From contig JAFGPQ010000303.1 of the NCBI GenBank assembly GCA_016936115.1, positions 1-37,210 on the forward strand: 37,210 nt of DNA, written 5' to 3'. A program made the position numbers and the translations under genes. Each line of letters opens with the position of its first letter. Within the stretch, counting starts at the first letter, position 1. Source of the DNA: Spirochaetales bacterium (lineage in GTDB: Bacteria; Spirochaetota; Spirochaetia; DSM-2461). Below the pieces are notes generated by a model that was given only the letters and a program-made list of their open reading frames with translations, ran no database searches and was not told the DNA's origin. Of the stretch, positions 1 to 37,210 are shown one piece after another.

Positions 1-2
1 CT

Positions 3-470
3 CTGGCTGTTCCCCTGTACCGCATGTTCCACCTGCTCAAAAAGAACGCCCTTCCCATCCTGCTGGGCATACTCTGCGGCTCCCTGGCGGGGATTGTTTC
101 GGTAATTCTGCTGGCAAAGCTGTTCTGCCTCACCGAAGAGCTGACCAAATCCCTCATTCCCAAATCGGTGACCACCCCCATCGGAATGGTCATCTCCGGC
201 AAAATGGGCGGTTATCCCCCCATCACCGTGGCGGCTATTATTATTACCGGGATTACCGGATCCATCATCGGACCGGTCCTTAACAGGGCGGTAAGGTTGA
301 ACGACCGGGTGGCCATGGGCGTGGCCATGGGTTGCTGTTCCCACGCCATGGGAACAGCGAAGGCGATGGAGATCGGAGAAACGGAGGGAGCCATGAGCGG
401 CCTGACCATCGCCCTGGCGGGACTGGTCACGGTTCTCCTGGCTCCTCTGATATGGTCTGTTCTGGGCTGA
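3..470 (+). CDS. lrgB: LrgB/CidB-family membrane protein (5' end outside window)
   Basis: This is the C-terminal part of an LrgB-family integral membrane protein. The frame is open to the window edge, so the true start lies upstream. Visible family traits are the S-V-T-T-P-I stretch (about residue 55 of the visible part), a Gly-rich loop G-G-Y-P-P-I-T, and the A-M-G-C-C-S-H-A-M-G-T-A-K-A block near the end, followed by a last hydrophobic helix. LrgB works with a small LrgA partner in murein hydrolase control or in export of small organic acids such as glycolate or pyruvate; which role applies here cannot be told. An lrgA gene would be expected just upstream. Its stop codon abuts the stop of the convergent next gene with no spacer. 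Confidence 0.85.
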   Translation: MAVPLYRMFHLLKKNALPILLGILCGSLAGIVSVILLAKLFCLTEELTKSLIPKSVTTPIGMVISGKMGGYPPITVAAIIITGITGSIIGPVLNRAVRLNDRVAMGVAMGCCSHAMGTAKAMEIGETEGAMSGLTIALAGLVTVLLAPLIWSVLG

Positions 471-668
471 TTACTTCTTTCCCGTATTGATTTTGAAGGG
501 AAGGTAGAGAGGGCAGAAGGAGATCAGGCCGGTACCGGCGAATACGATTCCGGGAAGGGCCAGCCACCAGAGACGGCCCGCAGTGAGCTGGAGAATGATT
601 CCCGCGGCTATGAGTAGAACGCCCGCAGTGATCCGTATCGATTTATCAGTTTTTCCCACATTTTTCAT
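471..668 (-). CDS. Small two-helix membrane protein, DUF2892 (YgaP transmembrane-like)
   Basis: A 65-residue protein with an N-terminal K-N-V-G-K-T-D-K-S-I-R segment followed by two hydrophobic helices (about residues 12-29 and 33-50) separated by a short R-L-W-W turn, then F-C-P-L-Y. This order (short charged N-terminus with a conserved D-R/K-x-I-R, two helices, C-P-x-Y/L near the end) is that of the DUF2892 inner-membrane family. Its function is not established; in some proteins the same domain follows a rhodanese. The start was chosen at 668 because AGGAG lies 6 bases upstream; an in-frame ATG at 701 has no such site. The gene converges on lrgB with zero spacing. Confidence 0.75.
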   Translation of the reverse strand: MKNVGKTDKSIRITAGVLLIAAGIILQLTAGRLWWLALPGIVFAGTGLISFCPLYLPFKINTGKK

Positions 669-710
669 GGTTTGCTCCTTATATCTATATATACTATTCA
701 ATATATTTAA

Positions 711-733
711 TTCTCTGGGAAAAAACCAGAGAA
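711..733. other. Perfect 8-bp hairpin in the divergent spacer
   Basis: TTCTCTGG at 711-718 pairs with CCAGAGAA at 726-733 around a 7-base A-rich loop. It lies between the DUF2892 gene (minus) and the helicase gene (plus), so it would be in the 5' leader of either. No U-run follows on the plus strand, and the minus strand continues with TTAAATATA, so it is a poor terminator. Its role is unknown. Confidence 0.3.
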
Positions 734-809
734 AAATCCTCTTTTCACCCAGTCCGGGACTATCCGGGAGCCTCCTTTCCTGCTATTCTACCCGTTCACA
801 GGAGAAATA

Positions 810-1952
810 ATGACATTTAATGATTTTTCGCTCTGTTCCGAACTGCTAAAAGCCCTGAAGGAAAAGGGATACACAGAGCCCACACCGATACAGAAAAAAG
901 CGATCCCCCCCGTTCTCGAAGGGCGGGACATACTGGCCGGGGCCCAGACGGGCACGGGAAAAACGGCCGCCTTCGCCCTCCCCCTGCTTGAAATATTGAA
1001 CCGCCGGGGAGAAGTCCGCAAGGATCCCCGGGTCCTGGTCCTGACCCCTACCCGGGAACTGGCCGCCCAGGTGGGGGAAAACTTCTCCCTCTACGGGAAG
1101 CACCTGCCCTACCGCACGCAGATCATCTTCGGGGGCGTGAAAATCAATCCCCAGATTCAGAGCCTCAGGACGGGCTGCGATATACTCGTGGCTACTCCAG
1201 GACGTCTTCTCGATCACGTTCAGCAGAAAACCCTTAACCTGAGCCGGGTGGAGTACCTGGTTCTGGACGAAGCGGACCGCATGCTGGATATGGGATTCAT
1301 TCACGACATCAAGAGAATCATCGCTCTGCTTCCCGGTAAGAGGCAGAACCTGATGTTCTCCGCCACCTATGACAAGGAGATTAAAAAGCTGTGCAACAGC
1401 CTTCTTCACAATCCGGTCCTGGCGGAAGTTCGTGAGGGTAACAAAACGGCGGACAAGGTGAATCAGATAGCCTATAAGATTGAACACGCCCAGAAGCGCC
1501 ATCTTCTGGCCTGGCTGATTAAGAAGGACTCCTGGTATCAGGTGCTTGTCTTCGTCAGGACCAAGCACGGGGCCAACCGGCTGGCGAAGCAGCTGGTCAA
1601 GGCGGGAATTTCCGCATCGGCCATTCACGGCGACAAAAGCCAGGGAGCCCGAACCCGGGCGCTGAGCGAGTTCAAGTCCGGAGACCTGCAGGCTCTGATC
1701 GCCACCAACGTGGCCGCCCGGGGACTGGATCTTCAGGGACTGAGCTACGTGGTGAATTATGACCTCCCCCAGGTTCCCGAGGATTACGTCCACCGCATCG
1801 GCCGGACGGGCCGGGCCGGAGAATCAGGCCAGGCGATCACCTTCATTACATCGGAGGATGCGAAGCAGCTTAAAGCCATTGAGAAAACCACGGAGCAGAC
1901 GATTCCCGTGACGAATCCGATCGGTTTCGTTCCCGTGGTCACCGCCAGCTAG
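810..1952 (+). CDS. rhlE: DEAD-box ATP-dependent RNA helicase, RhlE-like
   Basis: A cytoplasmic RNA helicase of 380 residues that unwinds RNA duplexes during ribosome assembly, mRNA decay or cold adaptation. All family motifs are visible: the F at residue 6 with the Q motif (P-T-P-I-Q, 24-28), motif I A-Q-T-G-T-G-K-T (45-52), Ia P-T-R-E-L-A-A (80-86), G-G (108-109), T-P-G-R (129-132), motif II D-E-A-D (153-156), motif III S-A-T (184-186), motif IV V-F-V-R (247-250), motif V around 298-306, and motif VI H-R-I-G-R-T-G-R (328-335). It ends soon after helicase domain 2, with no long basic C-terminal tail, which matches the short RhlE type. AGGAGA lies just before the ATG. A strong terminator follows, so it is probably monocistronic. 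Confidence 0.95.
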   Translation: MTFNDFSLCSELLKALKEKGYTEPTPIQKKAIPPVLEGRDILAGAQTGTGKTAAFALPLLEILNRRGEVRKDPRVLVLTPTRELAAQVGENFSLYGKHLPYRTQIIFGGVKINPQIQSLRTGCDILVATPGRLLDHVQQKTLNLSRVEYLVLDEADRMLDMGFIHDIKRIIALLPGKRQNLMFSATYDKEIKKLCNSLLHNPVLAEVREGNKTADKVNQIAYKIEHAQKRHLLAWLIKKDSWYQVLVFVRTKHGANRLAKQLVKAGISASAIHGDKSQGARTRALSEFKSGDLQALIATNVAARGLDLQGLSYVVNYDLPQVPEDYVHRIGRTGRAGESGQAITFITSEDAKQLKAIEKTTEQTIPVTNPIGFVPVVTAS

Positions 1953-1972
1953 AATAAGGAATATCTGAACAG

Positions 1973-2006
1973 AAAGGGATGGGAAGCATAAACCCATCCC
2001 TTTTTT
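1973..2006 (+). terminator. Rho-independent terminator after the helicase gene
   Basis: An 11-bp stem (AAAGGGATGGG at 1973-1983 with CCCATCCCTTT from 1993) encloses a 9-base loop and runs into a T6 tract at 2001-2006. It starts about 20 bases after the helicase stop codon. Confidence 0.9.
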
Positions 2007-2026
2007 ATTATCAGACGGGGAGTATC

Positions 2027-2055
2027 TTGACCACAAATTATTGGTACAGTATAGT
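2027..2055 (+). promoter_or_regulatory. Sigma-70 promoter for uxuA
   Basis: TTGACC (2027-2032) and TATAGT (2050-2055) are separated by exactly 17 bases, about 30 bases before the uxuA start. A second possible -10, TATAGA, lies at 2060-2065. GTAC occurs twice (2045-2048 and 2055-2058) around the -10 in an A/T-rich, roughly symmetric stretch. This may be the operator of the downstream GntR regulator, but the symmetry is poor. Confidence 0.7.
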
Positions 2056-2086
2056 ACGGTATAGACAAAAAGAAAGAGGAGCACAC

Positions 2087-3304
2087 ATGTCAGTAATGGA
2101 AGAGTCTTTCCGCTGGTACGGACCGAATGATACGGTTAGTCTGGCCTATATAAAGCAGGCTGGGGCCACATCGGTTATCAACAGTCTTCATGAGATCGCC
2201 TACGGGGACGCCTGGCCCTACGAGGCTATTATGCAACGGAAGCGGATCATAGAGGCGGAGGGCCTTCGTTGGGCGGCTGTGGAATCGGTTCCCGTTCACG
2301 AGGATATCAAAACCCGTTCCGGACGATACGAGGAGTATATAGAAAATTACAAGACGAGCCTGATCAATCTGGGAAAGGCCGGTGTGGATGTGGTCATTTA
2401 CAACTTCATGCCCGTGCTGGACTGGGTCAGAACCGATCTGGCCTACAAACTGGAAGACGGAACCGAGTGCCTCTACTTCGATCCCTATCAGTTCGCCGCC
2501 TTCGATATGTACCTTCTGAAGCGGGAGGGCGCCGAAAAGGACTACACCCCGGAGCAGCAGGAAAAGGCGAAAGCCTTCTTCGACAGCCTCTCCGAAGTGG
2601 GCAGGAAATCCTTCGAGAGGGATCTGATCGATGTCTTTCCCGGCATGAAACTGGGCTTCACCATCGATGATGTGCGCGCCATGCTGGCCAAGTACGAGAA
2701 TATCGACCGGGACACCCTGAAAAAACACTACCGCCTTTTCCTGGAAGAGGTCATTCCCGTGGCAGCGAAAGCAGGCGTGAGAATGGCGGTTCATCCCGAC
2801 GATCCCCCCTGGAACATCATGGGCCTCCCCCGCATCGTCAGCTGCGCCGATGATATCCGTGACCTGCTGGCCATGGTAGACGATCCGGCCAACGGCCTCT
2901 GTTTCTGCACGGGCAGCTACAGCGCCCGGGAGGACAACGATCTGCCCGCCATGATAAGGGAGTTCGGCAGCCGTATACAGGTGGCTCATCTGAGAAGCAC
3001 GAAACGTCTCGCCAACGGGGGATTTTTCGAAGCGGACCATCTGAACGGATCGGTGGATATGTACGAAGTTGTCAAAGCCCTGCTAGAAGAGATGGCCGCC
3101 CGCAAAAAGACGGGTCGTTCCGACTGGAGGCTGACCTACCGGCCCGATCACGGTCATACCATGCTGGACGACCTCTCGAAACCTCCCGTTGATAACCCTG
3201 GCTATACGGCAATCGGCCGGCTTCGCGGTCTGGCGGAAGTACGGGGAGTAGAGTACGCCACCCTCCGGTCCGATTCGGTTCTGAAAGGGGCTTTCGAAAA
3301 TTAA
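2087..3304 (+). CDS. uxuA: D-mannonate dehydratase
   Basis: Converts D-mannonate to 2-keto-3-deoxy-D-gluconate and water, a cytoplasmic metal-dependent step of glucuronate (and mannuronate) breakdown. The 405-residue length is close to the E. coli enzyme. The family signatures are present: W-P-Y-E-A-I near residue 43, N-F-M-P-V-L-D-W at 106-113, H-P-D-D-P-P at 236-241, C-T-G-S at 274-277, H-L-R at 301-303 and R-P-D-H-G-H at 352-357; His, Cys and Asp of these blocks are the known metal and substrate residues. The ATG at 2087 was chosen because AAGAGGAG lies 5 bases upstream and homology starts there; an upstream in-frame ATG at 1979 lies inside the preceding terminator. The regulator follows 30 bases downstream. 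Neither a mannonate oxidoreductase (uxuB) nor a hexuronate isomerase (uxaC) is adjacent. Confidence 0.95.
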   Translation: MSVMEESFRWYGPNDTVSLAYIKQAGATSVINSLHEIAYGDAWPYEAIMQRKRIIEAEGLRWAAVESVPVHEDIKTRSGRYEEYIENYKTSLINLGKAGVDVVIYNFMPVLDWVRTDLAYKLEDGTECLYFDPYQFAAFDMYLLKREGAEKDYTPEQQEKAKAFFDSLSEVGRKSFERDLIDVFPGMKLGFTIDDVRAMLAKYENIDRDTLKKHYRLFLEEVIPVAAKAGVRMAVHPDDPPWNIMGLPRIVSCADDIRDLLAMVDDPANGLCFCTGSYSAREDNDLPAMIREFGSRIQVAHLRSTKRLANGGFFEADHLNGSVDMYEVVKALLEEMAARKKTGRSDWRLTYRPDHGHTMLDDLSKPPVDNPGYTAIGRLRGLAEVRGVEYATLRSDSVLKGAFEN

Positions 3305-3334
3305 TGGTGGCGTAAGTGATTCTTTCCCTGTAAA

Positions 3335-4342
3335 ATGGTAAGGAAACACAAACAGGGGTTAATTCTGCAGAACCGAACGAAATACCAGATCATCATCGCC
3401 GATATGAAGGAGAAGATTGCCCGGAAGGAGATACGCCCGGGGAATCTTCTCCCCTCAATCAATGAGATAAGCGATCATTACCGGGTAGCAAAGGAGACGG
3501 GAGTCAAGGCTTACCGCTCCCTGAAGCAGGCCGGTCTGATCGACTCGGTTCCCGGCAAGGGGTTTTTTCTCATTTCTGACCGGATAACCGACAGTCCCCG
3601 GGTCATGATGATCCTCAACTCCTTTAACAGCAACATGCAGACCCTGTATCAGGCTTATATGGATCAGACCCCCTCTGACATCAGAACGGATATCTATTTT
3701 CACAACAACAATATAGATGTCCTAAAAAACCTCATAGACTCCTACAGCGGCCGTTATACCCACCATATCGTCAAACCGCCGGAGCACCGGGCCGTTCCCG
3801 CTCTGCTGGGGAAGCTGGAGAAGAGCAATCTTCTGCTTCTGGACAGGGACGAGTACAGGGATCTGGTCCGTCACTTTGTCTGTCAGGATTTCAGCAGGGG
3901 ATTCTCCGGAATACTGGGGGAGGTTAAAGAGGAGATCCTCCGTTACGAGGGGCTCTATCTCATCCGTTCCCGGAGCAATCCCCATCCCCAGGCGACCTTT
4001 GACGCTTTCGGGGACTTCCTGAAGGAAGAGAGGATCCCCGGGGAAATTCTTCCCTGCTGCGGCAAGGGGGAGATCCAAAAGAACCGTATGTATATTCTCA
4101 ACTCCGACGAGGACATGGTCCGGATTCTTCAGATATTCAAAAATAAGGGCTGGAAACCGGGACGGGATGGAGGCTTTATCGTCTATAACGAATCCCCCAT
4201 TCTGGAGTTCATAGGAGGGGGTGTTTCCTCTATTTCGGTGGATTTCTCCGAAATGGGGATTCTGGCCTCCCGTTTCATCCGGGAAAACCAGGAGACCCGC
4301 ATTACCCTGATGCCCCGCCTTATCAGACGGGGCTCCTTCTAG
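3335..4342 (+). CDS. Transcriptional regulator: GntR winged helix joined to a LacI-type sensor
   Basis: A 335-residue DNA-binding repressor or activator, probably of uxuA. Residues about 15-80 form a GntR-type winged helix (I-A-D-M-K-E-K-I-A-R-K-E-I-R-P-G, then L-P-S-I-N-E-I-S and the wing G-K-G-F-F-L-I). Residues about 88-335 resemble a periplasmic-binding-protein/LacI sugar-sensing domain rather than the FCD or UTRA domains usual for GntR proteins, although this sensor is divergent. It sits 30 bases after uxuA, so the two are likely cotranscribed. The ligand is inferred to be a hexuronate intermediate. No good ribosome site precedes the ATG at 3335, so the start is less certain than the family. 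Its 3' end meets the convergent reductase gene with a 3-base spacer. Confidence 0.8.
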   Translation: MVRKHKQGLILQNRTKYQIIIADMKEKIARKEIRPGNLLPSINEISDHYRVAKETGVKAYRSLKQAGLIDSVPGKGFFLISDRITDSPRVMMILNSFNSNMQTLYQAYMDQTPSDIRTDIYFHNNNIDVLKNLIDSYSGRYTHHIVKPPEHRAVPALLGKLEKSNLLLLDRDEYRDLVRHFVCQDFSRGFSGILGEVKEEILRYEGLYLIRSRSNPHPQATFDAFGDFLKEERIPGEILPCCGKGEIQKNRMYILNSDEDMVRILQIFKNKGWKPGRDGGFIVYNESPILEFIGGGVSSISVDFSEMGILASRFIRENQETRITLMPRLIRRGSF

Positions 4343-4345
4343 TAC

Positions 4346-5332
4346 TTACCAGAGGTGGTGAACGTAGGGACCGATGGCCCTGTCGTAGACATCCCTGACC
4401 CTTTCCATCTGTTCACCGGTCAGATCGGGATAGCCGCTGGCCTGTACATTGGAGGTAACCTGTGAGGAGCGGCTGGCGCCGGGAATGATGCAGCTCACCT
4501 GTTCATGCATGAGAATCCATTTCAAAGCGGGCATGACCAGGAGCTCCTCTCCGGGAAAAATCTCCCTGAGTTCTTCCACCGCGTCAAGACCTTTCTCGTA
4601 GGGAATCCCCGCGAAGGTTTCCCCCTTATCGAAGGCTTCGCCATTCCTGTTGAAGGTACGGTGGTCCTGCTTCTCAAACCGGGTGTCCCGGCTGAATTTT
4701 CCGGTCAACAGGCCGCTGGCCAGGGGAACGCGCACGATGATGCCCACATCCTTTATCGCCGCCTGGGAGAAGAACAGCTCCGCCGGTCTCTGCCGGAACA
4801 TGTTGAATATGATCTGAACCGTCTCCACACCGGGATACTCTATAGCTTTCAGAGCCTCTTCCACCCGTTCCACGCTGACCCCGTAATGACGGATCTTGCC
4901 GGCTTCTCTCATACGGTCCAGGGCGTCAAAAAGCTCGGGCTTGTAATAAACGTCCGTGGGGGGACAGTGCAGCTGGACCAGATCCAGGGAGTCGCAGCCG
5001 GTGTTTTTCAGACTGTCGTCGATAAATCCCTCGATATTGGCCGGGGTATATCCCTCCGGAGCATGGGGATTCAGCCGCCGCCCCGCCTTCGTGGCCAGGA
5101 CGATATCCTCTTTTCTTTCCCGGATGATCTTTCCCACGGCCTTTTCGCTCAGGCCGCCGGAGTACACATCGGCGGTGTCCAGAAAATTAATCCCCTCATC
5201 GATGGCCAGATTCAAAGTGCGGTAGGCTTCCTCCTCATCGAAGGGTTTGCCCCAACCGCCGCCCAGCTGCCATGTGCCCAGTGAAATTTCCGATACCTCA
5301 AAACCTGTCTTACCTAACTTTCTGTATTTCAT
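4346..5332 (-). CDS. Aldo/keto reductase
   Basis: A 328-residue NAD(P)H-dependent oxidoreductase with a TIM-barrel fold, acting on a carbonyl group of an unknown (probably sugar-derived) substrate. The catalytic tetrad is complete: D52 and Y57 in F-L-D-T-A-D-V-Y-S-G, K82 in L-A-T-K-A-G, and H122 in V-Q-L-H-C-P. The N-terminus M-K-Y-R-K-L-G-K-T-G and the C-terminal I-I-P-G-A-S-R cofactor-phosphate motif are typical of the YajO/general-stress branch of the superfamily. No Shine-Dalgarno site is seen before the ATG. Instead a promoter-like -10 ends 6 bases before it, so the mRNA may be leaderless. It converges with the GntR gene at 4342 and is divergent from the diguanylate cyclase gene. Confidence 0.9.
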   Translation of the reverse strand: MKYRKLGKTGFEVSEISLGTWQLGGGWGKPFDEEEAYRTLNLAIDEGINFLDTADVYSGGLSEKAVGKIIRERKEDIVLATKAGRRLNPHAPEGYTPANIEGFIDDSLKNTGCDSLDLVQLHCPPTDVYYKPELFDALDRMREAGKIRHYGVSVERVEEALKAIEYPGVETVQIIFNMFRQRPAELFFSQAAIKDVGIIVRVPLASGLLTGKFSRDTRFEKQDHRTFNRNGEAFDKGETFAGIPYEKGLDAVEELREIFPGEELLVMPALKWILMHEQVSCIIPGASRSSQVTSNVQASGYPDLTGEQMERVRDVYDRAIGPYVHHLW

Positions 5333-5338
5333 AACTCT

Positions 5339-5367
5339 AATATACTAAGGGAAACTTGAAAACGCAA
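5339..5367 (-). promoter_or_regulatory. Putative promoter of the aldo/keto reductase (leaderless arrangement)
   Basis: On the minus strand, TTGCGT (5367-5362) and TATATT (5344-5339) are 17 bases apart, and only six bases separate the -10 from the ATG at 5332. Transcription starting 7 bases after the -10 would begin on the A of the start codon. The -35 match is only partial, and it lies within the first codons of the divergent gene. Confidence 0.45.
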
Positions 5368-6543
5368 ATCCTATCGCTCATAACTCATTTTATGAAGAGC
5401 CGCCCGCCGCTGGATGACCGCAATGCCATTTTCTCAAAAAGTATCTACCTCTACGGAGCTGGCGGAGCGCTTATCTATGGCTTCTGGGCGTTTTCGATGG
5501 GATTCATCTCTCTTTTCATTGAGGAAATTGGCATATCACTTTCCTTTATCCTTTGCCATGTCTTTTCTAAAAAAAAGATTGCCGCCGCATCCATAACACT
5601 GGGGATTTCCACCATAATATTCACGAGCATCCACTTCTGCTGGCTCTTCGGCTGGGAATCGGGTACTCAGATATTTATCCTGGCCCTTCTGCCTCTTGTG
5701 GCTACTTCGGAGAATCTGCCCGATCACTTAAAAAGAGTACTGATTCCCCTCCTTCTTCTGCTAAACCTGATTCTCTGGTTTCTCCTCAGGAATCATCCCC
5801 CTCTCATCGCTCTGCCCGCACCCATGGATTCTCTGATGAATCTGATTAATCAGGTAGTCGCCATAGGGGTAATCACCCTGAGTTTCTATGTCTACGGCAG
5901 AACCTTCCTCAGGTCGGAAAAGGAGATGGTCCAGGCCCATGACATCATGGAAGGAATGGCCAATACGGATGCCCTGACGGGAATCTATAACCGGCGGTTT
6001 ATCGAAGAGCATTTCATCTCCTGCCTGATGGAGTCGTCCGGGCTGAGCTGCCCCGTAATCATCGCCCTTCTGGATATCGACAACTTCAAATCCATTAATG
6101 ACACCTACGGTCATAACAACGGGGACATTATTCTCAAATCACTGGTGGACCGACTCAGCCGGAACCTCAGGGAAGACGATTACATCGGACGCTGGGGCGG
6201 GGAGGAGTTCCTGATTGTCCTTCGCAAGTGCTGCTCCGAACAGAAAGGCATCGAAATAATCGGGAGGCTCAGGGAGATCATAGCGGACGAACCCTTCGAA
6301 ATTACGGAAAACCGGACCATTACGGTGACAGCCACCATGGGAGTCGCCCGGGGAAGGGGGAATATCCGCTCCTGGGAGGATATCATTGCCGAGGCGGACC
6401 AGTGCCTCTATGAGGGCAAGAGAGCCGGCAAGAACCGGGTGGTGAGCAGGATTGGGGGGGACGGAGAAACATGCTGGCGAAAAGGCTGTTTCTTTCCCTT
6501 ACCCTTGCATGCCTTATCCTCCTGCCCCTGTGGGGCGAATTAG
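5356..6543 (+). CDS. Membrane-anchored diguanylate cyclase (GGDEF)
   Basis: Makes the second messenger c-di-GMP from two GTP. Residues about 30-185 are hydrophobic, with roughly five membrane helices forming an unrecognised membrane sensor; a short linker (S-E-K-E-M-V-Q-A-H-D) leads to the GGDEF domain (about 200-366). D-A-L-T-G-I-Y-N-R-R is at 205-214, D-I-D-N-F-K-S-I-N-D at 240-249, the active-site G-G-E-E-F at 281-285, and a product-inhibition I-site R272-x-x-D275 lies five residues before it, so the enzyme should be active and feedback-controlled. The start is a TTG at 5356 with AAGGGA upstream; the next in-frame ATG (5392) would still leave all helices. The last 30 or so residues after A-G-K-N-R-V-V look non-native: the frame passes a G7 run at 6454-6460 and overlaps the next signal peptide by 73 bases. 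Confidence 0.85.
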   Translation: MKTQILSLITHFMKSRPPLDDRNAIFSKSIYLYGAGGALIYGFWAFSMGFISLFIEEIGISLSFILCHVFSKKKIAAASITLGISTIIFTSIHFCWLFGWESGTQIFILALLPLVATSENLPDHLKRVLIPLLLLLNLILWFLLRNHPPLIALPAPMDSLMNLINQVVAIGVITLSFYVYGRTFLRSEKEMVQAHDIMEGMANTDALTGIYNRRFIEEHFISCLMESSGLSCPVIIALLDIDNFKSINDTYGHNNGDIILKSLVDRLSRNLREDDYIGRWGGEEFLIVLRKCCSEQKGIEIIGRLREIIADEPFEITENRTITVTATMGVARGRGNIRSWEDIIAEADQCLYEGKRAGKNRVVSRIGGDGETCWRKGCFFPLPLHALSSCPCGAN

Positions 6544-7147
6544 ACGATGAGATTCCCCTGGGGACAGGCTCTGGAAAAAATCCGTGACCATGAAGTCATT
6601 GATCTTCTCCCCACAGCGAAAATTACGGAAGACAGAAAGAGGGACATGCTTTTTACGAAGGAGTACCTTTTTCTTCCCTGGGTCATATACACCCGGACCG
6701 ATTATCCCTTCATCCGCGGAGTGGAGGACCTGAGGGGAAAGACAATCCGCGTGCCCGAAGACTACGTCATCGCCGATCTCATCAAGGAGAACTATCCCGA
6801 AATCACTCTCAAAGTCATTGAAGGCCCTTCCGCTTCAGAAAAATACCTGCGGGAAGTCGCCGAAGGTATGGTGGATGCCCACATCGGCAATCTGACTGTG
6901 GGCAGTTATATCATCATCAACCATGAATTCACAAACGTCTAAGTAGCCGCGCCTACTCCCTTCGGCTCCCATGACCAGGCAATGGCGGTGAGAGACGACT
7001 GGCCCGAGCTCGTGGGAATCATCAACAAAACCCTGGACGATCCTGGAAGATTACATCAGGGACAACAGCAATACGGATTTCTCCCACAGCCTCTGTCCCC
7101 GATGCGTGAAAGAGCTCTATCCCGATCTCTCCCTTGAGGGGGATTAA
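6471..7147 (+). pseudogene. Decayed sensor gene: signal peptide, family-3 solute-binding domain, C-terminal H-S-x-C-P-x-C tail
   Basis: Remnant of a periplasmic sensor protein. A good ribosome site (GGAG) and ATG at 6471 begin a signal peptide (M-L-A-K-R-L-F-L-S-L-T-L-A-C-L-I-L-L-P-L-W-G-E). That frame stops at about 6585. The SBP_bac_3-like domain continues in another frame from about 6560 (A-L-E-K-I-R-D-H-E, L-R-G-K-T-I-R-V-P, G-N-L-T-V-G-S-Y), so the first 60 or so residues of the binding domain appear deleted. A TAA at 6940-6942 interrupts the domain, yet homology resumes at once in the same frame (V-A-A-P-T-P-F-G-S, then D-D-W-P-E-L-V-G-I-I-N-K-T-L). Around 7040 a further shift and deletion leads into L-E-D-Y-I-R-D-N-S ... 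F-S-H-S-L-C-P-R-C-V-K-E-L-Y-P-D, a tail found at the C-terminus of many PAS, kinase and cyclase sensors. The final TAA overlaps the stop of the convergent dehydrogenase. Confidence 0.82.
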
Positions 7148-8184
7148 AAATCCACATCAATCATGATTTTTATCTCCTCGTCGGGGAGAGTGGCGGCATA
7201 TTCGAAGGCCTTCACCCCTTCGCTGGCCTTGTAGGTTCTGGTAACCAGGGGAGCCACGTTCAGTTTGCCCGAGGATATCAGGTTGATGACCCGGGGGTAG
7301 ATGTTCACATAGCGGAAAATCGTTTTGATGGAAATTTCCTTGGCCTGCAGGGCTACCACATCCATGGACACCGGTCCGCTGGGCATGCCGATCAGAACGA
7401 TGGTTCCGCCGGGCTTGAGGTATTCGGTCATGCCTTCGTAAGCCCTGGCGCTGCCGCTGGCTTCGAAAAGGATATCCACCGCTTCCACGTCCTCGCCCTT
7501 CATCACATCCAGGATGGACTGGGATTTCAGATCGACGGCAGTAATCTTTCCCTCGTAATGGGTCTTCACGAAATCCAGCTTCTCCTTCTTGATATCGGCG
7601 ATGAACACCTTGGAACAGCCGGAAGCCCCCGCAGCCAGAGCGGTCACGATGCCGATGGTGCCCGCTCCCATGACCAGGGCCGTGTCGCCGGAGGAGATCT
7701 GCGCCTTGTTGGCGGAGTGCATGCCGATGGCAACCGGCTCCACCAGGGCTCCCTCATGAAAGGAGACATTGTCCGGAAGCTTGAAGGTCAGGCTGCCCGG
7801 ATGGACTACCGATTCGCGCAGACAGCCGTGTACCGGGGGAGTGGCCCAGAAAACGACTTCCGGATCCAGATTGTACATTCCCTCCAGAGTCTCGGTGCTC
7901 TTGAAGTTGGGAATCCCCGGCTCCATGCAGACCCGGTCCCCCACCTTCAGATGCTTAACCCGGGCACCGACTTCGGTGACCACTCCGCTGGCCTCATGGC
8001 CCAGAATCATGGGTTCCCTCACCACGAAATCACCGATATTCCCTTCCCGGTAGTAGTGCACGTCACTGCCGCAGATACCCACGGCGACCGGTTTGATTCT
8101 TACATCGTCCGGGGATATCTCATCCCTTACATCTATATCTCTGAGGCTGACTTCGCCTTTTCTTTCCAGAACTACTGCTTTCAT
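7144..8184 (-). CDS. Zinc-dependent sorbitol/xylitol dehydrogenase-like oxidoreductase
   Basis: A 346-residue medium-chain dehydrogenase that should oxidise a polyol or secondary sugar alcohol with NAD(P). Catalytic zinc ligands are visible: C38 in G-I-C-G-S-D, H63-E64 in L-G-H-E, and E149 in V-E-P. The Rossmann motif G-A-G-T-I-G is at about 173-178. The segment M-E-P-G-I-P to Y-N-L-D-P (88-108) aligns with the lobe that carries the four structural-zinc cysteines in sorbitol dehydrogenases, but all four are absent. The start at 8184 was chosen because the family begins at M-K-A-V-V-L and AAGGCAGG precedes it; a longer frame reaches 8244 but would cross the promoter. It is divergent from a LacI regulator that probably controls it. 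Polyol specificity is not predictable from sequence. Confidence 0.9.
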
Positions 8185-8215
8185 ATGAAAACCTGCCTTC
8201 GATTTGATAGGAATC

Positions 8216-8261
8216 ATTATCCCACTTGGCTTTGCGCATGTCAAGAATTATTTTGCGCAAA
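8216..8261 (-). promoter_or_regulatory. Dehydrogenase promoter with LacI-type operator
   Basis: On the minus strand TTGACA (8244-8239), a 17-base spacer and GATAAT (8221-8216) form a near-consensus sigma-70 promoter. TTTGCGCAAA at 8252-8261 is a perfect 10-bp palindrome with the central CG typical of LacI-family operators, just upstream of the -35. A near copy, TTTGCGCATG at 8231-8240, lies 21 bases away inside the spacer, two helical turns from the first. Binding there would block polymerase. The LacI gene starts at 8319, so autoregulation is also possible. Confidence 0.75.
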
Positions 8262-8318
8262 TTTTTTTCCTTTTTTTCCTTTTCATAAATTCCCAATAGG
8301 GATATGATGTGAAAAGCC

Positions 8319-9308
8319 ATGAAAAAGAAAAACGTCACCCTTAAAATGATAGCGGAGAAAGCAGGCGTCTCCATCACCACCGTCTCCCATGTGATAAACA
8401 AGACGCGCCATGTGAATCAGGATACTAAGGAAGCGGTCCTGCGGACTTTGGAGGAGCTCGATTACCGGGGTATTGCCGCGGGAATCAAGCCGGGGAAGAT
8501 CGAGAACGTGGGGGTTATACTGGCCGACATAAGGGAGGACTTCTACGTGGCCGTGACAAAGGCCGTTGAGACCGTGGCTTCGGATATGGGTATATCCCTT
8601 ATCTTCTGCGACTCTGAGGATGACCCCCAGAAAGAGATCAAAAACATCGAGATGCTCCTCAAAAGAAAGGTCAGCGGTCTGATCATCGCTCCCATTGAGT
8701 CACGGCGGATGCCTGAGATCCTGCAGCGCCTGGATATACCGGTCGTTCTCATTGACCGGCAGTATGAGGAGCACAACTTTCTTTTCGTAGGAATAAATAA
8801 CTTCTACAGCAGTTTTCTGGCGACCCATCATCTCTGGGAGAAGGGAGCCGAAAGAATAGGATTCATCGGGTACGACGATTCGGTCTATACGATAAGGCAG
8901 AGGATTCTGGGGTATAAAACCTTTCTGCAGGAGAAGGACAATCTTGCCGGGTCCTCCGTGCTCTCCCTCAAGTACCACAAGGAGAATTCCTATCCCCTGA
9001 TCAGAAAATTCCTTTTAGCGAACCGGCTGGACGGGGTCCTCTGCGCCACGTCGGTCATCTGCTACGAGCTGATCAGCGTGCTGAACGATCTGCCCGAAGA
9101 GGAGCAGAAGAGAATCAGGATCATTACCTACGATGACAACAAATGGTTCGATTACCTGAGATTTCCCGTATCGGTCATATCCCAGCCCACCGCGGAAATA
9201 GGTAATGCCGCCATAGAGAACCTGCTTTCCTTCATGGAACAGCCCCATTACGGGGAGAAGGTGAAGCGGGAACTCCTGTACGACATTACCATAATCGATC
9301 GTCTCTAG
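8319..9308 (+). CDS. LacI-family transcriptional regulator
   Basis: A 329-residue repressor. The N-terminal helix-turn-helix is clear: V-T-L-K-M-I-A-E-K-A-G-V-S-I-T-T-V-S-H-V at about 6-25, then the hinge region to about 60. Residues about 62-329 form the periplasmic-binding-like sugar-sensor domain (V-G-V-I-L-A-D-I, then V-S-G-L-I-I-A-P, P-V-V-L-I-D-R, G-A-E-R-I-G-F-I-G-Y-D, and late I-S-Q-P-T-A-E-I-G). It is divergent from the polyol dehydrogenase, with the palindromic operator candidate between them, so it likely senses a polyol or keto-sugar and controls that gene. The ribosome site is weak. The gene ends 9 bases before the stop of the convergent alpha-mannosidase. Confidence 0.92.
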   Translation: MKKKNVTLKMIAEKAGVSITTVSHVINKTRHVNQDTKEAVLRTLEELDYRGIAAGIKPGKIENVGVILADIREDFYVAVTKAVETVASDMGISLIFCDSEDDPQKEIKNIEMLLKRKVSGLIIAPIESRRMPEILQRLDIPVVLIDRQYEEHNFLFVGINNFYSSFLATHHLWEKGAERIGFIGYDDSVYTIRQRILGYKTFLQEKDNLAGSSVLSLKYHKENSYPLIRKFLLANRLDGVLCATSVICYELISVLNDLPEEEQKRIRIITYDDNKWFDYLRFPVSVISQPTAEIGNAAIENLLSFMEQPHYGEKVKRELLYDITIIDRL

Positions 9309-9317
9309 AACAATATC

Positions 9318-12300
9318 CTAAAGCACAAACCTCAACGTCTTGATCTCAAAGGGCCGGAAGCTGAGCTCAAGAGCCTCTTTCCCGGAATCGGCGGGTACAC
9401 CCTCACGCTCCAGCATATTCGTCTCTTTCGCCTCTTTCCAGGAAAATCCCGTTTTGAGGGAACAGGAGCTTCTGCTGCCCGAAGCCTCGTAGAGCCGCAT
9501 AATCAGATCGCCGGAACCGTCGTCGGCCGCTTTGACCGTTTCCAGAATGATATTCCTGTCAGCCACCTCGGCGAAGGGCTTCATTGCTTCCCCGAGAGAA
9601 GGCAGCCCGGGGACGAGGGGAAAATCCTGGTTCAGTTCATAGGCGGGCCGGACGACCTTTTGAACCTCAAAGGCCCCCCGATAGGGCAGGAAGGAGTAGA
9701 CGAACTCATGATGTCCCATATCCGCTTCCGGGTCGGGAGCCTTCGCCGACTTGAGCAGTGTCAGCCTGACAAGGGATCCCTTGATGTCGTGACCGTATTT
9801 GCAGTCATTCATCAGGGCGGCCCCGAAATCCCCTTCCTCAAGACTGACCCATTTATGGGCGCAGACTTCGAACTGGGCCGCTTCCCGGGGGGTGTTGCTC
9901 GTGGTGGGGCGGTTCACATGGCCGTACTGCACTTCGCAGCGTACGGAATCGGATACCAGGGACAGGGGAAAGGCAACCTTGAGGAGCTGATGATCCTCGT
10001 GCCACTCCACGGAGGTTTTGAAATCCACCCGGCGGTTCCCGGCATAGAAAAAGAGATCCTGGGAAAGGGTCGAGCATCGCCCCACCCGGTATTTCAGGCG
10101 GAACTGAATCAGCAGAGGCCCTTCGGAGATCAGGGCGCATTCCTCCAGTCTGTCCTCACGCATGGCATGGCGGATCCAGTCCGCATCGATATCCCAGGCA
10201 TCCCACAGAATTGGATAGTCCTCGGCGGTCTGAAAGGCGTTCAGAGGCAGAGCCCCTTCGGCGGTATCGGCGAATTCCCGTCCGCTTTCCCGGTCCACGA
10301 AGGATACCATTCCCATGGCCTTGTCAAAGCGGACCCGGTAGAAGGGAGTTTCCAGCATCTCCCCATCCCAGGAAAAGGGGGATTTCCCCTCGGAAGTCTC
10401 GCCGCGGGTGAAGCCCCCCGCGCTGAGCGGGTTCAGGGATACCAGTGCCAGGGGCTGTTCCCTGCCCTCCGTATCTTTGATTAGCTGAATCGGGTAGCTC
10501 CGCCCCTCCCCGTCCTGCACGGCGGAAGCATCGGCAAAGGAGGCGGGCAGAGCCAGGGGCAGCTCTTCGGTGCGCCAGTTCAGGGAATTGAAAACGGTAA
10601 AGCCCTCCTGTGCCTCATCGGCGATCTCCCCCATACCCCGACGGATCAGGCCGTCCATCTCCTCGGTCATCTCGGCATAGGTTGCTTCGGCTTCTTCGTA
10701 AACCTGGCGGATGGAGGAACCGGGAATGATATCGTGAAACTGCCGGGTCAGAAGTTTTTTCCAGTTCCGGTCCAGAATCTCTTCGGGATAGACTCCCCTT
10801 CCGGAAATACCGTTGACCAGAGCGTGAATCATCTCCGCCGACCGCAGGGACCCTTCCAGCTTTCTGTTGAACCGCTTCGTCCGGGCCTGGCTGGTATAGG
10901 TACCCCGGTGAAGCTCCAGATAGAGTTCGCCCTGCCAGCGGGGCAGCTCGTCCTGCCGGGAGAAAACCTCCTTCATGGCGCTTGAGACGGTTGCCCAGCG
11001 GGACTTGGGAATCCCTTCAAGGTTCTCCATACGCCGGGCGTACTCCAGATCCTTTCGAAGGGTACCCCCGCCTCCGTCTCCCTCACCGATAGATTTGACT
11101 ACCCGGTTCTGCACTTCCTTATGCTGTACGTTGTTCCAGGTATCGTTGAAGTGGGAGGGTCTGACCGCGCCGTTATAGCCGTTTTCCCGGGAGGTGATGT
11201 AGTGGGTGTTCACACCGGTGCCGTCGATCCCCTTCCAGACGAAGGAGTCGTAGGGGAACCGGGTCGTATCGTTCCAGTTGATTTTACTGGTTACGAAGTA
11301 GTCGATCCCGCAGCCCCGCAGGATCTGGGGAAGAGCGGCGGCGTACCCGAAGACGTCGGGCAGCCACAGGGTGTCGCTTTCGTAGCCGAGTATGCGCTTC
11401 GTGGTTCTCTTTCCCACCAGGAACTGGCGGATCAGGGACTCACCACCGGTGACATTGCAGTCCGCTTCGACCCACATGCCCCCGTTCGGTTCCCACTGGC
11501 CCCGGTGGTAGGCGTCCTTAACGGACTTGAAGACGGCGGGATAATCCCTCTCCATCTCCTCGAGCTGAACCGGCTGGCTCTGAATGAAAATAAACTCGGG
11601 GAACTCTTCGGCATAGCGGCACATATTGGAAAAGGTTCGGGCCACCTTTCTTTCCGTCTCCCACAGGGGCCAGAGCCAGGCGTGATCGATATGGGCGTGG
11701 CCGATGAGCAGGATCTCCGGAGCCGTTTCGGAATTGACCGCGGACAGCATAGGCTTCAGGACTTTCCGGGCCTCTTCGGCCTGCTCAAGCTGTTCCTCTT
11801 CCGAACCGGTATAGCGGATAGCGGTAAGGGCGTCATAAAGCCCTTTGAGCACTTCCGCCCGACGCAGAGAGTTCTCCGACAGGGTGTGGGCCAGTTCGAA
11901 GAGCACCGTGGCATCGTAGAAAAGGTCATAGAAGGGTCCGTTCTTCACCGCCAGATCGGCGAAAAGAAAGACGTTGGGATAATCGGGAATCTTCCTGTCC
12001 AGGGTGAGGATCACATGATTGTCCTGAAAGGGGTGTTCCCCGGGGAATTTATGGCCGCTGTAGACTTCCAGATCAAGGGTGACCGATGTTCCCGCCGCAG
12101 CCTTATCGCTCAGCCTGATCTCATCGTGAAAGGGGTTGAACGCCCCGAAAGGCTCCCCGTTGATGTAGGCCAGAGAGTCCGCCTGGGGCTGGACCCGCAG
12201 AAAGACCTCCTGTCCCTCCACTTCTTCGGGAAGGATCATTTCGCTCCGGAACCAGAAGGAGGTCCACTCCTTCCCGTAGGGATAGGGCAGAACCGCCTCT

Positions 12301-12452
12301 TTCCACCCCTCCCCTTCGGAAGGAGGGGTTCTACGGTCGTGGTCCAGGGTCTCAAAGACTTTCAGATCCAGAGCTCTGATCGTCCGATAGCGGTTCTTTT
12401 TAAGATAACGGAGATACTGTTCGATCCGGTATTCGATTTTGGGTACTAGCAT
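9318..12452 (-). CDS. Alpha-mannosidase, glycoside hydrolase family 38
   Basis: A 1044-residue enzyme that cleaves alpha-mannosides, probably in the cytoplasm since no signal peptide is seen. Residues 1-240 match the N-terminal beta domain of bacterial GH38 enzymes. The catalytic domain starts with G-H-A-H-I-D-H-A-W-L-W-P at 251-262 (zinc ligands H254 and D256), the nucleophile is D366 in W-L-P-D-V-F-G-Y, and R-Q-F-H-D-I-I-P-G-S-S supplies the further zinc histidine; H-E-F-V-Y-S-F-L-P-Y is the conserved block of the C-terminal beta domain. It is the last gene of the sugar transporter operon, only 4 bases after the second permease, which argues that the imported sugar is an alpha-mannoside or mannan oligosaccharide. 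GH38 bacterial members may use alpha-1,2, 1,3 or 1,6 linkages; which one cannot be told. Confidence 0.95.
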   Translation of the reverse strand: MLVPKIEYRIEQYLRYLKKNRYRTIRALDLKVFETLDHDRRTPPSEGEGWKEAVLPYPYGKEWTSFWFRSEMILPEEVEGQEVFLRVQPQADSLAYINGEPFGAFNPFHDEIRLSDKAAAGTSVTLDLEVYSGHKFPGEHPFQDNHVILTLDRKIPDYPNVFLFADLAVKNGPFYDLFYDATVLFELAHTLSENSLRRAEVLKGLYDALTAIRYTGSEEEQLEQAEEARKVLKPMLSAVNSETAPEILLIGHAHIDHAWLWPLWETERKVARTFSNMCRYAEEFPEFIFIQSQPVQLEEMERDYPAVFKSVKDAYHRGQWEPNGGMWVEADCNVTGGESLIRQFLVGKRTTKRILGYESDTLWLPDVFGYAAALPQILRGCGIDYFVTSKINWNDTTRFPYDSFVWKGIDGTGVNTHYITSRENGYNGAVRPSHFNDTWNNVQHKEVQNRVVKSIGEGDGGGGTLRKDLEYARRMENLEGIPKSRWATVSSAMKEVFSRQDELPRWQGELYLELHRGTYTSQARTKRFNRKLEGSLRSAEMIHALVNGISGRGVYPEEILDRNWKKLLTRQFHDIIPGSSIRQVYEEAEATYAEMTEEMDGLIRRGMGEIADEAQEGFTVFNSLNWRTEELPLALPASFADASAVQDGEGRSYPIQLIKDTEGREQPLALVSLNPLSAGGFTRGETSEGKSPFSWDGEMLETPFYRVRFDKAMGMVSFVDRESGREFADTAEGALPLNAFQTAEDYPILWDAWDIDADWIRHAMREDRLEECALISEGPLLIQFRLKYRVGRCSTLSQDLFFYAGNRRVDFKTSVEWHEDHQLLKVAFPLSLVSDSVRCEVQYGHVNRPTTSNTPREAAQFEVCAHKWVSLEEGDFGAALMNDCKYGHDIKGSLVRLTLLKSAKAPDPEADMGHHEFVYSFLPYRGAFEVQKVVRPAYELNQDFPLVPGLPSLGEAMKPFAEVADRNIILETVKAADDGSGDLIMRLYEASGSRSSCSLKTGFSWKEAKETNMLEREGVPADSGKEALELSFRPFEIKTLRFVL

Positions 12453-12456
12453 AATC

Positions 12457-13299
12457 CTATCCTTTTACGGCTCCCACCGTAATCCCTTCCACGAAGAATC
12501 TCTGGAAGAGGAGAAATAATATGACCACCGGCACAATGGCCAGGGTTGATGCAGCCATCAGCTGACTGAAGGCCACATTATGTTCGGCGCGAAAGAACTG
12601 AAGACCAATGGACAGGGGATACAGATCCTCGGTCTGCAGATAGATAAGGGGGGTGAGGAAGTCATTCCACGCATTCACCCCGGAGAAAATGGCCACCACC
12701 GCCAGGACCGGCTTCATCAAGGGCAGCATGATCTTCAGGAACACGGTGAATTCCGAGGCCCCGTCGATAATGGCCGCCGAAGAGAGATCCTTCGGAAGGG
12801 ACATGAGAAACTGCCTTATCATGAAAAGATACAGAGCCTGCCCCAGAAAGGAGGGAACGATCAGGGGAAGGTAGGTATTAATCCAGCCTATCTTGGCGAA
12901 TATGTCAAAAAGGGCGACCAGGGTCACCGGAAAGGGGATGAACATGGTGGCGATGGCAATCAGAAAAAGCACCTCCCTCCCCTTCCACTGTATGCGGGAA
13001 AAGCCGTAGGCGATGAAGCTGTTGGACAGGACCGAACCTGCCGTAACACCCAGGGCGATGATGAGGGAGTTGATGAAGTATTTCAGAAAGGGGATGTACT
13101 CCACCGCGTCCCGATAGTTCTGCCAGATGAATTTATGGGGCCACAGGGTCGGGGGAAAGGAACTCAGCTCCTCGCTGCCCTTGAAGGAAGTGGCCACCAT
13201 CCAGTAGAGGGGCAGCAGATAAAAAAGACACATAACCATGAGGAGAATCCGGGGGACCGTTTTTTTCTTGAGATGTTTTTTCACGTATTTCCAATCCAT
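12457..13299 (-). CDS. ABC sugar transporter permease, MalG/UgpE type
   Basis: A 280-residue inner-membrane protein of the carbohydrate uptake 1 family. Six hydrophobic helices are visible; the first (about 17-36) follows a basic N-terminus. The EAA loop that docks the ATPase is at about 173-197 (S-S-A-A-I-I-D-G-A-S-E-F ... L-P-L-M-K-P), and the C-terminus has the G-A-V-K-G ending common to MalG-type permeases. It pairs with the permease that ends 9 bases upstream. No ATPase gene is found in the operon, so the pair probably shares a general MsmX/UgpC-type ATPase encoded elsewhere. Confidence 0.95.
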   Translation of the reverse strand: MDWKYVKKHLKKKTVPRILLMVMCLFYLLPLYWMVATSFKGSEELSSFPPTLWPHKFIWQNYRDAVEYIPFLKYFINSLIIALGVTAGSVLSNSFIAYGFSRIQWKGREVLFLIAIATMFIPFPVTLVALFDIFAKIGWINTYLPLIVPSFLGQALYLFMIRQFLMSLPKDLSSAAIIDGASEFTVFLKIMLPLMKPVLAVVAIFSGVNAWNDFLTPLIYLQTEDLYPLSIGLQFFRAEHNVAFSQLMAASTLAIVPVVILFLLFQRFFVEGITVGAVKG

Positions 13300-13308
13300 A
13301 TTATTCTC

Positions 13309-14205
13309 CTACTCGTTTCCGTAGTGAACCCAGGACCGGGCCCACTTGAAGACGCTCAGCGCCAGAATCATGCTAATCACGAACAGAACCCAGACCAGGG
13401 CCGACGCATAGCCCATGCGGGTATACTGGAAGGCGTTCTTGTAGATATAGAAAACGTAGAACAGCAGGGAGTTGTTCGGCCCGGCCATATTCACCCCGCC
13501 GCTGGTGATGATGTAGGCCTGGGTGAAGACCTGGAGTCCCATACTCAGTCCCAGGATGATATCGTAAAGGATGACGGGAGTCAGCATGGGAAGGGTGATG
13601 GACCAGAAGCTTCTCATGGCCCCCGCCCCGTCTATTTCGGCGGATTCGTATAGTTCCCGGGGAATCCCCCGCAGTCCGGCCAGAAAGATGAGGGCCGGTC
13701 CTCCCGCGCCCAGCTGGGCCAGAAGCACAATGGAGGGTTTCGTCCAGACCGGGTTCCCGATGAAGTCGATAATGGGAAGCCCCAGACCCTGGAGGATGTA
13801 ATTCAGAAGCCCGAAACGGGGGTTGGAGAATACGATCCAGACAAAGGAGAGGGCGAAAAGGGGAAGAATGGAAGGCAGATAGAGAATAGCCCGATAGACA
13901 GCCACCTCCCGAACCCGCTGATTCATGGCCAGGGCGATGAGAATGGCCACAACCACCCCCAGGGGAACGGCCCAGACCGTATAGAAAAAGGTGTTGTACA
14001 GGGATTTGGTGAACAGGGGGTCCTGAATCAGGGTCCTGAAATTTTCAAGCCCCACCGACACCGGTTTACCGAAGCCCGAATACCTGGTGAAACTGAGTCT
14101 GAGCGAGTACAGTATGGGGTAGACCTGAAGACAAAGAAAGCCGACGATCCAGGGGCTGACGAAGATCAGGCCGTTCCGGAGGTTTCGTTTTTCGGTTTTT
14201 GTCAT
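13309..14205 (-). CDS. ABC sugar transporter permease, MalF/UgpA type
   Basis: A 298-residue inner-membrane protein, the first permease of the mannoside transporter. It has six helices, with the first at about 12-36 (L-I-F-V-S-P-W-I-V-G-F-L-C-L-Q-V-Y-P), a periplasmic loop N-F-R-T-L-I typical of the family, and the EAA loop at about 187-210 (Y-E-S-A-E-I-D-G-A-G ... L-P-M-L-T-P). The start at 14205 was chosen because AAGGAG lies about 10 bases upstream; an in-frame ATG at 14229 precedes that ribosome site and is rejected. Two hairpins separate it from the binding-protein gene upstream. Confidence 0.94.
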   Translation of the reverse strand: MTKTEKRNLRNGLIFVSPWIVGFLCLQVYPILYSLRLSFTRYSGFGKPVSVGLENFRTLIQDPLFTKSLYNTFFYTVWAVPLGVVVAILIALAMNQRVREVAVYRAILYLPSILPLFALSFVWIVFSNPRFGLLNYILQGLGLPIIDFIGNPVWTKPSIVLLAQLGAGGPALIFLAGLRGIPRELYESAEIDGAGAMRSFWSITLPMLTPVILYDIILGLSMGLQVFTQAYIITSGGVNMAGPNNSLLFYVFYIYKNAFQYTRMGYASALVWVLFVISMILALSVFKWARSWVHYGNE

Positions 14206-14238
14206 AATAAAAAAACTCCTTGGGTGCAATTCAGAAAA

Positions 14239-14294
14239 CAGCCCCCAGATTGTCCAGCAAAATGGGGGCTGATCAGTAAGGGATGTTCCCTTAC
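14239..14294 (-). terminator. Two hairpins between the binding-protein and permease genes (attenuator or mRNA stabiliser)
   Basis: Read on the minus strand, just after the binding-protein stop, the first hairpin pairs GTAAGGGA with TCCCTTAC (14294-14276) around 3 bases. The second pairs CAGCCCCCA with TGGGGGCTG (14271-14239), a 9-bp GC-rich perfect stem, and is followed by TTTTCT. Stem-loops at this place commonly raise binding-protein output over the permeases by partial termination or by protecting the 3' end. Confidence 0.7.
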
Positions 14295-14296
14295 CC

Positions 14297-15625
14297 CTAT
14301 TTCAGGGCGTCGAGCTGGGGCTGAACCTGGTCGGCAACCTGCTGCAGAGCCGCTTTCACGTCCCCCTGATTCAGAGTAACTTCACCCATGGCCTGAGTCA
14401 AGCCGTCCCAATAGAGGGCGCCTGCGGGAATGGGAGGTCTGCTGGAAGCAAAGTCCAGGCACTCCTTGAAGAAGAGATGATTCGCATCGAAGGAGCTGTC
14501 ATCGGCCAGAAGCGATTTGATGGTGGGAAGATGGGCGGTCTTCATATACATTTTCTCTCCCTCTTCGCCGCACATCCAGCTGATGAACTCATAGGCTTCG
14601 TCCATATTCTTGCAGCCCGTGGGAATAACCATGGACCAGCCGCCCGCCCAGGTTGCGGGCTTGTCGCCCTTCTCGGGCACGGGCAGATAGGTAACGCCCC
14701 AGTTCAGTTCGGGGTGGTACTGTTTGATGGAGTGAAGAACCCAGTCGCCGTTGACCATCATGCCCACCTTGCCGATGAGGAAGGGATCCTGTTCGGGGGG
14801 ATTGTTGGGAGGAGCATAGGTGCTGATAAAGGTTTCCACCTTCTGGGGCCCCATATGGGCGGCCCAATCCTTGATGAACTGGTAACCGGCTACGACGCCC
14901 GGATCGGTGGGGGTAACCTTCATACTGGCCAGATCGGCGAATTTTCCGCCGAAGACAAAGCCCCAGGTGTAATGCCAGCCCTGGGAGTATTTCGTATCGT
15001 AGGGGATAAAGCCGACCTGGGTATACTGGCCGGTGCCGTCGGTTTTATTGATCTTGTCGGCGATTTCCTGTATGAATTCGATGGTCTGGGGGCCGTTGGA
15101 GGGGTCGAGAACGGCGGGATCGTATCCGGCCTCTTTCACAAGGTCCTTGTTGAAGTAGAGTACCCGGGAATCCGTATCAAAGGGGAGACCATAGGTTTTG
15201 CCCTTGTACTGAGTCTCAGCCCAGGCATAGGGAACATGGGCGGAAGCCATGGCGCTGTCTTTCTTGTTCATAACACCGGTGATGTCTTCCAGAACGCCGG
15301 AAGCGGCTCTCTGGGCGATGGTGAATCTGTCCAGCATGTAGGCATCGGGACCGGTACCGCCCCGTACGGCAGTCATCAGTTTGGCCACGTCCGTTTCCGA
15401 ACCGGGAACCTGGATGAACTCCACTTCGATACCGGGATGGCCCGCATTGAAGGTTTCCACCATGGCTTTTAGGGTATCCGAATCGGGCGGGGTATGGGAG
15501 GTCCAGAATTTCAGGGAGACCACATCGCTTCCCGAGGCAGCCGCCGTGTCTTCCTTCTTGCCGTTGGCGGCGAGAACGGAAAGGCACAGAAGCCCGGTCA
15601 ACAGAATCAACACACTTCTTTTCAT
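14297..15625 (-). CDS. ABC transporter sugar-binding protein, extracellular family 1
   Basis: A 442-residue secreted binding protein that captures the sugar for the permease pair. A signal peptide (M-K-R-S, hydrophobic 5-18, then V-L-A) is followed by A-N-G-K-K-E, a mature start often seen in spirochaete binding proteins. A Cys at position 14 lies inside the hydrophobic core, so a lipoprotein is less likely than signal peptidase I cleavage. Domain traits of family 1: F-W-T-S-H-T at about 40, F-N-A-G-H-P-G-I-E-V, the G-T-G-P-D-A-Y-M-L-D segment, L-Y-F-N-K-D-L, G-K-V-G-M-M-V-N-G-D-W and W-A-G-G-W-S-M-V-I-P. The ribosome site AAGGAG precedes the ATG. Regulatory TGTTATA boxes lie immediately upstream. 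Confidence 0.95.
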   Translation of the reverse strand: MKRSVLILLTGLLCLSVLAANGKKEDTAAASGSDVVSLKFWTSHTPPDSDTLKAMVETFNAGHPGIEVEFIQVPGSETDVAKLMTAVRGGTGPDAYMLDRFTIAQRAASGVLEDITGVMNKKDSAMASAHVPYAWAETQYKGKTYGLPFDTDSRVLYFNKDLVKEAGYDPAVLDPSNGPQTIEFIQEIADKINKTDGTGQYTQVGFIPYDTKYSQGWHYTWGFVFGGKFADLASMKVTPTDPGVVAGYQFIKDWAAHMGPQKVETFISTYAPPNNPPEQDPFLIGKVGMMVNGDWVLHSIKQYHPELNWGVTYLPVPEKGDKPATWAGGWSMVIPTGCKNMDEAYEFISWMCGEEGEKMYMKTAHLPTIKSLLADDSSFDANHLFFKECLDFASSRPPIPAGALYWDGLTQAMGEVTLNQGDVKAALQQVADQVQPQLDALK

Positions 15626-15645
15626 AATAACTCCTTTAACACTTC

Positions 15646-15721
15646 ATAACATTCAATATAACATTTAAAGATTTGTTATACCTGTTATGCGCGGACAAGA
15701 GCTATGATATTGGATGTTATA
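15646..15721 (-). promoter_or_regulatory. Cluster of TGTTATA boxes upstream of the binding-protein gene
   Basis: Boxes of TGTTAT(A), in either orientation, occur at 15646-15651, 15657-15663, 15674-15680, 15683-15688 and 15715-15721. The pair 15657-15663 and 15674-15680 forms an inverted repeat (TATAACA, 10 bases, TGTTATA), and 15674 and 15683 form a 9-bp tandem. The same box occurs twice before the regulator gene itself, so these are the best candidates for its operators. Confidence 0.65.
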
Positions 15722-15728
15722 TCATTTG

Positions 15729-16874
15729 TCAACTTTTATTTTTCAGAAAACCCGTACTGCCTCCGGGAACCAGTTCCGCTTTCAGGTACTCCTTCACCAC
15801 TTCATCGCTGCCGTTAATTCTGTCCCGGAGTATCTCCACGGCCCGTATTCCCATCTCCAACTCCTTCTGTTTCATATGGGTCAGGGAGGGTTTCGCCATG
15901 GGACAGCGCACATTATCAAAAGTCACTACAGAAAGATCCCCGGGAATGGCGACACCCAGTTCCCGGGCCGCCTGCTCTATAAGATAGGCTGCGTCCAGCT
16001 CATCGGCGACGACAGCTGTCATGGTCCTGTTGCGCTTTAGAAATTCCCGGATCCGCTCTAGATCATGCAGCAGAAATTCCTGCTTCTTTCTTGCCCCGAA
16101 ATTGACATTGGAAGCCAGCTCCGTCTCCAGTCTTCCCGTATCTGGGGATATTCCCCGGGCGGAGTGGGCCTTGACGAAACCGGCCAGACGCTCTTCTATG
16201 GCCGAGGTTCCCTTTGGATTGAAAGAGACAAATCCCGGCTGTTCATGGCCCAGTGAAAAGAGATAGTCCGTAAGCTCAAAAGCTGCCTGAACATTGTCAG
16301 TTCCCACGTAGGATGCCTTAAGCCCCTCTAAATGACGGTCAACAAAGACCAGAGGAAAATCGTTGCTTACCAAATCCAGAAAGACGTTATTGTAGAATTC
16401 CCCATGAGCCGGATCCACGATCAAACCGCGGACCCCCTGATCCAGCATCTTCCTCACCGCCCTTTCCTCTTCATCGGCCTGATCGTCGGAACGGGCCAGG
16501 ATCATGGCGTACCCGTATTCCCGGCACTGGTTCAGAACGCCGTTAAGAAGTTCCACACCGAAGGAGTCGGCGAAACCGGCTATGACCAGGCCGATAGTGA
16601 CGGTACCCGCCGTACCGGAATGGATTCTTCCCGGGGCGGCATCGGAGGATATTTTCACAAAAGTCCCCTTTCCGGGAAGCCTTTCCGCCAGTCCCGCTTC
16701 AGAGAGCAGGCTCAGAGACTTCCGGCTGGTGATCCGGCTCACCCGATAGGCCTCGGCCAGCTCCTTCTCCGAGGGCAGTCTGCTCCCGACGGGGTACTCT
16801 CCCCGGCGGATTTTTCCTTCGAGCTCCTCGAATATAGTACGGTACATGGGCTGTGATGACGGGGTATCGGACAT
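15729..16874 (-). CDS. GntR/LacI-hybrid transcriptional regulator of the mannoside operon (AraR-like architecture)
   Basis: A 381-residue regulator. Residues about 8-75 are a GntR winged helix (Y-R-T-I-F-E-E-L-E-G-K-I-R-R-G-E-Y-P-V-G-S-R-L-P-S-E, then V-S-R-I-T-S-R-K-S-L and the wing P-G-K-G-T-F-V). Residues about 92-381 are a LacI-type sugar-sensor domain (I-G-L-V-I-A-G-F, R-G-L-I-V-D-P, F-P-L-V-F-V-D-R-H-L, Y-V-G-T-D-N, G-D-L-S-V-V-T-F-D, P-G-G-S-T). This two-domain build is that of B. subtilis AraR. GAGGAG lies 7 bases before the ATG. It heads the mannoside cluster on the same strand, and TGTTATA boxes before both its own start and the binding-protein gene suggest autoregulation and control of the operon. 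The effector is inferred to be mannose or a mannoside. Confidence 0.92.
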   Translation of the reverse strand: MSDTPSSQPMYRTIFEELEGKIRRGEYPVGSRLPSEKELAEAYRVSRITSRKSLSLLSEAGLAERLPGKGTFVKISSDAAPGRIHSGTAGTVTIGLVIAGFADSFGVELLNGVLNQCREYGYAMILARSDDQADEEERAVRKMLDQGVRGLIVDPAHGEFYNNVFLDLVSNDFPLVFVDRHLEGLKASYVGTDNVQAAFELTDYLFSLGHEQPGFVSFNPKGTSAIEERLAGFVKAHSARGISPDTGRLETELASNVNFGARKKQEFLLHDLERIREFLKRNRTMTAVVADELDAAYLIEQAARELGVAIPGDLSVVTFDNVRCPMAKPSLTHMKQKELEMGIRAVEILRDRINGSDEVVKEYLKAELVPGGSTGFLKNKS

Positions 16875-16899
16875 GGAATCTCCTCAAAATCGTTTTAAA

Positions 16900-16916
16900 T
16901 GTTATATCCTGTTATA
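16900..16916 (-). promoter_or_regulatory. Tandem TGTTATA operator before the regulator gene
   Basis: TGTTATA at 16900-16906 is repeated at 16910-16916, one helical turn on, matching the boxes at 15646-15721. It lies 25-45 bases before the regulator ATG, in the early transcript region, as expected for an autorepressor. A possible minus-strand -35 (TTGACC, 16947-16942) and -10 (TATAAA) lie just upstream, with a short 15-base spacer. Confidence 0.55.
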
Positions 16917-16974
16917 TATTTTTATAGCATTACCCCTCTCAGGTCAAGTCTCCCGGTAAAGTTAAATTTGCAAT

Positions 16975-17002
16975 TTGACAGGAAATTCACTAATCTTTTA
17001 AT
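16975..17002 (+). promoter_or_regulatory. Putative promoter of the decayed sensor/GGDEF/EAL gene
   Basis: TTGACA (16975-16980) and TTTAAT (16997-17002) are 16 bases apart, about 50 bases before the ATG at 17056, which has GGAGG 10 bases upstream. The expression signals of this broken gene therefore look intact. Confidence 0.55.
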
Positions 17003-17055
17003 GCACCCCTATTTAAAAAAGCGGACCTTACTATCCCGAAGGAGGACTGGGCCGC

Positions 17056-18588
17056 ATGGGACGGCATACGTTTAGGAGAAGAATTCTTCCGGCGTTTACG
17101 GGCACTCTGCTCATCAATACGCTCTTTCTCATCTCCTACATACGCTTGAGCGGGGAAAAATTCCTGTACGCCCAGAAAGAGGAGAGCGTGCAGACCCTCG
17201 TCGCTGTTCTGGAAAAATCGATAATTACCGATTTGATCTCCAGCGATTTCAGCCGCATGAAAGAAGTCCTTGATCCCATACTCATACCCGGGAGTTCCAT
17301 AGAGGTTTACCGTATTTTCGATAGTGACGGCTCTCCCGTGGCTTACGGAAAAGCGGATGGGGCCAACGATTTCATGAAAAAAACTGTCCGAATGGACATA
17401 ACCGCTGCCCCCTCCTGGATATCTCACGACAGATGATGAAGTAGGTGCTCTGAATCGTTCCATAAAACAGATGTCCGTGCAGGTCCGGCTTAGTTTCGAA
17501 ATGCTCAGGAACAGCGAGGAACGGTTCGAACTGGCTGTTCTGGGTTCCCATGACGGGATCTGGGACTACGATCCCCATGGGGACAATCTCTATGTCTCCC
17601 CCCGGGGCCGGGATATCCTTATGTGCGGCTACGGCCGTCCCATGACTCTTAAGCAGGGGATTAACCTGGTCACGGTGGAGGACGCGAACGGACTCATCCG
17701 GCATATTCACTCTCTGGTTACGGGACGCAGCACCATGATCGACACGGAGTGCCGGGTCAGGCAGAAGGGAAAGTCTCCCAAATGGATCCGGATAAAGGGC
17801 AAGGGGGGGGTCTCGGAGGAGGGGAAATGCCTGCGGATCGCCGGGTCCCTCTCCGATATCGACGAGCAGAGGTCCTCCGAGGAAAAACTCATTCGGGCTG
17901 CCATGTACGATCTGCTCACAGGCCTTCCCAACCGCCTCTATCTTATGGAGAGGCTGCAGCAGATCATAGAGAACAACCACCGGGATCCGGGCCGGCACTT
18001 CGCCCTGCTCTTTCTGGACTACGACGGTTTCAAAAAAGTGAATGATACCTACGGCCATGCCGCGGGAGATGCGATTATGCGGCTCATATCCCAGCGGCTC
18101 CTGGATCAGTCCGCCCGGGGGCTGATTTCACCGGCGGACTTCATCAATAATCCGCCCATTCTGAATCGGCTGCAGGACCGGTTCACTACGGCTCCCCCCT
18201 CTTTTCGGCCCTGGACGTGGAGGTAACCGAGACCACTCTTATCGATAATCAGGAAACGGTCAGCTACCAGCTCAATCAGATCCAGGCCATGGGAATGAAA
18301 ATCAAGCTGGACGACTTCGGCACGGGGTACTCCTCCCTGAGCTACCTGCATCACTTTCCCCTGGATGTTCTGAAAATCGACCGTTCCTTCGTCAGTTCCC
18401 TCCCACAAAATATAACCAAAAGGAATATCGTGGGCCATATCATCAGTCTCGCCCACGAACTGGGCCTTTCGGTCATCGCCGAGGGAATTGAGAACAGAAC
18501 GGAACACCGCATCCTCGGGGAGCTGGGCTCTGACCGGGTAACAGATTTCCCCTCCCGAACGGTTAAAGGGAAAAGACGAGGAAAGAAT
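17056..18588 (+). pseudogene. Decayed transmembrane sensor with HAMP, PAS, GGDEF and EAL remnants
   Basis: Fragments in three frames add up to one c-di-GMP signalling protein. The first piece (17056-17436) has an N-terminal membrane helix and an extracellular sensor segment (K-E-E-S-V-Q-T-L-V-A-V-L-E-K-S-I). It ends without its second helix; a shift near 17400 leads to a HAMP remnant (D-D-E-V-G-A-L-N-R-S-I-K-Q-M) and a full PAS domain (about 17520-17870). The GGDEF part begins normally (D-L-L-T-G-L-P-N-R, L-D-Y-D-G-F-K-K-V-N-D-T-Y-G-H-A-A-G-D) but then jumps straight to an EAL-domain phrase (R-G-L-I-S-P-A-D-F-I), so the GGDEF active site and the E-A-L motif are deleted. From about 18210 a different frame gives the EAL C-terminal half (E-V-T-E, L-D-D-F-G-T-G-Y-S-S-L-S-Y-L, L-K-I-D-R-S-F-V), which decays at the end. 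No catalytic activity can remain. Confidence 0.88.
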
Positions 18589-18589
18589 T

Positions 18590-19312
18590 ATGAAAAAAAC
18601 AGCAATAATCCCCATCACTCTGGCATGTCTGAGCCTGCTCCTGGGGGGATGCGTGATGAACAGGCTCTCCGAAGAGAAGGAAGTGATTGATCTGACCCGG
18701 GGAACTCCCGGAGAGAAAACCATGGAAATAACCGTCATCCCGGGCGATGCCTGGTCGGTCCCCCTGAAAGCGGGCCCACTGACCTTTAACATTCTGCCCC
18801 AGATGGTCTTCTGGCTGGAGGACGGGGAGGGAAACCTGGTACAGACCCTGTACATTACCGGGGCGGATTACGAAAAAATGCGTCACGCCGGTAAATCGGA
18901 GAAGGGGGAGGAGTTTTACCGTGAGTGTTTTCCCCTTTGGGCGGCCAAGGCGGAAGCGGCCGGGTTGAGCCTCCCCTCGGACAAGTCCCCCTACCCGGAC
19001 ACGGTCACATCGGCCACACCCTCGAACAGCTACATTCTTCTGACGTCAGCCGGATACGGGGAGCCCCTCTTCCTTTTCATGGAGATTAACCAGTCCTCCG
19101 ACTACAACGAATACTTTACGAAGGATACCAGCGGATGGATCGGACAGCCGGCGGTGGTTTACTTCTGCCCCTGCCCGGAACCGGGACAGTCTCTTCCCAT
19201 GGAAGCGGTGGGGCACAGCGGCTCTCCGGACCAGAGACCGGGACTCTATACGGATATGAGCCGCCTTGACAGCGCCCTGAAGCAGACCCTCTCCCTGACG
19301 GTCAGTCTCTAA
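18590..19312 (+). CDS. Lipoprotein, possibly DUF2271-like
   Basis: A 240-residue secreted lipoprotein of unknown function. The signal sequence has a hydrophobic core and a clear lipobox L-L-G-G-C, with C21 as the lipidated residue. The mature part contains F-W-L-E-D-G-E-G-N-L-V-Q-T-L-Y-I-T, F-P-L-W, V-T-S-A-T-P, and M-E-I-N-Q-S-S-D-Y-N-E-Y-F ... G-Q-P-A-V-V-Y. This order of blocks resembles what I recall of the DUF2271 family of periplasmic proteins, but I cannot verify it here. GAGGAAAG lies just before the ATG. It directly follows the decayed GGDEF/EAL gene, so whether it still has a working promoter is unclear. It ends 6 bases from the convergent ulaD. Confidence 0.75.
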   Translation: MKKTAIIPITLACLSLLLGGCVMNRLSEEKEVIDLTRGTPGEKTMEITVIPGDAWSVPLKAGPLTFNILPQMVFWLEDGEGNLVQTLYITGADYEKMRHAGKSEKGEEFYRECFPLWAAKAEAAGLSLPSDKSPYPDTVTSATPSNSYILLTSAGYGEPLFLFMEINQSSDYNEYFTKDTSGWIGQPAVVYFCPCPEPGQSLPMEAVGHSGSPDQRPGLYTDMSRLDSALKQTLSLTVSL

Positions 19313-19318
19313 GCGGGA

Positions 19319-19969
19319 TCAGCTCCAGTATCTGGCGATTTCCTCTTTATAGATCCTGGCTTCCTGCGCCGGATCGGGAGCGTTCCTGAGATTCCTTCCC
19401 ACAATAAAGCACTTGACGGGAATCCCCTTGAACAGCTTGATCACATCTACGGTCAGTCCGCCCGTAACGGAGACATCCATGCCCATATCGGCCAGTTTCT
19501 TGACCACGTTCATATTGGCTTCTCCCCAGGATCCTCCCGAGTTCAGGGCATCCCGGCTCTGATGATAGATGACCTGCTTCAACCCCAGTTCCTTCCAGGA
19601 TTCCACCTGTTCGAATGTCCAGTTGCCGAACAGCTCCACCTGCATCTCTTTTCCGTATTTCTCCGCCGCTTCCACCGCTTTCGCCTTGGTGGCGTTGGCC
19701 GCATTACACATGACGGTTACCCAGTCGGCTCCCCTTTCAAAGGCCATGCCGGCCAGTTCACCCCCCGCATCGACGATCTTCAGGTCCGCCACGATCAGGT
19801 TTTCCGGATAGAGGGTTCTCATGGTTTTGATGGAATCGGCCCCCGTGGACAGACAGAGGAGTGTGCCTACCTCGATGACGTCAAGTTCGGGAGCCAGGAT
19901 CCTGGTTGATTCCAGGGCATCGGCCACGGTAAAATTATCCAAAGCGACCTGCAAAAGGGGTGCGCTCAT
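19319..19969 (-). CDS. ulaD: 3-keto-L-gulonate-6-phosphate decarboxylase
   Basis: Decarboxylates 3-keto-L-gulonate 6-phosphate to L-xylulose 5-phosphate in the anaerobic ascorbate pathway. With 216 residues it has the same length as E. coli UlaD, and the active-site residues known for that enzyme fall at the same numbers: D11, E33, D62-x-K64-x-x-D67 in A-D-L-K-I-V-D-A-G, H136 and R139 in Y-H-Q-S-R-D. It is a (beta/alpha)8 barrel of the orotidine phosphate decarboxylase superfamily. The start at 19969 is set by GGAGGAGA upstream and by a 4-base ATGA overlap with ulaC, which implies translational coupling. It is the last gene of the minus-strand ula operon; the epimerase genes ulaE and ulaF do not follow. 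Confidence 0.95.
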   Translation of the reverse strand: MSAPLLQVALDNFTVADALESTRILAPELDVIEVGTLLCLSTGADSIKTMRTLYPENLIVADLKIVDAGGELAGMAFERGADWVTVMCNAANATKAKAVEAAEKYGKEMQVELFGNWTFEQVESWKELGLKQVIYHQSRDALNSGGSWGEANMNVVKKLADMGMDVSVTGGLTVDVIKLFKGIPVKCFIVGRNLRNAPDPAQEARIYKEEIARYWS

Positions 19970-20430
19970 ATCATCTCCTCCAATTCGTTGAATATTTTCT
20001 CCAGATCCTCTATGCATGTGGCTTTTCTCAGGTCAGCCATGGCCTTCTCGTCATCGAGCAGAGTCACGACCTGAATAATCGCCTCTTCATTCTGCGTTTT
20101 CGCATCCACTGCCGCCAGAGTGATCAATATATCGATAGGGTCGTTATCGGGATCTCCGAAATTGACCGGTTCCTTCAGGGTTACGATGGCAAAGCTATTC
20201 TCCAGTACTCCGCCTTCGGGCCGCCCGTGGGGCATTGCCATGCCGGGAGCCATGATAAAATAGGGGCCGAGCTCTTCCACACCGGCCAAAATCTCATGGT
20301 AATACTTCTCAGTAATTGTCCCCGCTTCCACGAGGATATCCGTACCCGCCTTGACGGCTTCCTTCCAGTCACAGGCATCAACCTGAAACCGGGCCGCCCT
20401 GCGGGAGAGAACATGTTCCTGCAAATTCAT
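19966..20430 (-). CDS. ulaC: PTS ascorbate-type EIIA component
   Basis: A 154-residue cytoplasmic phosphocarrier that receives phosphate from HPr and passes it to EIIB. It belongs to the mannitol/fructose-type EIIA fold used by ascorbate systems; the phospho-acceptor is H68 in A-P-G-M-A-M-P-H-G-R-P-E. The downstream segment V-N-F-G-D-P-D-N-D-P-I-D-I-L-I-T-L-A-A-V-D is typical of UlaC. It follows ulaB by 12 bases and overlaps ulaD by 4. Confidence 0.93.
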   Translation of the reverse strand: MNLQEHVLSRRAARFQVDACDWKEAVKAGTDILVEAGTITEKYYHEILAGVEELGPYFIMAPGMAMPHGRPEGGVLENSFAIVTLKEPVNFGDPDNDPIDILITLAAVDAKTQNEEAIIQVVTLLDDEKAMADLRKATCIEDLEKIFNELEEMI

Positions 20431-20442
20431 TTTATTTCCTTA

Positions 20443-20751
20443 TTATTTCCCCATTTCCCCGGGAAAGTGTTCATTAACCACATTCATAATCTGGGGACCG
20501 AACTCCTTGGCGCTCATAAGATTGACCAGCCCGATCACATGAACGCCCTCGGGAGCGTGTAGATTGGAAACGAGGTTTTTGGAACAGAGTACGATATTCA
20601 CCCCCTGGTTCATGTAACCTCCCGCCTCCCCCAGGGAACAGGACTCCATGGATGCGTTGATCCCCTGTTTGTCAAGAAACTGCTTAACCTTCATTTTTAT
20701 TACAAGGCTGGTCCCCATACCGTTGCCGCATACGGCTAAAACCTTAATCAT
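20443..20751 (-). CDS. ulaB: PTS ascorbate-type EIIB component
   Basis: A 102-residue cytoplasmic protein that phosphorylates the incoming sugar. The P-loop V-C-G-N-G-M-G-T-S carries the phospho-acceptor C8, as in UlaB/SgaB and the lactose-type EIIB fold. A good AGGAGG site precedes the ATG. A stem-loop lies in the 80-base spacer after ulaA. Together with ulaA and ulaC it completes a split three-protein permease. Confidence 0.94.
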   Translation of the reverse strand: MIKVLAVCGNGMGTSLVIKMKVKQFLDKQGINASMESCSLGEAGGYMNQGVNIVLCSKNLVSNLHAPEGVHVIGLVNLMSAKEFGPQIMNVVNEHFPGEMGK

Positions 20752-20784
20752 GTAAATCCTCCTTCGCCTTCATAAAAGACTCTC

Positions 20785-20801
20785 CCGGAGATCAACTCCG
20801 G
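20785..20801 (-). other. Intercistronic stem-loop between ulaA and ulaB
   Basis: CCGGAG and CTCCGG (20785-20790 and 20796-20801) form a perfect 6-bp GC-rich stem with a 5-base loop, in the only sizeable gap of the ulaA-B-C-D run. It is not followed by a clean U-run. It may be an mRNA processing or stability element that lets ulaBCD be expressed separately from the membrane protein. Confidence 0.45.
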
Positions 20802-20831
20802 AAGAACCAATTATATCACGAACCGGACGGC

Positions 20832-22271
20832 CTATTCGGCAGCGGCCAGTTTCGTATCTCTCATAGTTGTGAAATAGGTCTCTTTGTAGTGTTTATACTG
20901 AAACTGGGGAATGATCATAAGCAGGGGGATCATAAGGATCGGAACGATGATGCCCAGCTTATCGGTCAGAAGCACGGCGCCGGACCAGAGAGTGGCCCAG
21001 TCGAACATACCCATCCAGCCGATGACGGCGGGGCCGTCTTTGAGAACTGTCAGAACCAGAGCGGAGCCGAATACCTGAATGAGTCCGGCGATAAAGGGTA
21101 TGACAGCGGCGGCTCTTCTTCCGCCTGCCTTGTTGGCGAATACGGCAAGGGTGCCGTTATCGAAGAAGAGGCAGATGAATCCGGCGATAATCAGCACGGG
21201 GGACTTCAGGACGATCAGAGTAAGGATGGCAATCATCTGGCCGAAGAATCCGAACATGAAGCCGAAAGTAGGCGCGTTGGGGGAAAAACCGAAGGTGACG
21301 GCGCAGTCCACGGCGGGAACAGACCCCTTGAGAAGCTTGTCCGATATACCCTTGAAAGAGGCGGTAAGCTCGGCGACGAACATGCGGACTCCCTGCTGCA
21401 GAACGGCGATATATACGGCGAACAGAGCGGTCTGCTCGAAAACATAGGTGGCGAAGAAGTACTTGTTCGTATCGTAATTGAAGGAGTCCTTGCCCAGAAT
21501 CACCATGATGGTGCCTACGAAGAGGGTCATGAGCATGGTATTGGCCACCACGTTGTCATTTAGAATAGACAGAAAACCGGGAGCTTCCACATGGTTGACG
21601 TCGTGCTTTCTGTTGCCGATTTTACCGGCGAATTTGTAGGCGAGCCAGGCGCCGAACATCTGCTGGTGTCCTATGGTGAAACCGGCCCCGTCGGTGACTT
21701 CCTGTGTAGCTTCGATAACCAGGTTGGACATGACGGACCAGTAGGTGCCCATCAGGAGCCCGATGACAAGAACGAGAAAGGGTGAAGCGGGCTGTCCGCC
21801 GGTGCCCTGGATGACCCAGTACATGGCCCACAGAAGGACGGCTGACTGCTGGTACATGATGTGTCCCGTAATAAACAGGGTTCTGATTTTGGTAAACTTT
21901 CTCAGAGCCACATAGACGATATTCAGAAGGAAAGCGATGAGCATGACATATCCAACAAACTGAAGGGAGCTGAAATGATCCAGCGTTTCCGTGGCGGATG
22001 TCTGACCGAAATAGGGATCGATTACCAGGGCGGTAATGCCGTATCTGTCGGAAAGGCTCGTAATGATGGGCTTGAAGGTTCCCACCAGTCCGCCCGTACC
22101 GACCTGCAGGATTTTAAACCCCACATAGGTTTTAATGAATCCCGCCAGACTGTCATACCACTTTTTCCCAAGCAGCAGATATCCGACAAAAGTCAGAGTA
22201 CCGAGAAGCAGCGCGGGCTGCCCGAGGAACTTGTTGATAAAGCCCATGAAAATACTTAACACAACATCCAT
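20832..22271 (-). CDS. ulaA: PTS ascorbate-type EIIC permease
   Basis: A 479-residue inner-membrane transporter that moves L-ascorbate while EIIB phosphorylates it. It opens with M-D-V-V-L-S-I-F-M-G-F-I-N-K-F-L-G-Q-P-A, continues through about ten or eleven hydrophobic helices, and shows family blocks such as L-Q-V-G-T-G-G-L-V-G-T-F-K-P-I, F-T-I-G-H-Q-Q-M-F-G-A-W and A-V-D-C-A-V-T-F-G-F-S-P-N-A-P. GGGAG lies 7 bases before the ATG. The promoter and tandem DeoR-type operators precede it. The length is close to that of E. coli UlaA (465). A related sugar acid as substrate cannot be excluded, but neighbouring ulaD and ulaG support ascorbate. Confidence 0.94.
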   Translation of the reverse strand: MDVVLSIFMGFINKFLGQPALLLGTLTFVGYLLLGKKWYDSLAGFIKTYVGFKILQVGTGGLVGTFKPIITSLSDRYGITALVIDPYFGQTSATETLDHFSSLQFVGYVMLIAFLLNIVYVALRKFTKIRTLFITGHIMYQQSAVLLWAMYWVIQGTGGQPASPFLVLVIGLLMGTYWSVMSNLVIEATQEVTDGAGFTIGHQQMFGAWLAYKFAGKIGNRKHDVNHVEAPGFLSILNDNVVANTMLMTLFVGTIMVILGKDSFNYDTNKYFFATYVFEQTALFAVYIAVLQQGVRMFVAELTASFKGISDKLLKGSVPAVDCAVTFGFSPNAPTFGFMFGFFGQMIAILTLIVLKSPVLIIAGFICLFFDNGTLAVFANKAGGRRAAAVIPFIAGLIQVFGSALVLTVLKDGPAVIGWMGMFDWATLWSGAVLLTDKLGIIVPILMIPLLMIIPQFQYKHYKETYFTTMRDTKLAAAE

Positions 22272-22318
22272 AAAATAACTCCCTTTTTGTTTTTTTAGAA
22301 TTTACCAGATTCCACAGT

Positions 22319-22358
22319 ATAATCATATCAATCATTTTAACGATCAATACGATCATTT
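22319..22358 (-). promoter_or_regulatory. ulaA promoter overlapped by tandem 9-bp operator repeats
   Basis: On the minus strand TTGATC (22347-22342) and GATTAT (22324-22319) are 17 bases apart. Read on the plus strand, CGATCAATA (22341-22349) and CGATCATTT (22350-22358) are head-to-tail 9-bp repeats covering the -35. The same tandem unit occurs before ulaG. Direct repeats are typical of DeoR-family operators, and the DeoR gene ends 80 bases away. Confidence 0.75.
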
Positions 22359-22438
22359 ATATGCAATTCTAACCCTGTTTTTACGATAACGCAAGAGAAA
22401 TATTTACCTATTCTCCCTTTTGATCACTTTAGATGATT

Positions 22439-23221
22439 TTATTGTTCTATTTGTGCAATTAATACTTCCAGGCCCTCATTCCTGAATGCGTCAATCTCTT
22501 CTCTTTCGGACTTTTCATCGGTAATGAGCACATCTACCTTATCCAGAGGCATGGTGGGGAAATTGGCGACCATCCCCAGTTTCGACGAATCGGCGAGGAC
22601 GATAACCTGCCCGTGGCAATGGTCAACCATCATGCGGTTAACCCCCGTCTCCTGCTGTACGGAGCAGGTCAGCCCTTTCAGTGCATGGATACTGTTGGTG
22701 CTCAGAATGGTGCAATTGCTGTATATCTCCCTGAGGGTATAGATGGCCATATCCCCTACCAGAGACTGGGAGGCCTCCCGGAATTCCCCACCCACGAGAT
22801 AAACCTCGACCAGGGGATCCTTCTTGACCTGAAGAACGGCGGCGTTATTCGTTATAATCCTCACGTTCTTCCCCGAGAGCTGTCTGACCACTTCCAGGGT
22901 TGTGGAACCGCTGTTGAGAAAGACCGTATCCCCGTCCCTGATCAGTTCCACCGCTTTCTTGGCGATGGCCCTCTTCTCCAGGACGTTGAGATGCCCCTTC
23001 TCGGTAAGGCGGTGTTCTCGGGTTTCCCCGTTCTTCGCCTTGGCTCCGCCGTGGACTCTCTCGATCTTCCCTTGCTGATCAAGGACATCGAGATCCCTTC
23101 TGATCGTGATGGGGGAAACGTCGAATTCTTCGCTCAATTCATTGACATCGACCTTTCCGTCCTGGGAAAGGATATCAACAATCCGGTCCTGTCTGATCGC
23201 GGAAACTCTTCGCTTACCCAT
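22439..23221 (-). CDS. ulaR: DeoR-family transcriptional regulator, UlaR-like
   Basis: A 260-residue repressor. The DeoR signature winged helix is at about 8-62 (R-Q-D-R-I-V-D-I-L, V-D-V-N-E-L-S-E-E-F-D-V-S-P-I-T-I-R-R-D-L, then I-E-R-V-H-G-G-A). The C-terminal sensor (about 85-250) has the phosphosugar isomerase-like fold with D-G-D-T-V-F-L-N-S-G-S-T-T and the late V-L-A-D-S-S-K-L-G. In E. coli UlaR, the ligand is L-ascorbate 6-phosphate; by context the same is inferred here. The gene lies between ptsI and ulaA on the same strand. The TATAAT at 23272-23267 and an operator-like half site suggest a promoter of its own. The ribosome site is weak. Confidence 0.9.
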   Translation of the reverse strand: MGKRRVSAIRQDRIVDILSQDGKVDVNELSEEFDVSPITIRRDLDVLDQQGKIERVHGGAKAKNGETREHRLTEKGHLNVLEKRAIAKKAVELIRDGDTVFLNSGSTTLEVVRQLSGKNVRIITNNAAVLQVKKDPLVEVYLVGGEFREASQSLVGDMAIYTLREIYSNCTILSTNSIHALKGLTCSVQQETGVNRMMVDHCHGQVIVLADSSKLGMVANFPTMPLDKVDVLITDEKSEREEIDAFRNEGLEVLIAQIEQ

Positions 23222-23266
23222 AATGCCCGATTCTCATCCTCTTCATCAGTATTGTCGCCTACACAT

Positions 23267-23285
23267 ATTATATCAGATCATTTTG
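23267..23285 (-). promoter_or_regulatory. Possible own promoter and operator half-site of the DeoR gene
   Basis: TATAAT on the minus strand (23272-23267) sits about 45 bases before the DeoR start. GATCATTT at 23277-23284, at the very end of ptsI, matches eight of nine bases of the CGATCATTT unit seen at ulaA and ulaG. No good -35 is visible, so this may be only an internal weak promoter. Confidence 0.4.
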
Positions 23286-25034
23286 TCCTTGAGTACCGGG
23301 GCTGAGAGACTCCGACCGGTATGCCTTGAGAATCTCCAGGATTTCCCGGCTTTCTCCGGCATTCAGGACACGGACAGCCAGTTCCCTGAGATCGGCACGG
23401 GAACTTCTCCGGATGATATCCTTTATTCGCGGGATGCTTCCGGCGCTCATGCTGAACTCATCAAGGCCCATACCCAGCAGCAGGGGCGCCGCCCGTTCGT
23501 CTCCGGCCAGTTCACCGCACATGCCGGTCCATTTCCCCTCCTCATGGGAGGCTAGAATGACCCTGTGGATAAGCTGAAGCACCGCCGGATGCAGGGGCTG
23601 ATAAAGATCGGCTATCCTCTCGTTCCCCCGGTCCACCGCCAGGGTGTACTGGGTCAGATCATTCGTCCCTATACTGAAGAAGTCCACTTCCCTGATAAGA
23701 ATGTGGGCGGTGAGGGCGGCGGCGGGGGTTTCGATCATAATCCCCACTTCAATATCCTCATCAAAGGGAACTCCCGCCGCCCGAAGATCATCCTTTGCTT
23801 TACCCAGCAGAGCGTTGAGCCGCCGAATCTCCGACAGGGAGATGACCATGGGATACATAATGCGCAGCTTTCCGTAATGGCTGGCCCTCAGAATGGCCCT
23901 GAGCTGAAGGGCGAACATCTCGGGAAGATCAAGGCACATGCGAACGGCCCTCCATCCCAGGAAGGGATTCTCCTCTTTCTGCAAGCCCAGACCGGGAACG
24001 TCCTTATCCCCCCCTATATCGAGGGTCCTTATAATGATCCCTTTCCCGCCCAGCGATTCGGCGACCTTCCTGTAGACGGCGAACTGCTCCTCCTCGGTGG
24101 GCAGCCGGCCCTTATCCATGTAAAGGAATTCCGTGCGGAACAGTCCGATCCCTTCGGCGCCATGGCTCAGTACGCCTTCCAGCTCCCGCTCGGAACCGAT
24201 GTTAGCGCAGAGCTCTACCCGGTGTCCGTCCAGTGTTTCCGCCGGCAGATCCCGGAGCCGGTCAAGAAACTCCCTCTCTTTCTTCAGAAGGCTGATTTTT
24301 TCCCCGCAGGCGCTGCGGGTTTCTTCCCGGGGATCGAAAACGACCGAGCCGGCGGTGCCGTCCAGCACGGCGATCTGATTGTCCCGGCAATGGCTCAGCA
24401 GTTCTCCCGCCCCGACCACAGCGGGAATTTCCAGGGATTTCGCCATAATGGTCACATGGGAGGTCAGTCCTCCCCTCTCCGTGGCGAATCCCAGTATTCG
24501 CTTCTTGTCCATCTGCGCCGTATCGGAAGGGGTGAGGTCCTCGGCGATAACAATCACTTCCTCTTCAAGAGAGTCCAGGGAGACCAGTTCCTCACCGGCC
24601 ACGGCGTACAGCAGCCTCCGCCCGATATCTCTCAGATCGGCGGCACGCTCCCTCATGTAGGGATTTTCAAGCTCTTCCATTTCCCGGGCATTCTCTTCAA
24701 AAACCTCGCCCAGGGCCTTCTCCGCGGAAAAGCGGTATCCACCGATCCGTTCCTTTATTTCCTCTTCAAGATCCTCATCCATAAGGATCTCCAGATGGCC
24801 TTCGAAGACTTCCGCCTCTTCCCCGCTCAGATTCTCTACCGCCCGGGCATGTATCCCCGCGAGCTGTTCAAAGGCTTTCCGCCGGCCTTCCAGAAACCGG
24901 CCGATCTCCTGTTCTACCTGCTCTTCGGGAATTTCCTCTTCGGGAATGACCAGCCTCTTCTGTTCCAGGCGAAAGACTTTCCCCATCCCGATTCCGGGAG
25001 AAGCGGATATGCCTCTGACTTCAATTTCCCCCAT
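23268..25034 (-). CDS. ptsI: PTS Enzyme I (phosphoenolpyruvate-protein phosphotransferase)
   Basis: A 588-residue cytoplasmic enzyme that takes phosphate from phosphoenolpyruvate and hands it to HPr. The N-terminal HPr-binding and phosphohistidine region leads to the active H193 in E-R-G-G-L-T-S-H-V-T-I-M-A-K; common Enzyme I proteins read G-G-R-T-S-H-T-A-I-M, so this copy deviates slightly. The C-terminal PEP-binding barrel shows G-I-G-L-F-R-T-E-F-L-Y, R-T-L-D-I-G-G-D-K, I-G-T-N-D-L-T-Q-Y and the acid/base Cys in M-C-G-E-L-A-G-D. It follows ptsH by 6 bases, with GGAG inside the end of ptsH. Placement upstream of deoR and the ula genes suggests a copy dedicated to, or at least co-regulated with, ascorbate uptake. 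Confidence 0.96.
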   Translation of the reverse strand: MGEIEVRGISASPGIGMGKVFRLEQKRLVIPEEEIPEEQVEQEIGRFLEGRRKAFEQLAGIHARAVENLSGEEAEVFEGHLEILMDEDLEEEIKERIGGYRFSAEKALGEVFEENAREMEELENPYMRERAADLRDIGRRLLYAVAGEELVSLDSLEEEVIVIAEDLTPSDTAQMDKKRILGFATERGGLTSHVTIMAKSLEIPAVVGAGELLSHCRDNQIAVLDGTAGSVVFDPREETRSACGEKISLLKKEREFLDRLRDLPAETLDGHRVELCANIGSERELEGVLSHGAEGIGLFRTEFLYMDKGRLPTEEEQFAVYRKVAESLGGKGIIIRTLDIGGDKDVPGLGLQKEENPFLGWRAVRMCLDLPEMFALQLRAILRASHYGKLRIMYPMVISLSEIRRLNALLGKAKDDLRAAGVPFDEDIEVGIMIETPAAALTAHILIREVDFFSIGTNDLTQYTLAVDRGNERIADLYQPLHPAVLQLIHRVILASHEEGKWTGMCGELAGDERAAPLLLGMGLDEFSMSAGSIPRIKDIIRRSSRADLRELAVRVLNAGESREILEILKAYRSESLSPGTQGQNDLI

Positions 25035-25040
25035 TGCCGC

Positions 25041-25301
25041 TCACTCCGTCAGGGCGGCAACGAACCGGCACAGTTCGTCCAGGGCCGTCTCTTCGTCCTC
25101 CCCGCTACAGGTGATGAGAATGCGGTCCCCCAGGGAGATGCCGATTTTCATCAGTTTCAAAAGGCTTTTCCCGCTGAACTCCCTGTCCCCCTTGCGAACG
25201 GTTATCTCCGATTCAAAGGTTTTCGCCAATTTAACGAACTGGTTCCCCGGCCGGGTATGGAGACCGGTTTCGTTGACTATCTCAATTTCTCTGGAAATCA
25301 T
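25041..25301 (-). CDS. ptsH: PTS phosphocarrier HPr
   Basis: An 86-residue phosphocarrier between Enzyme I and EIIA. The active H15 lies in N-E-T-G-L-H-T-R-P-G-N-Q-F-V-K-L-A, where most HPr proteins have R-P-A. S46 in G-K-S-L-L-K-L-M is present, so regulation by an HPr kinase is possible if the organism has one. The start at 25301 fits the usual HPr length and has AGGAG 8 bases upstream; a longer in-frame ATG at 25352 is rejected. It is the first gene of the minus-strand operon, divergent from ulaG, with the operator repeats in between. Confidence 0.94.
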   Translation of the reverse strand: MISREIEIVNETGLHTRPGNQFVKLAKTFESEITVRKGDREFSGKSLLKLMKIGISLGDRILITCSGEDEETALDELCRFVAALTE

Positions 25302-25389
25302 TTTCGAACTCCTATGACAAAGGATTCTACAACGGAATCTTCGAGTTGGCAAGGAAAAATATGATCTTATTGATTGTTTTAGTTTTTTT

Positions 25390-25472
25390 ATCGATCATTT
25401 CGATCATTTTTTAATTGACAATGATCGATATATGGGTGAAAATAGGAAAAAAGAGGATCAATACGACCAATC
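25390..25472 (+). promoter_or_regulatory. ulaG/ptsH divergent control region: promoter plus DeoR-type operators
   Basis: CGATCATTT occurs in tandem at 25392-25400 and 25401-25409. ATCGATCATT (25390-25399) is also matched by the inverted AATGATCGAT at 25420-25429. A promoter for ulaG reads TTGACA (25415-25420), 17 bases, GAAAAT (25438-25443), so the operators flank and overlap its -35. A weaker tandem, GGATCAATA and CGACCAATC (25455-25472), lies in the leader. Because ptsH starts at 25301 on the other strand, the same operators can control both directions. Confidence 0.75.
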
Positions 25473-25494
25473 AGGATCGCTAAAAGGAGATACG

Positions 25495-26556
25495 ATGAAT
25501 GTCAATGAGGTAACCAAGGCAAAATGGCTGAACGATGTTTTCCCCGAATGGGGGACCTGGCTGAACGAAGAAATAGAAGAGGAAGAGGTCAAGCCGGGGA
25601 CCTTTGCCATGTGGTGGCTCGGATGTACGGGCATCTGGCTGAAATCGGAGGGGAACGCCAATATCATGGTGGATTTCTGGACGAAAAGCGGCAAGCGGAG
25701 CAGGAAGAACAAACTCATGGCCCATCAGCACCAGCATCAGAGGATGATCGGCTGTGTGGCCCTTCAGCCTAATCTGCGGAATGCTCCCTGCGTTCTTGAT
25801 CCCTTCGGCATCAAGACGGTGGACGCGGTGCTTTCCACCCATGACCACGGCGATCATATTGACCCCTACGTAGCGGCTGCGGTCCTTCAGAACTGCCCCG
25901 ATACGGTTCCTTTCATCGGCCCTCAGGCCTGCGTTGACCTGTGGATCAGCTGGGGGGTTCCCGCCGAGAGATGCCGAGTTGTCCGTCCCGGAGACGAAAT
26001 AACCATAAAGGACACCACCATTATCGCCCTGGACTCCTTCGACCGGACCGAACTGGTAACGGCCCCCAAAGGGATGGTTCTGAAAGGCAATCCGGTCAGG
26101 GAGATGGACGATTTGGCGGTGAATTATCTCTTCAAAACACCCGGGGGGAACCTCTACCACTCGGGGGATTCCCACTACTCCAATTACTTTGCCAAACACG
26201 GAAACGATCATAGGGTGGATGTGGCTCTCGGATCTTTCGGGGAGAATCCCCGGGGCATGACCGATAAGATCAATGCGGCGGATATGCTCAGAATGGCCGA
26301 ATCTCTTAATACGAAAGTCATTATCCCCATCCACCATGACGTCTGGACGAATTTCATGGCCGATCCCCGGGAAATCACCGTCCTCTGGAATATGAAAAAG
26401 GACCGGCTCAAGTACGGTTTCAAGCCTTACATCTGGCAGGTGGGAGGCAAATTCACCTGGCCCGAGAACAAGGACGATATGGAGTTCATGTTCGACAGGG
26501 GTTTTCATGACGCCTTTGAAATCGAACCGGATCTCCCCTTCAAATCTCTCCTGTAG
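25495..26556 (+). CDS. ulaG: L-ascorbate-6-phosphate lactonase
   Basis: Hydrolyses the lactone ring of L-ascorbate 6-phosphate to 3-keto-L-gulonate 6-phosphate, the first step after uptake. It is a cytoplasmic, metal-dependent member of the metallo-beta-lactamase fold. The metal motif [10 protein letters not shown], preceded by L-G-C-T-G-I-W-L and followed by Y-H-S-G-D-S-H and I-P-I-H-H-D-V-W, is clear. The 353-residue length from the ATG at 25495 matches E. coli UlaG (354), and AAGGAG lies 6 bases upstream; an earlier in-frame ATG at 25432 is rejected since it lies at the promoter. It is divergent from ptsH and followed by a terminator. Confidence 0.96.
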
Positions 26557-26583
26557 AAGGATTCTCCTCTTAACTATTTGCCA

Positions 26584-26609
26584 GGCGCCCCTCGGGGCGT
26601 CTTTTTTTT
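26584..26609 (+). terminator. Rho-independent terminator after ulaG
   Basis: A compact GC-rich stem (GCGCCCC with GGGGCGT, 26585-26600) with a very small loop runs straight into a T8 tract (26602-26609), about 28 bases after the ulaG stop. It isolates ulaG from the TonB locus. Confidence 0.9.
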
Positions 26610-26619
26610 CGCCACTGGG

Positions 26620-26648
26620 GTAACAGAAATACCCCGTTCCCCTGTTAC
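26620..26648 (+). other. Inverted repeat in the leader of the TonB-dependent receptor gene
   Basis: GTAACAG (26620-26626) and CTGTTAC (26642-26648) are perfect 7-bp arms around 15 bases, ending 18 bases before the receptor ATG. This could be an operator or a translation-control hairpin close to the ribosome site (AAGGAC). No known riboswitch is recognised. Confidence 0.45.
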
Positions 26649-26666
26649 ACAGGAAAAGGACGGATT

Positions 26667-29183
26667 ATGAAAAGAGAATACCCCCTGCTTTGTCTGCTGA
26701 TTCTGGGAGCGGGACTGATTTCCCTGTTCGCCGAACAGACAGATCTTCTCATCTATGACAGGGACCTGGATTTTCCCCTGGAAGGGGCTCTCGTGCAGAT
26801 CGTGGGGACCGATCAATCCCTCACTTCCGATAGTGAGGGACGGGTCACCCTGACCCTGTCCGGAGAAAAGGGACGCACCGTCTGCCTGATCAGTTTTCCC
26901 GGATACGATCCTGTCCGGCTTCCCCTCACCGCCGGCGATAACGGAGGAACCCGGGTTAATCTGGTGCTTTCCGGTATTATCGAAGGGGAGGAACTTGTGG
27001 TGGAACGGGAGGCCCCGGGGGAAACGGAAGAGGAGACCGGCGTCTCTGTGGTCATGGACCGGGAGGAGATGGATACCACAGCCAATATCGGCCTGGTAGA
27101 GGATGTGATGTCCACCATCAAGACCCTTCCCGGGGTCAGCTTCACCGGCGGCTGGGACGCTCAACCCTCCATACGGGGAGGCTACCCCGAGGAGATGGCC
27201 GCCAGCCTGGACGGTTTTTATGTAACCTACCCCTTTCACTGGGGCGGGGCGAACTCCATCTTCAACCCCAACATGGTGGATTCGGCCAAGCTAAGCCACG
27301 GCATCTACTCCGCCCGCTACGGCCGGGCCCTCTCGGGCATTCTGGAGATCAACACGAAAGATCCCGACGAACCGGAAGCCCGGGTGGACGGGGCCGTTTC
27401 GACCTCATCGGCGGATTTGTTCATTCAGATGCCCACGGGAAAGAACTCGGGCCTCTTCGCCGGGGGCAAGGTAACCTATCTCGAGACGGCCCGTTTGCTT
27501 TATCCGCAGGAGATGTCCGATATAACGACTATCCCCTACATCCGTGATTTTTACGCCAAGTGGCAGATCCGTCCCGCGGAGACGGTGCAGGTTTATCTGA
27601 ACGGTTTCCTGGGCAGCGACGGGGTGGGCATGGATGCCGTCACAGAAGACGAGGAGGGATTCTCCACCCGGACCCGCTTCGATTACGACTATATCAACTC
27701 CTTTCTGGCGGGCGGCGCCGACTGGTCCCCCTCGGACGACCTCTTCATCAGCTTCACCGGGGGAGTCAACAGCAATGTGATGCACATGGATTTTTCCAGC
27801 GTCGACTCGGGGACACGGGAGTACAGTCCGGAATTCCTGGCCCTCTACGGGGGCATTCTGGGACTCTCGGCGGGGGACACCTACTCTATAGACGGGCTGG
27901 CCTTCACGGGAAAGGAGGATCTGAACATTACCCAGGGTCAGGTCAAATTCACCGCGGAAAAACTGACGGAGAAAGACAATGTGCTGGTCATGGGAACGGA
28001 GCATGTCATCAGGCATATGGCCCAGAAGGGGGACTATTCCGGCTGGTATCCCACTTACCACGAAGGAACCGGCACTTTTACCCTGAATCATGAGTCCTTT
28101 TCCACAGACGTGAAAGGGAATAACTCCTGGAATCCGGCTGTTTTCTTCATACGGGAACAGGGTTCGGATCGGAGCCGGTTTTCAAGCGAAATCGGCGTCC
28201 GGGCGGAGCACTACTATATCTGGAACGAGGATTTTTCCATGCATGCCCTCCCCGTGGTCAATCCCCGGGCGACCCTGACATGGAGAGCCCTGGAGAACGG
28301 GAACCGCCTGGACAGTATGGATCTGACCCTGGGATCGGGTATTTTCTCCTACTTTTCCCTGAATGCGGATATGCTCGAGAAGGAGTACGGTATAGAGGAC
28401 TGGACAGTCAGTCCGAACAGGGCTCTCTTCTCAATAGTGGGGACGGAACTGAACTGGTCCGGTGAGTGGAAGCTCTCTGCAGAGACCTATTACAAATACT
28501 ATCTGGACCGTCTTGTACTGACCACCGACGACGGGGGCGGTTCCGATCCGTCACAGCTCTATTACAATACCGACGGAAAGGGCCATGTCTGGGGATTCGA
28601 CATGATGCTGCAGCGGAAAAGGGGAAAGAAGTGGGACGGCTATCTCTCCTACTCCTTTATCTGGGCCCGGTACTTCAATCCCTCCAATACGGAAACAGCC
28701 ACCGAGGATTCCTCCGCCCTGGGAGGAGAGCCCCTTGACCGCTGGTTCTACCCCTACTATCACCGCTACCACAGCCTGAATATGGTATTCAACTGGCGGT
28801 TCAGCCCGGGATGGACCTTTTCGGTACTGGGCTCCCTGGCCACGGGAGCGCCCCGTTCCGAGACGGGAGATATCAGCCTCTACTATGCCGATTACGGGGG
28901 AACCCCCATTGAGCAGTACGCCCGGCAGTCCACCTACTCAGATAGTCTGAGGAACGGCATTTCCGTGCCGGTGGATCTGCGTCTCTCCTATGGGCGCTAC
29001 GGCCGGAACAGCAAGGTCTATACGGAGTGGTACGCCGGAATAGAGGACATCTTCGTCAACCTCTACCAGCCCGCGGCCAATTCCACCTTCAACAGCAATA
29101 CGGGGAAGGAGAACCGGGATACCTCGGCGGATTTTTCCATCGGCATGCCCATCCCCTCCTTCGGTGTGAAAGTGAGTTATTAG
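26667..29183 (+). CDS. TonB-dependent outer-membrane receptor
   Basis: An 838-residue outer-membrane transporter that imports a large or scarce ligand using energy from TonB. A signal peptide (hydrophobic 6-22, cleavage about A22) is followed by a carboxypeptidase-regulatory-like beta domain at about 26-105 (G-A-L-V-Q-I-V-G-T, S-D-S-E-G-R-V-T-L, F-P-G-Y), then the plug (about 125-235: D-V-M-S-T-I-K-T-L-P-G-V, P-S-I-R-G-G, Y-G-R-A-L-S-G-I-L-E-I-N-T) and a barrel rich in aromatic strand ends to the terminus. The plug and the N-terminal extension resemble receptors paired with dedicated TonB/ExbBD sets in Bacteroidetes and deltaproteobacteria. The substrate is unknown: no siderophore, B12 or glycan gene is next to it. 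It opens a tight operon with lipoprotein, exbB, two exbD and tonB. Confidence 0.9.
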   Translation: MKREYPLLCLLILGAGLISLFAEQTDLLIYDRDLDFPLEGALVQIVGTDQSLTSDSEGRVTLTLSGEKGRTVCLISFPGYDPVRLPLTAGDNGGTRVNLVLSGIIEGEELVVEREAPGETEEETGVSVVMDREEMDTTANIGLVEDVMSTIKTLPGVSFTGGWDAQPSIRGGYPEEMAASLDGFYVTYPFHWGGANSIFNPNMVDSAKLSHGIYSARYGRALSGILEINTKDPDEPEARVDGAVSTSSADLFIQMPTGKNSGLFAGGKVTYLETARLLYPQEMSDITTIPYIRDFYAKWQIRPAETVQVYLNGFLGSDGVGMDAVTEDEEGFSTRTRFDYDYINSFLAGGADWSPSDDLFISFTGGVNSNVMHMDFSSVDSGTREYSPEFLALYGGILGLSAGDTYSIDGLAFTGKEDLNITQGQVKFTAEKLTEKDNVLVMGTEHVIRHMAQKGDYSGWYPTYHEGTGTFTLNHESFSTDVKGNNSWNPAVFFIREQGSDRSRFSSEIGVRAEHYYIWNEDFSMHALPVVNPRATLTWRALENGNRLDSMDLTLGSGIFSYFSLNADMLEKEYGIEDWTVSPNRALFSIVGTELNWSGEWKLSAETYYKYYLDRLVLTTDDGGGSDPSQLYYNTDGKGHVWGFDMMLQRKRGKKWDGYLSYSFIWARYFNPSNTETATEDSSALGGEPLDRWFYPYYHRYHSLNMVFNWRFSPGWTFSVLGSLATGAPRSETGDISLYYADYGGTPIEQYARQSTYSDSLRNGISVPVDLRLSYGRYGRNSKVYTEWYAGIEDIFVNLYQPAANSTFNSNTGKENRDTSADFSIGMPIPSFGVKVSY

Positions 29184-29192
29184 GAAATGACT

Positions 29193-29957
29193 ATGGAACA
29201 GAAAAACAGAATATACCGTATGCCCGTTCTGCTTATCATCACCGCGACGGTGCTTTTGACCGTCTCCTGCACCTCCCGTCCCGAAGAGAAAATCCTCTTC
29301 TGGACGGGTATCCCCGCAGGAGCTCAGGGCAGAAAGCCTCCCCGGTGGGAACTGAATATCGACAGCAGCAACAGGGCTCTGCTAAGGCTGCCCTATGGGG
29401 AATCGGCACAGATTACGGGAGAGGCCTTTCCCGATGAAAACGGGGGCTGGACCGTCTATACGGACGAACTTAACTGGTTCGAAAGCGGATACGCGGGATG
29501 GACCGAAGCCCGGTTCTCCCTGACAGGCAGTTTCTCTCTGACGCCCCTTGCCGGGGGTTGGCAATTGACCCTGATGGAGAGGCCGGAGATAACCGGTGTC
29601 ACCGGGGGAAAGCTTCGCCGGGGAGACAGGAAGGTCTTCGGTGACCGGGCCCGGGATCTGGTCGCCCGGCGGTGGACCCGGGTTGTCCGGGCAGCGGAAT
29701 ACGGGGCCGCTGCTTTCGTCGAATCGGACTTCCCCGATGAAAAGGAGACCCAGGAAAACCTGGGGGGATTCCTCTTCTTTGAAACCCCTCCGGCAGAAAT
29801 CCTGCCGGAGGATCTGATACCGGTTATCAAGTCGGGAACCCTGGCTGAAGACTACGAAGCGGGGCCGGGGCTCTTCTATCTGGCCCTGTCCTGGCAACCC
29901 CTGTGGGAGAGAATCATCCCTCGATCCCATATACACGAAGAAAGGAGTGACAAATGA
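29193..29957 (+). CDS. Lipoprotein of unknown function in the TonB operon
   Basis: A 254-residue protein that I do not recognise. A hydrophobic signal (L-L-I-I-T-A-T-V-L-L-T-V) leads to S-C-T-S-R-P, a good lipobox. The mature part begins I-L-F-W-T-G-I-P-A-G, looks mostly beta-rich and soluble, and has F-F-E-T-P-P near residue 200. Its place between the receptor and exbB, with a 4-base ATGA overlap into exbB, suggests an outer-membrane-anchored or periplasmic accessory, for example for ligand capture or receptor assembly; this is inference. It is far too small for a SusD-type protein. The ATG at 29193 was preferred over the one at 29187 since AGGA lies 7 bases before it. Confidence 0.75.
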   Translation: MEQKNRIYRMPVLLIITATVLLTVSCTSRPEEKILFWTGIPAGAQGRKPPRWELNIDSSNRALLRLPYGESAQITGEAFPDENGGWTVYTDELNWFESGYAGWTEARFSLTGSFSLTPLAGGWQLTLMERPEITGVTGGKLRRGDRKVFGDRARDLVARRWTRVVRAAEYGAAAFVESDFPDEKETQENLGGFLFFETPPAEILPEDLIPVIKSGTLAEDYEAGPGLFYLALSWQPLWERIIPRSHIHEERSDK

Positions 29958-30628
29958 CGGAACAGGCAAGTCTTATAGGACTATTCGAAATGGGCGGGGT
30001 ATTCATGTGGCCCCTTCTGGTCTTCTCGGTACTCACCGTGGGACTCATTCTGGAGAGGATACTCTATCTCCTCTTCCACGACCTGAAAACGGAAAAGATC
30101 AGGGCTACGGTTCTTCCCCTGATTGAGGAGGGCTCCCTCATCGAAGCGGACGGCTTTCTGAACGGCCTGAAGCCGAGGAACCTGACCGGACGGATCCTAA
30201 GGGCCATCCTGAAAAGCGCCCCCTATGGGGAACACCGGATGGAGAAAGTACTGGAAGCGGAAGGGCAGGAGGAGATCCGCCGGCTGGAAAACGGATTCAA
30301 CTTCCTGGCCGCCCTGGCCTCCATCGCCCCGCTCACCGGATTCCTGGGAACCGTTTCGGGAATGATCGGGGCCTTCCGCTCCATCGCCGAAGCCACCGAT
30401 GTGAACGCCCAGCTCGTGGCCAACGGTATCTACGAGGCCCTCATGACCACCGTATTCGGCCTTATCATCGCCATCGTCGCCCTTGTGGGATACAACATTC
30501 TGGCCCACCGGGTGGACAGCTTCGCCGCAGACATCACCAAAGCCTCCAGCGATATGATCGGCCTGCTCTCGGTCCGGAGGGAAAGGGAAAACAGAATATC
30601 ACCCGTTCTGGAGGAGAGCCGGGCATGA
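29954..30628 (+). CDS. exbB: ExbB/TolQ-family proton channel protein
   Basis: A 224-residue inner-membrane protein that, with ExbD, turns the proton gradient into motion of TonB. It has the family's three helices: about 14-38, 113-140 and 157-185. The conserved block A-S-I-A-P-L-T-G-F-L-G-T-V-S-G-M-I-G-A-F is at about 119-138, followed by A-N-G-I-Y-E-A-L-M-T-T-V-F-G-L. It overlaps the lipoprotein before it and the exbD after it by 4 bases each, so production is likely coupled. Confidence 0.95.
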   Translation: MTEQASLIGLFEMGGVFMWPLLVFSVLTVGLILERILYLLFHDLKTEKIRATVLPLIEEGSLIEADGFLNGLKPRNLTGRILRAILKSAPYGEHRMEKVLEAEGQEEIRRLENGFNFLAALASIAPLTGFLGTVSGMIGAFRSIAEATDVNAQLVANGIYEALMTTVFGLIIAIVALVGYNILAHRVDSFAADITKASSDMIGLLSVRRERENRISPVLEESRA

Positions 30629-31002
30629 AGGTGAACGACCCCATGGGGGCTCTGAACGATCTGAGCTTCCTTCTGATCATCTACTTTCTGGTCATTGCCG
30701 GATTCAATACGAACAGGGGATTTCTTCTGAACCTCCCCTCCCGGGACAAACCGAGGATCGTGCAGAAAGACGATCTTCTGAAACTGGCCCTCTCCCGGGA
30801 GGGGGAAATCTCCCTGAACGGAGAGCCCGTAACCGGAGAGGAACTTGACGCCCTCCTGACGCAGAACCTGAAGGCTCACCCCAACATGACCGTCTTCCTC
30901 TCACTGGACCCGGAGGTGCCCTATCAGAAGTTCGTGGATACCATCGGGACAATACGGGAAAAGCGGGTGGAGAATTTCTCCTTCGCCATGGCGGGGGGCT
31001 GA
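30625..31002 (+). CDS. exbD: ExbD/TolR-family protein, first copy
   Basis: A 125-residue inner-membrane protein with one helix near the N-terminus (about 13-28) and a periplasmic domain. The proton-carrying Asp of the family is D12 in L-N-D-L-S-F-L-L-I-I-Y-F. The periplasmic part shows L-S-R-E-G-E-I-S-L-N-G-E-P-V and the Y-Q-K-F-V-D-T-I motif. It is divergent in sequence from the next copy. It overlaps exbB by 4 bases. Confidence 0.9.
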   Translation: MKVNDPMGALNDLSFLLIIYFLVIAGFNTNRGFLLNLPSRDKPRIVQKDDLLKLALSREGEISLNGEPVTGEELDALLTQNLKAHPNMTVFLSLDPEVPYQKFVDTIGTIREKRVENFSFAMAGG

Positions 31003-31006
31003 TTTT

Positions 31007-31408
31007 ATGGTGCTGAAATCCCGCCGGCGCTCCCCCGCGGCGCCCCTGTCGGCCATGTCGGACATCGGCTTTCTGCTGCTTATCTTCATCATGCTCCTCT
31101 CCCTCATCAACTACCGCAAGGAAGTGCGCATCGAGTACCCCGAAGCGAAACGGGTGGAGATTACCGACTCCGATGAACAGCTGGAGATATGGATCGACCG
31201 GGAGGGGGCGGTCACCGTGGACGGGGATCTCCTGGGCTACGACGGCCTGGAACAGGTCATCGCCGGAACCCTGGGTGAACACCCGGATGTGCGCATACAG
31301 ATCCTGGCCGACCGGGGCACTCCCTACCGGCATATCAATTCGGTCATATCCCTGCTTCAGACTCTGCAGCACCGGTCGGTGGGATTCGTGGTCAAGGAGG
31401 ATCTCTGA
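31007..31408 (+). CDS. exbD: ExbD/TolR-family protein, second copy
   Basis: A 133-residue protein with a basic N-terminus (K-S-R-R-R-S), an Asp in A-M-S-D-I-G-F-L-L-L-I-F-I-M at about 19, one helix, and a periplasmic domain with E-I-W-I-D-R-E-G-A-V-T-V-D-G and Y-R-H-I-N-S-V-I. It starts 4 bases after the first exbD and its stop overlaps the tonB start by one base. Two unlike ExbD proteins beside one ExbB is an arrangement known from some TonB systems and may give a mixed channel. Confidence 0.9.
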   Translation: MVLKSRRRSPAAPLSAMSDIGFLLLIFIMLLSLINYRKEVRIEYPEAKRVEITDSDEQLEIWIDREGAVTVDGDLLGYDGLEQVIAGTLGEHPDVRIQILADRGTPYRHINSVISLLQTLQHRSVGFVVKEDL

Positions 31409-32016
31409 TGACGGACACGGGAAAAATGCGGCTTGTCCGCTACGGATTCTTCTCTCTGGCCGCTCTGGCCCATCTCTTTCTTCTCCTGTACTTCCGCTAT
31501 AACGTGCACAGGACGGATAGGCAGACGGAACCGGAAGCTTCGATCATCAAGCTGGTGGATTTTCAGGAGTACGTCCCGCCCCCTCCCCCGCCGCCGAAGG
31601 AACCGGAAAAGGAGATCGTTGAAGTGAGCGATCAACCGGCCGCCTCGGAGAGAATTATCGAAACGGAAAAGGAGATCGTAGAGGCGGAAACAGCTCCCAC
31701 GGCGGTTCCGGAGCCGGAGTATCTTCCCCAGCACAAGATTTCAAAAATACCGGAGATCCCCACAAAGGAGATTCTGAACCGGATCGAGTACCCCCCCATG
31801 GCCCTGCGGCAGAAGCGGGAAGCGGTGGTTTACGTGGAACTGTACATAGACAATACGGGGCTTGTCCGGCAGGTGGTGGTACTCAAAGATCCGGGATACG
31901 GGTTCGCCGAAGCGGCGGTGAAGGCTCTGGAAGGGGTGCAGTGTGTTCCCGCCGAGGCCAACGGCGTTCCGGCGGCTGTGCGCTTCCGCTATCCCATACG
32001 CTTCGTCCTGCAGTGA
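31408..32016 (+). CDS. tonB: TonB energy transducer
   Basis: A 202-residue protein that links the inner-membrane motor to the receptor. One membrane helix (about 10-28), a Pro/Glu-rich span (P-P-P-P-P-P-P-K-E-P-E-K-E at about 57-69, then acidic repeats) and the C-terminal TonB domain at about 118-202 (Y-P-P-M-A-L-R-Q-K-R-E-A-V-V-Y-V-E-L-Y-I-D-N-T-G, then A-A-V-K-A-L-E-G, R-Y-P-I-R-F-V-L) are in the standard order. The proline span is short compared with E. coli TonB. It is the last gene of the operon; a weak GGGAG/CTCCC stem follows the stop. Confidence 0.93.
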   Translation: MTDTGKMRLVRYGFFSLAALAHLFLLLYFRYNVHRTDRQTEPEASIIKLVDFQEYVPPPPPPPKEPEKEIVEVSDQPAASERIIETEKEIVEAETAPTAVPEPEYLPQHKISKIPEIPTKEILNRIEYPPMALRQKREAVVYVELYIDNTGLVRQVVVLKDPGYGFAEAAVKALEGVQCVPAEANGVPAAVRFRYPIRFVLQ

Positions 32017-32064
32017 CAGGGAGTTTTTCTTCTTTTCTCCCTCCCCTTTTAGTATATTGGATTC

Positions 32065-32424
32065 ATGGATGAATTGAAAAGACTGAAAGAACAGTATGCG
32101 AGCTTACCCAATGACCCTTCTTCAGAGGTGGTGGAGAATACAGCCATCCGCCTGAGGGGGATGAAATTCTCCCCTACCCTGCTGGTAAATCTGCCCGATT
32201 TTCTCCATATTACAAAAGAGAAAATTCTAAAAGAACTGGACAGGGCTCTGACCCTGGATGGGGAGGAGCTGATCGAAGAGGGTATGAACCCCACGTCGGA
32301 CCCGGAAACCTTCCGCATGAACCACCTGAAGCTTCTCTACTACTTCTACGAGCTTCTGACCCGGCTCCGACAGGACGACCCCTCTGCCTGGGACGAGATA
32401 AACGAGCTCTACGAGGACGACTAG
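32065..32424 (+). CDS. Small hypothetical protein
   Basis: A 119-residue, mostly helical, acidic protein without signal peptide or membrane helix; I do not recognise the family. It starts [11 protein letters not shown] and ends in the acidic E-I-N-E-L-Y-E-D-D. Codon use resembles its neighbours and the frame is uninterrupted, which supports a real gene. There is no Shine-Dalgarno site; TATATT at 32053-32058 ends six bases before the ATG, so a leaderless transcript is possible, though the -35 is poor. A separate strong promoter follows it, so it is not part of the fucU unit. Confidence 0.65.
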
Positions 32425-32444
32425 AGCTCAAGAGCAGGTTCTTC

Positions 32445-32473
32445 TTGACAGGAGACAGGTGTTCTAGTACACT
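32445..32473 (+). promoter_or_regulatory. Sigma-70 promoter of the fucU-gntR unit
   Basis: TTGACA (32445-32450) and TACACT (32468-32473) are 17 bases apart, 32 bases before the fucU start. GTGT and ACAC half-sites (32459-32462 and 32469-32472) with TCTAGT between give a small imperfect palindrome over the -10, a candidate operator for the downstream GntR regulator. Confidence 0.75.
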
Positions 32474-32504
32474 GGGGCAATCAATTTTCACGAGGAGCCT
32501 TGCC

Positions 32505-32936
32505 ATGTTAAAAGGTATTTCCCCCCTGCTCAGCCCGGATCTGCTGGCTGAACTTTGCCGGATGGGTCACGGTGACGAAATCGTTCTTTCCGATTCCCAT
32601 TTTCCTGCGGACACCTTCGGACAGAGAGTTATCCGGGCGGACGGTCTGCGCATACCCGATCTGCTGGACGGGATCATGCCCCTTTTCGTTCTGGACGAGT
32701 ATGTGGATTCCCCTGTCTTCATGATGCAGCCCGTACCCGGAGACGATCTGGATCCCTCCGTGGAGCAGAGCTATCGCAAGGTGATAGAAAAGTACTATCC
32801 CGACTGCCCGAAGACGGAACGGGTGGAACGTTTCGCCTTCTACGAGCAAGCCCAAAAAGCATACGCCGTTGTCATCACGGGAGAAACGGCCAAATACGGC
32901 AATATTATTCTTAAAAAAGGGGTCACCCCCTGCTGA
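32505..32936 (+). CDS. fucU: FucU/RbsD-family sugar mutarotase
   Basis: A 143-residue cytoplasmic enzyme that interconverts the alpha and beta anomers of a sugar, in the family of L-fucose mutarotase (FucU) and ribose pyranase (RbsD). The family signature [14 protein letters not shown], with the catalytic H22, is at 21-34; I-R-A-D-G-L and the C-terminal [16 protein letters not shown] are also typical and favour FucU over RbsD. The start at 32505 has GAGGAG 8 bases upstream; an in-frame ATG at 32445 lies on the -35 box and is rejected. No fucose isomerase or kinase is adjacent, so the actual sugar is uncertain. Its stop overlaps the start region of the next gene. Confidence 0.92.
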
Positions 32937-33979
32937 CCATCGACCGGAATCTGCACATCCCCCCCTACAAACAGATCAAGACCCGCCTGAAAACGGCGAT
33001 TCTGAAGGGGGAGATTGCTCCGGGTGAGTCCCTTCCTTCGGTCCGGGACATTGTTGCCTCCGCCGGGGTTTCCATGGCCACGGCCCAGAAGGCTCTGGGA
33101 GAACTCCGCCGGGAGGGTTACATCGAAGCCCGCCCCGGGGAGGGTTATTTCGTTCTGGAAAAGAAGGCCCATGCTATTACCCGGATTTCCCTGTTCATGC
33201 CCCATTCGGGATTGAGCTTTTTCACCCTGATCCTGGGAGGCATCTATGCCGAAGCCCGGAAGCACGGGGTGGACCTGGAGATCAACAGCCTGAATACGGA
33301 TAAGCTCCTGTGGAACGATTCCACCATGGAGCAGCTGGAGAAAGCCGCCGACGGGGGCAACGGTATCATCTTTATAGAAGAACCTTTCGACAGAGTACGG
33401 GAGAAGTGCGATACGGTAGCCTGCGCCGTACCCTTCGTCTCCATGGAGTGGGTGCTGGGACGGGGAACCGCCGTGGTGAACGACTACACCCGGTCCGGGG
33501 AGCTCGCCCTGGAATACCTGTCCGAAAGGGGGTGCGGGGATATCCTGGTCCTGAAAGGCCGGGAGCTTCAGTACAACGCCTCCCGCAAGCTGCGGGGCAT
33601 ACGCCGGGGCTGCGATGATTTTACCGCCAAGGGAGGGCAGATCACCTTCATGGCCAGCGACTTCGACGCCTACACCGGATATACCGTAACCAAGGATTTT
33701 CTCGAGACCCATCCCGATGTGGACGGTATTATCTGCGCCAACGATTACGAGGCCATCGGTGTTATGGGCGCTCTCGTCGAAAAGGGGCGCCTGCCCGGTA
33801 AGGATACCCATATCCTGGGCTACGGCAACATGACAGACAAAACCACCACCTACATTCCCCTGGCCACCATAGACCAGCATCTGGAGCGGATGGGAAGGGA
33901 TGCGGTCCGGGCCGTGGTCTCCGACTGTCCCGAACCGGTTATCACCGTCCCCACTGAGCTGATTATCTCCAATCACTAG
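32930..33979 (+). CDS. GntR/LacI-hybrid transcriptional regulator with probable CTG start
   Basis: A regulator of about 349 residues. The winged helix is complete only if translation begins well before the first ATG (33074): [31 protein letters not shown], then [10 protein letters not shown] and the wing P-G-E-G-Y-F-V-L. In that frame the upstream stop is at 32912, and between it and the homology there is no ATG, GTG or TTG. CTG at 32930 or 32933 is the best start; AAGGGG lies about 9 bases before the first. The C-terminal part (about 85-349) is a LacI-type sensor ([38 protein letters not shown]). It overlaps the fucU stop, implying coupling, and likely controls fucU. Confidence 0.85.
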
Positions 33980-33987
33980 AATTTTTA

Positions 33988-34016
33988 TTGACTTATTTAC
34001 ATTTTCTTTTTACGAT
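33988..34016 (+). promoter_or_regulatory. Sigma-70 promoter of the TSCPD gene, possibly leaderless
   Basis: TTGACT (33988-33993) and TACGAT (34011-34016) are 17 bases apart, starting 9 bases after the regulator stop. Only seven bases separate the -10 from the first ATG (34024), so the expected transcription start falls on or next to the start codon. No ribosome site fits in this space. Confidence 0.65.
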
Positions 34017-34023
34017 ACGGACC

Positions 34024-34293
34024 ATGATGAAACATACTTTCCGTCCCAAAGGGGTTTGCTCCCGCCAGATAGATTTCACTCTCACCGAAGACAACCGTAT
34101 CGAATCTCTCCATTTTACCAGCGGCTGTCCGGGGAATCTGGAAGGAATCTCCCGCCTGGTTCAGGGCATGGAAGCGGAAAGGGTGATCGCCCTGTTGAAG
34201 GGCACCCTCTGCGGCAGAAGAAGCACCTCCTGCCCGGACCAACTGTGCCGGGCCCTGGAAGAAGCCCTGGAAGCCCGGAAAAAGTCCGCCTGA
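34024..34293 (+). CDS. TSCPD-domain protein, TIGR03905-like
   Basis: An 89-residue protein consisting of a single TSCPD domain. Visible blocks are H-T-F-R-P-K-G-V-C-S-R-Q-I-D-F, F-T-S-G-C-P-G-N-L-E-G-I, and L-K-G-T-L-C-G-R-R-S-T-S-C-P-D-Q-L, which contains the name-giving motif. Four conserved cysteines could bind metal. The domain also closes many class II ribonucleotide reductases, but the free-standing form has no settled function. ATG occurs at 34024 and 34027; both lack a Shine-Dalgarno site. An extension to an ATG at 33988 would overlap the promoter and is rejected. It converges on the ABC permease gene with a 16-base gap. Confidence 0.88.
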   Translation: MMKHTFRPKGVCSRQIDFTLTEDNRIESLHFTSGCPGNLEGISRLVQGMEAERVIALLKGTLCGRRSTSCPDQLCRALEEALEARKKSA

Positions 34294-34309
34294 TCCTCAT
34301 GGACCGGAT

Positions 34310-35110
34310 CTAAGAGCCGGTGGAAACATACCAGGAAAGGGCTCTCGTAAACAACATCAGAGACAATCCCAGAAAAGCCAGACCCGCCAGAGGGGATATC
34401 CATCCGAAACCGGCCCAGGAGACCAGGGAATCGCTTTTCCCCAGAACAATCAGGCTGGGATAATAGGTGACGCAGCCCAGGGGTACGGCGAAGGTGAAGA
34501 ACCGGCGGAAGAGATTCCGATAAATGGACAGGGGATACTGGGCGGTCTGCACTCCCCCGTAGGTCAGAACATTCATAAACTCGAGGGACTGGACCGACTT
34601 AATCGACAGGGCGGCCTGGATTGTCATAAGTCCCATAAAGAAGGCGATGCCGCAGGGTATCGTGTAGAGGATCAGCAGAATCTTACCGGTACTCCACTCA
34701 AGGGAGAGACGGCTCAGGGCCCAAAAGAAGATGAAAGCACCCTGGGCGAACCGTCCCATCCGCTTCAGGGATAGTTCGTAACCCAACAGCTGCAGAAAGA
34801 CGGAACGGGGCCTGAGAAGGAACCGGTCGAATTCCCCCGACCGGATCAGATCCCCTGCAATATCCAGGCCCCTGGTCAGAAAATCGGCCAGGGCGAAGAT
34901 GATCCCCACCAAGCCGTAGCAGAAGGCGGCCTCCTCCAGAGTCCACCCTTTCAGATTGCCGAAACGGTCGAAAAGAGTCCAGAGAGCGGAGAATTCGATG
35001 ATATTGATGAGAAACTGCCCCAGCATCTGCAGAAAGAGGGAGGCCCGGTACTCCAGCTGAGATTTGAAAGACTGGGCCGCATAGGCCCCGTAGAGTCGGA
35101 TGTGATCCAT
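34310..35110 (-). CDS. ABC-2 family permease, DUF990-type (second permease)
   Basis: A 266-residue inner-membrane protein of the ABC-2/DUF990 family, with six helices and little else (Y-R-A-S-L-F-L-Q-M-L-G-Q, the cytoplasmic G-E-F-D-R-F-L-L-R-P block, L-S-I-Y-R-N-L-F-R-R, V-P-L-G-C-V-T-Y-Y-P). R-S-G-E-F-D-R-F-L-L-R-P-x-S is a hallmark of this family. It starts 2 bases after the first permease ends. Such pairs with one ATPase act as exporters; some have been linked to viologen or other drug efflux, but the substrate here is unknown. The start at 35110 follows the family pattern; a much longer in-frame upstream extension reads the permease gene out of frame and is rejected. Confidence 0.9.
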   Translation of the reverse strand: MDHIRLYGAYAAQSFKSQLEYRASLFLQMLGQFLINIIEFSALWTLFDRFGNLKGWTLEEAAFCYGLVGIIFALADFLTRGLDIAGDLIRSGEFDRFLLRPRSVFLQLLGYELSLKRMGRFAQGAFIFFWALSRLSLEWSTGKILLILYTIPCGIAFFMGLMTIQAALSIKSVQSLEFMNVLTYGGVQTAQYPLSIYRNLFRRFFTFAVPLGCVTYYPSLIVLGKSDSLVSWAGFGWISPLAGLAFLGLSLMLFTRALSWYVSTGS

Positions 35111-35112
35111 GG

Positions 35113-35928
35113 TCAGCCCCCCTGTACGGCCAGATGCTTCTGTCCCGCCGCGGTGAGAATTCTCCCCAGCAGGAAAAAGAAGAGAATCCAGAAAACCTGC
35201 AGGCCCCACTCTCCCGGAACCCGGGAAAGGGGAATGTCCCCGGTAAAGATGCGGTTCGGCCCGTCGCACAGCCCGTGAAAGGGCTGGAAGGTCAGAAAAG
35301 CCTGCCACCGGTCGGGAAAAAAGGGAAGGGGAACCACCATCCCCGAGAAAAGGGTAACGAAGGATCCCAGGAGCTGACTTGTCCCCGATCCGGAAACACT
35401 CCAGATGAGAGTGATGTTGGCCGCGGTGGTGATAGTCGAACTCAAGAGAAGGGCCAGAAAGACCGAGACAACCCACAGGGGATAGACCAGGGGATTTTTA
35501 GGCAGAATCAGGGCCCACTCCCCCAGCCCCAGCATGGGCAGGATCAGGGCGGCGAAAATGAGCTGGGGGATCACCCGCAGAATCATGGTGGAGAAACGCC
35601 AGCTGAAGGCCCGCAGGAACCAGTAAAAATGAAGATCAAGGGGTTTCAGAAGCTCATAGCAGAGACTTCCGTCCCGAACCATTCTGTCCATGTCCCTATC
35701 GATATTCCAGGGAAGCATTCCCAGAAAGGCCTGCCCCAGCCAGATATAGCCCACGGCCCTGCTCAGCTCCATGGGGGCGGTCCGGTCCGAGGAGCGGTAG
35801 AAGGCTTCCAGGGCCATGATCATGATGATGCCCCAGAAGAACTGACAGACGATTCCCGCCCAGGCGGCAGCCCGGTACTGCAGAAGGGACTGGAACCGGG
35901 TTTTAAGGAATTTGATATAGGGTCTCAC
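35113..35928 (-). CDS. ABC-2 family permease, DUF990-type (first permease)
   Basis: A 271-residue partner permease with six helices. The block D-R-M-V-R-D-G-S-L-C-Y-E-L-L-K-P-L-D matches the D-G-x-L-x-x-x-L-x-x-P element of the family. The start is a GTG at 35928, because the homology begins there and it overlaps the ATPase stop as GTGA, giving translational coupling; the longer ATG frame (from 36069) would translate the ATPase gene out of frame. It pairs with the second permease, which starts 2 bases after its stop. Confidence 0.9.
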   Translation of the reverse strand: MRPYIKFLKTRFQSLLQYRAAAWAGIVCQFFWGIIMIMALEAFYRSSDRTAPMELSRAVGYIWLGQAFLGMLPWNIDRDMDRMVRDGSLCYELLKPLDLHFYWFLRAFSWRFSTMILRVIPQLIFAALILPMLGLGEWALILPKNPLVYPLWVVSVFLALLLSSTITTAANITLIWSVSGSGTSQLLGSFVTLFSGMVVPLPFFPDRWQAFLTFQPFHGLCDGPNRIFTGDIPLSRVPGEWGLQVFWILFFFLLGRILTAAGQKHLAVQGG

Positions 35929-36737
35929 CGCAGGGCCTCCTCCCGGTAGAGACGGCGGACCACCTCTTCCAGCTCCACTTCGCTCCCGTCCTTGTAGGCC
36001 CGGCGCAGGTCTTCCACTGTCCCGTCCCGCAGGATGCGCCCGTGACCGATGAGCATGACCCGCCGGCACAGGGCCTCCACGTCGTCCATGTCATGGGTGG
36101 TGAGGATTACCGTAACCCCCTTCTCCCGGTTGATGCGGCTGATCAGCTCCCGCAGGGTCAGTTTGGCCACCGCATCCAGACCGATGGTGGGCTCGTCAAG
36201 AAAGACCGTATCCGGACTGTGGATCAGGGCGGCGGCCATATCGCAGCGCATCCTCTGGCCCAGGCTCATCTGCCGCACCGGCACGGGGTAGAGCTCCTTC
36301 AGTTCAAAGAGCTCGGTCAGCTCCCCCAGGGTTTCCTTATATTGTTTGTCCGATAGACGGTAGATCTCTTTGAGAAGGTCAAAGGACTCCTCCACGGGAA
36401 GGTCCCACCAGAGCTGGCTTTTCTGACCGAACACAGTACCGATCCGGGCGACATGCTCCTTCCGGCTCTCCCAGGGGATACGCCCGTTCACTGTGCATCT
36501 TCCCCCGTCGGGGACGAGAATGCCGGACAGTACCTTCACGGTGGTGCTTTTACCGGCCCCGTTGGGTCCGATATAGCCGACAAGCTCTCCCCGGCCGATG
36601 GAAAAAGAGATTCCGTCCAGAGCCCGGATCTCCCGAATATGCCGTTTGAACAGCCCTTTCACCGATCCGGACAGACCCTTCTCCCTCTCGGCGATCCGGT
36701 AGGTTTTCACCAGATTCCTCACTTCGATTCCGGACAT
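35925..36737 (-). CDS. ABC exporter ATP-binding protein (partner of DUF990 permeases)
   Basis: A 270-residue ATPase that powers the two permeases. Walker A G-P-N-G-A-G-K-S-T is at 57-65, the Q-loop at about 104 (F-G-Q-K-S-Q-L-W-W-D-L-P), the signature at 157-161 reads M-S-L-G-Q rather than L-S-G-G-Q, as usual in this exporter group, Walker B V-F-L-D-E-P-T at 178-184 and the H-loop T-T-H-D at 213-216. The insertion K-G-L-S-G-S-V-K-G-L-F-K-R-H near 20-33 is also typical of the DUF990-linked ATPases. AGGAG lies 8 bases before the ATG, and a strong promoter precedes it. It leads the three-gene operon. Confidence 0.95.
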   Translation of the reverse strand: MSGIEVRNLVKTYRIAEREKGLSGSVKGLFKRHIREIRALDGISFSIGRGELVGYIGPNGAGKSTTVKVLSGILVPDGGRCTVNGRIPWESRKEHVARIGTVFGQKSQLWWDLPVEESFDLLKEIYRLSDKQYKETLGELTELFELKELYPVPVRQMSLGQRMRCDMAAALIHSPDTVFLDEPTIGLDAVAKLTLRELISRINREKGVTVILTTHDMDDVEALCRRVMLIGHGRILRDGTVEDLRRAYKDGSEVELEEVVRRLYREEALR

Positions 36738-36812
36738 GAGAACAACTCCTGTTTAACTGAAGGCGGCGGCTTCGCAGGGATCTGGAGGAAGCTCCAAAAA
36801 AGACAGAAGGGA

Positions 36813-36841
36813 AATTTATCATGGAACAGTTGTTTTGTCAA
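36813..36841 (-). promoter_or_regulatory. Sigma-70 promoter of the ABC exporter operon
   Basis: On the minus strand TTGACA (36841-36836) and TAAATT (36818-36813) are 17 bases apart. The leader to the ATPase start is about 70 bases. The divergent gene at 36900 has a weaker possible -10 (TAAAAT at 36870-36875). Confidence 0.7.
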
Positions 36842-36899
36842 ATTTCAATTGGAACGGGATGAACGGAAATAAAATCCTGCCCGAAAAGCAGGAGGGAAG

Positions 36900-37210
36900 A
36901 TGAAAACAGTAAGCCTTTGTCCTGTCCTAATGATTCTGGGGCTCCTTTCGGGGACGACTCTGACCGATAGTCCTGTTACCCTGAGAGTGGGCACCTTGAA
37001 CGTGGAGAACTACTCCCGCCGCCAATCCGGAGTAAGTGCGCTGGAAGAAAAGAAAAAGCGGGACGCCCTGACCGATATTTTCATTTATGATATGAAGATG
37101 CCCGATATCATCGCCCTGCAGGAGATAATGGATGACAGCGGGATCCGGGATGACGGCACGGTTCGGGCCCGGCGGAACTTCCGTTCCCTGGCCCGGAGTC
37201 TTCACCGCAG
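36900..37210 (+). CDS. Secreted endonuclease/exonuclease/phosphatase-family protein (3' end outside window)
   Basis: The first 103 residues of a gene cut by the window edge. A signal peptide (M-K-T-V-S-L-C-P-V-L-M-I-L-G-L-L-S-G-T) is followed by L-R-V-G-T-L-N-V-E-N-Y and, at about residue 66, I-I-A-L-Q-E-I, the first two motifs of the EEP superfamily: the Asn and Glu that hold the catalytic Mg. K-R-D-A-L-T-D-I-F lies between. It would act on nucleic acid or a phosphoester outside the cytoplasm; the class cannot be settled without the rest. GGAGG lies 5 bases before the ATG at 36900. Confidence 0.85.
   Translation, partial: MKTVSLCPVLMILGLLSGTTLTDSPVTLRVGTLNVENYSRRQSGVSALEEKKKRDALTDIFIYDMKMPDIIALQEIMDDSGIRDDGTVRARRNFRSLARSLHR

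Follow-up and report, generated by a model that had tools for sequence, protein, structure and literature searches.

The ascorbate locus of this Spirochaetales bacterium encodes a DeoR-family regulator, and tandem 9-bp repeats lie beside several of its promoters. This raises the question of whether the repeats are the operators through which that regulator controls the locus. The locus was analyzed within a stretch of 37,210 nucleotides (contig JAFGPQ010000303.1), hereafter the window. The genes concerned are the following.

ulaD, 19319-20017, minus strand: 3-keto-L-gulonate-6-P decarboxylase, proposed target operon 1
EIIA, 19966-20430, minus strand: proposed target operon 1
EIIB, 20443-20751, minus strand: proposed target operon 1
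ulaA, 20832-22271, minus strand: ascorbate-type PTS EIIC, proposed target operon 1 with EIIB, EIIA and ulaD
ulaR, 22439-23221, minus strand: DeoR-family regulator, called UlaR by context, proposed repressor of the locus
ptsI, 23268-25034, minus strand: proposed target operon 2
ptsH, 25041-25304, minus strand: proposed target operon 2
ulaG, 25495-26556, plus strand: L-ascorbate-6-phosphate lactonase, proposed target 3

The ulaG product passed its NCBIfam equivalog cut-off by a wide score (619.5 vs 306). The regulator contains an N-terminal HTH_DeoR domain (PF08220, 70.4 bits) and a C-terminal DeoRC sensor domain (PF00455, 142.6 bits), both above the gathering scores. Its score against the UlaR equivalog NF010034 was 117.8 bits, below the cut-off of 244. 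The NCBIfam models of AgaR and GlpR outscored the UlaR model on this protein, yet remained below their own cut-offs, and no cut-off of any named DeoR member in NCBIfam was reached. The gene is linked to those for the ascorbate PTS, UlaG and UlaD, and candidate operators lie at the promoters of ulaA and ulaG. By analogy, the regulator most likely works like UlaR while falling outside the curated UlaR equivalog. In many spirochaete loci, a regulator of this type (ca. 45 to 54% identical) is encoded near ulaG or ulaA.

The initial annotation had described the repeat as head-to-tail copies of the unit CGATCATTT, with three pairs, each flanking or overlapping a promoter, and one inverted copy. Inspection of the sequence located these three pairs (22341-22358, 25392-25409 and 25455-25472) and the inverted copy (25420-25429), and we placed the ulaA, ptsH and ulaG promoters beside them. 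The opposite strand was preferred for describing the unit, because all pairs align that way. The half-site consensus is then WWWTGATYG, in paired direct repeats that start 9 bp apart. Promoters and putative operators are arranged as follows.

22320-22337, minus strand: O_A2, a weaker pair, AAATGATTG-ATATGATTA, 3 bp from O_A
22339-22358, minus strand: O_A, AAATGATCG-TATTGATCG-TT (pair 22341-22358; CGATCAATA-CGATCATTT in the initial notation), a tandem 9-bp pair at the ulaA promoter
22366-22394, minus strand: ulaA promoter, TTGCGT-N17-TAGAAT, with a weak -35 missed by the consensus scan
25324-25352, minus strand: ptsH promoter, TTGCCA-N17-TAGAAT, from the consensus promoter scan
25359-25378, plus strand: O_G1, ATATGATCT-TATTGATTG-TT (pair 25359-25376), directly upstream of the ptsH -35
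25390-25409, minus strand: O_G2, AAATGATCG-AAATGATCG-AT (pair 25392-25409; CGATCATTT-CGATCATTT in the initial notation), directly upstream of the ulaG -35
25415-25443, plus strand: ulaG promoter, TTGACA-N17-GAAAAT, from the consensus promoter scan
25419-25429, plus strand: an unpaired, inverted half-site, AATGATCGAT, located between the -35 and the -10 of ulaG
25453-25472, minus strand: O_G4, GATTGGTCG-TATTGATCC-TC (pair 25455-25472; GGATCAATA-CGACCAATC in the initial notation), just past the expected ulaG start

O_G1 and O_A2 were absent from the list in the initial annotation. O_G4 is the weakest of the four main pairs, and O_A2 has 3 mismatches to the pair motif and a matrix score of 11.6. 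Since O_A2 lies 3 bp beyond O_A, the four ulaA half-sites start at 0, 9, 21 and 30; in this region the half-site matrix also gave peaks at spacings of 12 and 21 bp. In the ulaG/ptsH region, the center of O_G2 is separated from that of O_G4 by 63 bp (about six helical turns), a geometry with which a short DNA loop across the ulaG promoter is possible. At locus L138, TGATC occurs at a place similar to that of the lone half-site.

O_A begins 7 bp past the ulaA -10 and therefore covers the expected transcription start. A repeat located at and past that start could in principle belong to the 5' leader of the transcript and act as an RNA element rather than as a DNA operator. We regard this as very improbable, as the same pair is found, in one orientation or the other, upstream of the -35 of both ulaG and ptsH, beyond the limits of the transcripts as drawn.

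One further site had been proposed, a single GATCATTT before the deoR gene at 23277-23284. This copy is in fact at 23276-23283 (plus strand), falls within the ptsI open reading frame at its 3' end, and has no partner in the 46-bp gap between ptsI and ulaR. Single copies (1 mismatch) occur at chance level, with 16 found in the window against 11.1 expected and no clear enrichment, and this part of the proposal was abandoned. Because the 46-bp gap holds no repeat pair, ptsH, ptsI and ulaR probably form one operon.

The pairs, as opposed to single copies, are rare. The exact pair CGATCAWWNCGATCAWW has two matches in the 3.93-Mb draft genome, at the ulaA promoter (22341-22358) and in the ulaG/ptsH region (25392-25409). 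The genome-wide count suggested by the initial annotation thus found the motif confined, in its exact form, to this locus rather than scattered at random. Allowing up to 2 mismatches gave 46 places in the genome, of which the two intergenic regions of the locus account for 4. The second consensus, TGATCKTATTGATYGTT, likewise had two matches at 0 mismatches, both in the locus (O_A and O_G1, 25362-25378), none at 1 mismatch, and 43 at up to 3 mismatches (4 in the locus). The background matches that were examined lie mostly inside long open reading frames. The same half-sites set at spacings of 10 and 12 bp had no exact match in the genome; at 12 bp there were three matches with 1 mismatch, one of which is the junction between the two ulaA pairs.

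The base composition of the intergenic regions is AT-rich (GC 0.28 and 0.34), and the pair at 22320 and the single copies are individually unremarkable, so that a coincidence of base composition without function had to be considered. Dinucleotide shuffles of three intergenic regions gave a mean of 0.015 pairs at up to 2 mismatches, compared with the 4 observed, and 0 of 1,000 shuffles contained as many. Together with the lack of further exact copies in 3.93 Mb and the retention of the pair at an orthologous promoter (see below), this makes coincidence extremely improbable. As controls, we relied on spacing changes and shuffles, since a reversed-pattern control is possibly unfair (CTAG-containing words may be rare). 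The counts of CGATCAWWNCGATCAWW and TGATCKTATTGATYGTT and the shuffles use patterns taken from the sites themselves, and the leave-one-out analysis and the comparison of orthologues are for this reason the fairer tests. With a leave-one-out matrix, and with the training sites set aside, three of the four sites, including O_A, ranked first among the 74,382 positions of the window; O_G4 ranked fourth.

The initial annotation had also proposed a comparison of orthologous ula promoters. Among orthologues of the regulator, the best (54% identity) is that of G017, a genome of the same family but a different genus, where the gene order is ptsI-ulaR-ulaA-EIIB-EIIA-ulaD-ulaE-ulaF (locus L135). The ulaA promoter of that locus reads TTGCGC-N17-TATTAT-N6-AAATGTTCT-TATTGATTG-TT. 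Its -35, -10 and 17-bp spacer are preserved, as is the pair, which lies where it does in the window, and its operator is almost identical to the O_G1 string. A matrix built only from sites of the window gave, on this promoter, a score reached by 0 of 1,000 shuffles and a best spacing of 9 bp (z 4.4). Among 98 genomes (this one and relatives), exact matches to TGWTCKTATTGATYGTT were limited to two window sites and the G017 ulaA promoter; the latter is not an independent match to this pattern, because its W was picked after G017 had been seen.

Clear conservation of the site was limited to this one orthologous promoter. Where the regulator was about 45% identical, the scores were marginal (9, 30 and 9 of 1,000 shuffles as high for L063, L064 and L187, uncorrected for the 11 regions tested), and the matrix scan of these 11 regions detected no recognizable pair in the other spirochaete ula loci. 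An exact 9-bp repeat, AAAAAGAAC in two copies upstream of ulaG in L062, was discarded, as it lies in low-complexity DNA and 91 of 1,000 shuffles were as good. The -35, -10 and spacer length of the ulaA promoter are similar in L062, and the ulaG promoter has, by eye, a similar -35, spacing and -10 in L062, L063 and L064. For the ulaG/ptsH region, the contigs of G017 and of G002, the closest relative of the same genus with ulaG, end at that region (in G002 at the start of ulaG, which removes the promoter), leaving it without a comparison in the closest relatives.

The repeats could be operators of a regulator other than, or in addition to, the one encoded in the locus. One candidate is the genome's second-best match to the regulator, a DeoR gene on another contig (C134:14366-15151) whose product is 44% identical and has the same domain make-up. 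The promoter of this gene reads AAATGATCGTATCTGATTGACAATGATCATATTGGCGCTTATAGT and contains three half-sites, TGATC, TGATT and TGATC, which start at 0, 10 and 20; one of them lies within the -35. The half-site alone cannot single out one protein, because the paralogue promoter has TGATC too. The spacing, by contrast, differs: with the ula half-site matrix, the best spacing in this promoter was 10 bp (z 4.6, 0 of 300), versus a z of 1.3 at 9 bp. The paralogue gene precedes genes for an Ldh_2 dehydrogenase and a malic enzyme, a non-ascorbate operon. The 9-bp form accompanies the ula-linked regulator into G017. Control of the ula repeats by the paralogue, or an overlap between the two proteins, is accordingly unlikely.

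The repeat in the paralogue promoter is kept in G001 and G002, two other genomes of the genus, and 10 bp was also the best spacing there (z 3.4 and z 2.6, respectively, with the same matrix). More distant DeoR genes showed 10-bp pairs in G009 (z 3.6) and G018 (z 3.9), although in G018 spacings of 11 and 12 bp scored almost equally; the 10-bp signal was weak for the DeoR genes of G004, G011 and G015. The string CGGTCATACCGATCATT at C134:15599, considered as an extra operator, falls within the Ldh_2 coding sequence and was set aside as a coding match. Strings similar to CGGTCATACCGATCATT are present in G009 and G018, where they resembled further operators. Judged from their promoters, the two DeoR paralogues seem to have the half-site in common but not the spacing (9 versus 10 bp). 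We suggest, tentatively and with some doubt, that this one-base difference, on the same TGATC half-site, might keep the ascorbate and the dehydrogenase/malic-enzyme regulons apart. If so, a spacing code, and not a sequence code, would insulate two related regulons. The pair of paralogues would offer a clean case for asking whether repeat spacing can separate related regulons.

Since the repeats are found at the promoters of ascorbate genes and nowhere else in the genome, they are very likely docking sites of the regulator. Direct-repeat operators near sugar-gene promoters are common, if not universal, in the DeoR family, and the candidate operators described here are direct repeats in such a position. 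We therefore consider, from the sequence, that the repeats are in all likelihood operators of the DeoR-family regulator encoded at 22439-23221, which would control ulaA-B-C-D, ulaG and its own ptsH-ptsI-ulaR operon. The operator proposal of the initial annotation is in this sense supported by rarity and by conservation at the orthologous ulaA promoter; binding is inferred from the placement and conservation of the sites and from what is usual in the family, and repression, the inducer and any looping are inferred as well. At ulaA-B-C-D, a strong pair and a weak one would span the start, and three pairs would lie around the divergent promoters of ptsH-ptsI-ulaR and of ulaG. In the absence of inducer, the regulator would sit on these sites and block all three promoters, including its own. 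On the analogy of E. coli UlaR, a phosphorylated ascorbate intermediate would release it. The regulon seems to be confined to the ascorbate locus. A search for ulaE and ulaF elsewhere in the genome found no convincing operator, neither at a merely partial UlaE-like match on contig C91 nor at a UlaF/AraD homologue in an arabinose-type cluster on contig C340. This model supplies a concrete candidate operator for a spirochaete ascorbate DeoR regulator outside the reach of the E. coli UlaR model, and would bring ptsH-ptsI, a second set of genes for the general PTS, under ascorbate control.

Two known systems can be compared with this locus. In E. coli, the DeoR repressor UlaR binds as a tetramer to four ula operators and is freed by L-ascorbate 6-phosphate (PMC3219644, citing Garces et al. 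2008). The two systems share a DeoR-family protein tied to ascorbate genes and several operators, putative in the window, over the ulaG and ulaA promoters; relief of repression by L-ascorbate 6-phosphate is proposed for the window regulator. The latter is, however, only about 30% identical to E. coli UlaR and far below the UlaR NCBIfam cut-off, and a scan of the E. coli ula intergenic region with the window operator matrix gave no significant site. The sites in the window fall into two regions 3 kb from each other, on either side of ptsH-ptsI-ulaR, rather than into the one 354-bp region of E. coli, and the proposed regulon includes ptsHI, unlike that of E. coli UlaR. The premise of the initial annotation that DeoR proteins use direct repeats is borne out by members known to have tandem direct repeats, such as RhaR of rhamnose metabolism. 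RhaR operators consist of two imperfect direct repeats with a periodicity of 10 to 11 bp, sometimes in longer tandem arrays, and binding of Chloroflexus RhaR to such an array has been demonstrated (PMC3870299). The window operators are also paired direct repeats, but with a shorter period of 9 bp, another half-site and another pathway. The kind of system is known, and its 9-bp spacing variant is new.

The ula cluster of the window includes a ptsH-ptsI copy of its own (23268-25304). A further full-length EI homologue (38% identical) is encoded elsewhere in the same genome (G000:C163:37748-39451), and ulaF is followed by ptsH and ptsI in another genome, G299 (L203). Together, these observations suggest that the ula-linked ptsH-ptsI pair provides an ascorbate-dedicated phosphorelay. 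The window operon, ending with ulaD (19319), is devoid of ulaE and ulaF, both of which come after ulaD in two compared loci (L135 and L062). The closest UlaF-like gene of G000 (57%) is located within an arabinose-type cluster on contig C340, and the search for a UlaE-like gene in this genome revealed only a partial match (contig C91).

TGATC half-sites at 10-bp spacing were also observed in the paralogous DeoR gene's own promoter (G000:C134:14306-14366, L147), one of them being fused with the -35 element (TGATTGACA). This arrangement is kept in three genomes, G000, G002 (L205), and G001 (L145). Inspection by eye revealed TGATC/TGATT between the -35 and -10 elements of other spirochaete ulaG promoters (L138, 6448-6680; L144, 4740-4838); these were not significant in the matrix test. 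In ula intergenic regions, the top-scoring half-site spacing was 11 bp for L136 and L187 (z of 3.2 and 3.7, respectively) and 10 bp for E. coli (L155; z of 2.5). Since many spacings were tried, these values provide a weak hint that the spacing of the repeats drifts among ula regulators.
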